Source: Streptomyces murinus (lineage in GTDB: Bacteria > Actinomycetota > Actinomycetes > Streptomycetales > Streptomycetaceae). From it: a stretch of 50,727 nt of DNA. The stretch covers positions 1 to 50,727 of the forward strand of contig NZ_MUNF01000072.1 of NCBI RefSeq assembly GCF_002154555.1, given 5' to 3'. Positions 1-50,727 of the stretch are shown here, one piece after another. Every line of letters starts with the position of its first letter. Position 1 is the stretch's first letter. Made by a program: the position numbers and the translations under genes. A model generated the notes under the pieces. That model had not been told where the DNA came from and made no database searches. It saw only the letters and a program-made list of their open reading frames with translations.

Positions 1-2
1 CA

Positions 3-92
3 CGCGGCCTGTGGCTCGCTCCCCGCCCCCTCCACCTCGCGGGCTACCCCGACGACCCGGACGACACCCACATCGTGCGGGGCCTCGACTGA
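3..92 (+). CDS. C-terminal end of an unidentified protein (partial)
   Basis: An open frame enters from the left edge and stops with TGA at 90-92, leaving the last 29 residues, which end in DDTHIVRGLD. Codons are GC-rich in the third position, as expected for coding DNA here. The piece is too short to assign a family. It converges on the LGFP-repeat gene on the opposite strand. Another frame of this stretch is also open, so the call is tentative. Confidence 0.4.
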   Translation, partial: RGLWLAPRPLHLAGYPDDPDDTHIVRGLD

Positions 93-146
93 TCATCCCC
101 CCCGGTGCCGCACGTCGTCCACGGGGACGTGGGGCAGGCGGGGGGG

Positions 147-1190
147 CTACTCTCCCCAGTTGCATCCGGTCTGGAGTGCTTTGCTCGCGTCGTAGGGGAC
201 CATGTCGTAGTGCCAGGCCTCCAGGTCCCAGGTCGCACCGCCCCAGTGGCCGCCGTCGCCGTTGGGGTAGGAGTACGACGCGTGGCAGTACAGCTGCTCG
301 TACGTCGAGTGCATCTCGCCCTCCGTGGCGTGCGGGAACATGAGCGTGTTGGACCAGACCTGCTTCCAGTCGTCCGCCGAGTCGCTGGAAGCGGTGTCCG
401 AGCTCGACGTGCTCGCGAACGCGGCGTCGGTCGGGGTGACATGGGTGGAGCGCTTGTTCTGGTCCGCCAGGTTCATGTAGACCTCGGTCTTCTTCACCCA
501 CTTCGTGTTGGTGATGCCGCCGTAGCCGATGCAAGCGGTGTGGCAGCTTTCGAACGCGTTGGACTGGCCGCCGCTGTACAGGATGTAGCGCCCGGACTGG
601 AAGTTCTGCCGTACGCCCGTGTTGTTGTCTTCGCCGCCTCCGACGTGGTTCTCGTTGAATTCGTCGGACGTCGGGTAGCCGTAGAAACCGCTCTCGTATC
701 CGTTCTGTCCCCACCACCAGCCGGTGAGGCCGTGGACGGCGTGGGCGCCGCTGTACTGGCTCCAGTAGATGGTGCCGCCCTGGAACTGCTGGCGGACGCC
801 GTAGCCGTCGGGATTCGTGATCTCGTCGGTGAGGGGGTAGCCGAGGTAGCCGCGCTCCCAGCCCAGGTCGGCCCAGTGCTGGCGGATCGCGCCCCACACG
901 GCGTGTGCGCCGGTGTCGGGGGTCCAGTAGATCGAGCCGTTGTCGAAGGCCTGGAAGCGGCCGACGCCGTCGGGGGCGCCGAGTTCATCGGTGGTGGGGC
1001 AGCCCAACGACCGCTGGACGCCGGGGGTTTGGGTGTACTCGGTCCAGATGGCGCCGTCCACGGAGTGGGACCCGCAGAAGACTTCGGCGGACGCGGGGGT
1101 GGCACCGATGGTGAGGCCGGCGGTGACCAGGCCGAGGGCGACGATCGGGGCCGCCAGGAGTGTTCCGATACGTCCGAGAGAGGAATGCAT
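147..1190 (-). CDS. secreted LGFP-repeat protein
   Basis: The 347-residue product starts with a Sec signal peptide (basic n-region, hydrophobic core about residues 10-28, ASA cleavage near residue 35). Residues about 45-190 hold three LGFP-type repeats of about 50 residues, seen as LGCPTTDE, LGYPLTDE and YGYPTSDE, each followed by a G-x-IYW segment. LGFP repeats are known from actinobacterial exported proteins, where they are linked to cell-envelope association. The C-terminal 150 residues are a Ser/Thr-, Trp- and Tyr-rich domain with several cysteines that I do not recognise. The likely role is an extracellular or wall-associated protein. No enzymatic motif is visible. It is not in an obvious operon. 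Confidence 0.8.
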   Translation of the reverse strand: MHSSLGRIGTLLAAPIVALGLVTAGLTIGATPASAEVFCGSHSVDGAIWTEYTQTPGVQRSLGCPTTDELGAPDGVGRFQAFDNGSIYWTPDTGAHAVWGAIRQHWADLGWERGYLGYPLTDEITNPDGYGVRQQFQGGTIYWSQYSGAHAVHGLTGWWWGQNGYESGFYGYPTSDEFNENHVGGGEDNNTGVRQNFQSGRYILYSGGQSNAFESCHTACIGYGGITNTKWVKKTEVYMNLADQNKRSTHVTPTDAAFASTSSSDTASSDSADDWKQVWSNTLMFPHATEGEMHSTYEQLYCHASYSYPNGDGGHWGGATWDLEAWHYDMVPYDASKALQTGCNWGE

Positions 1191-1330
1191 GTCTGCGTTC
1201 CTGCCCCGGCCCCGGCTGCACGAAGCCCGCGACCGTCTTCGAGCCGGACTTCAACCAGATGACGACCGGCCCCCGTTCCTCGGCCACCACCCGCCGGTCG
1301 CACGGGGTCGCGGATCTGATGCCCGGCGGC

Positions 1331-1933
1331 TCACGCCTTGATGGGTGCGGCCGACCTGGCGGCCCGCTCGATCTTCGCGCGGTAGGCCGCACGGGCCTCC
1401 TCGTCGATCGGCCGCTCGTTCTCGGCGCGCACCCCGGTCCTGCCGTCGAGGCCCTCGCGCAGGATGTCGGCGTGCCCGGCATGCCGGATGGACTCGCCGA
1501 GGACATGGACCATGACGGCGAACAGGTTCGTGTTGGGACGGGGCTCGGGCCACCACGGCACATGGCCGGGGGCGTCGAGGGGAAGCTCGTCGATCGTCGC
1601 GTCCGAGTGTTCCCATGTACGCCGGTAGAACCCGACGATCTGATCGCGGCTCTCGTCCTCGGCCGCCCACAGATCGCTGCCGTCGTGGTCCTGCCACCGG
1701 GGCAGCGGCTTCGGGGAAGGGCGGTCGAAGACCTCGCCGAAGTACCTGGCCTCGACGGTGGCCACGTGTTTGACCAGGCCGAGGAGGTTGGTACCGGTCG
1801 CCGTCAAAGGCCGGCGGGCGTCGTAGTCGGACAAGCCGTCGAGTTTCCAGAGCAGCGCCTTGCGGTCCCGCCGCAGTCTTCCGTGCAGGCTGTCCTTCGC
1901 GAATTCATCGATCACGCGGCACGAGCCTGCCAT
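1331..1933 (-). CDS. DinB/DUF664-family protein (mycothiol-transferase-like)
   Basis: The 200-residue protein has the four-helix pattern of the DinB-like DUF664 family. Markers are LLGLVKHVATVEARYFG in the first half and a His-rich segment, VLGESIRHAGHADILRE, in the second. These place three histidines where the family binds a divalent metal. Relatives include mycothiol-dependent S-transferases and DNA-damage-inducible DinB proteins, so a detoxification or stress role is likely but the substrate is unknown. The ATG at 1933 is used; a GTG six codons downstream (V-I-D-E-F) is an equally plausible start. The gene stands alone between two same-strand genes. Confidence 0.75.
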   Translation of the reverse strand: MAGSCRVIDEFAKDSLHGRLRRDRKALLWKLDGLSDYDARRPLTATGTNLLGLVKHVATVEARYFGEVFDRPSPKPLPRWQDHDGSDLWAAEDESRDQIVGFYRRTWEHSDATIDELPLDAPGHVPWWPEPRPNTNLFAVMVHVLGESIRHAGHADILREGLDGRTGVRAENERPIDEEARAAYRAKIERAARSAAPIKA

Positions 1934-2078
1934 GGCCTGCTCGTGGTCTCAAGATCCAGTACATGGTCCGCACCGGCCGGCGAAGCCGAGGGCCTGACCG
2001 TCGCCGCTCGTCCGATTCGAGGTTCTCCGTCCGCCGCCGAACGTGGTGGTGGCAGGGAGCACCGGGATCCGGTCCAGG

Positions 2079-3551
2079 TCACCGCCGGCGCACGACGCGT
2101 ACGGTCTTCAGACGCTGGTCGGCGGCGTCGGGGAGGAACATGCCGGCCGCGACTCCGGTGGTCAGATAGTCGAGGACGGGCTGGGTGAGGCGCTCGCCGG
2201 GCAGGACGACAGGGATGCCGGGCGGGTACGGGGTGATCATCTCGGCGGCGATCCTGCCGGCCGCCTCGTCCGTGGGCACCTTCTCGTGCCCGGTGAAGTA
2301 GGCGTCGCGTGGCAGTTGGGCCTGGTCCATCAGCAGGTCGGCGGGGGAGGGGACGGCGACGTGAGGGACGTCCCGCAGATCCGCGGCGTGGGCGGCCAGA
2401 TCGCGCAGGGCGGTGAGCAGGCGCCGGGCGGTCTCGGTGTCGTCCGCGTGGGTGAGCTGCGCGCTGATGCGGCGGTGGTCGAAGAGATGGGTGTCGATGT
2501 GATGGTGTTCGCGGAGCCAATCGGCCGCCCGGTATCCGCTCGTGCCCAGGTCGTGGATGTCCATGACGACCGGGAGAGGGTCGAAGTCGGCGGCGAGGCC
2601 AGGACCGCAGAAGTCGGCGGCGTCGTTCACGTGGATGCCGGCGATCGACTCGATCTCCGAGCGGACGCGGCCGGCCAGGTCGAGCGCGTGGCCGATGAGT
2701 TCGCGGCCGTGCTGGACCATCTGCCGGCGCCAGGCGTCGATCCCCGCGTAGAGCAGGGCGTTGGGGCTGGTCGTGCCGAGCAGGTCCGCGCGTGAGGCCA
2801 GTTCGGCGGGGTCGATGAGGTCGCCCTGGAGATGGAAGACGGACCCTTGTTCCAGGCCGCTGCCCATCTTGTGGATGCTGGTCACGCAGACGTCGGCGCC
2901 CGCGTCCATCGCCCAGGCCGGCAGCGCGTCGTGGAAGGGAAGGTGCGCACCCCATGCCTCGTCCACGATGAGTGGCTTGCCGCGGCGGTGGCAGACGTCG
3001 GCGATGTCCTGGAGCGCTGCCGCCGATCCGTAGGGGGTCGGGCTCGTGACAAGGGCTCCGTCGGCGTCGGGGCAGCGGGCGAAAGCCTCCTCGAAAGCGG
3101 CAGCGGAGGGCGGGTGGGCGATGTGCCGGCCGGCATCCCATCGGGGTTCCACCCAGACCGGTTCGACGCCCGAGAGGATCAGCCCGGCGACGACGGATTT
3201 GTGCGCGTCGCGCCCGACGAGGAGCCGGCTGCCCGGACAGGTCACCGTCAGCATGGCGGCCTTCACCGATAACGAGCTGCCGCAGGTCGAGAAGAACGTG
3301 TGCTCGGCATGCACGGCGTCGGCCATCAGCTGTTCCGCACGTTCCAGCACCCGGCTGCGGGCCAGCCGGTCATCCAGACCCCCGTTGGCCAGGACGTCAC
3401 CGTGGAAGACGGCGTCCCCCAGCACGGCACGCGCACGCGGGTCCGCGCCCCGCGCCTGCTTGTGACCCGGTGGTGTGAAGCCCAGCTCGTCGGCATCGTG
3501 ATACCGGGCGAGTGCGTCAAGGACAGGTGCTTCGTCGTGATTCGACCTCAT
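2079..3551 (-). CDS. Orn/Lys/Arg decarboxylase-family PLP enzyme
   Basis: A fold-type I PLP enzyme of 490 residues. Family features are the N-terminal FTPPGHKQ segment, TFFSTCGSSLSVKAAML for cofactor-phosphate binding, LIVDEAWGAHLPFH with the conserved Asp and His, and SIHKMGSGLEQGS carrying the Schiff-base lysine. The C-terminal part has ITPYPPGIPVVLPGE, typical of the short Gram-positive arginine/lysine decarboxylase group (about 480 residues). It should decarboxylate a basic amino acid to a polyamine precursor; which one cannot be read from sequence. I chose the ATG at 3551 because the homologous region begins there, although the open frame runs further upstream. It is divergent from the dehydrogenase gene. 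Confidence 0.85.
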   Translation of the reverse strand: MRSNHDEAPVLDALARYHDADELGFTPPGHKQARGADPRARAVLGDAVFHGDVLANGGLDDRLARSRVLERAEQLMADAVHAEHTFFSTCGSSLSVKAAMLTVTCPGSRLLVGRDAHKSVVAGLILSGVEPVWVEPRWDAGRHIAHPPSAAAFEEAFARCPDADGALVTSPTPYGSAAALQDIADVCHRRGKPLIVDEAWGAHLPFHDALPAWAMDAGADVCVTSIHKMGSGLEQGSVFHLQGDLIDPAELASRADLLGTTSPNALLYAGIDAWRRQMVQHGRELIGHALDLAGRVRSEIESIAGIHVNDAADFCGPGLAADFDPLPVVMDIHDLGTSGYRAADWLREHHHIDTHLFDHRRISAQLTHADDTETARRLLTALRDLAAHAADLRDVPHVAVPSPADLLMDQAQLPRDAYFTGHEKVPTDEAAGRIAAEMITPYPPGIPVVLPGERLTQPVLDYLTTGVAAGMFLPDAADQRLKTVRVVRRR

Positions 3552-3885
3552 ACCCGTGCGGTGTTCCCCCGACCCCGAGCGACATACCCTCCCTTTCGGC
3601 CGCACGAGTACGCGAGGGGCGGCCCGGAGGCTCGTCGGAGGGGCGGCTCGGAGACTCGCCGCCGGCCAGGGCGGACGGCCCCCCGCTGATCCAGAAGCCG
3701 GTCGAAGCGGCGCGGAAGAGCGGCGGGGGGCTGTCCCGGGCCGGAGCCTTCCGCACGGCACGAGCGAGGTCTCGGTCTTCCTGGCCCGTTTCGTCCGAAA
3801 CGCGGGTGGGGACCCGGCAGGGACGGCAGTGCCGGCTTGTCCGTCGTCCGGTGGGTAGGACCGCCGGAGAAGGAAGGGAGTGATC
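3552..3885. promoter_or_regulatory. divergent intergenic region between the decarboxylase and dehydrogenase genes
   Basis: About 330 bp separate the two divergent start codons and should contain both promoters. The only clear signal is a strong Shine-Dalgarno stretch, AAGGAAGGGAG, at about 3870-3880, just ahead of the ATG at 3886. The minus-strand frame stays open through the region but its composition is not protein-like. I see no convincing -35/-10 pair or operator. Confidence 0.4.
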
Positions 3886-5046
3886 ATGAAGGCCGCGGTA
3901 TACGAAGGACCGCGTACGGTGACGGTCAAGGACGTGCCGGACGCGAAGATCGAGCACCCCTGCGACATCCTCGTCAAGATCACGACCACCAACATCTGCG
4001 GTTCGGACCTGCACATGTACGAGGGGCGTACGTCGTTCGAGACGGGCCGGAGCCTCGGCCACGAGAACCTCGGCGAGGTGGTGGAGGTCGGCTCCGCCGT
4101 CAGCAAGGTGAAGGTCGGGGATTACGTCGTACTGCCGTTCAATATCGCCTGTGGATTCTGCAAGCAGTGTGAGAAGGGCCTGACCAACTACTGCCTGACC
4201 ATGCAGCCGGAACCCGCGCTCGCCGGAGCCGCCTACGGCTTCGCCGAGATGGGGCCCTACCAGGGCGGTCAGGCCGAGTACCTGCGGGTGCCCTACGGCG
4301 ACTTCAACGCCCTGCGGCTGGGCGAGGACGCGGTGGAGCGGCAGAAGGACTACGTGATGCTCGCCGACATCTTCCCGACGGGCTACCACGCCACCGAGAT
4401 GGCCGGTGTCGGCCCGGGAGACCAGACCATCGTCTACGGCGCCGGGCCCGTCGGTCTCATGGCCGCGTACTCGGCGATCCTCAAGGGAGCCGGAAGGGTG
4501 TGGGTGGCGGACCACCACCAGGACCGCCTTCGCAAGGCCGAGGAGATCGGTGCCATCGCGATCGACACGAGCAGTGAGGATCCGGCCGAGGTCGTCAAGG
4601 AGGCGACCCTCGGGCTCGGTGCCGACAACGGCTGCGAGTGCGTCGGATACCAGGCCCACGATTCCGGAGGTCACGAGGACGCCGCTCTCACGCTGAACGG
4701 GCTCATCGACAGTGTCCGCTTCACCGGGTCCCTGGGCGTGGTCGGGGTGTTCCTGCCCGAGGACCCGGGCGGCGCCAAGACGCAGGGCAAGCTGGAAGCC
4801 GAGGGCAAGATTCCCTTCGACTACGGCCTGATGTGGTTCAAGGGGCAGCACATGGGCACCGGCCAGGCGCCCGTGAAGCGGTACAACCGCGCCCTGCGCG
4901 ACCTGATCGCCGGCGGCCGGGCCGAACCCGGCTTCGTCGTCTCCCACGAACTTCCGCTGGACGAGGCGGCGTCGGCGTACGAGCACTTCGACAACCGGGA
5001 CGAGGGCTGGACCAAGGTGATCCTGCACCCCGACGGCCGGCGCTGA
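3886..5046 (+). CDS. zinc-dependent alcohol dehydrogenase, glutathione-independent formaldehyde dehydrogenase type
   Basis: A medium-chain dehydrogenase/reductase of 386 residues. Catalytic zinc ligands lie in ICGSDLHMYEGR and in GHENLGEVVEVG. A structural-zinc cysteine cluster follows (CGFCKQCEKGLTNYC). The Rossmann dinucleotide site is YGAGPVGLMAAYSA. Length and the LTLNGLIDSVRFTGSLGVVGVF segment resemble the formaldehyde-dismutase/glutathione-independent formaldehyde dehydrogenase branch, which oxidises formaldehyde or short aldehydes with NAD. The actual substrate is inferred. The ATG at 3886 sits six bases after a strong ribosome site; an in-frame GTG at 3880 overlaps that site and is less likely. 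Confidence 0.9.
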   Translation: MKAAVYEGPRTVTVKDVPDAKIEHPCDILVKITTTNICGSDLHMYEGRTSFETGRSLGHENLGEVVEVGSAVSKVKVGDYVVLPFNIACGFCKQCEKGLTNYCLTMQPEPALAGAAYGFAEMGPYQGGQAEYLRVPYGDFNALRLGEDAVERQKDYVMLADIFPTGYHATEMAGVGPGDQTIVYGAGPVGLMAAYSAILKGAGRVWVADHHQDRLRKAEEIGAIAIDTSSEDPAEVVKEATLGLGADNGCECVGYQAHDSGGHEDAALTLNGLIDSVRFTGSLGVVGVFLPEDPGGAKTQGKLEAEGKIPFDYGLMWFKGQHMGTGQAPVKRYNRALRDLIAGGRAEPGFVVSHELPLDEAASAYEHFDNRDEGWTKVILHPDGRR

Positions 5047-5049
5047 TCA

Positions 5050-5065
5050 GGTGGGAGGGCCCACC
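5050..5065 (+). terminator. short hairpin after the dehydrogenase gene
   Basis: GGTGGG and CCCACC form a perfect six-base-pair stem with a four-base loop, four bases after the dehydrogenase stop codon. No T-run follows. Streptomyces terminators often lack one, so this is a weak call. Confidence 0.35.
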
Positions 5066-5211
5066 GGTCGTAGACGACCTGCTACGCCGAGTGCGCCGTG
5101 CCGAAGAGCGGTCCAGGTGACTGTGCGGACACGCCGCGCCGCCGCGACGACGGGTCCGACGGACGATCGCCGAGGGCGGGGACTCGGCAGGAGAGCTGCG
5201 AAGGGCTGACC

Positions 5212-5718
5212 GTGCAACACGACGTACTCGGTATCTATCTGAACGACCATTTGGCCGGGGCCACGCTCGGCGCCGGCCTCGCGCGGCACCTGGCCCATCG
5301 TCACAGGCGTGGCACCCGCGCCTCCCTCCTGGAACGCATGGCCGACGAGATCGCCCAGGACCGGCGGACTCTCCTGACGATCATGGACGGGCTCGGCGTA
5401 CCCGCCCACCGCTACAAGGTGATCGCGGGGTGGACCGCGGAGCGGCTGCGCCGGCTGAAACCCAACGGCGTCCTGCGCCGGCACTCCGGCCTCGACACGG
5501 TCATGGAACTCGAGACCCTGCGCCTGGGGATCGAAGGGAAGTCCCTGCTCTGGCTCACCCTGCTCGCACTGGCTCCGCAACGGACCGAACTGGACGGGGC
5601 ACAGCTGCACGATCTGCTCGACCGCGCGCGCAACCAGCTTGACGTGGTGGAAGATCTGCGCCGTACGGCCGCAGCCGCCGTCTTCCACCCGGGCGCGCCG
5701 GGTGTACGACGGGTGTGA
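5212..5718 (+). CDS. helical hypothetical protein
   Basis: The 168-residue product is almost entirely predicted helix, begins with VQHDVLGIYLNDHLAGATLG and contains many Glu, Arg, His and Leu residues. The pattern (helix with NDHLAGAT, ERMADEIAQDRRTLLTIM, then GWTAERLRRLKPNG) suggests a small four-helix or ferritin-like bundle, but I do not recognise a named family with certainty. The GTG at 5212 is preferred because AAGGG lies seven bases upstream and the preceding in-frame codons read as non-coding. It follows the dehydrogenase gene by 165 bp on the same strand. No signal peptide or membrane segment is seen. Confidence 0.65.
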   Translation: MQHDVLGIYLNDHLAGATLGAGLARHLAHRHRRGTRASLLERMADEIAQDRRTLLTIMDGLGVPAHRYKVIAGWTAERLRRLKPNGVLRRHSGLDTVMELETLRLGIEGKSLLWLTLLALAPQRTELDGAQLHDLLDRARNQLDVVEDLRRTAAAAVFHPGAPGVRRV

Positions 5719-6074
5719 TCCTGGGTCAGACCTCCGAACCACTCGCGTACGTCGCAGGGGAAGGCGAGCGCTTGGCGCAAGCCCTCGGCCTGCACCACAC
5801 CGGCGAGAGGGCGGGCGAGCCCTGGGGGCGTCGTCTCGGCGGGCTTGAGCAGCTGGACCCTCATGTGTCGGTACGTGCGTTCGAGTGCCGCCTCGCGGAT
5901 CCCGGCGGCCCGCGCGGCGAGATCCGCCGACGGCAGGGCGGAGACGGTGCCGGTCGGCCGGGCCGCGCCGGACGGGTCCGCGAGGGCGAATACCGGTCCA
6001 GCACCCCGTGCAGTCCCACGATGAGACCCGTGCAGTCCCACGATGACAGTGGCGTCCGGACCGGTATCACTCAT
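5719..6074 (-). pseudogene. uncertain coding remnant containing a 22-bp duplication
   Basis: A minus-strand frame starting MSDTGPDATVIVGLHG has strong third-position G/C through about 5720, with helix-like stretches such as LAARAAGIREAALERTYRHM. It is unlike the neighbouring proteins and runs on antisense into the 5212-5718 gene. Near its start a 22-base unit is duplicated head to tail (about 6005-6048), which shifts frame between the VIVGLHG motif and the rest. The opening resembles the start of a universal stress protein, but the remainder does not. It may be a small unknown gene or a decayed one. Confidence 0.25.
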
Positions 6075-6134
6075 GGTCGTACTCCTGGACCACGTGGACG
6101 GAAACGCCGAACCAGCACCGGCGGTTGTCGTTGC

Positions 6135-6986
6135 TCAGCGGTGGTACGCGGATGACGCGATCTCGATGAAGGATCGGATCAACGGGTTGGTGTCACCCTC
6201 GTTCCACACCGCCACCACTCGGCTCCGCGGCATGTCGGTCAGCGGTACCACGGCCAGCTCCGTGGGCAGGTCGTGTCCGAGCGGGGCCAGGCCGACCGTG
6301 CCGTTCCACAGCACGGCTTGCAGGCATTCCTGGACGGTGCGCACGACCGGGCCCTCGCGCGGCCTGCCACCGTTCCAGTACGACTGCCAGATCGGGTCGG
6401 TGTCCTGCGGGAACTGGAACCAGCGGCGGTCGCTCAGCTCGGCGAGCAGCAGCCCGTCGCGGTCGGCCAGCGGATCGTCGGCGCGCAGGACCACACCGAC
6501 CGGATCGGTCCGCAGCGCACGCGCCGTCAGCGCCGTCACGTCGAACGGCGCCCGGGTGAGGGCGACATCGACCAGTCCGGCGCGCAGCCCGCACGTCGGG
6601 TCGGTCAGGTCCGTGTCGCGGACGCGGATGTCGATGCCGGGGTGGTGGCGGCTGAAGTCGGCGGCCAGCCTGGCCACTCCCGGGTCGGTGCCGTCGCCCA
6701 GGATGCCGATGGTGATGGTCGCGACGCCGGCCGCCGCGCTCACGCGTACCCGGACGCGGTCGGCATGGTCGAGCAGGGCCCGCGCCTCGTCGAGCAACAC
6801 CGTGCCCACCACAGTGAGCGTGACACCGGCGGGCGAGCGGACGAGGAGCAGGGCGCCGACGTCGGCCTCCAACTGCTTGATCGCCCGGCTCAGGGGCGGC
6901 TGGCTCATGTGCAGCCGGGTGGCGGCCCGGCCGAAGTGCAGTTCCTCGGCGACCGCCACGAAGTAGCGCAAGGTCCGTAGCTCCAC
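6135..6986 (-). CDS. LysR-family transcriptional regulator
   Basis: The 283-residue protein has an N-terminal winged helix-turn-helix of LysR type (residues 1-60: VELRTLRYFVAVAEELHF, then MSQPPLSRAIKQLEADVG). A two-lobed effector domain of periplasmic-binding-protein fold covers about residues 90-283. The GTG at 6986 is chosen because LysR proteins start directly at ELRxLRYF and no other start codon lies close. It is divergent from the cupin gene, with a dyad-symmetric site in between, so it probably controls the cupin gene and itself. The inducer is unknown. Confidence 0.9.
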   Translation of the reverse strand: MELRTLRYFVAVAEELHFGRAATRLHMSQPPLSRAIKQLEADVGALLLVRSPAGVTLTVVGTVLLDEARALLDHADRVRVRVSAAAGVATITIGILGDGTDPGVARLAADFSRHHPGIDIRVRDTDLTDPTCGLRAGLVDVALTRAPFDVTALTARALRTDPVGVVLRADDPLADRDGLLLAELSDRRWFQFPQDTDPIWQSYWNGGRPREGPVVRTVQECLQAVLWNGTVGLAPLGHDLPTELAVVPLTDMPRSRVVAVWNEGDTNPLIRSFIEIASSAYHR

Positions 6987-6993
6987 GCTGCGA

Positions 6994-7012
6994 CGATACC
7001 CGTGAGGTATCG
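6994..7012. promoter_or_regulatory. LysR-type operator (T-N11-A palindrome)
   Basis: CGATACC and GGTATCG form a perfect seven-base inverted repeat around a five-base centre. The inner T at 6997 and A at 7009 give the T-N11-A spacing of LysR boxes. It begins eight bases from the LysR start codon and 56 bases from the cupin start, the usual position for a shared regulatory site. The symmetry extends imperfectly outwards (TGCGACG on the left, GTCGCA on the right). Confidence 0.65.
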
Positions 7013-7067
7013 GCGTCGCAGGACAGGTCTTGGACAGCCCCGGGGGCTCGGCGGTGAACTCGTGGGC

Positions 7068-7562
7068 ATGACCGAAGAGGCGAAGAGCAGCGAGCCGCAG
7101 CCCAGCCCCGCCGTGTCGGTGACGGGGCCCGGCGACGGCGAGGTGATCGTCCTGGGCACCACGCGCATGCGGATCCTGGAGGACGGCAGCAGCACCGGGC
7201 ACCGCCTCGCGATCGCCGAGTCCGTCCTCGCCCCGCACACCCAGGGACCGCCGCAACACCGCCACGCCCGACACGACGAGGGCTTCTACGTCCTGTCGGG
7301 CACCGTGCGGTTCACCGTGGGGGACGAGGACTACGACGCCGGCGCGGGCACACTCGTGATGGTTCCGCCCGGCACCCCGCACACCTTCGCCAACCCGACC
7401 GACCAACCCGCCGTCATGCTCAGCACGTTCACCCCCGACCTGTACGTGCAGTACTTCCGGGACCTCCAGGCGGTACTCGCCTCCGGCCGCCCGCTGACGG
7501 CCCAGGCCAACATCGACGCGATGAGCCGCTACGCGACCGAGCCCGCCACCGACCTCAACTGA
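7068..7562 (+). CDS. cupin-domain protein, quercetinase-like
   Basis: The 164-residue protein has one cupin barrel. Motif 1 is seen as PPQHRHARHDEGFYVLSG and motif 2 as VPPGTPHTFANP, giving the His-x-His, Glu and His metal ligands. Relatives are small metal-binding cupins, including quercetin-2,3-dioxygenase-like and regulatory or isomerase cupins. The reaction cannot be assigned. The ATG at 7068 is used; codons upstream are Arg-rich and overlap the operator. Being divergent from a LysR gene suggests a substrate-inducible enzyme. Confidence 0.85.
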   Translation: MTEEAKSSEPQPSPAVSVTGPGDGEVIVLGTTRMRILEDGSSTGHRLAIAESVLAPHTQGPPQHRHARHDEGFYVLSGTVRFTVGDEDYDAGAGTLVMVPPGTPHTFANPTDQPAVMLSTFTPDLYVQYFRDLQAVLASGRPLTAQANIDAMSRYATEPATDLN

Positions 7563-7655
7563 AGCCGCGGGCACCGCAGGGCGCCGGCCGTCGAGCGAAC
7601 GCCGTCCGTACGATCAAGTTCGACAACTCGTTCGACTGTGACAGCGAGGGGCGAC

Positions 7656-7790
7656 ATGCCGGAGAACGTTCAATGGTTCGTGGACCGGTACACCTGGCAG
7701 GACCAGCGGGTCATCAGCTCGGAGGCCGACCTGCCCCGTATCCTGGCTCCGCTCATCGAACTCGTCGGGGGATCCGCCGACCAGGGGTGA
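7656..7790 (+). CDS. small hypothetical protein, 44 residues
   Basis: An ATG at 7656 follows a good ribosome site (GCGAGGGGCGAC) and opens a 44-residue frame, MPENVQWFVDRYTWQDQ at the start, ending with TGA at 7788-7790. Composition is protein-like (Trp, acidic residues, amphipathic C-terminal helix LPRILAPLIELVGG). It precedes the VOC gene by 66 bp on the same strand. I do not recognise a family. It could be an intact small protein or the surviving start of a longer one. Confidence 0.5.
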   Translation: MPENVQWFVDRYTWQDQRVISSEADLPRILAPLIELVGGSADQG

Positions 7791-7856
7791 GGAAAACCTG
7801 CGGCCCACCGGCTCCGTCCCAGGGGCATCAGAGGTGGCGAAGAAGGGGCGACCATC

Positions 7857-8297
7857 ATGGCGATTCAGCGGATGGACAACGTCGGCATCGTCGTCGACGA
7901 CCTGGATGCCGCCATCGCGTTCTTCGTGGAACTCGGTATGGAACTGGAGGGCCGGGCGGAGGTCGAGGGCCGCTTCGCCGACCGGTGCACCGGACTCGAC
8001 GGCGTCCGCTGCGACATCGCGATGGTCCGGACCCCTGACGGTCACAGTCGGCTGGAACTGGCGAAGTACCGCAGCCCCGCGGCGGTCAGCGCGGGACCGC
8101 GCAACCGACCGCACAACGTTCTGGGCACGCACCGCGTCATGTTCGCCGTCGACGACATCGAGGACACCGTCGCCCGCCTGCGCCCGCACGGCGCCGAACT
8201 CCTGGGCGAGATCGCCCGGTTCGAGGACAGCTATCTGCTCTGCTACGTCCGCGGCCCGGAGGGCATCATCGTCGGACTGGCCGAGCAACTGCACTGA
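7857..8297 (+). CDS. VOC-family (glyoxalase/bleomycin-resistance fold) protein
   Basis: The 146-residue product begins with MDNVGIVVDDLDAAIAFFVELG, the signature first strand and helix of a VOC module. A second module follows from HRVMFAVDDIEDTVARL to YLLCYVRGPEGIIVGLAEQL, with the terminal EG-I-x-xLAE glutamate typical of metal-binding members. Family members act as glyoxalase I, extradiol dioxygenases, epimerases or drug-binding proteins. Nothing here selects one. The ribosome site AAGAAGGGGCG precedes the ATG. A GGAAGC simple repeat begins at the stop codon. Confidence 0.85.
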   Translation: MAIQRMDNVGIVVDDLDAAIAFFVELGMELEGRAEVEGRFADRCTGLDGVRCDIAMVRTPDGHSRLELAKYRSPAAVSAGPRNRPHNVLGTHRVMFAVDDIEDTVARLRPHGAELLGEIARFEDSYLLCYVRGPEGIIVGLAEQLH

Positions 8298-8661
8298 AGC
8301 GGAAGCGGAAGCGGAAAGGGAAGCACCGAACCCCGCGGCCGAACGAGATCACCGCCTTCTGAACCGCCGCCGGACGCTCTGGGCTCAGTGGCCCGACTCG
8401 CCTGACTCGCCCATCCCCGTGCCGCCGGGCCAACTCGCCCCCTGACACCGGAATTTGCCGGACCGCATGCGACAAAGCGGCGGTACACGCTCCCCCTGCG
8501 GACCGGTCCGTCGCGCCGCTGAGCGCGTGAGACGCGTGCCCCCGGGTAACCGGCGATGACATGAACGCGTTGAGGAAACGGCCGCTGAGGCCGCCGTACG
8601 GACATGACGGCGAAGCGCCGTCCATCGCCGGCACCGTCACCGTCGGACCGAGGAGGTAGAC
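8298..8661. other. non-coding gap with a hexamer repeat
   Basis: No convincing gene is seen in this 364-bp gap. At its left edge (about 8297-8324) the unit GGAAGC repeats three times and then imperfectly once more. At the right end AGGAGG at 8651-8656 is the ribosome site for the next gene. The rest should hold the promoter of the two small membrane proteins, but no clear hexamers stand out. Confidence 0.4.
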
Positions 8662-8826
8662 GTGCTCTTCCTGGTCGTCGCCCTGCTCCTGCTGGGCATC
8701 ATCCTGGGCTCGGCCGCCTACCTGCCCTGGCCCGTCACGCTGGTGGTCGGTGCCGTGATCGTCGGCTGGCTCGTCGTGTTCGCCGGACGCGAGCGGCGTC
8801 GGCGCGGCCGGACGAGGAGGGCCTGA
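8662..8826 (+). CDS. small membrane protein, 54 residues
   Basis: A GTG at 8662 lies five bases after a perfect AGGAGG. The product is one or two hydrophobic segments (MLFLVVALLLLGIILGSAAYL and VTLVVGAVIVGWLVVFAG, joined by a PW turn), followed by an Arg-rich cytoplasmic tail (GRERRRRGRTRRA). This fits a small inner-membrane protein with positive-inside topology. It stops two bases before the next gene, so the two are almost surely co-translated. The function is unknown. Confidence 0.75.
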   Translation: MLFLVVALLLLGIILGSAAYLPWPVTLVVGAVIVGWLVVFAGRERRRRGRTRRA

Positions 8827-8828
8827 TC

Positions 8829-9104
8829 ATGCGGTTGACCGCACCACCCTCCGCGCACACGGGCCGACGGGACACCGAGGGCATGGCGGTGGCCTCCTTC
8901 GTCCTGGGGCTACTCGGACTGCTCGTCCTCAACCTGGTCCTCGGCCCCATCGCCATCGTGCTCGCCGTCATCGCCCTGCGCCGGGACACACCCCGCCGGT
9001 TCCGAGCCCTGCTCGGACTGGGGCTCGGCATCGCCGACCTGGTCGTCTTCGCCGTACTGGCGTCCGTCCACGGAGCCACGTCCTGGTCGATCTGGGGCGG
9101 CTGA
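8829..9104 (+). CDS. DUF4190-like small membrane protein
   Basis: The 91-residue product has a short polar head, then the pattern GMAVASFVLGLLGLL, a Gly-Pro-IAIVLAVIALRR loop and a second membrane segment, GLGLGIADLVVFAVLASV. That is the two-helix DUF4190 layout common in Streptomyces. The ATG lies two bases after the preceding stop, so it is coupled to the upstream small membrane protein. Its role is unknown. It converges on the MFS gene. Confidence 0.75.
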   Translation: MRLTAPPSAHTGRRDTEGMAVASFVLGLLGLLVLNLVLGPIAIVLAVIALRRDTPRRFRALLGLGLGIADLVVFAVLASVHGATSWSIWGG

Positions 9105-9246
9105 GCACCCCGGGGCGCCGGTGCCGCGCCCGACAACGGAAACAGCGCCGGGAGCGGGATGCCGGGGCGGCCGACCGGCCCTGCCACTCGTCGCGCCCCG
9201 CAGGAACCTGCCCCCCGACTTGTCGTGCCGCCCGGCCGCGAAGGCG

Positions 9247-10542
9247 TCACAACAAGTCGGTCGCACTCTCCAGCGCGGGAACCTCGGACGCCGGACGCTC
9301 TGGGCCGCCGGCCGGGGCCGCGGCACGCAGCGCCGCTTCGACCCGGCGATTGCTGGTCATGGATGCCGTGACGGCCGTCATCGCCAGGAGGAGGACGGCG
9401 GCGGCGTAGAGCGGGGTACGGATGTCGCAGGCGGTGGCCAGCCAGCCGCCGAGGAAGGCACCGACGGGGGCGGCGCACATGGCCAGCATGCGGGAGGTGG
9501 CGGCGACCCGGCCCATGAGGTGGGCCGGGACGATCGCCTGCCGGAGGGAGGGCGCGAGCACCATGGTGGCCCCCATGCCGGCCCCGCAGACGGCGAGCGC
9601 CACCCCGGCCACGTACGGGTCCGGGGCGCAGGCGAGCCCGAGGACGGCAAGGCCTTCGACCGTGGCCGTACAGGTCAGCGCGGTGCCGGTGCCGAGCCGT
9701 CGGCCGAGCCGGGAGGCGATACCCGCGCCGAGCAGTCCGCCGGTGGCCTCCGCCGTGAGCAGCAGGCCGAAGCCGTAGGTGTGGACGCCGAGACGGTCGT
9801 GGGCGAAGAGGGCGAGGACGGTCTCCACGGCGAGGAAGGCGACGTTCCCGACCGCCGGGCGGAGCGCGAGCCCGAGCAGCACCCGGTCCCGGAAGACGTA
9901 CGAGGCCCCGGCCCGCGCCTGCCGCAGCAGCGACTCGTGGGCCTCCGGGACCGGCCGGGGCAGGGCGGGCAGCGTACGTACGAGCAGCGCGGAGAGCAGG
10001 AACGACACCGCGTCGCCGAGCAGCGGAACCGCACGTCCGAGCGCGAGCAGCGCGCTGCCCGCCGGCGGCCCCGCGAAGCCGGACATGGCGGTCTGGGCGC
10101 CGCGCAGGCGGGAGTTGGCGCGCTCCAGGAGGGCGGGGTCGCGGCGGAGCAGATCCGGCAGATAGGCCGTGGCCGCCGTGTCGAAGAAGAGCCCGCCGAG
10201 GCCGAGCAGAAAGGCGACGGCCGCGAGCAGCCCGATGCTCAGCACATCGAGCACGGTGGCCGCCGCCGGTATCGCGAGCAGCGCCGCACGCGCCGTGTCC
10301 GCGGCCCACATGACGCGCCGGCGGTCCCAGCGGTCCACCAGCGCGCCGCCGAGCACGCCGAAGAGCAGCCACGGCAGCGTCCCCGCGGCCGTGACGACGG
10401 CGAGTGCCATCGGATCCCGCGTCAATGTCAGGGCGAGCAGCGGCAGCGCGGCATATGTGACTCCGTCGCCGAGCGAGGAGATCGTCTGCGCGGTCCACAG
10501 CCGCCCGAACCCTGTCGGCAACTTCACGACGTCCGCGGTCAC
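9247..10542 (-). CDS. MFS transporter, EntS-like (MFS_3) group
   Basis: The 431-residue protein has about 12 hydrophobic segments. It opens with the MFS_3 pattern FGRLWTAQTISSLGDGVTYAALPLLA, followed by the cytoplasmic loop GGALVDRWDRRRVMW, which carries the conserved D-R-x-x-R-R of this group. Relatives are siderophore and drug exporters. Its GTG start overlaps the stop of the ArsR-type regulator by four bases (GTGA), so the regulator and transporter form one unit and the regulator probably controls efflux of its own ligand. The substrate is not predictable. Confidence 0.88.
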   Translation of the reverse strand: MTADVVKLPTGFGRLWTAQTISSLGDGVTYAALPLLALTLTRDPMALAVVTAAGTLPWLLFGVLGGALVDRWDRRRVMWAADTARAALLAIPAAATVLDVLSIGLLAAVAFLLGLGGLFFDTAATAYLPDLLRRDPALLERANSRLRGAQTAMSGFAGPPAGSALLALGRAVPLLGDAVSFLLSALLVRTLPALPRPVPEAHESLLRQARAGASYVFRDRVLLGLALRPAVGNVAFLAVETVLALFAHDRLGVHTYGFGLLLTAEATGGLLGAGIASRLGRRLGTGTALTCTATVEGLAVLGLACAPDPYVAGVALAVCGAGMGATMVLAPSLRQAIVPAHLMGRVAATSRMLAMCAAPVGAFLGGWLATACDIRTPLYAAAVLLLAMTAVTASMTSNRRVEAALRAAAPAGGPERPASEVPALESATDLL

Positions 10543-11078
10543 TTGGCGTCTCCTTCGGCCTGCGCGCGGGATGCCGGGTGGAACAGCGCGAAGACGAGTG
10601 AGGCGTCCGGCAGCGATGGATCGGACAGCTCCCGGTACTCGTCCGCCAGAGCGTGCAGCCGCGCCGCCAACTGGGCGAACTGCTCCTCGGTGAGCCGCAG
10701 ATGCGCCATCCGTACCTGCCGCTCGCCGTCCACCGGCGATGCCTCCAGGTCCGCGACCGCGTGCCGCATCAGTACGTCCGGCCCTCCCTCGCCCGGATCC
10801 GGCAGCACGATCGACCGCGCGGCCATCGCGTAGTACCGCTCGGTGACCCCCCGCACCTTCCGCGTCCGCACCACCTTCACCAGGCCCGCCCGCTCCAGGA
10901 GGCGCACGTGATAGCTGGAACTCCCCTTCGCGAGGCCGACCCGCTCGGCGATCTGCGTGATCGTCGCCGGCTCGAAGCGGAGTACGGCCATGATCCGGTG
11001 ACGCGTCAGGTTGGAGACGGCGCGCAGCTGTTCGTCGGTGCTGACGCGAAGCGTCTCGGGAAGATCATCGGTAGGCAT
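10539..11078 (-). CDS. ArsR-type winged-helix regulator
   Basis: The 179-residue protein has an N-terminal winged helix-turn-helix (RAVSNLTRHRIMAVLRFEPATITQIAERVGLAKGSSSYHVRLLERAGLV, residues about 17-66, here shown only by its ends: LTRHRIMAVL and SSYHVRLLERAG). A helical C-terminal domain follows that carries no obvious metal-binding cysteines, which argues for a small-molecule or drug-responsive member rather than a metal sensor. It is first in a two-gene operon with the MFS transporter and starts six bases from a perfect inverted repeat, so autorepression is likely. Confidence 0.85.
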   Translation of the reverse strand: MPTDDLPETLRVSTDEQLRAVSNLTRHRIMAVLRFEPATITQIAERVGLAKGSSSYHVRLLERAGLVKVVRTRKVRGVTERYYAMAARSIVLPDPGEGGPDVLMRHAVADLEASPVDGERQVRMAHLRLTEEQFAQLAARLHALADEYRELSDPSLPDASLVFALFHPASRAQAEGDAK

Positions 11079-11083
11079 GCCAG

Positions 11084-11109
11084 CAATGGTCAACGTTTCT
11101 TGACCATTG
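11084..11109. promoter_or_regulatory. perfect inverted-repeat operator for the ArsR/MFS operon
   Basis: CAATGGTCAA and TTGACCATTG are perfect ten-base arms around a six-base centre. The site begins five bases upstream of the ArsR start codon. The right-hand arm read on the minus strand also includes a TTGACC-like -35 element. The position and symmetry fit a repressor site that covers the promoter of the regulator/transporter operon. Confidence 0.7.
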
Positions 11110-11329
11110 AGCAAGGGATTTTCCGAACCCCGCCGGGATCGCCCGGTGTCCGAACGGGTGAGTGTTGCCGAGGTGACGGTCCCCGACGCGGGCCTGGTCC
11201 ACGGTCCGCTGGAGCACACCCCGGACAGCAAGAGGGTGAAGCCGGGCGCCACCATGAAGGCCGAGGCTTGCGGGCGGCGGTCACGGAACCGCGCATTCCC
11301 CGTCTCCGTGGCTGACTCCGTGGCTCCGC

Positions 11330-11869
11330 TCAGGCGGTGAATCTGCCGCAGAGCCAGTTGCCCGGTTCCGTGGGGTCGTCGCTCGTCCAGAACTGGCGCC
11401 ACAGCAGCGCGAACTCCCCGCGGTCGAGATGGCCGTCGCCGTTCGCGTCGAGCAGTTCGAAGATGCCCGTCAGGTCAACCGGGCGCCCGTTCCAGGTCTC
11501 CACGAGTCGCCGGTGCTCCTCCGGGCTGATGCGGCTGTCCCCGTCGGCGTCCACGGCGTCGAAGACCGTGTTCGCCGTGGCGGTGACCTCCGCCGCCATC
11601 GCGGGCAGTCTGTCGACCACGGTGAGCAGTTCGGGCAGGTCGACCGTCCCGCTTCCCCGGGCGCCCCCGGCCTCGCGCAGTGCCGACCACCACCCCATCA
11701 GAAGGTTCTCGACCCGCGCGCGCAGTTCCGTCCCCGGGCCCACCGCCGGCAGTCGGCTCCAGCGGGCGACCAGCGCCCTGAAGTCCTCCTCGCGCAGACA
11801 GCCGTCCCCGTCGGCGTCGAACGCGGCGAACATCCCCCTGAGCTTGCGCTCCTGAAACTCGCTGGCCAT
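11330..11869 (-). CDS. EF-hand calcium-binding protein, calerythrin-like
   Basis: The 179-residue protein has three canonical 12-residue calcium loops: DADGDGCLREED at residues 18-29, DADGDSRISPEE near residues 105-116 and DANGDGHLDRGE near 139-150. A degenerate second hand lies around GGARGSGTVDLPE. The four-hand arrangement with one inactive hand is that of calerythrin-type sarcoplasmic-calcium-binding-like proteins of actinomycetes, thought to buffer or sense calcium. A GGAGG ribosome site lies just ahead of the ATG. No signal peptide, so it is cytoplasmic. Confidence 0.88.
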   Translation of the reverse strand: MASEFQERKLRGMFAAFDADGDGCLREEDFRALVARWSRLPAVGPGTELRARVENLLMGWWSALREAGGARGSGTVDLPELLTVVDRLPAMAAEVTATANTVFDAVDADGDSRISPEEHRRLVETWNGRPVDLTGIFELLDANGDGHLDRGEFALLWRQFWTSDDPTEPGNWLCGRFTA

Positions 11870-12328
11870 GAACGGCCTCCCTCGGCACCGAACCGAACCG
11901 CGGACCCCGGTGAACGCCCCGCGCAGCGGCGGCGGACCACCGGTCACTGTAGGTCGCGGGCCGGACGCTCCCAAGTGGGCACATGAGTGCGAGCGATCGG
12001 AGGCTCGTGGCCCCGATCCCGCTCGTCCCAACCGTCGCTCTGGGACGACCGGTTCAAATATTCGCAAAGGGTACGTGCCGCACTCCGGTCCGTCGCCCCG
12101 GCGTCCCCGGCGCTGTGCTGTCCGCCGGCCTCCGCCCCGCATGCAAAGGGTCCTTTTGGCATGGCCAACCATCCCTTATGGAATCGGGTCGGCATGTGAC
12201 CACCGTCTCCGCTCCGCCGGGAACCGGAAGGGGCGTGAATTCGTCGCCCCGGGCCAAGCCCCTTGCCTGAAAGGCTCGTTGATGCAAGCCCGTTCCGAAT
12301 GGTGAGATACGCTGAGTGACAGCGGTTG
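11870..12328. promoter_or_regulatory. upstream region of the LuxE/LuxC cluster
   Basis: This 459-bp divergent gap lies between the EF-hand gene and the first gene of the five-gene cluster. It is noticeably less G/C-rich in parts (for example GGTTCAAATATTCGCAAAGG near 12050, and around 12140-12180). A near-palindrome, CAAAGG-GTC-CTTTTG, lies at about 12146-12160. It probably contains the cluster promoter and perhaps an operator, but no hexamer pair is certain. No regulator gene is embedded in the cluster itself. Confidence 0.4.
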
Positions 12329-13690
12329 ATGAAACGGTCCTCCGGCCCGACCTCCGGGGTGGACCGAATCCTCCGTACCCCCGTCGTGCCCATAAACCGC
12401 CGACGGGTACTCCTCTTCGAGCAGGAATTGATGCCCGTTCAATCATTGGCGGAGCTGGTACGCTTCGCGCGCCTCAACTCACCGTTCTACCAAGAGCTTT
12501 ACTCGCACCTCCCCGACCAGGTCACCGAGCTCACGGACCTGCCGGTCGTGCCCCAGGCGGAATTCTGGCGGGCCAACTCACCCCGTGAGAACAGGCTGCT
12601 GACGGCCCCACTTCAGGAAGCCGTCGTCTTTCGCAGCGGCGGAACCACGGGATCCCCGAAGTTCTCCTGCTACACACGCACGGAATGGCGGGAATTCACC
12701 TCCGCTTTCGGCGCCGGACTCGTCAACGCCGGTCTGCGGCCGGGCCATCGAGTGGCCGATCTGTTCTACGCCGGAGACCTGTACGCGAGTTTCACCTTCA
12801 TCCTGGATTCACTGCACCGTTCCCCGGTGGCCAACGTACGGCTTCCGCTGGGCGGCGCGACGCCCTGGGAATCCACCGCGGCCACCCTGGAGGAGTTCCG
12901 CGTCGAGGTCGTCGCCGGCACCCCGACCACCCTGTGCGCGCTCGCCGAACGCCTCACCGCGGCCGGCCGCACCCTGCCCGACGTCGAACTCCTCTTCTTC
13001 GGCGGGGAGTGCCTCTTCGGCGACCAACTCCCGCTGCTCGGCAAGGCGTTCCCGAACGCCGAGGCACGCTCACTGGGCTATGCGAGCGTCGACGCGGGCC
13101 TCCTCGGCGAGGCCGTACCCGGCGGCGACCCGCGGGTGCACCGCGCGTTCGTCCCGCACACGGCCGTGGAGATCCTCGACGACGAGGACGCGCCCGTCGA
13201 GGACACCGGCGTCCCCGGACGCCTGGTCGTCACGGATCTGCGCCGCCGGCTGATGCCGGTGCTGCGCTATCCGGCCGGCGACCGCGCGGAGTGGGTGGAC
13301 CGGGAGGCGGGCGTCTTCCGCATCCTCGGCCGCGCCGAGGAGGGCGTACGGGTCGGCCCCGTCTCCCTCTACACCGAGGACGTGCACGACATCGTGCGCG
13401 GCGCCGACACGGCGGACGAGATCACCGGGCTCCAGCTCGTGATACGCCGTCAGGACGGCCGCGACGGCCTCGTACTGCGCCTCGCCACCGGCGAACCCAC
13501 CGACCGGCACGGCGCGTTGGGAGCCGCCGTGGCCGCGGCCGTCCTCGCCCAGCGGCCGGCCTACACCGGCGCGGCGGACGCCGGACACGTGAACCCGCTC
13601 ACCGTCGAGTGGGCACGGCACCAGGATCTCGCCGTCAATTCCCGTTCCGGGAAACTGGTACGGGTCGTCGACGAACGGCCGCACTCATGA
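12329..13690 (+). CDS. PaaK-like adenylate-forming enzyme
   Basis: The 453-residue protein belongs to the phenylacetate-CoA ligase/F390-synthetase branch of adenylating enzymes. The N-terminal helix reads LAELVRFARLNSPFYQELY, the P-loop FRSGGTTGSPKFS, and the second core motif LFFGGECLFGD. The C-terminal lobe has PVLRYPAGDRAEW and a terminal SRSGKLVRVVD that supplies the catalytic lysine position. It should activate a carboxylate with ATP. It resembles the C-terminal half of the LuxC fusion four genes downstream. The ATG at 12329 is used; a TTG just before it or an ATG at 12431 are alternatives. First gene of a fully overlapping five-gene operon. Confidence 0.8.
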   Translation: MKRSSGPTSGVDRILRTPVVPINRRRVLLFEQELMPVQSLAELVRFARLNSPFYQELYSHLPDQVTELTDLPVVPQAEFWRANSPRENRLLTAPLQEAVVFRSGGTTGSPKFSCYTRTEWREFTSAFGAGLVNAGLRPGHRVADLFYAGDLYASFTFILDSLHRSPVANVRLPLGGATPWESTAATLEEFRVEVVAGTPTTLCALAERLTAAGRTLPDVELLFFGGECLFGDQLPLLGKAFPNAEARSLGYASVDAGLLGEAVPGGDPRVHRAFVPHTAVEILDDEDAPVEDTGVPGRLVVTDLRRRLMPVLRYPAGDRAEWVDREAGVFRILGRAEEGVRVGPVSLYTEDVHDIVRGADTADEITGLQLVIRRQDGRDGLVLRLATGEPTDRHGALGAAVAAAVLAQRPAYTGAADAGHVNPLTVEWARHQDLAVNSRSGKLVRVVDERPHS

Positions 13691-15024
13691 GCGCGACCGC
13701 CCCGCGCGGCCGGCGCCTGCCGCTGGTGCTGCGCAACCCCTCCTTCGGCCGGGTGTGGACCGCTCAGCTCCTCACCCAGGCCGCCGGCCGGATGTTCCAG
13801 GTGGGCGCGGTCTGGTGGCTCGTCGGCTTCGCCGGGGGCGAGCGGCGCGGTCTGGAGTCGGGCCTCTTCCTGATGGTGAGCACCCTCCCCGCGGTCGCGC
13901 TCGCCCCCGTGGTCGCCCGTGTCGTTGCGCGCCACGCGCACCACACGGTGCTGGCCGTCGCGGCGGCCGTGGCGGGCGCCGTCGCCGTACCGGTGGCGCT
14001 CTGGGCGTACGCCGGTGATCTGCCCATGGCCGCGGTGTACGCCGTGGGCCTGGCGCTGGCCGCCTGCCAGGCGGTGTTCGACCCGTGTCTGACGACATCG
14101 GTGCCCGAACTGGTCGAGGACGCCGACATCGAGGCCGCCACCGGCTTCGAACTGTCCACCCAGTCGCTGGCCGGACTCGGCGGCGGCCTGCTCGGCCCGC
14201 TCCTGGTCGACGCGGGCGGCCTCCCGGCGGTCGTCGCCGTCTGCGGCACCGCCTATCTGCTCGCCGCCCTGCTGGTCGCCTCGGCCCGTTTCCGCCAAGC
14301 GACCGGCACGTCCGACGCGCCGCAGGACCCGCAAGACGGCTCTACGGCCGGAGGAGAACGGCACGGCACGCCGTCCGCGCCCCGGACGCTGCGCCAGATC
14401 CTGGCCGGGCTCCCGTTCATCCGCCGCGTGCTGCTCTGCTTCGCCGCGGCGAACCTGTTCACCACCGCCGTCTACGTCGTCATGCCGCTGTACACCCGCG
14501 GGGTGCTGCACTCCACCGGGACGACCGTCGCCACCCTGGAGGCCGCGCTCGGCGCGGGCACCCTCGTCGGCTCCTTCACCGGGGCACGCGTACCCGGGCG
14601 CCCCGTCGCCGTCGGCAGCGCCTGCCTGGCCGTGATGGCCGTGGCGCTCGGACTGCCGGGCCTGTGGGCCGGGCACGCGACGGCGATCGGCGCGCTGGCG
14701 ATCGCCGGATGGTGCGTCGGCGTGATCGGCGTCCGCTTCGTGGCCCTGTTCCAGCGCCTGGTGCCCACGGCCGACAAACCCGGCTTCTTCGCGGTCATGC
14801 AGGCCCTCCTCGGAGCCACCTTCCCGCTGTCCTCCCTCGTCTTCGGCGCGCTCGGCGACCACCTGGGCGCGCGGGCGCTCTGCCTCGTCCAGGGCGCCGG
14901 ACTGGTCCCGGTCGCGCTCGCGCTGTGGTGGCTCGCCGGCCGCGCGCGGCCCGACACGCCGCGCACCTCCCCGGGCGACACGGCGACGACGGCGCACCTC
15001 ACCCCGGCGGGGGAGACGTCATGA
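13687..15024 (+). CDS. MFS transporter (MFS_3 group) of the LuxE/LuxC cluster
   Basis: The 445-residue membrane protein opens with LVLRNPSFGRVWTAQLLTQAAGRMFQVGAVWW, the N-terminal pattern of the MFS_3 exporters. It has about 12 hydrophobic segments split by a polar Asp/Gln-rich loop near residue 210. Its ATG overlaps the preceding stop (ATGA), and its own stop overlaps the next ATG. In this context it most likely exports the product of the pathway or an intermediate. The substrate is unknown. Confidence 0.85.
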   Translation: MSATAPRGRRLPLVLRNPSFGRVWTAQLLTQAAGRMFQVGAVWWLVGFAGGERRGLESGLFLMVSTLPAVALAPVVARVVARHAHHTVLAVAAAVAGAVAVPVALWAYAGDLPMAAVYAVGLALAACQAVFDPCLTTSVPELVEDADIEAATGFELSTQSLAGLGGGLLGPLLVDAGGLPAVVAVCGTAYLLAALLVASARFRQATGTSDAPQDPQDGSTAGGERHGTPSAPRTLRQILAGLPFIRRVLLCFAAANLFTTAVYVVMPLYTRGVLHSTGTTVATLEAALGAGTLVGSFTGARVPGRPVAVGSACLAVMAVALGLPGLWAGHATAIGALAIAGWCVGVIGVRFVALFQRLVPTADKPGFFAVMQALLGATFPLSSLVFGALGDHLGARALCLVQGAGLVPVALALWWLAGRARPDTPRTSPGDTATTAHLTPAGETS

Positions 15025-16160
15025 CCGTCGTCCTCGCCCCGGCGGCGGTCCAGGACATCGCCGAACTGCGGCAGTTGTACTTCGACGTGTACGGCCACGG
15101 CTACCCGGTGCCGCTCGGCAGCGACCCGGCCGTGATGCGCCGGATGATCACCGACGGCTCCGCCCACTGGCTCACCGCCCGTACGCCCCGCGGGAACCTC
15201 GTCGGCTCCGCCGTCGTGCAGACGGACGCGGGCAGCCGCGTCGGCAAACTCCTCGGACTCGCCGTGCACCCCGGGCACCGCGGCGGCGGACTGGCCTCCC
15301 GGCTGACCGGCGCGGTGTGCGAGGCGGCCCTCGCCACCGGTGTGCTCGACTCGCTCTACGCCACCGTGCGCGTCGTCACCGAGGGCCCCCAGCACGTCGT
15401 CGTACGCAACGGCTTCCGGCCGCTCGGCCTGCTGCCCAACGCCGTCGAGGTCGACGGCTGCGAGAGCCTCGCGCTCTTCGCCCGCTACGCCGACGGCGTG
15501 CTGGAACGGCGGGCTCCCGTGGACCGCGTGCCCGAGCGCCTCGCGGGGCTGCTGGCCGCCGCGTCCGCGGGCATCGGCATCGACTGCGCCGGCACGGCAC
15601 GGGCCGTCGCCCTCGACAGCGCGCCGCGCCGGGCCTTCGGGGCCGAGCCGATCGAGCTGATCTCCGCCCCGGCCTTCGTACGGCGCCGCTTCCTCGAACG
15701 GTTCCCCCGCGCCGCCGACCGCTTCTTCCCCCTGCACACCCCCAACGCGCTGCTGGTCGCGGCCGACGGCGGCTTCGAGGCGTACGCCGACCTCGACCCG
15801 GTGGCGGGCAGCTGCGCGCTCGTGGCCGTCCACCCGCGCCCCGCGGCGCTGACCGGCGCCCTGGAGGCGCTGATGACCACGGTCACCCGGGCCGGCGCCG
15901 ACTACGCCGAGACCCTGCTGCCGCTGGCCGACACCGAGGCCCTGGAGATCTTCCTGGCCTCCGGGTTCGTACCGAGCGCGGTCTACCCGGCGATGCGGCG
16001 CGTCGGCGACCGGCTGCACGACTACGTGGTGCTCTCCCGCACCAGCCGGCAGATCGACTTCCGTACGACGGCCGTGAGCCCGCTGCTCCAGCCCTACCTC
16101 GGCGCCTATCTGAGCGCCTGGGCCTCCACCTATCTGCCCCTTCACGAGGTGTCCCGATGA
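15021..16160 (+). CDS. two-domain GNAT N-acyltransferase
   Basis: The 379-residue protein has a GNAT fold in residues 1-150. Its acyl-CoA-binding segment is KLLGLAVHPGHRGGGLASRLTGA, and the terminal strand reads VVVRNGFRPLGLLPNAVEV. The second half (about 200-379) repeats GNAT-like secondary structure without a clear pyrophosphate loop, ending in IFLASGFVPSAVYPAMRRVG, and so looks like a degenerate second GNAT domain. The likely role is transfer of an acyl group to an amine or hydroxyl in the pathway. It is coupled by ATGA overlaps to both neighbours. Confidence 0.75.
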   Translation: MTVVLAPAAVQDIAELRQLYFDVYGHGYPVPLGSDPAVMRRMITDGSAHWLTARTPRGNLVGSAVVQTDAGSRVGKLLGLAVHPGHRGGGLASRLTGAVCEAALATGVLDSLYATVRVVTEGPQHVVVRNGFRPLGLLPNAVEVDGCESLALFARYADGVLERRAPVDRVPERLAGLLAAASAGIGIDCAGTARAVALDSAPRRAFGAEPIELISAPAFVRRRFLERFPRAADRFFPLHTPNALLVAADGGFEAYADLDPVAGSCALVAVHPRPAALTGALEALMTTVTRAGADYAETLLPLADTEALEIFLASGFVPSAVYPAMRRVGDRLHDYVVLSRTSRQIDFRTTAVSPLLQPYLGAYLSAWASTYLPLHEVSR

Positions 16161-17323
16161 ACCCCCATCTCGCTCCCGTCGAGGTCCCCGACCCGGCGGC
16201 GCTCGGCCAGGTGCAGCGCCTGTGCGACCTGGCGGACCCGTACGCGACCGGCGCCGAGGCCGACGGGCTGTTCGCCGCCGCCATGGCCGAGACCAACGCC
16301 TGGCACGCCGCACGGTCCCCGTTCTTCGCCGCCCTGCTCCAGGAGCAGCCCGAGATCCCGGCGCCCACCGTCGGCGACGGAGTGCGCACCCCGCTGGTGC
16401 CGGCCGCGTTCTTCAAGCGCCACGAGGTGCTCTCCGTCCCCCGCGACGAGGTGTTCCTGCACCTGACCTCCTCGGGCACCACCGGCCAGAAGTCCCAGAT
16501 GTTCTTCGACCGTTGGACGATCCGCTCGGCCCAGCGCATGGTCGCCCGGATCTTCGACCACTACGGCTGGATCACCCCCGACCGGCCGGTCAACTACCTG
16601 CTCTACAGCTACGAGCCCGCGCCATCGCTGAAACTGGGCACGTCGTTCACCGACAACTACCTGTGCGACTTCGCCCCCGCCCGGCACACCACGCACGCGC
16701 TGCGGCACACCGGCTCCGGCCACGAGTTCGACGTGCACGGCTGCATCGCCGCGCTCCAGCGCTACGCCGACGAGGACGCGCCGGTCCGCATCCTCGGCTT
16801 CCCGGCGTTCCTGTACTTCACCCTGGAGCGGATGAAGGCCATGGGCATGGCCCCGCTGCGGCTGCCCGAAGGGTCGCTGGTGGTGCTCGGCGGCGGCTGG
16901 AAGGGCCACACCGACCGGCAGATCGGCAAGGACGAGTTCCGCGCCGCGGTCACCGAACGCCTCGGCATCCCGGCCGAGTCGGTCCGCGACACCTTCGGCT
17001 CCGTCGAGCACTGCGTGCCGTACGTCGAGTGCGCACACCACCGGCTGCACGTCCCCGTGTGGTCGCGCGCCGCGGTCCGCGACCCGGGGACGCTGCGCCC
17101 ACTGCCGTACGGCGAACCCGGCTTCCTGCACCTGGTCAGCCCGTACATCACCTCCGTACCGGCGCAGAGCGTCGTCATGGGCGACCTCGCCTCGCTGCAT
17201 CCGGGCGAGGAATGCCCCTGCCCGCTGTCCACCGACTGGTTCACCGTGCTCGGCCGTGCCGGGGTGAGCCGCAACCGCAGTTGCGCGGTCGCCGCCGCCG
17301 AAATGATGAAGGGAATGTCGTGA
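16157..17323 (+). CDS. LuxE-like acyl-protein synthetase
   Basis: The 388-residue protein matches the LuxE family of bacterial bioluminescence fatty-acid reductases. It has the adenylation signature HLTSSGTTGQKSQMFFD, the conserved DTFGSVEHCVPYVEC segment, and a C-terminal RNRSCAVAAAEMMKG whose Cys376 sits where LuxE forms its acyl thioester. Known LuxE activates a fatty acid as acyl-AMP, moves it to this cysteine and hands it to LuxC. No luciferase (LuxAB) genes are nearby, so the aldehyde is presumably used in biosynthesis. Coupled by ATGA and GTGA overlaps. Confidence 0.85.
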   Translation: MNPHLAPVEVPDPAALGQVQRLCDLADPYATGAEADGLFAAAMAETNAWHAARSPFFAALLQEQPEIPAPTVGDGVRTPLVPAAFFKRHEVLSVPRDEVFLHLTSSGTTGQKSQMFFDRWTIRSAQRMVARIFDHYGWITPDRPVNYLLYSYEPAPSLKLGTSFTDNYLCDFAPARHTTHALRHTGSGHEFDVHGCIAALQRYADEDAPVRILGFPAFLYFTLERMKAMGMAPLRLPEGSLVVLGGGWKGHTDRQIGKDEFRAAVTERLGIPAESVRDTFGSVEHCVPYVECAHHRLHVPVWSRAAVRDPGTLRPLPYGEPGFLHLVSPYITSVPAQSVVMGDLASLHPGEECPCPLSTDWFTVLGRAGVSRNRSCAVAAAEMMKGMS

Positions 17324-19836
17324 CCGCTTCCGTACCCGTACTCCACCTCTGGCAGGGCGAGTTCGTCGACGACGCCGAGGCGGGACGGCGGCTGGCCGGT
17401 CTGCCGGAGACGGCCGCCCGCGTCCTGGAGCACCCGCTACCCACCGACGTCGTGCTCGGCGCCTGCGCGGCGGTCGCCGCGGACCTGGCCGACCCCGGCT
17501 CCGTCCTCCACACCCGGCTGGCGGCCCACCTGACCACCGCGGAAGCCGGATCCACGCTGGCCGAACTGGCGGGCGCGCTCACCCGGCAGGCACTGGAACG
17601 CAAACTGCGCCGGGAACTGGGCGGCCTGCGCCCGGAACGCCTGACCCGGCCGGACGGCCGCGAAACGGTGTTCGAGTCCTGGGCGCCGGTGGGGCTCCTG
17701 GTGCACATCGCGCCCGGCAACGCGGCCGCCGTCGCCCCGCTGAGCGTCGTGGAGGGCCTGCTCGCCGGGAACGTCAACGTCCTGAAGACGAGCGGCTCGG
17801 ACACGGCACTCGCCCTCGACCTGCTCGCCGCGCTCGCGGCGGCCGACCCGAGCGGACTGATCGCCGAGCGGGTGATCGCCCTGCGCTTCCCCTCCGCGCG
17901 CCGCGACTGGCTGGAGACCCTGTGCGGACAGGCCGACGCCATCGCGGTCTGGGGCGGTGAGGAGGCGGAGAACGCGGTGCGTGAACTGGCGCCGCCCGGC
18001 TGCCGCGTCGTCGCCTGGGGGCACCGGATCTCCTTCGCCTACCTGACCCGCGCGGCGGCGGGCGAGGACGGCCTGCTGGACGCGCTGGCCGAGGACGTCT
18101 GCCGGTTCGAACAGCAGGCCTGCTCCAGTCCGCAGGTGGTCTATCTCGACACCGAGGACACCGAGGAGGTCTTCGCGTTCGCCGGCCGGTTCGCCGAGCG
18201 GCTCGCGAAGGTCTCCGGCGCCCGCCCCGCGCCCCGGCCCGGCCCGGCCGAACTGGCGGAGATCACCACCGTGCAGCAACTCGCCCGGCTCGAACAGCAC
18301 TTGGGCCTCACCCGGGTGTTCACCGCTGACGACGGCTCCTGGCGGGTGCTGGCGGACACCCGCTCCGCGCTCGCGGCCTCCCCGCTGCACCGCAGCGTCT
18401 GGGTCAAGCCGCTGCCCCGGCACCGGATCACCGAAACGCTGCGGCCCATGCGCCGCTACCTCCAGACCGCGGCCGTCGGCGGCGGCCGGGCGGACGTGGC
18501 CGCGCTGTCCCGCGCCCTGTTCGCCGCCGGCGTCACCCGGGTCACCCCGGTCGGCTCCATGCTGGAGAGCTACGAGGGCGAGCCGCACGACGGCGTGTAC
18601 GCGCTCCAGCGCTACAGCCGCCGGGTGAGCGTCCGGGCGGCGGACGCGGAGTTCGGGCCGGTGGCCTGCCTGGACGACCTGGTGTCCGCACCCGTCCTGC
18701 CCCCGGTCCCGGACGCGCCGCTGCTCGGCAAGGAGGGCGTACAGCGCGCGCTGGCCGAACTGGACGCGCGCCACGCCCACCTGTACTTCCGCAGCGGCGG
18801 TTCCACGGGCGCGCCCGCGCTGTCGGTGTTCACCGTCGACGACTACGACAACCAGATGCGGGCCGCGGCCGACGGGCTGCTCGCCGCCGGCTTCGACCCG
18901 GCACGGGACCGCGCGGCCAACCTGTTCTACTGCGGCGGGATGTACGGGAGTTTCATCAGCTTCTTCTCCATCCTGGAGCGGCTGAACGCCACCCAGCTGC
19001 CGATGGCCGCCGGACCCGACCACGCCACGGTCGCCGAGGCCCTGGTCACCCACCGGGCGGACACCGTGTTCGGCATGCCGTCCTACCTGTGGCAGCTGTT
19101 CCACGCCGAGGCCGACCGGCTGCGCGCGTACGGCGGCATCCGCACGGTGTTCTACGGCGGCGAGCACTTCACCGGCGAGCAACGCCGCGTCCTCATGGAG
19201 GAGTTCGGCGTCGAGGTGATCCGGTCCGCCGCGTACGGCAGCACCGACCTCGGGCCGCTCGGCTACCAGTGCGCCTCCTCCGACGGCTCCGTCCACCATG
19301 TGCTGACCGACCTGCACACCCTGGAGATCCTCGACCCGGGGGCCGACCGGCCGGTGGTACCCGGCGAACCCGGACGGCTGGTGTTCACGACCCGGGCACG
19401 CGCGGGCCAGCGGCTGGAACGCTACGAGATCGGCGACCTGGGGCGCGCCGTCGAGGGCCCGTGCGCCTGCGGCAGCCATGTACCCCGGCTGGAACTGCTC
19501 GGCCGCTACGGCGACGTCGTACGCGTCGGCACGTACTTCCTCAACTACCGGCGCGTCGTCGCCGCGGCGCAGGAGCGGCTCGCCTACCACGGCGAGGTGC
19601 AGCTCGTGGTCCGCTCCGGCGCCGGCCGGGAGGAGCTGACGATCCGCCTGGACGAGCAGTACGCCGACGACCCCGGAGCCGCGCACCGCGCGCTGGCGGC
19701 GGAGGTGCCGGAGCTGGGATCCGCCGAGGCGGAGGGCCTGCTGGCCCTCACCGTGGAGACGGTGCCGAGGGAGGCGTTCGAGCGCACCGCGACCAGCGGG
19801 AAGCTGCGCACGGTCATCGACCTGCGCGCGGCATAG
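17320..19836 (+). CDS. LuxC acyl reductase fused to a PaaK-like adenylating domain
   Basis: The 838-residue protein joins two enzymes. Residues about 1-460 are LuxC-type acyl-CoA/acyl-protein reductase, of aldehyde-dehydrogenase fold: VGLLVHIAPGNAAAVAPLSVVEGLLAGN, then EQQACSSPQVVYLD with catalytic Cys268, and TRVTPVGSMLESYEGEPHDG. Residues about 485-838 are a PaaK-like adenylation domain: P-loop RSGGSTGAPALS, FYGGEHFTGEQ, SAAYGSTDLGPLGYQ, a CACG pair, and C-terminal RTATSGKLRTVIDL. The fusion would couple carboxylate activation to NADPH reduction on one chain. I know LuxC as a stand-alone protein, so this architecture is unusual. GTG start overlaps the LuxE stop. Confidence 0.85.
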   Translation: MTASVPVLHLWQGEFVDDAEAGRRLAGLPETAARVLEHPLPTDVVLGACAAVAADLADPGSVLHTRLAAHLTTAEAGSTLAELAGALTRQALERKLRRELGGLRPERLTRPDGRETVFESWAPVGLLVHIAPGNAAAVAPLSVVEGLLAGNVNVLKTSGSDTALALDLLAALAAADPSGLIAERVIALRFPSARRDWLETLCGQADAIAVWGGEEAENAVRELAPPGCRVVAWGHRISFAYLTRAAAGEDGLLDALAEDVCRFEQQACSSPQVVYLDTEDTEEVFAFAGRFAERLAKVSGARPAPRPGPAELAEITTVQQLARLEQHLGLTRVFTADDGSWRVLADTRSALAASPLHRSVWVKPLPRHRITETLRPMRRYLQTAAVGGGRADVAALSRALFAAGVTRVTPVGSMLESYEGEPHDGVYALQRYSRRVSVRAADAEFGPVACLDDLVSAPVLPPVPDAPLLGKEGVQRALAELDARHAHLYFRSGGSTGAPALSVFTVDDYDNQMRAAADGLLAAGFDPARDRAANLFYCGGMYGSFISFFSILERLNATQLPMAAGPDHATVAEALVTHRADTVFGMPSYLWQLFHAEADRLRAYGGIRTVFYGGEHFTGEQRRVLMEEFGVEVIRSAAYGSTDLGPLGYQCASSDGSVHHVLTDLHTLEILDPGADRPVVPGEPGRLVFTTRARAGQRLERYEIGDLGRAVEGPCACGSHVPRLELLGRYGDVVRVGTYFLNYRRVVAAAQERLAYHGEVQLVVRSGAGREELTIRLDEQYADDPGAAHRALAAEVPELGSAEAEGLLALTVETVPREAFERTATSGKLRTVIDLRAA

Positions 19837-19846
19837 CCGAGGGCAC

Positions 19847-19881
19847 GGGCGGCGCGTCCGTACGACGCCGACGCGCCGCCC
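19847..19881 (+). terminator. strong hairpin after the LuxE/LuxC cluster
   Basis: GGGCGGCGCGTC and GACGCGCCGCCC form a perfect 12-base-pair stem with an 11-base loop, starting 11 bases after the cluster's last stop codon. This is a good intrinsic-type terminator for the operon, although no T-tract follows. Confidence 0.65.
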
Positions 19882-19974
19882 GCGCGGCGGCGCGTCCGTG
19901 TCAGGGGCGTGTCAGGGGCTCCTGTCAGTCTTCTTCCTGTGAACGGCACCGGGAACAACCGGGGCCGGGAGCAG

Positions 19975-20071
<97 letters not shown>

Positions 20072-20170
20072 CACAGGGCCCGCGTACGGGCGGAAGCGCG
20101 GGCATGCGGGAACCGGCCGACCGCGAGATGAGTACGGACACTCAGGCGCACTGCCGCTCCATCGGAGACG

Positions 20171-20866
20171 ATGAGGTTCATTCCGAGTGAACCGGAGAAC
20201 CCTGTGCTCAGCCGCCTCGCCGATCATCTGGTCCCCGCCGTCGGACGGCTGACGATCACCGCCGACGACGACGCCGACCTCCCCCCGGCCGGGATCATCG
20301 CGGCCAACCACACCTCACTCGCGGACCCGGCGATCGTCCTGGCCGCACTGCACCGCCTGGGCGCCCGGCCCGTCATCATGGCGACCGCCGGCCTGTGGCG
20401 GGTGCCCCTGCTCGGCCGCGCCCTCGCCCGCGAAGGCCACATACCTGTCCACCGCGGCGACCCCCGCGCGCCCCAGGCGATCGACCTCGCCCAGAAGGCG
20501 CTGGAGCAGGGCCGGCACATCCTCATCTACGCCGAGGGCGGCCTGCCTGACCGCAAGGACGCCACCGAAGCCGCGCCGGGCACCTTCCGCCGCGGACTCG
20601 CCCGGCTCGCGCACCGCACCGGCGCGCCCGTGATCCCGGTCGGCCAGGCCGGTGCGCGCCGCGTCACCTCCGGTTCGGCCATGAAGCAGCTCGCGGGCCT
20701 TGCGACCGCACCGCTGCGGCGCCCCCGCCTGCACCTCCACGTCGGACCGCCACTGCTGCTCGACGGAGACGGACCGGCGGCCACCGCGCAGGCCCACCTC
20801 GCCGTCACCGCCGCCTGGAAGACCGCGGCCGCTCGGCTGGGCGAGCCCATGGCTCCGGCGGCCTGA
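20171..20866 (+). CDS. lysophospholipid acyltransferase (PlsC-like) family protein
   Basis: The 231-residue protein carries the LPLAT motifs: AANHTSLADP supplies the catalytic His-x4-Asp, and IYAEGGLPDR is the Glu-Gly glycerol-phosphate-binding motif in variant form. GAPVIPVGQAGARR is the later conserved segment. Such enzymes acylate lysophosphatidate or related alcohols at the membrane. No clear membrane helix is present, so association may be peripheral. The ATG at 20171 (after GGAG) is used; the GTG at 20204 also has a possible ribosome site. It follows the tRNA-like element, and a hairpin separates it from the LuxC operon. Confidence 0.85.
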   Translation: MRFIPSEPENPVLSRLADHLVPAVGRLTITADDDADLPPAGIIAANHTSLADPAIVLAALHRLGARPVIMATAGLWRVPLLGRALAREGHIPVHRGDPRAPQAIDLAQKALEQGRHILIYAEGGLPDRKDATEAAPGTFRRGLARLAHRTGAPVIPVGQAGARRVTSGSAMKQLAGLATAPLRRPRLHLHVGPPLLLDGDGPAATAQAHLAVTAAWKTAAARLGEPMAPAA

Positions 20867-20976
20867 GGCCCCGCGGCCGTACACCGGAACCCACAGTCGG
20901 CGAGGCTTGTCCGGTCCGTTCCCCGCCGCTCAGAATCTCCTTCGTACGTCATCCGGGGACAGCGGAGGGGGACTTG

Positions 20977-22146
20977 GTGACGATCGATCACGACGAGGTG
21001 CTGCGGGCCCGTGTGCTGCTGCTGGGGTCCGGTCGGCCGAGCCGGGCCCAACTGCTGGGCGCGTACCGGGTGCTGGCCGAGGTGAGTCCGAAGGCGTATG
21101 TGCCGAAGCTGGTCGACGCCCTGCTCGCGCTGCGCCATGAGACCCGGGACCCGGAGGCGGCGGTCGCGCTGGCCGCCGAGGCTTCCCGGGCCGCTCGCGG
21201 GATCGAGGTCGGGGCGCCGGACAGGGCGGAACGGTTGCGCCGGGCCTTGGACGCCTATCAGGCTTCCTTGTTCGCCCTCGGTCGCAGGGCGGAAGGACGC
21301 GCGATCTGCGCGGAGCTGGCCGCGGCAGGCCGAACCGGGCCCCTGGCGAACGTCCTGGCCGAGGAGGGGCGCTTCGGGGAGGCCGCGAAGCTCGACGAAG
21401 CGGCCGCCCGGAACGGGACCCCGGAGCACTCCTTCTGGACCATGGTGCGGTGGGCGGCGAACCTGGAGGGCGCCGGGCTGCATGACGCCGCGTCGACCGT
21501 ATTCCGCGCACTCCTTGAGGAGACCCGGCGCGAGACCGCCCAACAGCGCACCGCTCTGGCGATACTCGCCTGGGAGTTGGTCCACTTCTCCCGGATGCGG
21601 GAGACCGCCGGGGACGGGGTGAGCGCCGCCGCCGCTCGGCGAGAGGCCCTGGACGTCCTGGAGGAGCTCGCGACCACGGGCGAGCCGAAGAACTGGAGTT
21701 GCGTCCTCGGGTGGTGGAGGACGCTTTTCGTCCTGTCGGGGCGGTCGGCCGAACCCGCCGCGAGCCCCGAGTCCCCGATGCCGCCGTTCGGCACGGCGCT
21801 CGGGTGGTCGCGCGACGTGCGGGACGGCTTTCTCGGCATGCTGCCGGACCTCGAAGCGGAGGCGACGCGACTGCGTGCGGCCGACCGGCTGCCCGAGCTG
21901 GCCGACGTCCGACGCCGGATGCGCATCCGCGTGGCCGTCCGCGAAGGCGACCGACCCCACCAGTTCCAGGAGCGGTTCACGCCGTACTTCGACGAGAGCG
22001 TGACGCTCGCCCGCCGACTGCCCGACGACCCCGCGCGTCTCGCCCGCGCCCTCATCGACCGGTCGATGTTCCTCGTCGCGGCACGATCCTTCGAACCCGC
22101 GCACACCGACTTCGCCGAAGCGGTCGCCCTCCTCCACGACCGCTGA
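20977..22146 (+). CDS. helical-repeat (TPR-like) hypothetical protein
   Basis: The 389-residue protein is almost all helix with Ala/Leu/Arg-rich pairs spaced as in tetratricopeptide-type repeats, for example AYRVLAEVSPKAYVPKLVDALLAL and RRALDAYQASLFALGRRAEG. No catalytic motif or membrane segment is visible. Similar stand-alone repeat proteins are common in Streptomyces near regulators. Here it lies tail to tail with the NB-ARC/TPR regulator gene. The GTG at 20977, seven bases after GGAGGGG, is preferred to the TTG one codon earlier. The function is unknown. Confidence 0.7.
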   Translation: MTIDHDEVLRARVLLLGSGRPSRAQLLGAYRVLAEVSPKAYVPKLVDALLALRHETRDPEAAVALAAEASRAARGIEVGAPDRAERLRRALDAYQASLFALGRRAEGRAICAELAAAGRTGPLANVLAEEGRFGEAAKLDEAAARNGTPEHSFWTMVRWAANLEGAGLHDAASTVFRALLEETRRETAQQRTALAILAWELVHFSRMRETAGDGVSAAAARREALDVLEELATTGEPKNWSCVLGWWRTLFVLSGRSAEPAASPESPMPPFGTALGWSRDVRDGFLGMLPDLEAEATRLRAADRLPELADVRRRMRIRVAVREGDRPHQFQERFTPYFDESVTLARRLPDDPARLARALIDRSMFLVAARSFEPAHTDFAEAVALLHDR

Positions 22147-22257
22147 CCGGGCAAACCGCCGTCCGGAGGCACCCCGCTCGTCGATGCGATGCGATGCGAC
22201 GTGACACGCTGCGCGGTCGGTTGGGCGAGTTGTTCCGCAGGCCAGCGGGCCGTACGG

Positions 22258-24966
22258 TCACGGTGCCGGGCGTGTCGGGGTACTGGTGGACCACTGCGGT
22301 GGCCGGCCCCCGGTGGCCGGAGCGGGAGCGGTCCGCAGGGCGGAGAGCCGGGCGGCGGTGTCCTCGGCGGCGGGTGAGCCGAGTCGGCGGTAGAGGGCGA
22401 GGGCGTCCTCCAGACCGGCCAGGGCGGCGGCGCTGTAACCGAGAGCGAGCGCGCAACGGGCGGCGCCTTCCAGGGCTCGCGCCTCGTTCAGCGGGCTGTG
22501 GGTGTCGTGGGCCAGCGCCAGCGCCTGCTGATGGAGGAGCAACGCCGAGCGCGGGTCCGCCGTCCGCTCGGTCAGCGCGCCCAGAGCGAGCAGGGCGCCG
22601 GTCTCGCCGACCCGGCTGCCGATCTCCTGGTAGAGCGCCAGCGCCTGCCGGTAGAGCGCGACGGCGTCACCGCTGTCACCCAGCGCGTCGCGGGCCCGGC
22701 CCAGGCCGAGCAGTGAATCGGCCTCTCCATGACGGCTGCCCGCCTTCCGGCAGGTGTCCAGCGAGCGCTGGTGCAGCTCGGCCGCGGCGCGGTGGTCACC
22801 GACGGCGTGCCGGACCCGGCCGAGTCCGCGCAGGGTGTTGGCCACGCCCTGCACGCTGTTGAGGTCCTCGTAGATCGACAGCGCCTCCTGATAGAAGTCC
22901 CCGGCGCCCTCCCGGTCACCCATGTCGTCCAGGACATAGGCCAGATCGTGCAGCGCGGCGGCCTCGCCGCGACGGTCTCCCATGGTCCGGTAGAGGGCGA
23001 GCACCCGCAAGGTCATCTCGACCGCGGCGGGGGAGTCGCCCGAGGAGTGCCGGGCCCGGCCCAGATCACACAGCGCGCGCGCCTCGCCCAGCCGGTCGCC
23101 GAGGGACCGGAAGGCGGCCACGGCCCGTTCGTGCAGCCAGGCCGCCTCCTGGATCTCTCCGGTCAGCAGCCGGATACGGCCGAGCTCGTGCAGGTCGTTG
23201 GCCTCGCCGTGCCCGTCGCCCAGCTTCTGGTGGATCGCCAGGGCCTCCTCGTACAACTCCGCGGCGGCCCGGTAGTCGCCGGTCGCGTGCCGGGCCCGGC
23301 CCAGATCGCACAGGGCGTCCGCCTCGCCGCGGCGGTCACCGGCGGCCGCGGCGACGGCCACCGCGGACCGGTGCAGCGCGGCGGCCTGGCCCCAGTGCCC
23401 CTCCAGCAGGAGGAAGGCAGCCAGGTCGGCGGAGATCGACACGGTGAAGGAGGGGAGGGGCACGAGGGCGGGGTGACCGAGGAGCGCGAGCAGGTTGCGG
23501 TGCTCGCTGCGCATCCAGGCCAGCGCCTTCGGCCGGTCGGTCAGCACGGGGAGGGCGGCCGGCGCCGCCGGCTCCGGGCGCCGGCCGGGGCGGGTACGGC
23601 GTGCCAGGTGCTCATTGGCCCGCGCGGCGGTGTCCTGGTAGTACCCGGCCAGCCTGCGCAGCGGGGCGTCCGGGTCCGTCTCCCCGGTCTCTTCTCCGGC
23701 TTTCGACCGGGCGTAGAGACCGACGAGGTCATGGAAGAGGTAGCGCCCCGGGGTGCGCTGGAGCAGCAGGTTGTGGTGGAGCAGGGATTCCAGCAGCCGC
23801 TCCGCGACGCGGTGGTCGATGCCGGCCAGGGCGGCGACGGCACAGGTGTCGACGTCGTAGCCGGGGAATCGGCCCAGCAGCCGCAGCAGGTCCTGTTCGT
23901 CGGGGGCCAGGGAGGTGAAGGAGCTCGCGAAGACGGCGGTCAGGCTCCGGTCCTCGTCGGTCAGATGAGCCAGGCGCTGATGCTCGTCGCGGAGCCTGTC
24001 CACCAGGTCCGCCGGGTCCAGGCCGCGGTGGTGGCGCAGCCGCGCGGCGGCGATGCGGATCGCCAGCGGCAGATGGCCGCAGAGCCGCACGAGCTCGTCG
24101 GTCGCCGGATGACCGGCGGGGACACGGCCGGGACCCGCGCCCTCGTGCAGCAGCGCGACCGCGTCCGCGGCCGGGAGCACGTCGACGGCGAGACTGTGTG
24201 CGTCGTCGAGGCCGGTCAGTCGCTTGCGGCTGGTGATCAGGACCAGACAGCCGGGCGTGCCGGGCAGGAGCGGGCGCACCTGCGCGCTGTTGGCGGCGTT
24301 GTCGAGGACGATCAGGGTGCGGGTGTCGGCGAGCCGTTCCCGGTACAGGGCGGAGCGGGTGCTCAGATCCTCGGGTATCTGCTGCGGCGGTACGCCCAGC
24401 GAACGCAGCAGCCAGTCCAGGGCGTCGGCGGGCGCGACCGGCGAGATCCCGGCCGTGTGGCCGTGCAGGTCCACGAAGAGCTGCCCGTCGGGGAACTGGC
24501 CGCGCGCCCGGTGCCCGGCGCGGATGGCCAGCGCGGACTTGCCCACGCCGCCCATGCCGTCGATCGCCGAGATCACCACCATCCCGCAGGCGCTGCCCGC
24601 AGGCGCCGACCTGGCCAGTGCCAGCAGTTGGTCGAGCTCCCGGGCCCGGCCGGTGAACAGCCGGGTGTCGTAGGGGAGTTGGCAGGGCGCACCCGGGCGC
24701 GGCCGCGCTGCCGTACGGGCGACGGCCGGGCGGGGCGGGGCGGATACGGTGCGCGCCGCCGCGAGCAACTGCTCACGGCGGCGCGGATCGAGAGCGAGGG
24801 CCTCGGCGAGCCGGCTCACCGAGGAGAGCCGCGGCTGTCGCCGCCCCGCCTCCAGCACGCTGATCGAGTGGGACGACACCCCTGACCGGTCGGCTAACTC
24901 GTCCTGTGTCCAGCTGGCCGAGAGCCTGCAATCGCGCAGAAGCTCCCCAAAGGCACTACCGCCCAT
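22258..24966 (-). CDS. XRE-HTH / NB-ARC / TPR regulator
   Basis: The 902-residue protein has three parts. Residues about 5-60 form an XRE-type DNA-binding domain (SASWTQDELADRSGVSSHSISVLEAG). Residues about 100-400 form an NB-ARC-type STAND ATPase: Walker A GMGGVGKS at 137-144, Walker B TLIVLDNAAN near 220, and a CGHLPLAIR GLPL-type motif. From about residue 480 there are about nine TPR units of 40 residues with recurring GDRxGEAxALxxLGxARxxxGD. This is the AfsR-like STAND layout with an XRE domain in place of the SARP domain. It is likely a ligand- or partner-switched transcription factor; targets are unknown. ATG start. Confidence 0.88.
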   Translation of the reverse strand: MGGSAFGELLRDCRLSASWTQDELADRSGVSSHSISVLEAGRRQPRLSSVSRLAEALALDPRRREQLLAAARTVSAPPRPAVARTAARPRPGAPCQLPYDTRLFTGRARELDQLLALARSAPAGSACGMVVISAIDGMGGVGKSALAIRAGHRARGQFPDGQLFVDLHGHTAGISPVAPADALDWLLRSLGVPPQQIPEDLSTRSALYRERLADTRTLIVLDNAANSAQVRPLLPGTPGCLVLITSRKRLTGLDDAHSLAVDVLPAADAVALLHEGAGPGRVPAGHPATDELVRLCGHLPLAIRIAAARLRHHRGLDPADLVDRLRDEHQRLAHLTDEDRSLTAVFASSFTSLAPDEQDLLRLLGRFPGYDVDTCAVAALAGIDHRVAERLLESLLHHNLLLQRTPGRYLFHDLVGLYARSKAGEETGETDPDAPLRRLAGYYQDTAARANEHLARRTRPGRRPEPAAPAALPVLTDRPKALAWMRSEHRNLLALLGHPALVPLPSFTVSISADLAAFLLLEGHWGQAAALHRSAVAVAAAAGDRRGEADALCDLGRARHATGDYRAAAELYEEALAIHQKLGDGHGEANDLHELGRIRLLTGEIQEAAWLHERAVAAFRSLGDRLGEARALCDLGRARHSSGDSPAAVEMTLRVLALYRTMGDRRGEAAALHDLAYVLDDMGDREGAGDFYQEALSIYEDLNSVQGVANTLRGLGRVRHAVGDHRAAAELHQRSLDTCRKAGSRHGEADSLLGLGRARDALGDSGDAVALYRQALALYQEIGSRVGETGALLALGALTERTADPRSALLLHQQALALAHDTHSPLNEARALEGAARCALALGYSAAALAGLEDALALYRRLGSPAAEDTAARLSALRTAPAPATGGRPPQWSTSTPTRPAP

Positions 24967-25151
24967 TTCCCCCCCTGGAAACGGTTAGCCGTCGAAACGG
25001 CACAAGTCAGTCGAACCATTCTCGGTCAACAGCCGGTACGGGTTCAACTGCCGCTTGTCCTGGGGGAGGGCAAGTCTGCACCGGGCTCGCGGCCGCTCAG
25101 GCGGAGGGGAAGCGTGGTGCGCGGGTCCCCTGTTCGGCGTGCGGGCCCGGT

Positions 25152-26132
25152 TCAGCCGGGGTGGCCACCGGCGGTCAGGACGGCGGTGGCGTTGCGTACG
25201 GTCCGGGCGATGGCGGCCGGGACGGGAGCGAGTTCGGCGGCATGACGGGCGGCCGCCTCGGACTGCATGGTCCGTTCGACGGAGTACCAGACCGACAAGA
25301 GCCCGACCTGGCGTTTGCAGGCGACGTCCGCGCGGGCCACCGCCACCTCGCGGGGGCCCGCCGCGGGGACCGGGCCGGTCCCGCTGGGCGCCGTACCGAC
25401 GAGCGCCTTGTCGCGGGCGGGCGCGGTCGGGTCCGGATAGCGGTACCCGGCCTGCCGCATACAGGCCGACCACGCGCGGAAGACCGTCTGGACCTGGGCG
25501 GTGCGCTGGGACAGCGCGTAGCTGTCATCGGCGATGGCGCGGATCACGTCGGGGAGGTCGACGCGGCCTCCCCGGCTGTCCAGGGCGCCGCGGGCCGAGC
25601 CGAGGCAGCCGCCCGCCGGTACGGGACGCCCGTTGCGCCCCTGGCGGGACTTGCCGAGCAGCGCGCCGTACTCCTCGCCGGTCGGGTTCAGGGCGCCGGC
25701 GCCGTCGGGGGCGGCCTTGCGCAGCATCCAGCGGTAACCCTGGGCCGCCTGGGCGTCCGTCACCGGTCCGTAGCGGAAGGCGTTGTGGTCGGGGCCCGGG
25801 TGCAGCCGCGTGGGCAGATCGGTGGAGTAACCCAGGTCGCGCATACAGGAGTTGGCCAGCGCGTAGACGGCGCCCTGGACCCGGGCGGACTGGGCCGGTG
25901 TGTACTGGTAGGCGTCCATGGGCAGTTGCCAGGCGGTCGGGGACGCGCCGACCGACGTCACCGGGACCCGGGCGGGCAGGGGCATGTCGGCGGCGCTGAC
26001 CGTGGGGTGCCCGGCGCCGGGGTGGGGCCGAGCCGTCGGCGGGCCGTCGCAGGCGGTCGCGGCGCCCGTCAGTACGGCCGCGAGCAGGAGCGGTCCGGTG
26101 ACGCGGCCAAGGCGGTGCGGCTTCGGGATCAC
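25152..26132 (-). CDS. putative lipoprotein
   Basis: The 326-residue product starts VIPKPHRLGRVTGP, then a hydrophobic core and the lipobox-like TGAATAC, giving an exported lipid-anchored protein with mature Cys near residue 28. The mature part has paired cysteines in NSCMRDLGYS and SACMRQAGYRYPDP, a repeated pattern (xxCMRxxGY) found in a family of uncharacterised Streptomyces lipoproteins. GTG at 26132 is preferred because it puts the signal peptide at the very start; the longer frame upstream is Arg/Pro-rich. It is transcribed in the same direction as the neighbouring secreted protein genes but is well separated. Confidence 0.75.
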   Translation of the reverse strand: MIPKPHRLGRVTGPLLLAAVLTGAATACDGPPTARPHPGAGHPTVSAADMPLPARVPVTSVGASPTAWQLPMDAYQYTPAQSARVQGAVYALANSCMRDLGYSTDLPTRLHPGPDHNAFRYGPVTDAQAAQGYRWMLRKAAPDGAGALNPTGEEYGALLGKSRQGRNGRPVPAGGCLGSARGALDSRGGRVDLPDVIRAIADDSYALSQRTAQVQTVFRAWSACMRQAGYRYPDPTAPARDKALVGTAPSGTGPVPAAGPREVAVARADVACKRQVGLLSVWYSVERTMQSEAAARHAAELAPVPAAIARTVRNATAVLTAGGHPG

Positions 26133-26320
26133 GGGCGGGACCTCGGCTCCATCGTGATGCGGATACGGCAGGGAGGCGGCGGGGGCCTGGCAGGCCGGCA
26201 CGGCGGCCACTCGCGTGGCACGCCGCGCCGACCGGTCCGCGACACCGGACGCCGACCGGCTCGCGGTCACGGAGGCCGACCGGTCTGTGCGTCCGGTGCG
26301 TCCGATTCAGGACGCCGGTG
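26133..26320. repeat. degenerate GACCGG repeats
   Basis: This gap contains several imperfect copies of a short unit around GCCGACCGG(T/C), at about 26228, 26261 and 26276. GTCCGGTGCGTCC-type repeats follow towards 26310. No coding potential is convincing on either strand. It should hold the ribosome site and promoter of the lipoprotein gene at its left end. Confidence 0.4.
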
Positions 26321-26734
26321 TCAGTTCCAGTCGGGCGTCCAGCTCAGCGAGTTGAGGAGCCCCAGGCCCTTGAGGTTGTTGCTTGAGGTCCCGGCGTACT
26401 GGATGTGCAGGTTCCCCTGGCCCCAGGCGCCGGAGTACATGTTGGCGTTGCGCCAGCTGTCGTTCTCCGCGCTCCAGACCTGACCGCCGGTGACCGTGAC
26501 ACCGTTGCTGAAGGTGATGCCGGAGGTGTCGTGCCAGGTCGCCCAGAACTCCTCGCAGGGCCCGGAGTAGCCGCTGAGGTAATAGGCCCGCAGGGCACCG
26601 TAGGAGTTGGAGCACTTCGGCGACACGTTCGCGGAGGGCGACCCGGTGGCGGCCTGCGCCTCGCCGGCGAACGCGAGCCCGGAGGCCAGCAGGCCGGCCG
26701 TCGCCACCACGGCGAGCTTTGTGCGGAACTGCAT
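26321..26734 (-). CDS. small secreted protein
   Basis: The 137-residue product has a clear Sec signal peptide (MQFRTKLAVVATAGLLASG, then FAGEAQA with cleavage after AQA near residue 28). The mature part, about 109 residues, has two cysteines (SPKCSNSYG and SGPCEEFW), which could form one disulphide, and is rich in Ser, Asn, Gly and Trp. It looks like a compact beta-rich extracellular protein; members of this Streptomyces type are annotated only as hypothetical. AAGGGAC upstream is the ribosome site. The function is unknown. Confidence 0.75.
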   Translation of the reverse strand: MQFRTKLAVVATAGLLASGLAFAGEAQAATGSPSANVSPKCSNSYGALRAYYLSGYSGPCEEFWATWHDTSGITFSNGVTVTGGQVWSAENDSWRNANMYSGAWGQGNLHIQYAGTSSNNLKGLGLLNSLSWTPDWN

Positions 26735-27042
26735 CGGAGCTGTCCCTTCTGCCGGCAGGAGGCGACGGGTGCCGGGCCGGCCCCTGTTCTCGCCCCTGCC
26801 GTTGCATCACATCCTCGGCGCCCCCGGTCGGCGTCTCCATGACGGCAGCTTGACGTTCGCCTGGCGTTCGGCCCCGGCCCGGTGGGGCCCCGGCGGAGGG
26901 GCACGGCCGAGGCGACGACGAGGGTCCGGACCGTCCACCGCTCCGCTGCCGGATCCGACTCAGGGCCAGGACCGGGGCCGCTGATCGCGGATCGGCCGGT
27001 ACGGGTGGTCGCGCTCGCCGGTGGCCGACGGCGAGGCGCGCG
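26735..27042. other. intergenic region without a recognisable gene
   Basis: About 308 bp between two same-strand genes. The left end carries the ribosome site of the secreted protein gene. Both strands remain open over parts of it, but the translations are Arg/Pro/Gly-rich and not protein-like. No repeat, hairpin or promoter hexamer stands out. Confidence 0.4.
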
Positions 27043-27531
27043 TCAGGGGCGACGACCGGCGCGTCCGGGGAAGGCGTCCGACGGCTCGCCGGCGCTCCAG
27101 ACGACCGCCGGGAGCCGCACCCGCCCGCACAGCGGACCGCCCTGGGCGTCGGTGAGAGCGAGCCGGGCCACCAGCACGCCGCTCAGCCGCGCCTCGTCGA
27201 GCACCCGCGGCGCGACCTCGTCGAGCATCAGCTTGGCGCGCCGGAACATCCGCGAGACCTCCTCGCCGGGCCGCCTGCCGAGCCAGGAGAGGTAGACGAA
27301 GCGCCCGCCGAGCCGGTTCTGCACGTACGGACCGCGCAACTCGCCGTCGGCGGTGAACGTACAGGGGAGCGTCCAGGTCGCCGTCGGCGCGTCGCCGGGC
27401 TGCGGATCGAGCAGCTCGGCGGGCCGGTCCTTGCGCTGGACCGCGACCTCGATCCCGCTGATCCCCGGGAAGCCGGGGCCGGGACCGCAGTTCCGGCCGG
27501 GCAGGGTGTGAGCTTCGATGTGCAGATGCAT
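27043..27531 (-). CDS. DUF5990-family protein
   Basis: The 162-residue protein matches the DUF5990 pattern: the opening IEAHTLPGRNCGPGPGFPG, then VQRKDRPAELLDPQPGDAPTATWTL, GPYVQNRLGGRFVYLSW, and MFRRAKLMLDEV before ARLALTDAQGGPLC. The family is widespread in Streptomyces and has no assigned function. The ATG at 27531 is chosen because conserved sequence starts at residue 3; the longer frame upstream belongs to the shadow of the next gene. No signal peptide or membrane helix. Confidence 0.8.
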   Translation of the reverse strand: MHLHIEAHTLPGRNCGPGPGFPGISGIEVAVQRKDRPAELLDPQPGDAPTATWTLPCTFTADGELRGPYVQNRLGGRFVYLSWLGRRPGEEVSRMFRRAKLMLDEVAPRVLDEARLSGVLVARLALTDAQGGPLCGRVRLPAVVWSAGEPSDAFPGRAGRRP

Positions 27532-27710
27532 GCCACCAGTGTGGCTCCGGCGGACAGCGCTGTCCCGGCCGGCACCCGGCAGCACACCCGGCGCCCCCGG
27601 TTCCGCCCGCCCCACGACATCGCTCGCCGCGCCGGTGACGTCATCGCCCCCTGAAATCCGGTCCGCCGCTCTGGTCGACGGCGGACCGGATCGGAAATGG
27701 GTGCCGGGGA

Positions 27711-28511
27711 TCAGCTGTTGTTCAGGCGCTCCGCCTGGTAGGGACTGCACGCGGAGGACTGGATGCCGTTGGCGGAGACCCAGTAGCCGGGCGGAGTGGG
27801 GGAGTCGGCGCAGGCGATGATGCCGTTGTAGGCCACGTTCAGACGGCCGCCCAGGTACTGGCCGCAGCTGCTGATCTGGAAGTTCGCGGTGATCACGTAG
27901 TTGGTCGGGATCGGCGAGTTGCCGCAGAACGTCATGCCGTCGGAGGCGGTGTTGAGCCGGGCGCCGAGATAGATGCCGCAGGCCGCGTTCTGGTAGCTGG
28001 AGGTGATCACGTAGTTGGCCGGAATCGGCGAGTTGCCGCAGACCGCGATGCCGTTGCTCGCGACGTTGACCGTCTCGCCGTACCACTGCGAGCACGTGCT
28101 GTCCGGTCCCTCACTGGTGATCACGTAGCCGCTCGGCAGCGAATCATTGGAGTTGCCGCAGATCCGCATGCCGTTGGTGACCGTGTTGATCCGGCCGGTC
28201 TGGTACGGGCCGCAGTTGTTGGTGGTGTAGATCGAGGTGACCGCGTAGCCGCTCGGGACCGGGCCGTTCAGACAGACGGCGAGACCGTTGGACGGCGGCT
28301 GGATGGTCTCGGTCAGGTAGCCGCCGGTACAACTCGCGGTGAGCGACTCCGAGGTGATCACGTAGCCCGGCGGCACCGAGACATTGCCGCATATGCTGGC
28401 GGCCTCGGCGGTACCGGAGAAGAAGACGACTCCGCCCGCGACCAGGGTGAGCGCGGATAACAGGCGCACCAGCCATGCGGTGGCGGTGTTGAGGGGTCTT
28501 GAAGAGGCCAT
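27711..28511 (-). CDS. secreted protein with six Cys-containing tandem repeats
   Basis: The 266-residue product has a signal peptide (hydrophobic core about 14-32, cleavage after AEA near residue 37). The mature chain is six tandem repeats of about 38-40 residues. Each follows the scheme C-x-N-(S/G)-x-(I/V)-P-x-(G/N)-Y-V-I-T-S, then about six residues, C, x3-4, Y, and a tail like GRLNTASNG(I/M). Two cysteines per repeat suggest one disulphide each. Repeats four and five are nearly identical, so recent duplication is likely. Probably a surface or matrix protein. I do not recognise a named domain. Confidence 0.75.
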   Translation of the reverse strand: MASSRPLNTATAWLVRLLSALTLVAGGVVFFSGTAEAASICGNVSVPPGYVITSESLTASCTGGYLTETIQPPSNGLAVCLNGPVPSGYAVTSIYTTNNCGPYQTGRINTVTNGMRICGNSNDSLPSGYVITSEGPDSTCSQWYGETVNVASNGIAVCGNSPIPANYVITSSYQNAACGIYLGARLNTASDGMTFCGNSPIPTNYVITANFQISSCGQYLGGRLNVAYNGIIACADSPTPPGYWVSANGIQSSACSPYQAERLNNS

Positions 28512-28728
28512 GTGCGACTCGCTTCCGATCGAGTGGAAAGGCTGTTCGAGAGATTAGTGGCCGCGCCCGTCGCCCGGTCACGATTCAGCCGTGCGCGGTC
28601 GCGAGCGGCGCCCCGAGCAGCGCCGGCGCGGTCCTCGGCGTCCGCCGGGCCGGACCTCTGCCGCCCGCCCGATGTCCTCGAGGCAGACCGCGGCCCGCCC
28701 CTCGCGGGGATCGCTTTCGGCCGACGGC

Positions 28729-28734
28729 TATACA
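28729..28734 (+). promoter_or_regulatory. candidate -10 element of the zinc-ribbon gene
   Basis: TATACA at 28729-28734 stands out in very G/C-rich sequence, 38 bases upstream of the start codon at 28773. The -35 region is weak, so this is only a suggestion. Confidence 0.3.
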
Positions 28735-28772
28735 CTCCTCGCCGGGATCGACTTGTGGGGGAGACGGCCGTC

Positions 28773-29435
28773 ATGGGCACCGAGATATATTTCAGCAACA
28801 ACCACCGCGACCTGTGCGTCCAGCAGGGCACCGGCGCGGGTTTCCAGTTCGAGTTCTCGTGCTCGCGCTGCTGGGACACCTGGCGTTCCCCGTTCGAGCC
28901 GTTCCGGGCCGGACAGATGGCGGGCTGGCTGTCCCGGGGTGTGAACGCCGCCTGGTCGGTCATCGGCGGCAGCACCGGCCAGAGCGTGACCAACGCCGCC
29001 GACGGGCTGGCGGGAGCGAACTTCGGCAGCCAGCGGGACGCCGCCTTCACCCGTGCCATCGAACGTGCCCAGGGGCATTTCAACCGCTGCCCGCGCTGCA
29101 CCTCCTACGTCTGCGCCCGCTGCTGGAACCAGGGGCAGGGACTGTGCCTGACCTGTTCGCCGGACACCGCGGCCGAGGCGCAGGCGGCCCAGCAGCGTGG
29201 CCTGAACGACATGGTCGCCCAGCGCGCGTACGACGTCGGCCAGCAGCAGGGGACGGGGTACGACGTCACCACTCCCCGCCAGCTGGTCTGTCCCAACTGC
29301 CGTACCGAGACCCGGGGTGGCGCCTTCTGCCACGGCTGCGGCCACCATCTGGCCCAGCCCGTGAGCTGCTCCGCGTGCCATCAGAGTCTCCCGCACGACG
29401 CCGCCTTCTGCCCCTCCTGCGGAGCCAGGCGCTGA
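28773..29435 (+). CDS. zinc-ribbon protein
   Basis: The 220-residue protein has an N-terminal domain with CSRCW and a Cys-rich centre, CPRCTSYVCARCWNQGQGLCLTC, followed by two tandem zinc ribbons near the C-terminus: CPNCRTETRGGAFCHGCG and CSACHQSLPHDAAFCPSCG. The segment at about residues 50-95 is helical and Ala/Gly-rich (GVNAAWSVIGGSTGQSVTNAA). There is no signal peptide. Such multi-ribbon proteins usually act as scaffolds or adaptors; no enzyme motif is seen. ATG at 28773, with GGGGAG about nine bases upstream. Confidence 0.75.
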   Translation: MGTEIYFSNNHRDLCVQQGTGAGFQFEFSCSRCWDTWRSPFEPFRAGQMAGWLSRGVNAAWSVIGGSTGQSVTNAADGLAGANFGSQRDAAFTRAIERAQGHFNRCPRCTSYVCARCWNQGQGLCLTCSPDTAAEAQAAQQRGLNDMVAQRAYDVGQQQGTGYDVTTPRQLVCPNCRTETRGGAFCHGCGHHLAQPVSCSACHQSLPHDAAFCPSCGARR

Positions 29436-29523
29436 CCCGGGTGTCCCCGGGCGCGATCGTCCGGGGACACCACACGCGCCGGCCCGGCCGAGCGGCCGGC
29501 GTCGAACGCTCCCGAGTCCGGGA

Positions 29524-30444
29524 TCACCGATCGTCGGAGCCGAGCCGAGTGAACTCATAGGTTGCGAAGTCGTACACCGCCCAGTCGGTCACCCGGACGT
29601 ATCCGAGGCGCTGATAGAGGGCGTTGCTCGTCGCGTTGGCCGCGTTCGTGAACAGGACGACGCTCTCGGCGCCCGTGGCCAGTGCCGCCCGGCTGACCTC
29701 CACCGTCACCGCGCCCGCGTACCCGCGCCCCCGGAACCGCGCCGGGGTGTAGACGGGGTCCACCTGGGCAGCCCCGGCGAGCATCGGGTTCACCCCCGCC
29801 ATGGAAACCGGCACGCCGTCGGGCGACTCCCAGAACGTGTACCGCTTACGGGCGAAGCGCGTGCCCGCCCAGGTGCCCGCGTCGATGGTCACGTCCTCTT
29901 CGACATCGGCCGCGAACTCCCGGCACCACTCCATCAGTTGGTCACGGTCGCCGCTGTGCTCGCCGACAGACCGCCCGCGCCCCGCCGCAACCGGCCGCGG
30001 CGGTGTCAGCTCCCCGAGCCGGTACAGACACAGCCGCACCCGCACCGCCGCCCCCACCCCGGTATACCGCTGCCACGCCTTCGCGAACGCGGCCGCGGTG
30101 TCGCGGTCCGCGCTGACATAGGGCAACGAATAGCCGAGGCCGGCCAGCCGGGCGGCGAGAGCGTCCGCCCGCGCGGGGGAGAGCGGGGTGAGCCCGATGC
30201 CGCCCGAGGGCAGGTGGTAGAAGGTCCCGCCGATCTCACCGGCCCGCTCCGCCCACCCGAAGACGGGGACTCGCGTTCCGGTCACGGGGGTTTGCGCGCC
30301 GCCCGTGTCCGCTTCCCGCTCCCGTAGTTTCTGGAACGCGGACAGGGTGACGATGTGCCGTACCGGTCGCGCATGCAGGAACGTACCGGTCCGGTCGAGG
30401 AAGCCGTCGATGTCCTGGGTGAGATGCCAGTCATCCGCTCGCAT
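29524..30444 (-). CDS. GNAT-family N-acetyltransferase
   Basis: The 306-residue protein carries its GNAT domain in the C-terminal half: VDPVYTPARFRGRGYAGAVTVEVSRAAL is the acetyl-CoA-binding strand and helix (RGRGYAG loop), and LFTNAANATSNALYQRLGYVRV is the following Asn/Tyr motif. The N-terminal half is an extra domain, as in the GCN5-like group that acetylates antibiotics or polyamines. The substrate is unknown. It is divergent from the HxlR gene with a 112-bp gap, so HxlR control is possible. Confidence 0.82.
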   Translation of the reverse strand: MRADDWHLTQDIDGFLDRTGTFLHARPVRHIVTLSAFQKLREREADTGGAQTPVTGTRVPVFGWAERAGEIGGTFYHLPSGGIGLTPLSPARADALAARLAGLGYSLPYVSADRDTAAAFAKAWQRYTGVGAAVRVRLCLYRLGELTPPRPVAAGRGRSVGEHSGDRDQLMEWCREFAADVEEDVTIDAGTWAGTRFARKRYTFWESPDGVPVSMAGVNPMLAGAAQVDPVYTPARFRGRGYAGAVTVEVSRAALATGAESVVLFTNAANATSNALYQRLGYVRVTDWAVYDFATYEFTRLGSDDR

Positions 30445-30556
30445 GCCTCACCCTCCCCGACCCCCCGACCGGGAGGGAAGACCCGATCCGGCCCGGACGC
30501 GCTCCGCCGTCCCCCGCGCGTCTTCGTCGGTCCGGCTCCGGGTTATTCTCGCAGTC

Positions 30557-31000
30557 ATGTCGCCTCGGGAATGCTCTATAACGGACACCTTGAGTCTGGT
30601 GGGGGAGCGGTGGGCCCTGCTCATCGTGCGCGAGCTCAGCCATGGTGTACGGCGCTTCGGGGGGATCGCGGCGAACACGGGTGCGCCGCGGGACATTCTG
30701 ACCACCCGGCTGCGCAAGCTGGAGGCCACCGGCATCGTGCGCCGTGAGTTGTACAGCGCGCATCCTCCGCGTTACGAGTACCACCTGACCGAGGCGGGTG
30801 CGGAACTCAACGATGTGCTGCTGACCTTGATGGCGTGGGGTGATCGGCATCTGAACGCCGAGGACCCGCCGATGCGCTTCCAGCACGCGTGCGGGCACCG
30901 CTTCGAGGCGGCGGTGGTGTGCGCGCATTGCGGTGGCCCGGCCCGTGAGCAGCTCCATTCGCCTTCCGGCCGGGGCGTCATCACCGAACCGACCGGATAG
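30557..31000 (+). CDS. HxlR-family transcriptional regulator
   Basis: The 147-residue protein is a one-domain MarR/HxlR winged helix: CSITDTLSLVGERWALLIVRELSHGVRRFGGI is the signature, with the conserved cysteine at residue 6. APRDILTTRLRKLEATGIVRRELY is the recognition helix and wing. The C-terminus has HACGH and CAHCG, a short Cys/His cluster common in Streptomyces HxlR proteins that could bind metal or sense redox state. It starts at ATG 30557. It is probably a repressor of a nearby gene such as the divergent GNAT. Confidence 0.88.
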   Translation: MSPRECSITDTLSLVGERWALLIVRELSHGVRRFGGIAANTGAPRDILTTRLRKLEATGIVRRELYSAHPPRYEYHLTEAGAELNDVLLTLMAWGDRHLNAEDPPMRFQHACGHRFEAAVVCAHCGGPAREQLHSPSGRGVITEPTG

Positions 31001-31079
31001 ACCGGGCGGCCGGTACGAGCCGGAGACGTGGACCGGCTGAGCCGGTTGGACCGGCCTCACCGGTGCCGGTTCACGGCGC

Positions 31080-31616
31080 TCACGCCGCGTCGGCCGGCCG
31101 CCCCTGGAGATGGTCGCGGGTGACCTTGGTGACCTCGTGCCAGAACGGGACCGCGGTCAGATAGAGACCCAACGCGCTGAGGATGCCCAGGGAGACGTCC
31201 ACGCTGATGCGTCCCTGCCTGGCCCAGTACACGTCCTTGAGGTCGAGGAGCAGGGCGAACTCGTCGGCGATCAACGCCGAACCGGCACCGTAGAGGGCAC
31301 CGATCCCGGGGTGGCCGACATAGGCGTCGTCGCCGCGGACCGCCACCAGTCCGATGCCCGCGAGCGTGGCGATGCCGAAGTTGTAGTGGTGCAGATGTGT
31401 CCGGCCGGCGGAGATGTTTCCCCAGGGCAGCCAGCCGCCCCGGATGCCGTGAGTGATCAGCCGTGCCGCGCCGAAGGTGCAGCCGAAGCCGAGCCAGGCA
31501 GCCATGAGTGAGCGCTGGGCGGGCACCGTGTGATCGTTCAGCGCCCTGCGCCAGCGTTCCCGCAGCGCAGGGCGCCGGAAACCGCTCGCGGGCCGGGACG
31601 CCAGGCTTGGGGGCAT
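31080..31616 (-). CDS. integral membrane protein with a His-rich segment
   Basis: The 178-residue product has about four hydrophobic segments: LMAAWLGFGCTFGAARL, FGIATLAGIGLVAV, GIGALYGAGSALIADEFALLLDL and VSLGILSALGLYLTAV. Between the first two lies TWHLHHYNF-like sequence, here GRTHLHHYNF, a His-x-His-His cluster near the membrane surface that could bind metal. The family is known in Streptomyces only as a membrane protein of unknown function. ATG at 31616 with AGGAG upstream; the open frame upstream of it is not protein-like. Confidence 0.72.
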   Translation of the reverse strand: MPPSLASRPASGFRRPALRERWRRALNDHTVPAQRSLMAAWLGFGCTFGAARLITHGIRGGWLPWGNISAGRTHLHHYNFGIATLAGIGLVAVRGDDAYVGHPGIGALYGAGSALIADEFALLLDLKDVYWARQGRISVDVSLGILSALGLYLTAVPFWHEVTKVTRDHLQGRPADAA

Positions 31617-31831
31617 GCTCACTCCTGATCGTGGCCTGAGTGACCGGGAGGTCTCGCTCGCGCCCGGACACCGGTCAGACCTACCACCAAGAGGGCGGGC
31701 TGATGCCGGTGTGTCGCCCGGATGGCACGCGGCCGGACCGTTTCGGCGACGGAGCCGCTCGTGGTCGTCGTCGGTGTGCGGGGGCTGATCGACCCTGATG
31801 CCCGTCACACATCGGGGGTACCCGGCTCGGT

Positions 31832-32149
31832 ATGGCACCGAAGACCGAACGTATCGAATTCCTGCGGGCCGTACGGCAGTTGCGCCGCGTCCGTTCCTTC
31901 TACGCCGCGGGTGTCCTGCTGTGGGCGGGGTCCGCCGTGTGGTCCGGCCGGCAGGCGCCCGGGAGCCGGGAGATGTGGGTGTCCGTTCTCCTGCTGGCCG
32001 TCTTCACCGCTCTCCTCGTCACCGCGGGCCTGTCCCTGAGGCGGCTCGCCGTCCCCGCGACGGGCCGGCCCGCACATCACGCCGCCCCGCACCGGGCGAC
32101 AGGCTCCCGCCACGCCAGCGCCCAGTCCCACGCTCAAGCCCACGCCTGA
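31832..32149 (+). CDS. small membrane protein, 105 residues
   Basis: The product opens with a basic amphipathic helix (RIEFLRAVRQLRRVRS), then two membrane segments (FYAAGVLLWAGSAVW and MWVSVLLLAVFTALLVTAGL), and ends in a His/Ala-rich cytoplasmic tail (PAHHAAPHRATGSRH). No ribosome site is strong (GGGGG at about 15 bases), so the start is uncertain. It precedes another small membrane protein by 52 bp on the same strand. The function is unknown. Confidence 0.6.
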   Translation: MAPKTERIEFLRAVRQLRRVRSFYAAGVLLWAGSAVWSGRQAPGSREMWVSVLLLAVFTALLVTAGLSLRRLAVPATGRPAHHAAPHRATGSRHASAQSHAQAHA

Positions 32150-32201
32150 GACCGCGTCGGCCGGGCATACGGGTTTCACTTCCTACCGAGAGGGGCTTGT
32201 C

Positions 32202-32369
32202 ATGCTCGGCATCGTCGCGGCTGTGCTGTTCTTCGTGTCGTTCCTCGTCAACGCGGCCGAGATCAGCACCAATCACACGTTCTCGTCCGTCAACATCATG
32301 CTCCTGGGGCTGGCCGCGCTGGCCCTGCACGTCGCGGGGATCGGCAGCGGCTGGTCCCGCAGAAGGTGA
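32202..32369 (+). CDS. small membrane protein, 55 residues
   Basis: ATG at 32202, after GAGAGGGG, opens a 55-residue frame with two hydrophobic helices (MLGIVAAVLFFVSFLVNAAE and SVNIMLLGLAALALHVAGIG) joined by a short polar turn ISTNHTF, and a basic tail WSRRR. Topology fits a small hairpin membrane protein. It follows the 105-residue membrane protein closely, so they may be co-transcribed. The function is unknown. Confidence 0.7.
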   Translation: MLGIVAAVLFFVSFLVNAAEISTNHTFSSVNIMLLGLAALALHVAGIGSGWSRRR

Positions 32370-32370
32370 C

Positions 32371-32417
32371 GGGGGCCTCAGACTCCACAGTCCGCCGCGG
32401 CCGACCGGAGGGCCCCC
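32371..32417. terminator. weak bidirectional hairpin between convergent genes
   Basis: GGGGGCC at 32371-32377 and GGCCCCC at 32411-32417 can pair over a 33-base loop between the convergent small membrane protein and O-methyltransferase genes. The loop is long and no T-tract follows, so confidence is low. Confidence 0.25.
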
Positions 32418-32483
32418 GCCCCACCGTTGCCACCGCTCAGGCTGCGGGCCCGCAGGCGGACGGCGTGTCACTGGTGGGTCGGC

Positions 32484-33095
32484 TCAGGCGAGTCTGACGC
32501 ACAGCGCCGTCTCGCCGAAGGAGTGGGTCCGCCAGCGGGACGTGTCGCCGAGATGGGAGGTGACCGCCCGGTCCGGGCCCAGGATGAGGTTGCCGGCGAT
32601 CAGCGTCCCGCCGATCCGCAGCAGGCGGTGGAGTTCGCGGACGACCTCGCCGGTTGGGGTGAACCCGTCGAAGAACGCCACGTCGTAGGAGCCGCCCTCC
32701 AGTGTCTTCAGGACTGCCTCGGCGGTGCCCGGCAGGACGTCGATGCGATCGTTCATCCGGTGCGCGCTGATCTGTTCCCGGGCCAGACGGACGTGGCCGG
32801 GGTCCATTTCGATCGTCTCCACCCGCGCGCCCGGCGCCGCGTGGGCCATCGCGAGAGCCGTGTAGCCCAAGGCCGTACCGACCTCCACGATCCGCCTGGC
32901 GCCGACCGCCGCCACGATCGCGGCGGGCAGTGAACCCTCCCCGTAGGCGAACGCTCCGCAGTGGTGGGCGCGCCGGTGCCGCCGGGTTGCGGCCTGGACG
33001 TCGGCGAAGGGATCCGCCACCTCCAGGGGTCGGCGGACGGCGGCGATCGCCGCGACGGCCACCGGACGGAACCTGTTCACCAGCGTGCTCGGCAT
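32484..33095 (-). CDS. O-methyltransferase (family 3, CCoAOMT-like)
   Basis: The 203-residue protein is a class I SAM methyltransferase. Motif I is RIVEVGTALGYTALAMA, the acidic end of beta-2 is VETIEMDPGHV, and YDVAFFDGFTPT carries the metal- and substrate-binding aspartates, with the later Asn (IAGNLILG) of the caffeoyl-CoA OMT/COMT-like group. These enzymes methylate catechol-type hydroxyls with Mg2+. The substrate is unknown. AGGAG lies ten bases before the ATG. It is not obviously in an operon. Confidence 0.85.
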   Translation of the reverse strand: MPSTLVNRFRPVAVAAIAAVRRPLEVADPFADVQAATRRHRRAHHCGAFAYGEGSLPAAIVAAVGARRIVEVGTALGYTALAMAHAAPGARVETIEMDPGHVRLAREQISAHRMNDRIDVLPGTAEAVLKTLEGGSYDVAFFDGFTPTGEVVRELHRLLRIGGTLIAGNLILGPDRAVTSHLGDTSRWRTHSFGETALCVRLA

Positions 33096-33306
33096 GGTCT
33101 GCTCCTGCGTCGTCAGTGGGCCGGTTCATCGCCGCGGCCCTTCGATACGGTGCCACGTGAGGCGAGATGCACGTGGAGGGGACGGTTCGTGGACGGACGT
33201 CTCCTCGCCGTCGCCGAGGCGGCCCCCGCACGGGGCCGGCCCCCTCGCCCCCTCCTTGTACGAGCTGTTGAGTCCTTTGCGTTCCGACGATCCCACGGCC
33301 AGTGCC

Positions 33307-33342
33307 GCACGAACGGCGCCGCACGAACGGCGTCGCACGAAC
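33307..33342. repeat. 14-bp tandem repeat (GCACGAACGGCGCC)
   Basis: Two full copies and one partial copy of GCACGAACGGCG(C/T)C lie head to tail between the O-methyltransferase and SDR genes. The surrounding 280 bp (33096-33379) hold no convincing gene on either strand. No link to regulation is evident. Confidence 0.6.
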
Positions 33343-33379
33343 CAGGCCGAAAGCCGTCGTCCGCATCGTCCCCGTTCGG

Positions 33380-34171
33380 TCAGGCCCCCAGGGCCCGGCC
33401 GGCCGCGGCCAGGGCGATGCGGCGCGGGGCGAGCCGGGCCGCCGTGGCCGATATGCGGTTGCCGAGCCCGGCGATGACGCTGGACGGGGTGCGGCGGCCC
33501 TCCAGGGCGCTGCGGGTCGCCGCCACCACGTCGGCGGCCGTGGCCATCCGGCCGACGATCGCCTTCCTGCTGCCGACGACATCGAAGAACTCGGTGGCGA
33601 CCGGTCCCGGGGACACCGCCAGCACGCGCAGCGCGCTGCCGCGGCTCTCGTGGGCCAGTGCCTCGGTCAGGCTGAGGACGAATGCCTTGGTGGCGCCGTA
33701 CACGGCCATGGCCGGAGTGGGCTGGTAGGCGGCCGTACTGGCGACGTTGACAAGGGCGCCGCGGCCGTCGGCGGCCAGCTGCGGCAGGAAGGCCCGGGTC
33801 AGCTCGGTAACCGCCCCTACGTTGAGCCGGATCATGCGCGCGATCTGCTCCGGGTCCTGCTCCGCGAAGGCGCCGTGGCTGCCGAATCCGGCGTTGTTGA
33901 TCAAGGTCTGGACAGACCTGCCACGCGCGGCGAGTTCCTCCCGCAGCGCGACGCCGGCGCCCGGCTCGGCGAGGTCCATGGCGATCGGCGTGGCGGAGAC
34001 GGAGTGCCGCCTCTCCAGCTCGGCGGCGAGGCTCTCCAACCGGTCGAGGCGGCGGGCGACGAGTACGACGTCGGCGCCGCGTTCGGCCCACTGCCGGGCG
34101 AACTCCTCGCCCAGGCCGGAGCTGGCGCCGGTGATCACGGCGGTGGTCCCCTGATAGGACATGGTGGGCAT
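33380..34171 (-). CDS. short-chain dehydrogenase/reductase (SDR)
   Basis: The 263-residue protein has the classical SDR marks: cofactor site AVITGASSGLGEEFAR (TGxxxGxG), NNAG in LINNAGFGSHG, the catalytic tetrad with Ser in NVASTAAY, and YGATK (Tyr-x3-Lys), then SPGPVATEF. The C-terminal extension (ATAARLAPRRIALAAAGRALG) is Ala/Arg-rich. It reduces or oxidises an unknown alcohol or ketone. Two close ATGs exist (34171 and 34162). It is divergent from a TetR gene across a small operator-like site and so is probably its target. Confidence 0.88.
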   Translation of the reverse strand: MPTMSYQGTTAVITGASSGLGEEFARQWAERGADVVLVARRLDRLESLAAELERRHSVSATPIAMDLAEPGAGVALREELAARGRSVQTLINNAGFGSHGAFAEQDPEQIARMIRLNVGAVTELTRAFLPQLAADGRGALVNVASTAAYQPTPAMAVYGATKAFVLSLTEALAHESRGSALRVLAVSPGPVATEFFDVVGSRKAIVGRMATAADVVAATRSALEGRRTPSSVIAGLGNRISATAARLAPRRIALAAAGRALGA

Positions 34172-34245
34172 GGGAGGCGGCTCCGCTTCGGTCGGTCGGT
34201 CGTTCGGGGTGGGCCGGCCATGCCAATGTAGGCACGTGACATCAT

Positions 34246-34264
34246 TGTAGTCAACTGACAACAT
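34246..34264. promoter_or_regulatory. TetR-type operator candidate
   Basis: GTCA (34250-34253) and TGAC (34256-34259) flank AC, and the outer TGT and ACA bases extend the dyad imperfectly. This lies 13 bases before the TetR start and about 75 bases from the SDR start, in an A/T-richer patch. It is a plausible shared repressor site. Confidence 0.5.
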
Positions 34265-34276
34265 CGGGAGAGAAGC

Positions 34277-34870
34277 ATGGCCGAGGGCTCCTACCACCAC
34301 GGCAACCTGCGGGCCGCTCTGCTGGAGCGGGCGGAGGAAGTGTTGGCCGAGAGCGGCGCCGTCGGGCTGTCCCTGCGCGGGCTGGCCAGGGACCTCGGTG
34401 TGAGCCATGCCGCCCCGACCCGGCATTTCCGCGACCGGCAGGCTGTGCTGGACGCGCTCGTGACCGACGGTTTCACCGACCTGAACCGGCGTATGGAGGC
34501 GGCTGCGGGAGGCCCCGGCCCCGTCGAAGGCCGGCTGGCCGCACTGGGGCGCGCCTACGTCCGGTTCGCGACCGAGCGGCCCGCGCTGCTGGAGCTGATG
34601 TTCACCGCCAAGCACGAGGTGGAGCCGGACGCCGAGATCCGGGTGCTCGGGCACCGCAGCCTGGAGATCGCGGCCGAGGTGATCGCCGAGGCCCAGCGGA
34701 CCGGCGCCGTCCGTTCCGGCGACGCGGTGCGCCTCGCCCAGGTCGCCTTCTCCACCGTCCATGGCCTGGCCGTGCTCGCCGTCGGTGATCTGCTGGACGA
34801 CACACCGGTCGGGGAGGCGACCGACCTGGCCCTGGAGATCCTGCTGACCGGCCTGCGCGGCACTCCGTGA
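34277..34870 (+). CDS. TetR-family transcriptional regulator
   Basis: The 197-residue protein starts with SYHHGNLRAALLERAEEVLAESGAVGLSLRGLARDLGVSHAAPTRHFRDR, the winged-type TetR helix-turn-helix, seen here as residues 5-55. The C-terminal ligand domain has FATERPALLELMFTAKHEVEPD, typical of the WHG-domain (TetR_C) group. GGGAGAG lies just upstream of the ATG. It is divergent from the SDR gene and likely represses it and itself. The last 12 codons are part of an imperfect duplicated segment (see the repeat at 34847-34922). Confidence 0.88.
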   Translation: MAEGSYHHGNLRAALLERAEEVLAESGAVGLSLRGLARDLGVSHAAPTRHFRDRQAVLDALVTDGFTDLNRRMEAAAGGPGPVEGRLAALGRAYVRFATERPALLELMFTAKHEVEPDAEIRVLGHRSLEIAAEVIAEAQRTGAVRSGDAVRLAQVAFSTVHGLAVLAVGDLLDDTPVGEATDLALEILLTGLRGTP

Positions 34871-34922
34871 GCGCGCTGGGCACTCCGTGACCGGCCTGCG
34901 CCGCGTCTCCGTGAGCGCGCTG
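34847..34922. repeat. imperfect tandem duplication of the TetR gene's 3' end
   Basis: ACCGGCCTGCG and TCCGTGAGCGCGCTG each occur twice, 43-44 bases apart, so the end of the TetR gene and its downstream flank are repeated with small changes. It probably arose by slippage or local duplication and does not disturb the TetR frame. Confidence 0.55.
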
Positions 34923-35388
34923 CCGGAATGCTGGGCGGGGTTGAGGCGCGCGACGATCCCGCCGCGCCCCGCGACCGAAACCCCATGCCGCCGAGCCGCG
35001 CGGGGGCCACCGGCAAGAGTCCTGTGATGGGATGCCGCCGGGCGAGGACGAACCGGCCGCGGCGATGGCCGACCCGTCGCAGGCGCCGCGAGATCGGCCC
35101 CCACCGTGAACACCCGGCCCCGGTGAAGGACCGGCGCCACCACGGCACTTGGCCGATTCCGGCACCTGCCGCACCCGTGACCGAACCCGTCGCGCCGGAC
35201 GCGGCCGGGGCGTGGCCGACCCGTGACGCCGGCGTACCCGTGACGCCGGCGTACGGTGCGCGAGGCCGGAGACCGCCGAGTTTCCCGCCGAAGCCGGCGA
35301 TGCGACTCCGCACCGGTCCCGCCCCGGGCCGTTCACTGTTCGTCAGCCGACGGTCGGCGGCCGACGGAGCCGGGTCGGCGCAAACGCG
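34871..35388. other. long intergenic stretch with no supported gene
   Basis: About 520 bp between the TetR gene and the M4 protease terminator. Frames are open on both strands but give Arg/Pro-rich, non-protein-like translations. Only the duplicated segment at its left end is notable. Short repeats such as GTGACGCCGGCGTAC near 35230-35256 are present. Confidence 0.4.
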
Positions 35389-35421
35389 GGTGGCACCCGG
35401 GTCACAGGCCCGGGTGCCACC
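35389..35421 (-). terminator. strong hairpin after the M4 protease gene
   Basis: GGTGGCACCCGGG and CCCGGGTGCCACC are perfect 13-base arms around a seven-base loop, 25 bases beyond the protease stop codon on the minus strand. This is one of the most stable hairpins in the window and a convincing terminator. Confidence 0.75.
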
Positions 35422-35446
35422 GTCGGTCGAGCGGGAGCGGGACGGC

Positions 35447-37090
35447 TCAGTGCACGTCGACCCCGGTCCAGGCCGCCTCGACCGCCTTGTACTCGGCGCT
35501 GTCGGCGCCGTACAGGTCGGTCGCCGCGGACAGCGTGCCCTTGCGGGCGTCGGCGTAGTCGGTGGTCGACGTGAAGTACGTCGTCAGCGCCTTGTACCAG
35601 ATCTGGAGCGCCTTGTCCCGGCCGATACCGGTGACGGTCGAGCCGTCCTTGGTCGGCGAGTCGTAGTCGACCCCGTTGACGGTCTTCGCGCCGCTGCCCT
35701 CGGACAGCAGGTAGAAGAAGTGGTTGGCGACACCGGACGAGTAGTGGACGTCCTCGTCGCCGACGGACGAGGACCAGTAGTCGGCGGAACCGCCGTCCTT
35801 GCTGGGCTTGTCCATGTAGCGCAGCGGGGTGCCGTCGCCGTTGATGTCGATCTTCTCGCCGATGAGGTAGTCACCGGGGTCCGAGCTGTTGTTGGCGTAG
35901 AACTCCACGCCGGTGCCGAAGATGTCGGAGGTGGCCTCGTTCAGACCGCCCGACTCGCCCGAGTACTCGAGGCCCGCGGTGTTGGAGGTGACACCGTGGC
36001 TCATCTCGTGGCCGGCGACGTCCAGCGCGGTCAGCGGGTCGTTGTTCCCGGAGCCGTCGCCGTACGTCATGCAGAAGCAGCTGTCGTCCCAGAACGCGTT
36101 CACGTACGAGTCGCCGTAGTGGACACGGGAGTAGGCGCCCACACCGTCGTTCTTGATGCCGCTGCGCCCGAACGTGCTCTTGTAGAAGTCCCACGTCTCC
36201 TGCGCGCCATAGGCGGCGTCGGCCGCGGCGGTCGCGGCGTTCGACGTGGTTCCGTCGCCCCAGGTGTCGTTGTCCTGGGAGTACAACGTGCCGGTGCCGT
36301 CCTGCTGGTGGTCCAGGTTGTACGTCTTGTGGCCGCCGCGGGAGTCGTCGGTGAGGGTGTACGACGAGCCCGACTGCGCCGTCGTCAGGTCGACCTTGCC
36401 GCTGTACTGGGTGTTGCCGACGCCGGTCTCGATGCCCTGGTACTGGAAGAGCTTCTTGCCGGTGGCCGCGTCGGTGATGACGTGCAGCTGGTTCGGCGTG
36501 CCGTCGTCCTGGAAGCCGCCGATCACGGTCTCGTAGGCGAGGACGGGCTTCCCGCTCGCCGCCCAGACGACCTTGCGCGGAGCCCGGTCGACGGCGGGCT
36601 TCGCCGACCGGCCCTTCTGCGCCAGGCTCAGGGCCTGCTTCCGCGCGGTGGCCGCGGCGATCCGCGGGGTGAGCGAGGCGAGCTTCAGCGTGGCCTTCGA
36701 CGCTCTGGTCACGCCCTGCGTCCTGCCGGACTTCGAGGTGTGCACGATCAGGTCGCCGCCGAGCACCGGGAGGCCGGCGTAGGTGCGCTCGTACCGGGTG
36801 TGGACGGTGCCGTTGCCGTCCTTGACGACGTCCTTGACGACCAGCTTCTCCTGGCTGCCCAGGCCGAGGGCCCTGGCGGTCCCGGCGAGCTCGGCCTGCG
36901 CGTTCCGGATGAGACCGGTGTGGGCGGCGGCCGACAGGGCGACGGGCGCACCGGCCGGGCGGGCGGAGTCGGCGGTGGGCCGGGCGGCGGCCGAGGCGGT
37001 GAGCGAGGTGCTCAGCAGGGCGGCCGCGGCGGCGACGGCGGTGGCCACCGCGAGGGTCGTGCGCTGGTGACGTATGTTGCCGTGGGTCAT
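35447..37090 (-). CDS. M4-family (thermolysin-like) secreted metalloprotease
   Basis: The 547-residue preproprotein has a signal peptide (core about 14-28, ASA cleavage near 35) and an FTP/PepSY propeptide (about 50-200). The M4 catalytic unit follows. Zinc ligands are His361 and His365 in GHEMSHGVT and Glu385 in GGLNEATSD, 24 residues from the first His as in thermolysin. The later active-site His is expected in the GDEDVHYSSGVANHFFY segment, and the terminal helix is present. It should degrade extracellular protein in nutrient scavenging. Start at ATG 37090 after AAAGAGAAG. The PPC extension is absent. Confidence 0.92.
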   Translation of the reverse strand: MTHGNIRHQRTTLAVATAVAAAAALLSTSLTASAAARPTADSARPAGAPVALSAAAHTGLIRNAQAELAGTARALGLGSQEKLVVKDVVKDGNGTVHTRYERTYAGLPVLGGDLIVHTSKSGRTQGVTRASKATLKLASLTPRIAAATARKQALSLAQKGRSAKPAVDRAPRKVVWAASGKPVLAYETVIGGFQDDGTPNQLHVITDAATGKKLFQYQGIETGVGNTQYSGKVDLTTAQSGSSYTLTDDSRGGHKTYNLDHQQDGTGTLYSQDNDTWGDGTTSNAATAAADAAYGAQETWDFYKSTFGRSGIKNDGVGAYSRVHYGDSYVNAFWDDSCFCMTYGDGSGNNDPLTALDVAGHEMSHGVTSNTAGLEYSGESGGLNEATSDIFGTGVEFYANNSSDPGDYLIGEKIDINGDGTPLRYMDKPSKDGGSADYWSSSVGDEDVHYSSGVANHFFYLLSEGSGAKTVNGVDYDSPTKDGSTVTGIGRDKALQIWYKALTTYFTSTTDYADARKGTLSAATDLYGADSAEYKAVEAAWTGVDVH

Positions 37091-37462
37091 GCAGGCTTCT
37101 CTTTCCGTGGGGGGATTTCCCGGTCGGTGTGGGGCCGGCCGGTGTGAGCCACATGAAGGACACACCCCGGAATGGCAGGGGCATGCCAATGCAGAGCGAG
37201 GCTCTACGGTCTTTCAATTCCCTTCATCACGTGGGGGGTTGGCAGTGACATGCAGAGAAAACCCCAGCAACGACCGCTTGCGCCATACACGTGGGTCACA
37301 AGCGACAACAACCCCACGCCTCCTTCACAGGCGACGCACAGCCTGTTCCGCATGTGTACGCCGCGCGAATTCCCGCGAAGGCGCGGGCATCGCTCGCACG
37401 GTGGACGGGGCGGGCCGCCCGGCCGGTACCCGGTGCGCTCCCGGCCCGCCCCGAGCCCCGGT
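37091..37462. promoter_or_regulatory. upstream region of the M4 protease gene
   Basis: This 372-bp gap separates the protease from the MFS gene of the upstream operon. It is A/T-richer near 37195-37320 (for example GGTCTTTCAATTCCCTTCATC), as expected for a promoter. It probably also contains the end of the operon transcript, though I see no strong hairpin, so read-through into the protease gene cannot be excluded. Confidence 0.4.
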
Positions 37463-38836
37463 TCAGGCCCTCGGGGCGGCCCCCTCGTCGACGGGCAGCG
37501 CGACGGGTTCGTCGGCCGGGAGTGTCCGCGCCCGCCCGGAGCCCGCGTCCGCGCCGGTCGCCGTACCCGCCCCGCGCGTCCGTGCCGCCCGGTTCGCGCG
37601 GCGCAGCGCCAGATGGAGGGCCGGGATCAGGGCGCAGGTGACGGCGGCCGACTGCCAGAGCAGGGCGTCGAGCCGGCCCGCCGCCAGACAGGCGCCCGCG
37701 GCCACCGCGGCCAGGGCGCACACCCCGCGGTCCACGATGCTCTCCACCGACAGCAGGGTGGCACGCGGAGCGTCCTTCGGGATCGCGTCGTTGATGAGCT
37801 TGCGCTGCACCGGGTAGCAGAAGCCGGTGATCGCGGCGAACACGCAGAGCAGAGCGGCCACCGTCCACGGGCCGCCGACGGTGGTGCCCGCCAGCGTGGC
37901 CGCGAGCGCGACACTCAGCAGGGACACCCAGGCCGTGGGCGACAGCCGGGAGCCCAGCCACTGGGGCCGCGCGGCGGCGACCGCCTCGGCGACCGTCATC
38001 GCCGCGAGCACACTGCCGGTGCTGCCCTCGCCGATGCCATGGTGCAGCAGCACCGGCTGGAAGAGGTTGACCTGGCAGATCCGCGACAGCGTGAAGACGG
38101 CCACGCCCTGCACCATGAGCAGGGCGAGCCACGGCGAGGCCCGAAGGGCCCGCAGCGCGGCGCCGGTGTCGCGCAGCAGCGCCGCCTCGCGCCGCCCGGA
38201 GGCGCGGCTCGCCCCGCTCGCCTCGCGCGGAGCGAGCCGTGGCAGGGCGAGGGCGCAGCCGAGCGAGCCCGCCGCGCTCGCCGCGCTCAGTACGTACGGA
38301 GCCTGCGGCGCCAGCACCATCAGCGGTCCGACGAGCGGCCAGCAGACCACCTTCGCCGCGAGCCCCAGGGCCCGCGCCGTACCCTCCGCGCGGAGGTAGT
38401 GCGCGTCCGCCCCTTCCGCGCGCAGCCCGTCGTAGAGGCAGGCGCTGGCCGCGCCCGAGGTCAGGGAGCGCCCCGCGGCGATGGCCAGGAAGTGGAGGAG
38501 GAAGCCCGGGTAGGAGGGGGAGAACACCGGCATCAGGTTCGCCGCCGTCATGACCACCGCGCCCGCCCACAGGCAGTTGCGCGCGCCGATGCGGTCGGCG
38601 ACGAGTCCGGTCGGGATCTCGAAGAGGCAGAAGGCGATGTAGTAGACGCTCTGGATGCCGAAGATCTGGCCGTCGGACAGGCCCGCGTCACGCTGGTAGG
38701 CGTAGAAGACGGGCATCCACCACAGCAGATTGAACAGCAGCTGGAACCCGTTGTTGAGACGGATCACCCGGCGGGCCGCCGGGGTCAGGTCCTCGTGCGG
38801 AGCGCGGCGCCACGGCGCGGGCCCATGGCGCCTCAT
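37463..38836 (-). CDS. MFS transporter of the ATP-grasp/dikinase operon
   Basis: The 457-residue membrane protein has about 12 hydrophobic segments. It opens with RVIRLNNGFQLLFNLLWWMPVFYAYQRDAGL, then FEIPTGLVADRIGARN, which holds the conserved MFS loop G-x-x-A-D-R-x-G-x-R. The group is like the multidrug or siderophore efflux MFS family. Its ATG overlaps the stop of the dikinase-like gene (ATGA), so it is the third gene of a tight operon and likely exports its product. The C-terminal tail is polar and Ala/Asp-rich. Confidence 0.85.
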   Translation of the reverse strand: MRRHGPAPWRRAPHEDLTPAARRVIRLNNGFQLLFNLLWWMPVFYAYQRDAGLSDGQIFGIQSVYYIAFCLFEIPTGLVADRIGARNCLWAGAVVMTAANLMPVFSPSYPGFLLHFLAIAAGRSLTSGAASACLYDGLRAEGADAHYLRAEGTARALGLAAKVVCWPLVGPLMVLAPQAPYVLSAASAAGSLGCALALPRLAPREASGASRASGRREAALLRDTGAALRALRASPWLALLMVQGVAVFTLSRICQVNLFQPVLLHHGIGEGSTGSVLAAMTVAEAVAAARPQWLGSRLSPTAWVSLLSVALAATLAGTTVGGPWTVAALLCVFAAITGFCYPVQRKLINDAIPKDAPRATLLSVESIVDRGVCALAAVAAGACLAAGRLDALLWQSAAVTCALIPALHLALRRANRAARTRGAGTATGADAGSGRARTLPADEPVALPVDEGAAPRA

Positions 38837-40845
38837 CGGGCGTACGGGCGGACCTGGACCAGCTGGAACGCCCCCTCGCCGGTCATCAGCCACTCGATGT
38901 CCAGGGCGTCGTCCGGGTCGTCCGTGCTGAAGTGGGACTGCAACAGGCGCCCCGCCAGGGCAAGTTCGGCCAGCGCCTGCCTCGTGTCCGCCGGCAGGTC
39001 GGTGCCCGAGGATCCGACGGCGACCGTACGGCCACCGCCCTCGACCGTGTTGTACAGGTACTGGTGGGGCAGGACCGTGCCGTCCACCACGCGCTCGGGC
39101 GAACCGGCCGTGCAGTTGAGGTACACGTTCCGGAAGTCCTCCCGGCGCGTCGGGTTGCAGGTGACCAGCACGCCCCCGAGGTCGGCCGGCGTGTACTCCT
39201 GGACGATCACCCCCATGTAGGTGTCGTCCAGCGAGATGCCGACCTGGTGCCGCATCCGCACGCTCCGCGGCGACAGCAGCGACGCCCACACATGGATGAC
39301 GGCGTCCATCAGCTGCTCCGCGCCGCGTACCGTCGTCACCGAGTCGTAGATGCCCGCTGCCGAGAACCCCGGCAGATCCTCGGCGTTGGAGGAGGAACGC
39401 ACCACCAGACGGCGACCGTCGGCCAGCAGCCGCGGCACGGCTCCGGTGATGGCTCGCGCCACCTCCTCGGGCATCGGCGTGCTCCGCATCAGGTGCTGGA
39501 GATCCAGCGAGAGCGGGTCGATCAGGTCGAGCGCGTCGAGTTCGAGCGCCAACTTCAGCTTGCCGATACCCTGTTGGAGCGCCGGCGACGAGGTCAGATA
39601 GAGATGGTGCAGATGGAACGGCAGCGCCACGCCCCGCGGCGCCCGGACCGTTCGGGCCACGCGTTCGGCGGCCGTGAACCGGAGCCGTTCCAGGGGTGCT
39701 TCGGGCTCACCGAGCCGGGTGCCGAGATGAGCGAGCAGATCCGGCCGCGGCGGGCGCGGGCGGGCGTAGAAGGCGGTCAGGTCCGCGGTGCGGCTGTCCA
39801 GCACATGGTGCAGTTCGCCGAGGTGGGCGGCCTTGGTGCCGTAGCTGTCGCGGTCGGCGAGCCGCAGCCGGTGCAGTTCCATGATCGGCGCGTCCCCGGT
39901 GAGCGGCGCGCCGATATGGATGCGCTGGGTGTCCCAGACCGGCCGCTCCAACGCCGGGGCGCAGGACAGCGGTTCGAGGGTGACGGCGTCCTCCCGCACC
40001 CGGTAGCGGACCCAGGCGTCGTCCAGGCCGTGCCGCTCCACCAGGACGTCCAGGTCGCGGACGATCGCGTTCGGGATACCCCAGCCCGAGGCCAGCACGT
40101 TGGTGTGCGAAAGCGGTGTGGTGGGGCGGGTGTTGATGAAACCGGCCACCCGGGGCACGTCGTCGGGCAGGCCCGCCATGGCGACGATGTCCGCCCAGCC
40201 GAGGTCCGCGGCCCCTGCGCGGTACTCCTGCGGACTGCGGAAATACCGCAGACGTCCCTCCGCCACGCCCGGGTTGAGGCAGGTCCGGGTGCGGCTGCCG
40301 AACAGCTCCTGGCTCAGGATGCGCGGGATACGGGTGTCGCCGACCAGGGCCAGCTCATGCTCCTGGCCGTGGTTCGCCGGCTTCAGCAGCAACGGGAGGC
40401 GCCCGTCCACGCGATGGCGGACGTAGTCGTAGAACTCCTGGAGCAGGGCACCGTGCATGGTGTCCGCCTCCGTCGTCTCCAGGACGAGGAAGGGCCGTTC
40501 GGCGCCGTCGGCATCCTCGTCGCTGTGCAACGAGAGGATTCCCAGCAGGAAGCGGCGGTCGGGCGCCATGTACACCTGGGCGTTGAACGCGTCCAGCTCC
40601 GCGTCGAGTTGCCGCGGTGTCATGCCGAGGACGCGCGTGGCGATGTAGTCGACGTGGAAGGGGTGTACCCGGGTGTCGAGCAGATGCCAGGTGTCCTCGG
40701 CCCGGTCCACCACGACCTTCAGGTACGGGTGTCCGGCGAGCACGCCGGACAGCGTGCGGAACAGCGGCAGCGACAGATTGACGCCGACCACGGTACGGTC
40801 GCCCGCCGCATCGGCGGCGCGGGCCTCGTCCGGTGCGAACGTCAT
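38833..40845 (-). CDS. dikinase-like protein with PEP/pyruvate-synthase nucleotide domain
   Basis: The 670-residue protein ends in a complete PPDK_N/PEP-synthase nucleotide-binding domain (about 330-670). Its start is DSYGTKAAHLGEL, then VVRSSSNAEDLPG at 481-493, YMGVIVQEYTPAD, and IEWLMTGEGAFQLVQVRP. Ahead of it, residues 235-265 hold TTPLSHTNVLASGWGIPNA, which resembles the mobile phosphohistidine domain with candidate His247. Residues 1-230 are a novel N-terminal part. Histidine domain before nucleotide domain is the order of glucan, water dikinases, not of PEP synthase. No PEP-binding barrel follows. An ATP-dependent phosphotransfer to an unknown acceptor is inferred. Coupled by ATGA overlaps on both sides. 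Confidence 0.8.
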   Translation of the reverse strand: MTFAPDEARAADAAGDRTVVGVNLSLPLFRTLSGVLAGHPYLKVVVDRAEDTWHLLDTRVHPFHVDYIATRVLGMTPRQLDAELDAFNAQVYMAPDRRFLLGILSLHSDEDADGAERPFLVLETTEADTMHGALLQEFYDYVRHRVDGRLPLLLKPANHGQEHELALVGDTRIPRILSQELFGSRTRTCLNPGVAEGRLRYFRSPQEYRAGAADLGWADIVAMAGLPDDVPRVAGFINTRPTTPLSHTNVLASGWGIPNAIVRDLDVLVERHGLDDAWVRYRVREDAVTLEPLSCAPALERPVWDTQRIHIGAPLTGDAPIMELHRLRLADRDSYGTKAAHLGELHHVLDSRTADLTAFYARPRPPRPDLLAHLGTRLGEPEAPLERLRFTAAERVARTVRAPRGVALPFHLHHLYLTSSPALQQGIGKLKLALELDALDLIDPLSLDLQHLMRSTPMPEEVARAITGAVPRLLADGRRLVVRSSSNAEDLPGFSAAGIYDSVTTVRGAEQLMDAVIHVWASLLSPRSVRMRHQVGISLDDTYMGVIVQEYTPADLGGVLVTCNPTRREDFRNVYLNCTAGSPERVVDGTVLPHQYLYNTVEGGGRTVAVGSSGTDLPADTRQALAELALAGRLLQSHFSTDDPDDALDIEWLMTGEGAFQLVQVRPYAR

Positions 40846-42215
40846 GCGCGTGCCTCCTCGGCGGCGTCCACCGGCAGGAGGTCCGGCAGCGCGGCCACCA
40901 GGGCGGTGAAGTCGCGTACGACGGACTGCGGCCGGTCGGCCGACAGCAGACACAGCCCCGCCATGGTGTTGGCGCCGCCCGCGGGGTCGTAGACGGGGAC
41001 CGGCGAGCCGTCGGGGAGGGAACTCTCGCGGACCACGGACAGCGTGCTGCCGGCCCCGATCGGCGCCTTGCGGACCACCGTCGAGGAGTCCCACAGATGC
41101 CGCCGCGGCCACGGCGTGCCGTCGCCGTCGACCGCGAGCACCACCAGCGAGCCCGTCGCGCCCTCGGCGTCCGCGGGCGTCAGCGTCCGCGCGGGCCAGC
41201 CGGGCGAGCGGCCGAGCAGCTGATCGGTGAACATGCCGACCAGGTCGAGGCCGAAGACGTCCTCGATCTGCGGCACGGTCATCGCGCCCCCGAACCGGGC
41301 GGCCGTCTCGATGACCCACATACGGCCGTCCGCGCCCAGCTTGATCTCCGTGTGGGTGCCGCAGTTCTCCAGCCCCAGCGCGTCCACGGCCCGCCGGGCC
41401 AGCGCCACGATCCCGCGCTGGGCCCCGCTGCCGACGGCGGCCGGAGTGATCCCGGCGCGCTTGGTGAACGGCCACACCGTCGGCATGCGCCCGCTCAGAC
41501 AGACCGGCCGGAAATCGCCGTCGACGACGACGCCCTCGACGCTCACGTAGTCACCCCAGCCGGGCCCGTCGAACCACTCCTCGGCCCGCCCGGTGACGAT
41601 CTCCTCGACGATGAAGTCCTCCGACGCGCCCCGCACATGCATCTCGGCGAAGCCGAGGTGTGCCGACTCGGCCATGACCTGACGCGAACGGTGCCAGGCG
41701 TGCCGCGCCTGTTCCGGCCCGTCGATGATCTGGTGCGCGGTCGACCCCGCGCTCCACGCGGCCTTGAGTAATAAGGGGCATGACAATTCGCTGGTCGCCC
41801 GCTCCAGCTCGGCGAGCCCCGCGACAGGGCGGAAGCGGGGCTGCGGAACACCGTGACGGTCCCACGTGGCCCGCATCAGCCGCTTGTCGCGGGCGAGAGC
41901 GGCGGCCGCCCCGGCGCCCCTCAGGCCGAGCCGTCGGCACGCCTCGGCCACCGCGACCACCGCGTACTCCGAGAAGGTGAGGACGGCGTCCGCCCCCACC
42001 TCGCGGGCGCGGGTGGTGATCAGCTCGACGAGGTCCGCGTGCTCCGCCCGGGGAGGCGTCACCACCGAGGCGCACAGCCGCGCCGCGTCCTCGGCCACCC
42101 CCACGGGCAGCCCGCTCAGCGCCAGCAGGTGCACCGTGGCCCGCCCGGCCACCCGCGTCAGAGCATGACCCACCGGGGGCCCGCCCTTGGCATGCACGTA
42201 CAGCACCTGGCTCAC
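40842..42215 (-). CDS. ATP-grasp ligase
   Basis: The 457-residue protein is an ATP-grasp carboxylate-amine ligase of the type used in small-peptide and amide synthesis. Residues about 95-130 give VVAVAEACRRLGLRGAGAAAALARDKRLMRATWDRHGVPQPRF. LLKAAWSAGSTAHQI is the nucleotide lysine region, FIVEEIVTGRAEEWF the adenine-contact glutamates, and IKLGADGRMWVIETAARFGGAMTV the Mg-binding E-x-A-x-R-x-GG core. It should join a carboxylate to an amine through an acyl-phosphate. The GTG at 42215 is chosen, about ten bases after AAGGAG. First gene of the operon. Confidence 0.85.
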   Translation of the reverse strand: MSQVLYVHAKGGPPVGHALTRVAGRATVHLLALSGLPVGVAEDAARLCASVVTPPRAEHADLVELITTRAREVGADAVLTFSEYAVVAVAEACRRLGLRGAGAAAALARDKRLMRATWDRHGVPQPRFRPVAGLAELERATSELSCPLLLKAAWSAGSTAHQIIDGPEQARHAWHRSRQVMAESAHLGFAEMHVRGASEDFIVEEIVTGRAEEWFDGPGWGDYVSVEGVVVDGDFRPVCLSGRMPTVWPFTKRAGITPAAVGSGAQRGIVALARRAVDALGLENCGTHTEIKLGADGRMWVIETAARFGGAMTVPQIEDVFGLDLVGMFTDQLLGRSPGWPARTLTPADAEGATGSLVVLAVDGDGTPWPRRHLWDSSTVVRKAPIGAGSTLSVVRESSLPDGSPVPVYDPAGGANTMAGLCLLSADRPQSVVRDFTALVAALPDLLPVDAAEEARA

Positions 42216-42514
42216 GTAGACCCATCTCCTTCGATGTCGGGGCACTTGACGTCGGGAGCACTCACGCCCGCCGGTTCTCCCCCTTCAAGCGAACCAGTCC
42301 CAACTCACCCCCCGGCGGCCGCACCACGCGAACCATTCAGGCAAATGCCCTATCCCGCCGGGCGGTTGATGTCATGTGAAGGTGTTGTGATGCGCTAGCA
42401 CCCAGCTGGTGCAGAGCCTGAGAGCGCCCGGTTCTCCCGTGTTCCCGGGGTGCTACGGCTTACGCACGAGACGTCACCCAACGTCATGTCGTGCGGTATT
42501 CAAGGAGTGGGCCC
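42216..42514. promoter_or_regulatory. divergent control region between the ATP-grasp operon and the PAS-LuxR gene
   Basis: The 300-bp gap carries AAGGAG at 42502-42507 for the regulator gene and AAGGAGA near 42230 (minus strand) for the ATP-grasp gene. The central part (42325-42400) is relatively A/T-rich and contains GGTTGATGTCATGTGAAGG. A LuxR-type binding site is expected here, but I see no clean palindrome. Confidence 0.45.
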
Positions 42515-43555
42515 GTGGACGAGACGGAACGCAACGCACCTTCGGACGAAGCGGCCGGCCCGCCCGGCCGGAACCCCTTCGGAGCCCTCGCCGAACTCAC
42601 CCCGGCCGCCGCGTTCATGCGCGACGGCGCCGGCCGCCATGTGTGGGCCAACCACGCCTACGCCCACCTGTACGGGACGACACGCGACGCGGTGATCGGC
42701 CGCCATCTGTCCGACCTGGACGAACCCGCCAACGCCGGCCGCTTCCTCGCCATGGACCAACAGGTCCTGACCGACGGCAAGTCCATACGGCACGCCCTCA
42801 CCTACCGCCGCCCGGACGGAACTCCCGCCCACGCGGCGGGCTACCGGTTTCCCGTCCGCTGGGGCGCCGAACGCTGCGTCGCGGGTATCTACGTCGACGT
42901 CACCGACTACGTCCGGGCGATGGACCAACGGCACCGGGCCGAGGCCGACTTACGCGCACTGCGCGACCACAGCGGACTGGCCTGCGTCCGCCTCGCCCCG
43001 GACGGAAGGGTGAGCGAGGCCGGCACCGCCACGGCCGAGATCCTGCGCGTCCGCCTCTCCGATCTGACCGGAGTGCGGGCCGCCTCCCTTCTCGCCGACA
43101 CACCCGAACGCTGCGCCCTGCTACGACTCTGGGACGACCTGATCGCCGGCCGGCGCAGAAGCGCCCGCGCCTCGGCGGTACTCGTCGACGGGGAGGGATG
43201 GCAGCGCCGGGCCCGCATCCGGTTGACCACCGTCGGCGCGCCGGCGCCGGGCGTCACCGGCGTCTGGGCCGTCGTCACGCACTTGGGCCGACGCCAGCAG
43301 ACCCAGCCCACCCTGACCGCCGCCCAGATACGCATCGTCGCCCTGCTCGCGGCGGGCCGCAGCAACGCGGACATCGCCGAGGAACTGCGGCTGTCCCGGC
43401 AGACCCTGGACTACCACCTCAGCCGGCTCCGCGTCCTCCTCGAAGCGCCGACGCGCCCGGCGATGGTCGCCCGCGCCTACGTCCTCGGCCTCCTCTCCCC
43501 CCGCGCCTGGCCACCCCGCTCACCCACGGCGGCCCACCCCTCCAGCCCGGTGTGA
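42515..43555 (+). CDS. PAS-LuxR-type transcriptional regulator
   Basis: The 346-residue protein has a PAS/PAC module (about 25-140: LTPAAAFMRDGAGRHVWANHAYAHLYG, RRPDGTPAHAAGYRFPVRWG, VAGIYVDVTDYVRA), a second PAS-like region (about 150-255), and a C-terminal LuxR/GerE helix-turn-helix (LTAAQIRIVALLAAGRSNADIAEELRLSRQTLDYHLSRLRVLL). The DYHLSRLR variant of the recognition helix is like that in PAS-LuxR pathway regulators of polyenes. GTG start nine bases after AAGGAG. It is divergent from the ATP-grasp operon and probably controls it. Confidence 0.85.
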   Translation: MDETERNAPSDEAAGPPGRNPFGALAELTPAAAFMRDGAGRHVWANHAYAHLYGTTRDAVIGRHLSDLDEPANAGRFLAMDQQVLTDGKSIRHALTYRRPDGTPAHAAGYRFPVRWGAERCVAGIYVDVTDYVRAMDQRHRAEADLRALRDHSGLACVRLAPDGRVSEAGTATAEILRVRLSDLTGVRAASLLADTPERCALLRLWDDLIAGRRRSARASAVLVDGEGWQRRARIRLTTVGAPAPGVTGVWAVVTHLGRRQQTQPTLTAAQIRIVALLAAGRSNADIAEELRLSRQTLDYHLSRLRVLLEAPTRPAMVARAYVLGLLSPRAWPPRSPTAAHPSSPV

Positions 43556-43638
43556 CCGCCCGCGCGAGGTACGCGGCCTGAAGGCGTACGCCGGTTCCGC
43601 ATGCGCCACCTGGGCCACCGACGCGAAAATCCGCGCTG

Positions 43639-44084
43639 TCAGCGGGGAGCAGCGCGCGGGAGACCGGTGGCCAGCCGGACGGACAGGCGGAGGCGCCCGC
43701 TGCCGCGCCCGACGGTGAGCACGATGGTGGATCCGGGCCGTCGGGAGCGGGCGGCCGCGACCGCGACCCGGGCGTCCGGAACGAGGTTTCCGTCCACGGC
43801 GAGTATCCGGTCAAACCGGCCCGCAGACCCCCGGCCTGGGCGGGCGAACCGGTCCGGACCGGGTGGGCGGCGCCGGGGGTGGTCACCGCGACCGGCTCCG
43901 GATCGGCGGCGTGGCCCGGGACGAAGAACGCCGGACACGTCCCCGGGGGCCGCACGGCGCCGACCGGAGGTTCCGCAATGAACACCGCGCCCGGCGGACG
44001 CCCGCATTCCGTGCTCGGCGCTCCTGCCCGAACGCGACCCGCCCGGCCGGTACCTGACGGAGGCGGCATACGGTCGGCGGCCAT
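43639..44084 (-). pseudogene. frameshifted PDZ-domain protein remnant
   Basis: One minus-strand frame gives EPVAVTTPGAAHPVRTGSPAQAGGLRAG and then becomes nonsense. The next frame picks up exactly with DRILAVDGNLVPDARVAVAAARSRRPG, STIVLTVGRGSGRLRLSVRLATGLPR and a stop at 43639. Removing two T residues at about 43813 (GCCGGTTTGACCGG) would restore GLRAGDRILAVDG, a perfect PDZ carboxylate-binding-loop and strand sequence. Upstream of about 44084 no protease or membrane domain is left, so the gene seems both frameshifted and truncated. A sequencing error at the TT could mimic the frameshift but not the truncation. Confidence 0.6.
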
Positions 44085-44269
44085 GTCGTCCCCGCTCCGG
44101 CGACGGCGGAGCGGGCCGGCGGCTCCCCGGCCCGTGGAACGACACGCACGCCGGGATCACGGCCCGGGCGCGCCGCCGCGCGAAGAGGGAGTCCCCCGTT
44201 CCCCTTCCGCATCGCGGCGGCCGTCCCGATGACGGCAGGTCAAGCGGCCCCGCTGGGTGATCTGACCTC

Positions 44270-44298
44270 TTGTCAGCGGGCGTACCCCTCCTTACCTT
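44270..44298 (+). promoter_or_regulatory. promoter candidate for the lanthipeptide operon
   Basis: TTGTCA at 44270-44275 and TACCTT at 44293-44298 are separated by 17 bases, the standard primary-sigma spacing. The position is about 90 bases upstream of the precursor start codon, which leaves a short leader. Confidence 0.5.
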
Positions 44299-44386
44299 TG
44301 TGCAGCAGTCCTCGGCCCGGCGGGTCCAGCGTCCCGCGTCGGCCGATGTCCTTCCCTCAGCGCACGACACACCATGGAGGCGTCAC

Positions 44387-44569
44387 ATGCCCGTAGCCGT
44401 GCCGGATCTTCTTCAAACCGACGGATTCCGCGACGCGGGTCCGCTGGAGATCGACGACGAGGCGATCGTGTTCGAGGACGACGACCGTGACGACCGTGAG
44501 CCCACGGCATGCCTCGCCGACCCCTGGGTGACCGCCACCACCCGCTTCTCGTGTGACCTGAACTCGTAG
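44387..44569 (+). CDS. class IV lanthipeptide precursor peptide
   Basis: A 60-residue peptide with a separate leader and core. The leader is acidic and contains a helix-like PDLLQTDGF (LLQ, as in recognition motifs of class III/IV leaders) and PLEIDDEAIVFEDDD. The core at the C-terminus is TACLADPWVTATTRFSCD, with Cys42, Cys56 and five Ser/Thr (Thr40, 49, 51, 52, Ser55) that could be dehydrated and cross-linked to the two cysteines. GGAGG lies six bases before the ATG. It lies two bases upstream of the LanL start. I cannot read which Ser/Thr are modified. The lack of a Gly-Gly type cleavage site suggests a separate protease. Confidence 0.8.
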   Translation: MPVAVPDLLQTDGFRDAGPLEIDDEAIVFEDDDRDDREPTACLADPWVTATTRFSCDLNS

Positions 44570-44571
44570 CG

Positions 44572-47142
44572 GTGGCCGTCTCCATCGCCGGCCGCGGCGG
44601 CTGGTCCGACGAGACGTGGTCGTACCTGAACGATCCACGGATGCCGGCGATGGAACACGGCTGGAAACTGCATGTCTCGGCGCGTCCCGCCGACCTCGAC
44701 ACCGTGACCGCGCTCGTACTGCCGGTGCTGTCCCGGCACGTCTGCCATGCCAAGTTCGCCCGCGATCCGGACGTCCTGCGCCGCCTCAACTCCGGGGTGG
44801 TGAGCGCCGGAGCCGTCGGCAAGGCCATCACCGTCTACGCCCCGGCCGAGACGGTCGCCGAGATCGCCCGGGAACTCGCCGCCGTACTGCGCGACCGGGA
44901 GGGCCCGCGCGTCGTCAGCGACCGGCGGGTCGATCCGAGGGCACCGGTCTACTACCGCTACGGCCCCTTCACCGGCGACTACCGGACCGGCCGGAGCGGA
45001 CGGCTCGAATCCGTCATGACCGGCCCGGACGGCCGGATGTTCGACGGCCTGGCCGTCGGCCGCTACCGGTGCCCGCCCTGGGCCGAGGACCCCTTCGCGA
45101 GCGGCTCCGGACCCGGCGACGAACCGTCCGCACCCCACTTCGGCGGCGGCCGCTACACGGTCACCGCCGGCATCGCGCGATCGCCGCAGGGCAATGTCTA
45201 CCGCGCGGTCGACCGCGTCCTCGGGCAGCCGGTGGTGGTCAAACAGGCGAGGGCCTTCGTGGGCGAGGACGAGTCCGGCGCGGACGCCCGCCACCGGCTG
45301 CGCAACGAACGCGCGGTCCTCACCGCCCTCGACGGCGTCACGGGCGTGCCCCGCGCGCTGGACTACTTCGCTCACCGGTCGGACGAGTGCCTGGTGATGA
45401 GCGACTGCGGCGACCGGGACCTGCGCCGGGAGGTCCTGCGCGACGGCCCGTACCGTGACGACGGTTCGTACCGTGACGACGGCACCCGGCCGGAGCGCGC
45501 CCTGTCCGCCCTGGCCTCCCGGCTCCTGCGCATCTTGGACGCGATCCACGGCCGAAACGTGGTCGTGCGCGATCTCAAGCCCGACAACGTCGTGCTCGAC
45601 GCCTCCCGCCCCGGCCACTGCCACGTGATCGACTTCGGGATCAGCGAGCGGGACGGCACCGGTCCGGGCGGGGCGACCCCCGGGTACGGCGCGCCGGTTC
45701 TGCGGACGACCGGCCCGGCCGCCCCCGCCGACGACTACTACGCCCTCGGCGCGACCCTCTTCTTCGCCGCCACCGGCATGGACCCGGTGATCGTCGACAG
45801 CGACCACGCGGTCAACCGGGACCGGACCCTGGCCTGCCTGGCATGGGCACTGCCCGGGTCCGCCCACCGGGAGATCCGGTCGCGGATATCCGGCCTCCTG
45901 AGCTTCGACCCGGCCGAACGGACCGCCACCGCCGACCGCCTGCGCACCGGCACCGCCGGGACCACACTCCGGCCCGCACGGCCCCGGATCGACGACGACC
46001 TGCTGGACGAGATCATCGAGTACACCACCGCGTTCTGCGTCGGTGAGGCGAGCGCGATCGTGGACCCGGAACGGGCCGCCCGACGGAACGTCCCCACCTC
46101 GATCGACGTCTACGGCGGCAGCTCGGGAATCGGACTGGAACTCCTCCACCACCTGCACCGGCCCCGCGTACGCTCGACCGTCACCGCGCTGGCACGGTGG
46201 ACCGCGGAACAGTCGAGGAACCTCCCACCCGGCTTCTACACCGGGCGCACGGGCGTCGAACTCTTCCTGACCCAGGCCCAGGTGACAGCAGGAGAGGCGG
46301 GGACGTACGAAGACCCGCTGCCCGGGCAACCCGCCCTGCCGGGCCGCGCACCGGACGGCGGACCGCCCGAGGCGGACCTGATCGCGGGCGCCGCCGGGAT
46401 CGGCCTCGGCCGACTGCTGCTGGCCGGCCTCGCCCTCCGGTCCGGTCACCGGCACGCCGCACACCGGCACCTCGCCGTCGCCGCCGACTGCGACCGGATG
46501 CTGGCCTCGGGCACCGCCCGGCTGACCCCGGGCGGCACGGACACGGCAGGCAGCGCCGCGCTGCGCGAGGGCATCGCCCACGGCAAGGCGGGCGTGGCCT
46601 GTTTCCTCCTCGAATACGGCGGCGTGACCGGGGACATGGACGCGATCAGCCGCTCCGAGCAGGCCGGCGCACACCTGGCCGCCGTGACACCGGACATCAT
46701 CGCGGCGGCCACCGGGCCAGGGGCGACACGCCGCTACGGCTCGTGGTGCCGGGGCCTGGCAGGCATCGGGACCGTACTCGTCCGGGCCGCCGAACGCCTC
46801 GACGAACCCGGACACCTCGACCTGGCCCGACGGTCCGCGCGCGCCTGCGCCGCACTGGCACCGAGAATGCCGCTCGTCACGCAGTGCTGCGGGCTGGCCG
46901 GGGTGGGCGAGCTGATGGTGGATGTCGCGGAGGCGTCCGGGTCCGAGGAGTTCTGGGACGCGGCCGAGACCACCGCCCTGCTCATCCTGGGCCGCAGCGG
47001 CGGCACCTGGTCCCGGCCCATGTTCCCGGACACCGGGCTCACCGGGCCGAGCGCCACCTGGGCCGGCGGCTCCGCGGGCGTCCTGGCCTTCTTCAGACGC
47101 CTCCGCGCCCGGGGCGGCCCACGGCTCGGCCGAGTCACCTGA
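44572..47142 (+). CDS. class IV lanthipeptide synthetase (LanL-type)
   Basis: The 856-residue protein has the three domains of LanL. A phosphoSer/Thr lyase domain (about 1-190) shows HGWKLHVSARP near residue 28, HVCHAKF and VYYRYGPF. A Ser/Thr-kinase domain (about 190-480) shows VVVKQAR, VVRDLKPDN and DFGIS. A LanC-like cyclase domain (about 500-856) shows SWCRGLAG with Cys726 and TQCCGLAGVGE with Cys772 and Cys773. It phosphorylates, eliminates and cyclises the precursor encoded immediately upstream. The second zinc-motif position normally is Cys-His; here it is Cys-Cys. GTG start two bases after the precursor stop. Confidence 0.88.
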   Translation: MAVSIAGRGGWSDETWSYLNDPRMPAMEHGWKLHVSARPADLDTVTALVLPVLSRHVCHAKFARDPDVLRRLNSGVVSAGAVGKAITVYAPAETVAEIARELAAVLRDREGPRVVSDRRVDPRAPVYYRYGPFTGDYRTGRSGRLESVMTGPDGRMFDGLAVGRYRCPPWAEDPFASGSGPGDEPSAPHFGGGRYTVTAGIARSPQGNVYRAVDRVLGQPVVVKQARAFVGEDESGADARHRLRNERAVLTALDGVTGVPRALDYFAHRSDECLVMSDCGDRDLRREVLRDGPYRDDGSYRDDGTRPERALSALASRLLRILDAIHGRNVVVRDLKPDNVVLDASRPGHCHVIDFGISERDGTGPGGATPGYGAPVLRTTGPAAPADDYYALGATLFFAATGMDPVIVDSDHAVNRDRTLACLAWALPGSAHREIRSRISGLLSFDPAERTATADRLRTGTAGTTLRPARPRIDDDLLDEIIEYTTAFCVGEASAIVDPERAARRNVPTSIDVYGGSSGIGLELLHHLHRPRVRSTVTALARWTAEQSRNLPPGFYTGRTGVELFLTQAQVTAGEAGTYEDPLPGQPALPGRAPDGGPPEADLIAGAAGIGLGRLLLAGLALRSGHRHAAHRHLAVAADCDRMLASGTARLTPGGTDTAGSAALREGIAHGKAGVACFLLEYGGVTGDMDAISRSEQAGAHLAAVTPDIIAAATGPGATRRYGSWCRGLAGIGTVLVRAAERLDEPGHLDLARRSARACAALAPRMPLVTQCCGLAGVGELMVDVAEASGSEEFWDAAETTALLILGRSGGTWSRPMFPDTGLTGPSATWAGGSAGVLAFFRRLRARGGPRLGRVT
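45449..45482. repeat. 18-bp in-frame duplication inside the LanL gene
   Basis: CGTACCGTGACGACGG occurs twice 18 bases apart, giving PYRDDGSYRDDG in the kinase domain between the hinge region and the catalytic-loop helix. It is in frame and likely only lengthens a surface loop. Confidence 0.6.
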
Positions 47143-47472
47143 CCACCGCCACCGCCACCGCCACTGGCGTCGCGGTCCCCCCGCCGCTGGTACGGCTTTC
47201 GCGTACGGCGACTTCGCGTGGAAGACGGCGGCGCTCGGCGAAGCCGCGCACGGTGCCTGACACGCGCTGCGCGTGTGCGGTGTGTGGGATGGGGGAGTTG
47301 GGTGGGGGACCCGTCAAGGCGTGAGGCGCGCCGACACGCGGTCGGCGGACCAAGCCTCGCCGGTCACCGCTTGGCGGTCGGTGAGCCGGTCGGACAGCAG
47401 CGAAGGCGGGGGAACGGGCCGCCCGGCCAAGGGTACTTGCGACGGCCCTCCGTACGAACCGCCCGGTCGCTT
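47143..47472. terminator. convergent intergenic region with a perfect hairpin
   Basis: This 330-bp gap separates the convergent LanL and monooxygenase genes. It begins with a CCACCG simple repeat (about 47144-47166). At 47260-47276 ACACGCG and CGCGTGT form a perfect seven-base-pair stem with a three-base loop. It could terminate either gene. No gene is supported here, and no lanthipeptide transporter or protease is encoded. Confidence 0.45.
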
Positions 47473-48723
47473 TCAGACGGTGGCGGTCGGGGCCGGGTTC
47501 TCGGGGAGCTGCCAGGTGCCTCCGCGATCCTCCTTCGAAAGGCGCGCGGCGAGGTCGGGGATGTGCAGGAGGCAGGCCAGCGCGGTGGTGGCCTGGAAGG
47601 CATCGATGGCACGCCGGGTCATCGGCATGGCCAGGCGCAGCAGGCTCGGTTTGACCTGGCCCTGGATCTTGTTGACGAAGGGCCGTAGCGCGCTCTCGTA
47701 GTTCGCCAGGGCGGTCGGTAGGTCGCCGGGGCGGCGGTTGATCTCACCGGCCAGGACGTGGGCGCCGACCAGGCCGCCGGAGATGCCCATGCCGCTGTAG
47801 GGGGACGCGCAGTGGGCGGCGTCTCCGGCCAGGACCACGCGACCCTTGGACCAGGTGTCGGCGCGGACCTGGACGATCTCCTGGGAGTAGAAGAACGGGC
47901 TGGTCCTCATGCCCTCGATGAAGCGTTCGGTCTGCCATCCGGCGTCGTGGAACCTGCTCGCCCAGAACTCCTGCTGGCGCTCGACGGGCGCGCGGTGGAT
48001 CGCCGAGGCACCCTCGGACCCCTCCCGCAGGACGAAGTACACCTGCGTCTCGGTCGGGTTGTGACTGCGGCGCATGATCTGGCGGCCGCCCGGGACCATG
48101 TAGGTGTCCCGGATGTTGCTGTCGGAGGCGATGCGCGGGACGAACCAGTAGGCCATGTGGATGCCGAGGCGCCGGTACGGGTCGAAGCCCTCCGGGAGGA
48201 TCGCCCGCCGGATGCGGGAGCCCTGCCCGTCGGCGCCGACCAGGAGGTCGTACTCGCCGCAGGAGCCGTCGGAGAAGTGCGCGACGACCTTGTGTTCGTC
48301 CTGTTCGAAGCCGTCCACGCTCTTGCCGAAGACGTACTCGGCATCGTCCCTCGTCGCATCGTGCAGGATGCGCACCAGGTCCCCGCGCATGATCTCGTAC
48401 TCGGATGTGAGGGTCTGCCGGCCCCGCCCCGAGGTGTTGGCCATGATCGTCGCCCTGGCCCTGCCGCGGGCGTCGACGAGGGCGACGCCCGCCTCGTCCA
48501 CGAGCTTGCCCCGGACGGCGTCGAGAAGCCCCATGCGCTCCACGGCCTCGATGCCCTGCCCGCGCAGATCGACCTGGGCCCCGGCGGCCCGCAGCGCCGG
48601 AAAGCGTTCGACAACGGTCACCCGGTGGCCGCCCCGGCTGAGCCAGAAAGCCAGGGCCTGCCCGGCGATTCCCCCACCGGCGACGAGAACGCGCAGCCGC
48701 CGTTCGCCCCATCCCTCCGCCAT
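47473..48723 (-). CDS. FAD-dependent monooxygenase, TetX-like
   Basis: The 416-residue protein is a class A flavin monooxygenase. Motifs are LVAGGGIAGQALAFWLSRGGHRVTVVER (FAD GxGxxG), the mid-chain YDLLVGADGQGSRIRR (DG motif), and RVVLAGDAAHCASPYSGMGISGGLVGAHVLAGE (GD motif). Its length and order match TetX/PgaE-like aromatic hydroxylases. It inserts oxygen into an unknown aromatic or polyketide substrate, and inactivation of a tetracycline-like compound is one possibility. GGGAGGGA precedes the ATG. It is divergent from a TetR gene over two tetO-like sites. Confidence 0.88.
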   Translation of the reverse strand: MAEGWGERRLRVLVAGGGIAGQALAFWLSRGGHRVTVVERFPALRAAGAQVDLRGQGIEAVERMGLLDAVRGKLVDEAGVALVDARGRARATIMANTSGRGRQTLTSEYEIMRGDLVRILHDATRDDAEYVFGKSVDGFEQDEHKVVAHFSDGSCGEYDLLVGADGQGSRIRRAILPEGFDPYRRLGIHMAYWFVPRIASDSNIRDTYMVPGGRQIMRRSHNPTETQVYFVLREGSEGASAIHRAPVERQQEFWASRFHDAGWQTERFIEGMRTSPFFYSQEIVQVRADTWSKGRVVLAGDAAHCASPYSGMGISGGLVGAHVLAGEINRRPGDLPTALANYESALRPFVNKIQGQVKPSLLRLAMPMTRRAIDAFQATTALACLLHIPDLAARLSKEDRGGTWQLPENPAPTATV

Positions 48724-48736
48724 GCCGTCCCTCCCC

Positions 48737-48755
48737 AATCTATCAGTGAAAGATT
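48737..48755. promoter_or_regulatory. tetO-like operator 1
   Basis: AATCTATCAGTGAAAGATT is a near-palindrome, with AATCT and AGATT arms, and closely resembles the tet operator core CTATCA-TTGATAG. It lies 14 bases upstream of the monooxygenase start codon. Confidence 0.6.
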
Positions 48756-48768
48756 CCTGTTCAGAGTT

Positions 48769-48785
48769 ATCTATCAGCGATAGAT
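48769..48785. promoter_or_regulatory. tetO-like operator 2
   Basis: ATCTATC and GATAGAT form a perfect seven-base inverted repeat around AGC, the same core as tetO with one changed centre base. It ends eight bases before the TetR start codon. With operator 1, spaced about three helical turns apart, it makes the paired-operator arrangement seen in tetR-tetA regions. Confidence 0.75.
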
Positions 48786-48792
48786 TGTCAAC

Positions 48793-49362
48793 GTGACCAA
48801 GATGAACCGCGCAGTCGTCATCACCGAGGCCCTCGGCCTGCTCGACGAGGTCGGGCTGGACGCCGTGAGCACGAGACGGCTGGCGAATCGACTGAACGTG
48901 GAACAGCCCTCGCTCTACTGGTACTTCCGCACCAAGAAGGACCTCCTCGCCGCCATGGCGGAAGCGGCGATGGAACCCCATGCGACGGCGCCCCTGCCAT
49001 CCCCTGGCGACGACTGGCGCGACTGGTTCGCGGACAACACGCGCAGCTTCCGGCGCACCCTGCTGATGCGCCGGGACGGCGCACGGCTGCACGCCGGCAC
49101 CACCCCCACCGGCGACCTCGCCCGGCTCCGCCGCAAAATGGAGTTCCTCGTCGACTCCGGTGTGCCTGAGCGGGACGCGCAGATGGCCATGCTGGCCGCC
49201 GGCCGTTTCACCGTCGGCAGCGTCCTGGAGGAGCAGGCGGACCCCGGCCCCGGTGACGACGCGGATCTGCCGGCCGACATGCCGGTGATCGATCACGAGT
49301 CGGCGTTCGAGGCGGGCCTCGCCCTCATCCTGAACGGCCTCGTGCACCGCACCGCGATGTAG
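48793..49362 (+). CDS. TetR-family regulator with tetracycline-repressor-type C-terminal domain
   Basis: The 189-residue protein has the TetR helix-turn-helix LDEVGLDAVSTRRLANRLNVEQPSLYWYFRTKKDLL (residues about 15-50), very close in style to classical TetR. It is followed by a TetR_C-type ligand domain (RDWFADNTRSFRRTLLMRRDGARLHAGTTPT). GTG at 48793 and ATG at 48802 are alternative starts; no clear ribosome site exists, so it may be leaderless. It should repress itself and the divergent monooxygenase, released by a small aromatic ligand. Confidence 0.88.
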   Translation: MTKMNRAVVITEALGLLDEVGLDAVSTRRLANRLNVEQPSLYWYFRTKKDLLAAMAEAAMEPHATAPLPSPGDDWRDWFADNTRSFRRTLLMRRDGARLHAGTTPTGDLARLRRKMEFLVDSGVPERDAQMAMLAAGRFTVGSVLEEQADPGPGDDADLPADMPVIDHESAFEAGLALILNGLVHRTAM

Positions 49363-49395
49363 GGAACCGGGACGCAGGGAACCGGGATGCAGGGA
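49361..49395. repeat. 15-bp tandem repeat after the TetR gene
   Basis: AGGGAACCGGGACGC and AGGGAACCGGGATGC lie head to tail with a third partial copy, starting inside the TetR stop codon. It looks like simple slippage and does not affect the frame. Confidence 0.6.
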
Positions 49396-49515
49396 GTCGA
49401 CTGGTCCCTCGGATCAGGTGCCCTACGCGGTCAATCCAGCTCGACCGGTCGTTCCTTGGGGTGAGTTGCTTCGTGGTACGGCCCGTCGGCGCTCGCGGTG
49501 GCGCACAGTGGGCCG

Positions 49516-50016
49516 GTGTCATTTCGCCCGCTGATTGTGGTCCTGGTCCTGCTGGGTGTCACGGGCTGCGCCACGGTGACGCCCGGCACCCCGTCGGCGG
49601 ACGGTCGTCCGCAGGGCGTACGCGGTCCGGCCGTCTCCGCCCGCCCTGTTCCGCTGCCGACCGGTTCGCGGGTGCCTCCGAGGCAGGATTCCGCGCTGGT
49701 GCGGATCGGGCCCGACCGGTCTCACGGCAGGCCCGGGCATGACCGGGCCGGGGCCGCCCCGGTACGCCGTACCGAGGCGCCCGCGCGCAAGTCGCACACC
49801 AGCACCACGCTCTCGCGACGGTCGACACACCGTGTCTGGCGCGCCCGCCCCTCCCGGCACTTCGTTCAGCCGCGGGCGCGGTCCCGGCCTTCGTCGCCCT
49901 GGCGGGCGGCGAAGGCGCCGCGGGTTCGTTCCGGACAGATGCGTGTCTTGTGTGGCCGGGCGGCCGGAATCGTGTCGTCCAAGATCGTGGGCCTCTGCCA
50001 CCGGGCATGGGGGTAG
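49516..50016 (+). CDS. putative small lipoprotein
   Basis: The 166-residue product starts VSFRPLIVVLVLLGVTGC, a short lipoprotein signal with lipobox VTGC (mature Cys at about residue 18). The middle is Pro/Arg/Ser-rich and low-complexity. The C-terminus is RVRSGQMRVLCGRAAGIVSSKIVGLCHRAWG, with a Cys pair and a pattern (MRxLCxxAxGIVSxxIxxLC) that resembles the ends of other Streptomyces lipoproteins. GTG at 49516 is preferred; a GTG at 49498 adds six residues. The function is unknown. Confidence 0.6.
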   Translation: MSFRPLIVVLVLLGVTGCATVTPGTPSADGRPQGVRGPAVSARPVPLPTGSRVPPRQDSALVRIGPDRSHGRPGHDRAGAAPVRRTEAPARKSHTSTTLSRRSTHRVWRARPSRHFVQPRARSRPSSPWRAAKAPRVRSGQMRVLCGRAAGIVSSKIVGLCHRAWG

Positions 50017-50555
50017 CGCGCGAGCCGGCACGGGCCGGGACACGCCACCGTGTTCCGGCCCGGTCCCGCCCGGCCGGTGTCAGGACCGCGGCCACGGGCG
50101 CGCCGAGGCATTGCGGCGAGGGGACGGAGGCGACGGCCTGGACCTCGTCCGGCGTGGACGGGAGATCCGGGTTCGTCCCGCCGACCGCGGCGACGACGCC
50201 GTCCACGTGTCGCCGACCGCGGCTCATCGAGGAGCTGCCGGAAGCCCTGCCGATGCACGGACAGGATCCGGCTGGAGATCGCCGGATCCTCGTACATCCG
50301 GATCCTCGTACACAGGGGCGCCGGCCTCGATGCGATCCCGCAGCGCGAGGCGCAAGTCGGCCCGGACCGCACGGGGACCGGACTGCTTGCCCTGTGTTCC
50401 GCGTTCGGCCCGGACCGCGAGGCCGGGGACGGCTCACCCCCATCGGCCGCTCCGGCACGGGCCGCCCCACCGGCCGTCCGGCTCACCTGATCTGCGCGCT
50501 ACGGCAGGCCCGCCACTCCGTCCCCGGACCGTCGCGGCGGGTTGCCGCCCGATGC
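50017..50555. other. gap with a 16-bp tandem repeat and no supported gene
   Basis: About 540 bp between the lipoprotein and the right-edge gene. Both strands stay open over parts of it (for example a frame with LLALCSAFGPD near 50390), but I see no convincing start, ribosome site or family motif. A direct repeat CCGGATCCTCGTACA(T/C) occurs twice head to tail at 50282-50313. The stretch may hold a decayed gene. Confidence 0.4.
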
Positions 50556-50727
50556 TTACCGTGCGCTGACGTCGGAGGCGTAGACCAGTGCTGTGCGGTG
50601 GTTGTACTGGATGGTGTACATGCTCTTCCCTCCGGTGACGACCCGGCCGGTGGAGGGGAAGTAGTCGTCGGTGGGGGCGGGTGCGGCGGTGGTGACGTAG
50701 GCCTGGCCGACGGGGACGGTGTAGAAG
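50556..50727 (-). CDS. C-terminal end of a probably exported protein (partial)
   Basis: The last 56 residues of a minus-strand gene that runs off the right edge. The stop is TAA at 50556-50558. The fragment has FYTVPVGQAYVT, DDYFPSTGRVVTG and SMYTIQYNHRTALVYASDV, a beta-rich pattern like the C-terminal domain of secreted hydrolases or SH3-like modules in Streptomyces. The family cannot be fixed from so short a piece. Confidence 0.6.
   Translation of the reverse strand, partial: FYTVPVGQAYVTTAAPAPTDDYFPSTGRVVTGGKSMYTIQYNHRTALVYASDVSAR

Follow-up and report, generated by a model that had tools for sequence, protein, structure and literature searches.

A BacD-like ligase and a swapped-order dikinase in Streptomyces murinus form a candidate operon for an FMPI-type N-phosphodipeptide

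The operon, its regulator and its neighbours

The window, a stretch of 50,727 nucleotides from Streptomyces murinus (contig NZ_MUNF01000072.1, positions 1 to 50,727), carries on its reverse strand three consecutive genes for a BacD-like ATP-grasp L-amino acid ligase, likely a dipeptide ligase (40842 to 42215), a dikinase-like kinase of 670 residues (38833 to 40845), and an MFS transporter that is presumed to be the exporter (37463 to 38836; Pfam MFS_1, E 1.1e-14). A PAS-LuxR regulator gene (42491 to 43555) diverges from them on the forward strand. We re-checked the open reading frames and their phases, which bore out the sequence-only reading that the three genes overlap by ATGA: this is the junction both between the end of the ATP-grasp gene (40842) and the dikinase ATG (40845) and between the end of the dikinase stop codon (38833) and the MFS ATG (38836). 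The span given to the operon in that reading, 38833 to 42215, holds the ligase and the kinase as stated, while the transporter gene (38836 to 37463) lies just beyond it. The divergent regulator was identified correctly, with PAS and LuxR helix-turn-helix domains found by Pfam (PAS_4 and GerE). The ligase gene has an alternative in-frame start upstream at 42245 and, numbered from there, two TTA codons (codons 158 and 159); the regulator gene has one (codon 154). A sigma-70 scan returned no sites, and terminator-like sites between the MFS gene and the M4 peptidase gene beyond it numbered one, compared with 0.9 expected by chance.

Among 392 Streptomyces genomes the dikinase is present in 46 (about 12%; split into two pieces in one), and the ligase was found in all 46 of these (in one as just a fragment), a recurrence which argues that the set of reading frames is not due to chance. 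Each of the two overlaps, ligase-kinase and kinase-MFS, measures exactly 4 bases in 39 of 46 sequences (45 loci plus the window) with gene starts picked automatically. One gene caller applied to 46 loci was rough, failing to find the kinase in 10. Ligase, dikinase, and MFS transporter were each matched in 80/80 named loci. In 72 of these the LuxR gene diverges from a position upstream of the operon; another 6 have it at a different place, and in 2 it was not detected. Two linear plasmids also carry the unit.

Conservation in the intergenic regions pointed to a palindromic operator, GGCATTTGCCTGA (42337 to 42349, reverse strand), as the presumed site of the PAS-LuxR regulator. Its full form in relatives, upstream of the operon, is TCAGGCAWWTGCCTGA. 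We analysed 67 intergenic regions (the window and those of loci L080-L149 whose ligase exceeds 400 residues and whose gap measures 20-800 bases); the core GGCAWWTGCC is exact in 53 of them, compared with a mean of 0.12 in mononucleotide shuffles, and 11 of the remaining 14 are one base off GGCAWWTGCCTGA. The operator has one match only across the whole S. murinus genome. It was found in 0/14 members of a group at 58% identity and in 0/10 members of the glycosyltransferase group described below.

Adjoining the operon is a gene for a thermolysin-family (M4) metallopeptidase (35447 to 37189, reverse strand; Pfam Peptidase_M4 E 1.6e-48, Peptidase_M4_C E 3.6e-55). An M4 gene lies near the operon in 12 of the 80 named loci, where the 250 M4 matches counted across 44 of the 46 kinase-bearing genomes, at an assumed 8.7 million bases per genome, would predict about 1.1. 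Nine of the 12 loci, together with the window, fall within one 23-sequence group (support 0.77), the other 13 members of which have no M4 gene nearby or a distant fragment only. The eight of these nine M4 genes that were compared are orthologs of the one in the window (77-97%) and occur in three arrangements; that of L097 is a fragment where its contig ends. The M4 gene of L131 and L134 is an independent paralog (51%), and that at L094 is a fragment 12 kb off. Counted by independent origin, the linkage shrinks to two origins, with one further fragment left unclassified, where about 1.1 would be expected. Since the co-occurrence comes mostly from one lineage, with two origins, the link is suggestive only; the adjoining metallopeptidase is possibly the target of the product or a self-resistance protein. 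A secreted-looking protein with a DLGET motif, which we take to be HAD-like, is encoded convergently downstream of the operon in 30 of the 80 named loci, all in one 36-member group; it had no Pfam or NCBIfam match.

The ligase and the dikinase-like kinase

The characterised protein nearest to the ligase is BacD, of the bacilysin pathway, which was recovered with the NCBIfam BacD model (E 1e-52), with PDB entry 3wo1 (E 2.5e-50), and, using a profile of the ligase family, again with 3wo1 (E 6.7e-73). With a dipeptide ligase as its closest relative, the ATP-grasp protein is not a known non-peptide ligase, in keeping with the peptide-forming role first proposed for it. The two proteins have the ATP-grasp core in common, and the matching columns are invariant across the ligase family: E300, E313, and R317, which we take to be active-site residues, are identical in 94/94 sequences of an alignment that omitted L081 (a fragment) and L096, L097, and L099 (start picking failed). 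The BacD-like core and the conserved site residues place the protein, by sequence, among predicted L-amino acid ligases. Its score of 179.2 bits, against a cut-off of 850, puts it outside the alanine-anticapsin ligases (the BacD equivalog). It also differs from BacD in the pocket, where a BacD tryptophan (number 332) is replaced by alanine in the window. Of 84 transporter-type ligases, 69 have Ala and 15 have Val at this position, and 10/10 glycosyltransferase-type ligases have Leu.

In the kinase, Pfam PPDK_N (PF01326) matched residues 399-668 (E 7.6e-37; 127.7 bits against a cut-off of 27). AlphaFold models (pLDDT 73.9 and 86.4) suggest an N-terminal domain (1-183), a phosphohistidine swivel domain (184-294), and an ATP domain (317-670). 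By VIA-align, residues 317-670 superposed on residues 1-315 of the rifampin phosphotransferase RPH-Lm (5hv1/5fbt; Z 23.4, rmsd 2.5, 249 aligned), and residues 184-294 on its residues 754-867 (Z 11.5, rmsd 2.3, 99 aligned). No Pfam model is listed for 184-294, and the phosphohistidine assignment comes from the predicted fold and from His247, which sits in a PLSH motif in 98/98 sequences; H247, K338, R483, E651, and R666 are invariant in the same 98/98. With its ATP domain and predicted His swivel domain, the kinase belongs to the PPDK / PEP synthase / RPH dikinase superfamily. We guess that residues 1-183 are the substrate domain. These 183 residues had no convincing solved-fold match among the fold lists compared, and no PDB sequence matched a profile built from the N-terminal 395 residues, even at E 10. 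The same profile gave six matches at E 1e-4 in 345 genomes of the class, and the whole kinase was found at E 1e-40 in three of 396 genomes of the phylum, all of them Streptomyces in both searches.

Although both domain folds are shared with rifampin phosphotransferase, their order in the kinase models is the reverse, the phosphohistidine domain preceding the ATP domain. The kinase matches 15 NCBIfam models, far under the cut-off for every one, including the best PEP synthase model (102.8 bits, cut-off 883; match within the ATP domain only) and the rifamycin phosphotransferase model (102.1 bits, cut-off 999). The curated cut-offs and the domain order thus rule out the identities of housekeeping PEP synthase and of rifamycin phosphotransferase Rph; the profile comparison with rifampin phosphotransferases that the sequence-only reading had called for placed the kinase outside the Rph equivalog. 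That the protein is nevertheless an antibiotic phosphotransferase for resistance, or a housekeeping PEP synthase, standing beside the ligase by accident, has the shared PPDK_N domain of Rph and PEP synthase in its favour, but we consider this highly improbable given the low scores, the swapped order, a Pfam scan that listed the ATP domain only and no PEP-binding domain, and the presence of the ligase in 46/46 kinase genomes.

The prodigiosin ligases PigC and RedH are thought to activate an acid through phosphohistidine, and the ATP domain gave weak NCBIfam matches to both (8.5e-17 and 3.7e-21, respectively). The dikinase-like protein could on this basis be a ligase of the same kind, with a phosphate-free final product. 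However, these matches reach over only a portion of the ATP domain and score lower than the top PEP synthase and Rph ones, and the operon already has a separate amide ligase, which makes such a role improbable.

Glycosyltransferase-bearing relatives and FMPI

At sister-genus loci with a dikinase 44-48% identical to that of the window, an EryCIII-like glycosyltransferase gene comes next after the kinase and the ligase in 10/10 cases (best PDB matches CalG3, 1.4e-84, and 'Rhamnosyltransferase' 9ke2, 2.1e-73). Such a gene was found in 0/131 other loci searched, and an MFS transporter in 0/10 of the glycosyltransferase-type loci. In the kinase tree a single split, with support 1.0, sets these ten loci apart (splits interpreted unrooted). 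The search for a deoxysugar glycosyltransferase in the window gave a best E of 0.43, and one across the S. murinus genome, run without a positive control, found none at E 1e-20.

The tal cluster for phosphoramidon / talopeptin, reportedly described by Baulig et al. in 2019, is said to encode an N-P-bond-forming kinase, TalE, and a glycosyltransferase, TalC. Phosphoramidon is like the product proposed here in being a dipeptide with an N-terminal phosphate, and the sister loci are like its pathway in joining a deoxysugar-type glycosyltransferase to the same kinase and ligase pair. The window operon differs from the tal cluster in having MFS and PAS-LuxR genes instead of a glycosyltransferase. 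By analogy, the sister loci appear to follow the logic of phosphoramidon, and the Streptomyces form would be one without the sugar step; gene context suggests that the kinase may be kin to TalE. BacD-like ligases at 44-46% identity also occur without the kinase in three of the 392 genomes (G068, G077, G166) and, in G048, as a second copy away from the kinase. We considered these paralogs as possible phosphoramidon clusters with another kinase and rejected them, as other gene sets surround them; searches of their regions with the kinase and with the glycosyltransferase gave no match.

FMPI is phosphophenylalanylarginine, a metalloprotease inhibitor with an IC50 in the nM range made by Streptomyces rishiriensis NK-122 (PMC6429109). 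It is a sugarless N-phosphodipeptide, which is the product type predicted from the gene set of the window. The genome of S. rishiriensis NBRC 13407 (L111) contains all four genes as full-length frames and the operator, against a base rate of 46/392 genomes. This sequenced strain differs from the FMPI producer, and the S. murinus ligase may select residues other than the Phe and Arg of FMPI. A literature search for FMPI biosynthetic genes found no report.

Rifampin phosphotransferase, the nearest fold to the kinase, phosphorylates a hydroxyl, and the target here could likewise be a Ser/Thr/Tyr hydroxyl or an Arg guanidine, giving an O-phosphodipeptide or a phosphoguanidine. We regard this as unlikely, since the phosphoramidon-like context of the sister loci and the link to the FMPI species favour the alpha-amine. 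Phenylphosphoamidate synthase, a dikinase-family precedent for a P-N bond whose authors did not see the product directly, takes aniline and phenol alike (PMC7500099), which leaves some room for a hydroxyl target. PhtL of the phaseolotoxin pathway is PPDK/PEP-synthase-like and clustered with two ATP-grasp peptide ligases, and the authors of a second report assume N-P bond formation for it and for its homologs AgnD1/AgnD2 of agrocin 84 (PMC4530439); these are likened to the kinase by description, and their products and bacteria differ.

Proposed pathway and its meaning

Because BacD is the nearest ligase, the dikinase combines ATP and His domains, a sister lineage carries a glycosyltransferase, and the S. 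rishiriensis genome holds the operon, and because dikinase-family precedents for P-N bonds exist in the sources just cited, we think it likely that this is a stand-alone operon for a sugarless FMPI-type N-phosphodipeptide (phosphoramidate) metalloprotease inhibitor, a sister of the phosphoramidon pathway. The residue pattern at the BacD pocket position and the TTA codons of ligase and regulator also count in favour. The original proposal that the operon may make and export a phosphorylated dipeptide is thereby supported. On the FMPI-type reading, the BacD-like ligase would join two L-amino acids, the first of them probably bulky. Judging from fold and family, the ATP domain of the kinase would then phosphorylate His247, and the swivel domain would bring the phosphate to a dipeptide bound in the N-terminal domain and transfer it to the alpha-amine, with AMP and phosphate as by-products. 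The MFS protein would export the phosphorylated product, and the divergent PAS-LuxR protein would control the operon by binding the observed site, TCAGGCAWWTGCCTGA.

A wider proposal, to which we give about an even chance, is that a distinct family of swapped-order dikinases makes P-N bonds on peptide N-termini, and that its sugarless branch is the FMPI pathway, a widespread, PAS-LuxR-controlled thermolysin-inhibitor module that is linked in some lineages to an M4 gene (a target or self-resistance copy).

P-N bonds are seldom found in natural products, and few enzymes that form them have been described. FMPI, a metalloprotease inhibitor reported in 1982, may have its missing genes in this operon, which offers a set that can be put to the test. 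The FMPI-type reading would also explain a kinase family known to RefSeq, in two plasmid records, just as 'PEP/pyruvate-binding domain-containing protein'. Together, these results suggest a rule for genome mining, in which a BacD-like ligase beside a swapped-order dikinase would indicate phosphoramidon-like products where a glycosyltransferase is present and FMPI-like products where it is absent.

Organization and distribution of the operon

The sequence-only reading had described overlapping ATP-grasp, dikinase-like and MFS genes with a divergent PAS-LuxR regulator, and this arrangement was borne out. The ATP-grasp ligase (42215-40842), the 670-residue dikinase-like kinase (40845-38833) and the MFS protein (38836-37463) are encoded on the minus strand with ATGA at both junctions, and the regulator gene, which starts at 42491 on the plus strand, is divergent from the ligase gene and carries PAS and LuxR domains by Pfam. 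Among named relatives, the closest kinase (99% identity) is from Streptomyces griseofuscus. Within the genus, 46 of 392 genomes carry the dikinase (E <= 1e-30); the figures are 26/200 genomes and 4/17 genera at the family level and 3/396 genomes at the phylum level, all three from the window's own genus (E <= 1e-40). The ligase accompanied the kinase in 46/46 genomes, once as a fragment. Among 80 named loci, ligase, kinase and MFS genes were each present in 80/80, and the LuxR gene lay divergently upstream in 72 loci, was at another place in 6 and was not detected in 2. No additional real neighbour was common to more than 18 of the 46 loci by a crude gene caller. Two linear plasmids, where RefSeq names are generic, also carry the operon unit. 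Given the wide co-occurrence, the few other common neighbours and the plasmid copies, this set of four genes appears to be complete and movable. In the assemblies of S. malaysiense (L051/L081), genome G194 (L049) and S. nigrescens (L147), operon genes are interrupted, cut or oddly long, including a ligase fragment and split kinase frames, through either decay or assembly error.

A palindrome, the putative operator (full form TCAGGCAWWTGCCTGA), lies between the regulator and ligase genes, at 42337-42349 in the window, its sole match in 7.95 million bases. The core GGCAWWTGCC was exact in 53/67 intergenic regions compared to a mean of 0.12 in mononucleotide shuffles, and 11 of the 14 regions lacking the exact core were one base off GGCAWWTGCCTGA. 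Scanning 81 loci revealed no match outside the operon's intergenic site. The palindrome was absent upstream of the ligase in relatives at 58% identity (0/14), as it was upstream of the glycosyltransferase-bearing group's kinase (0/10), and in both groups the LuxR gene is elsewhere or not detected. The window's ligase and regulator genes contain TTA codons, which are common in genes under bldA control, as do 24/94 ligases and 29/83 regulators.

Just downstream of the operon, Pfam identified a thermolysin-family (M4) metallopeptidase (35447-37189, minus strand); phosphoramidon inhibits enzymes of this class. An M4 gene was near the operon in 12/80 named loci, against about 1.1 expected. Nine of these 12 loci and the window fall within one group of 23 sequences, and their M4 genes are orthologous (eight compared), with three different arrangements; an independent paralog is present in two other loci and an unclassified fragment in one. 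The link between M4 peptidase and operon is suggestive.

Two other neighbours were observed. A protein that looks secreted and bears a HAD-like DLGET motif is encoded convergently to the operon in 30/80 named loci (tblastn), all inside one group of 36 and in most cases at a distance of about 4 kb from where the kinase starts (L035:5546-6295, plus strand); it had no match in Pfam or NCBIfam. The window also encodes a class IV lanthionine synthetase, LanL (44572-47142, plus strand; NCBIfam 904 bits, cut-off 650).

Predicted architecture of the kinase and ligase

The sole Pfam match in the kinase is an ATP domain at residues 399-668. In an AlphaFold model of the kinase (26 sequences, pLDDT 73.9), residues 317-670 aligned to residues 1-315 of the rifampin phosphotransferase RPH-Lm (Z 23.4, rmsd 2.5, 249 aligned). 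In a second model covering residues 1-310 (34 sequences, pLDDT 86.4), residues 184-294 aligned to the phosphohistidine domain of RPH-Lm, residues 754-867 (Z 11.5, rmsd 2.3, 99 aligned). They also aligned to the matching enzyme I domain and to a pyruvate kinase C-terminal domain. The model places His247 at a helix start, within a PLSH motif invariant in 98/98 sequences, and the ATP-domain residues K338, R483, E651 and R666 are likewise invariant in 98/98 kinases. These alignments and invariant residues indicate that the modelled kinase has the components of a phosphohistidine dikinase in swapped order, with the His domain first and the ATP domain last, as in plant glucan water dikinase, where the His domain also precedes the ATP domain. 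Residues 1-183 contain many invariant columns and no recognised fold; our guess is a substrate domain.

The best characterised relative of the ligase is BacD (NCBIfam 9.9e-53, PDB 2.5e-50, profile 6.7e-73), and columns E300, E313 and R317 are invariant in 94/94 sequences. One pocket position, presumably Trp332 of BacD, is Ala in the 3wo1 sequence and Trp in the other two BacD sequences; in the operon ligases it is Ala (69/84) or Val (15/84) in the transporter type, from loci with the MFS gene, and Leu (10/10) in the glycosyltransferase type. If the BacD Trp restricts the N-terminal residue, we infer that the operon ligases accept a bulky first residue. BacD-like paralogs (43-46%) also occur within other small gene sets, beside asparagine-synthetase-like and MFS genes (L195, L196) or cysteine-synthase-like genes (L193, L194), with a dioxygenase-like gene in L193; these names were guessed from sequence starts.

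A sister lineage and the likely product

Another genus of the family has 12 kinase-bearing genomes, 10 with a dikinase at 44-48% identity to the window's, followed in 10/10 by a ligase (44-45%) and a glycosyltransferase (gene gaps of 14 and 24 bases in L188); the remaining two carry the transporter type (L178, L179). In the kinase tree these ten loci fall together in a single split (support 1.0). Their glycosyltransferase is EryCIII-like, with CalG3 (1.4e-84) and the 'Rhamnosyltransferase' 9ke2 (2.1e-73) as nearest PDB entries. It was found in 0/131 other loci searched, some being one genome under two names, nor was it found in the window or, in a search at E 1e-20 run without a positive control, in the window's genome. 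In L187:2522-7356, three stretches beside the kinase-ligase pair match the glycosyltransferase query.

Phosphoramidon needs a ligase, a kinase and a deoxysugar transferase, the gene content of the sister loci. In phosphoramidon biosynthesis, TalE is reported to be the N-P-bond-forming kinase and TalC the glycosyltransferase. PMC9961378 and PMC12305651 cite a 2019 paper on the N-P-bond-forming kinase of phosphoramidon. P-N bond formation by dikinase relatives has precedents: the authors of PMC4530439 assume it, and PMC7500099 describes it for an enzyme whose product could not be observed directly.

The metalloprotease inhibitor FMPI is phosphophenylalanylarginine from Streptomyces rishiriensis, with an IC50 in the nM range, according to passages of PMC6429109, whose references name strain NK-122 (1982) for FMPI. 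Searches of an open-licence library of papers showed no report of FMPI genes. S. rishiriensis NBRC 13407 (L111) has all four genes as full-length frames plus the operator; the FMPI strain is NK-122. Set against the base rate of 46/392, the operon in this species is a modest but pointed match. Together, the sister loci combining ligase, kinase and glycosyltransferase and the operon in the FMPI species support the earlier proposal of an N- or O-phosphorylated dipeptide, which can be narrowed to a probable N-phosphorylated form. Judged from sequence, the product would most likely be an N-phosphodipeptide, a metalloprotease inhibitor of the FMPI type.
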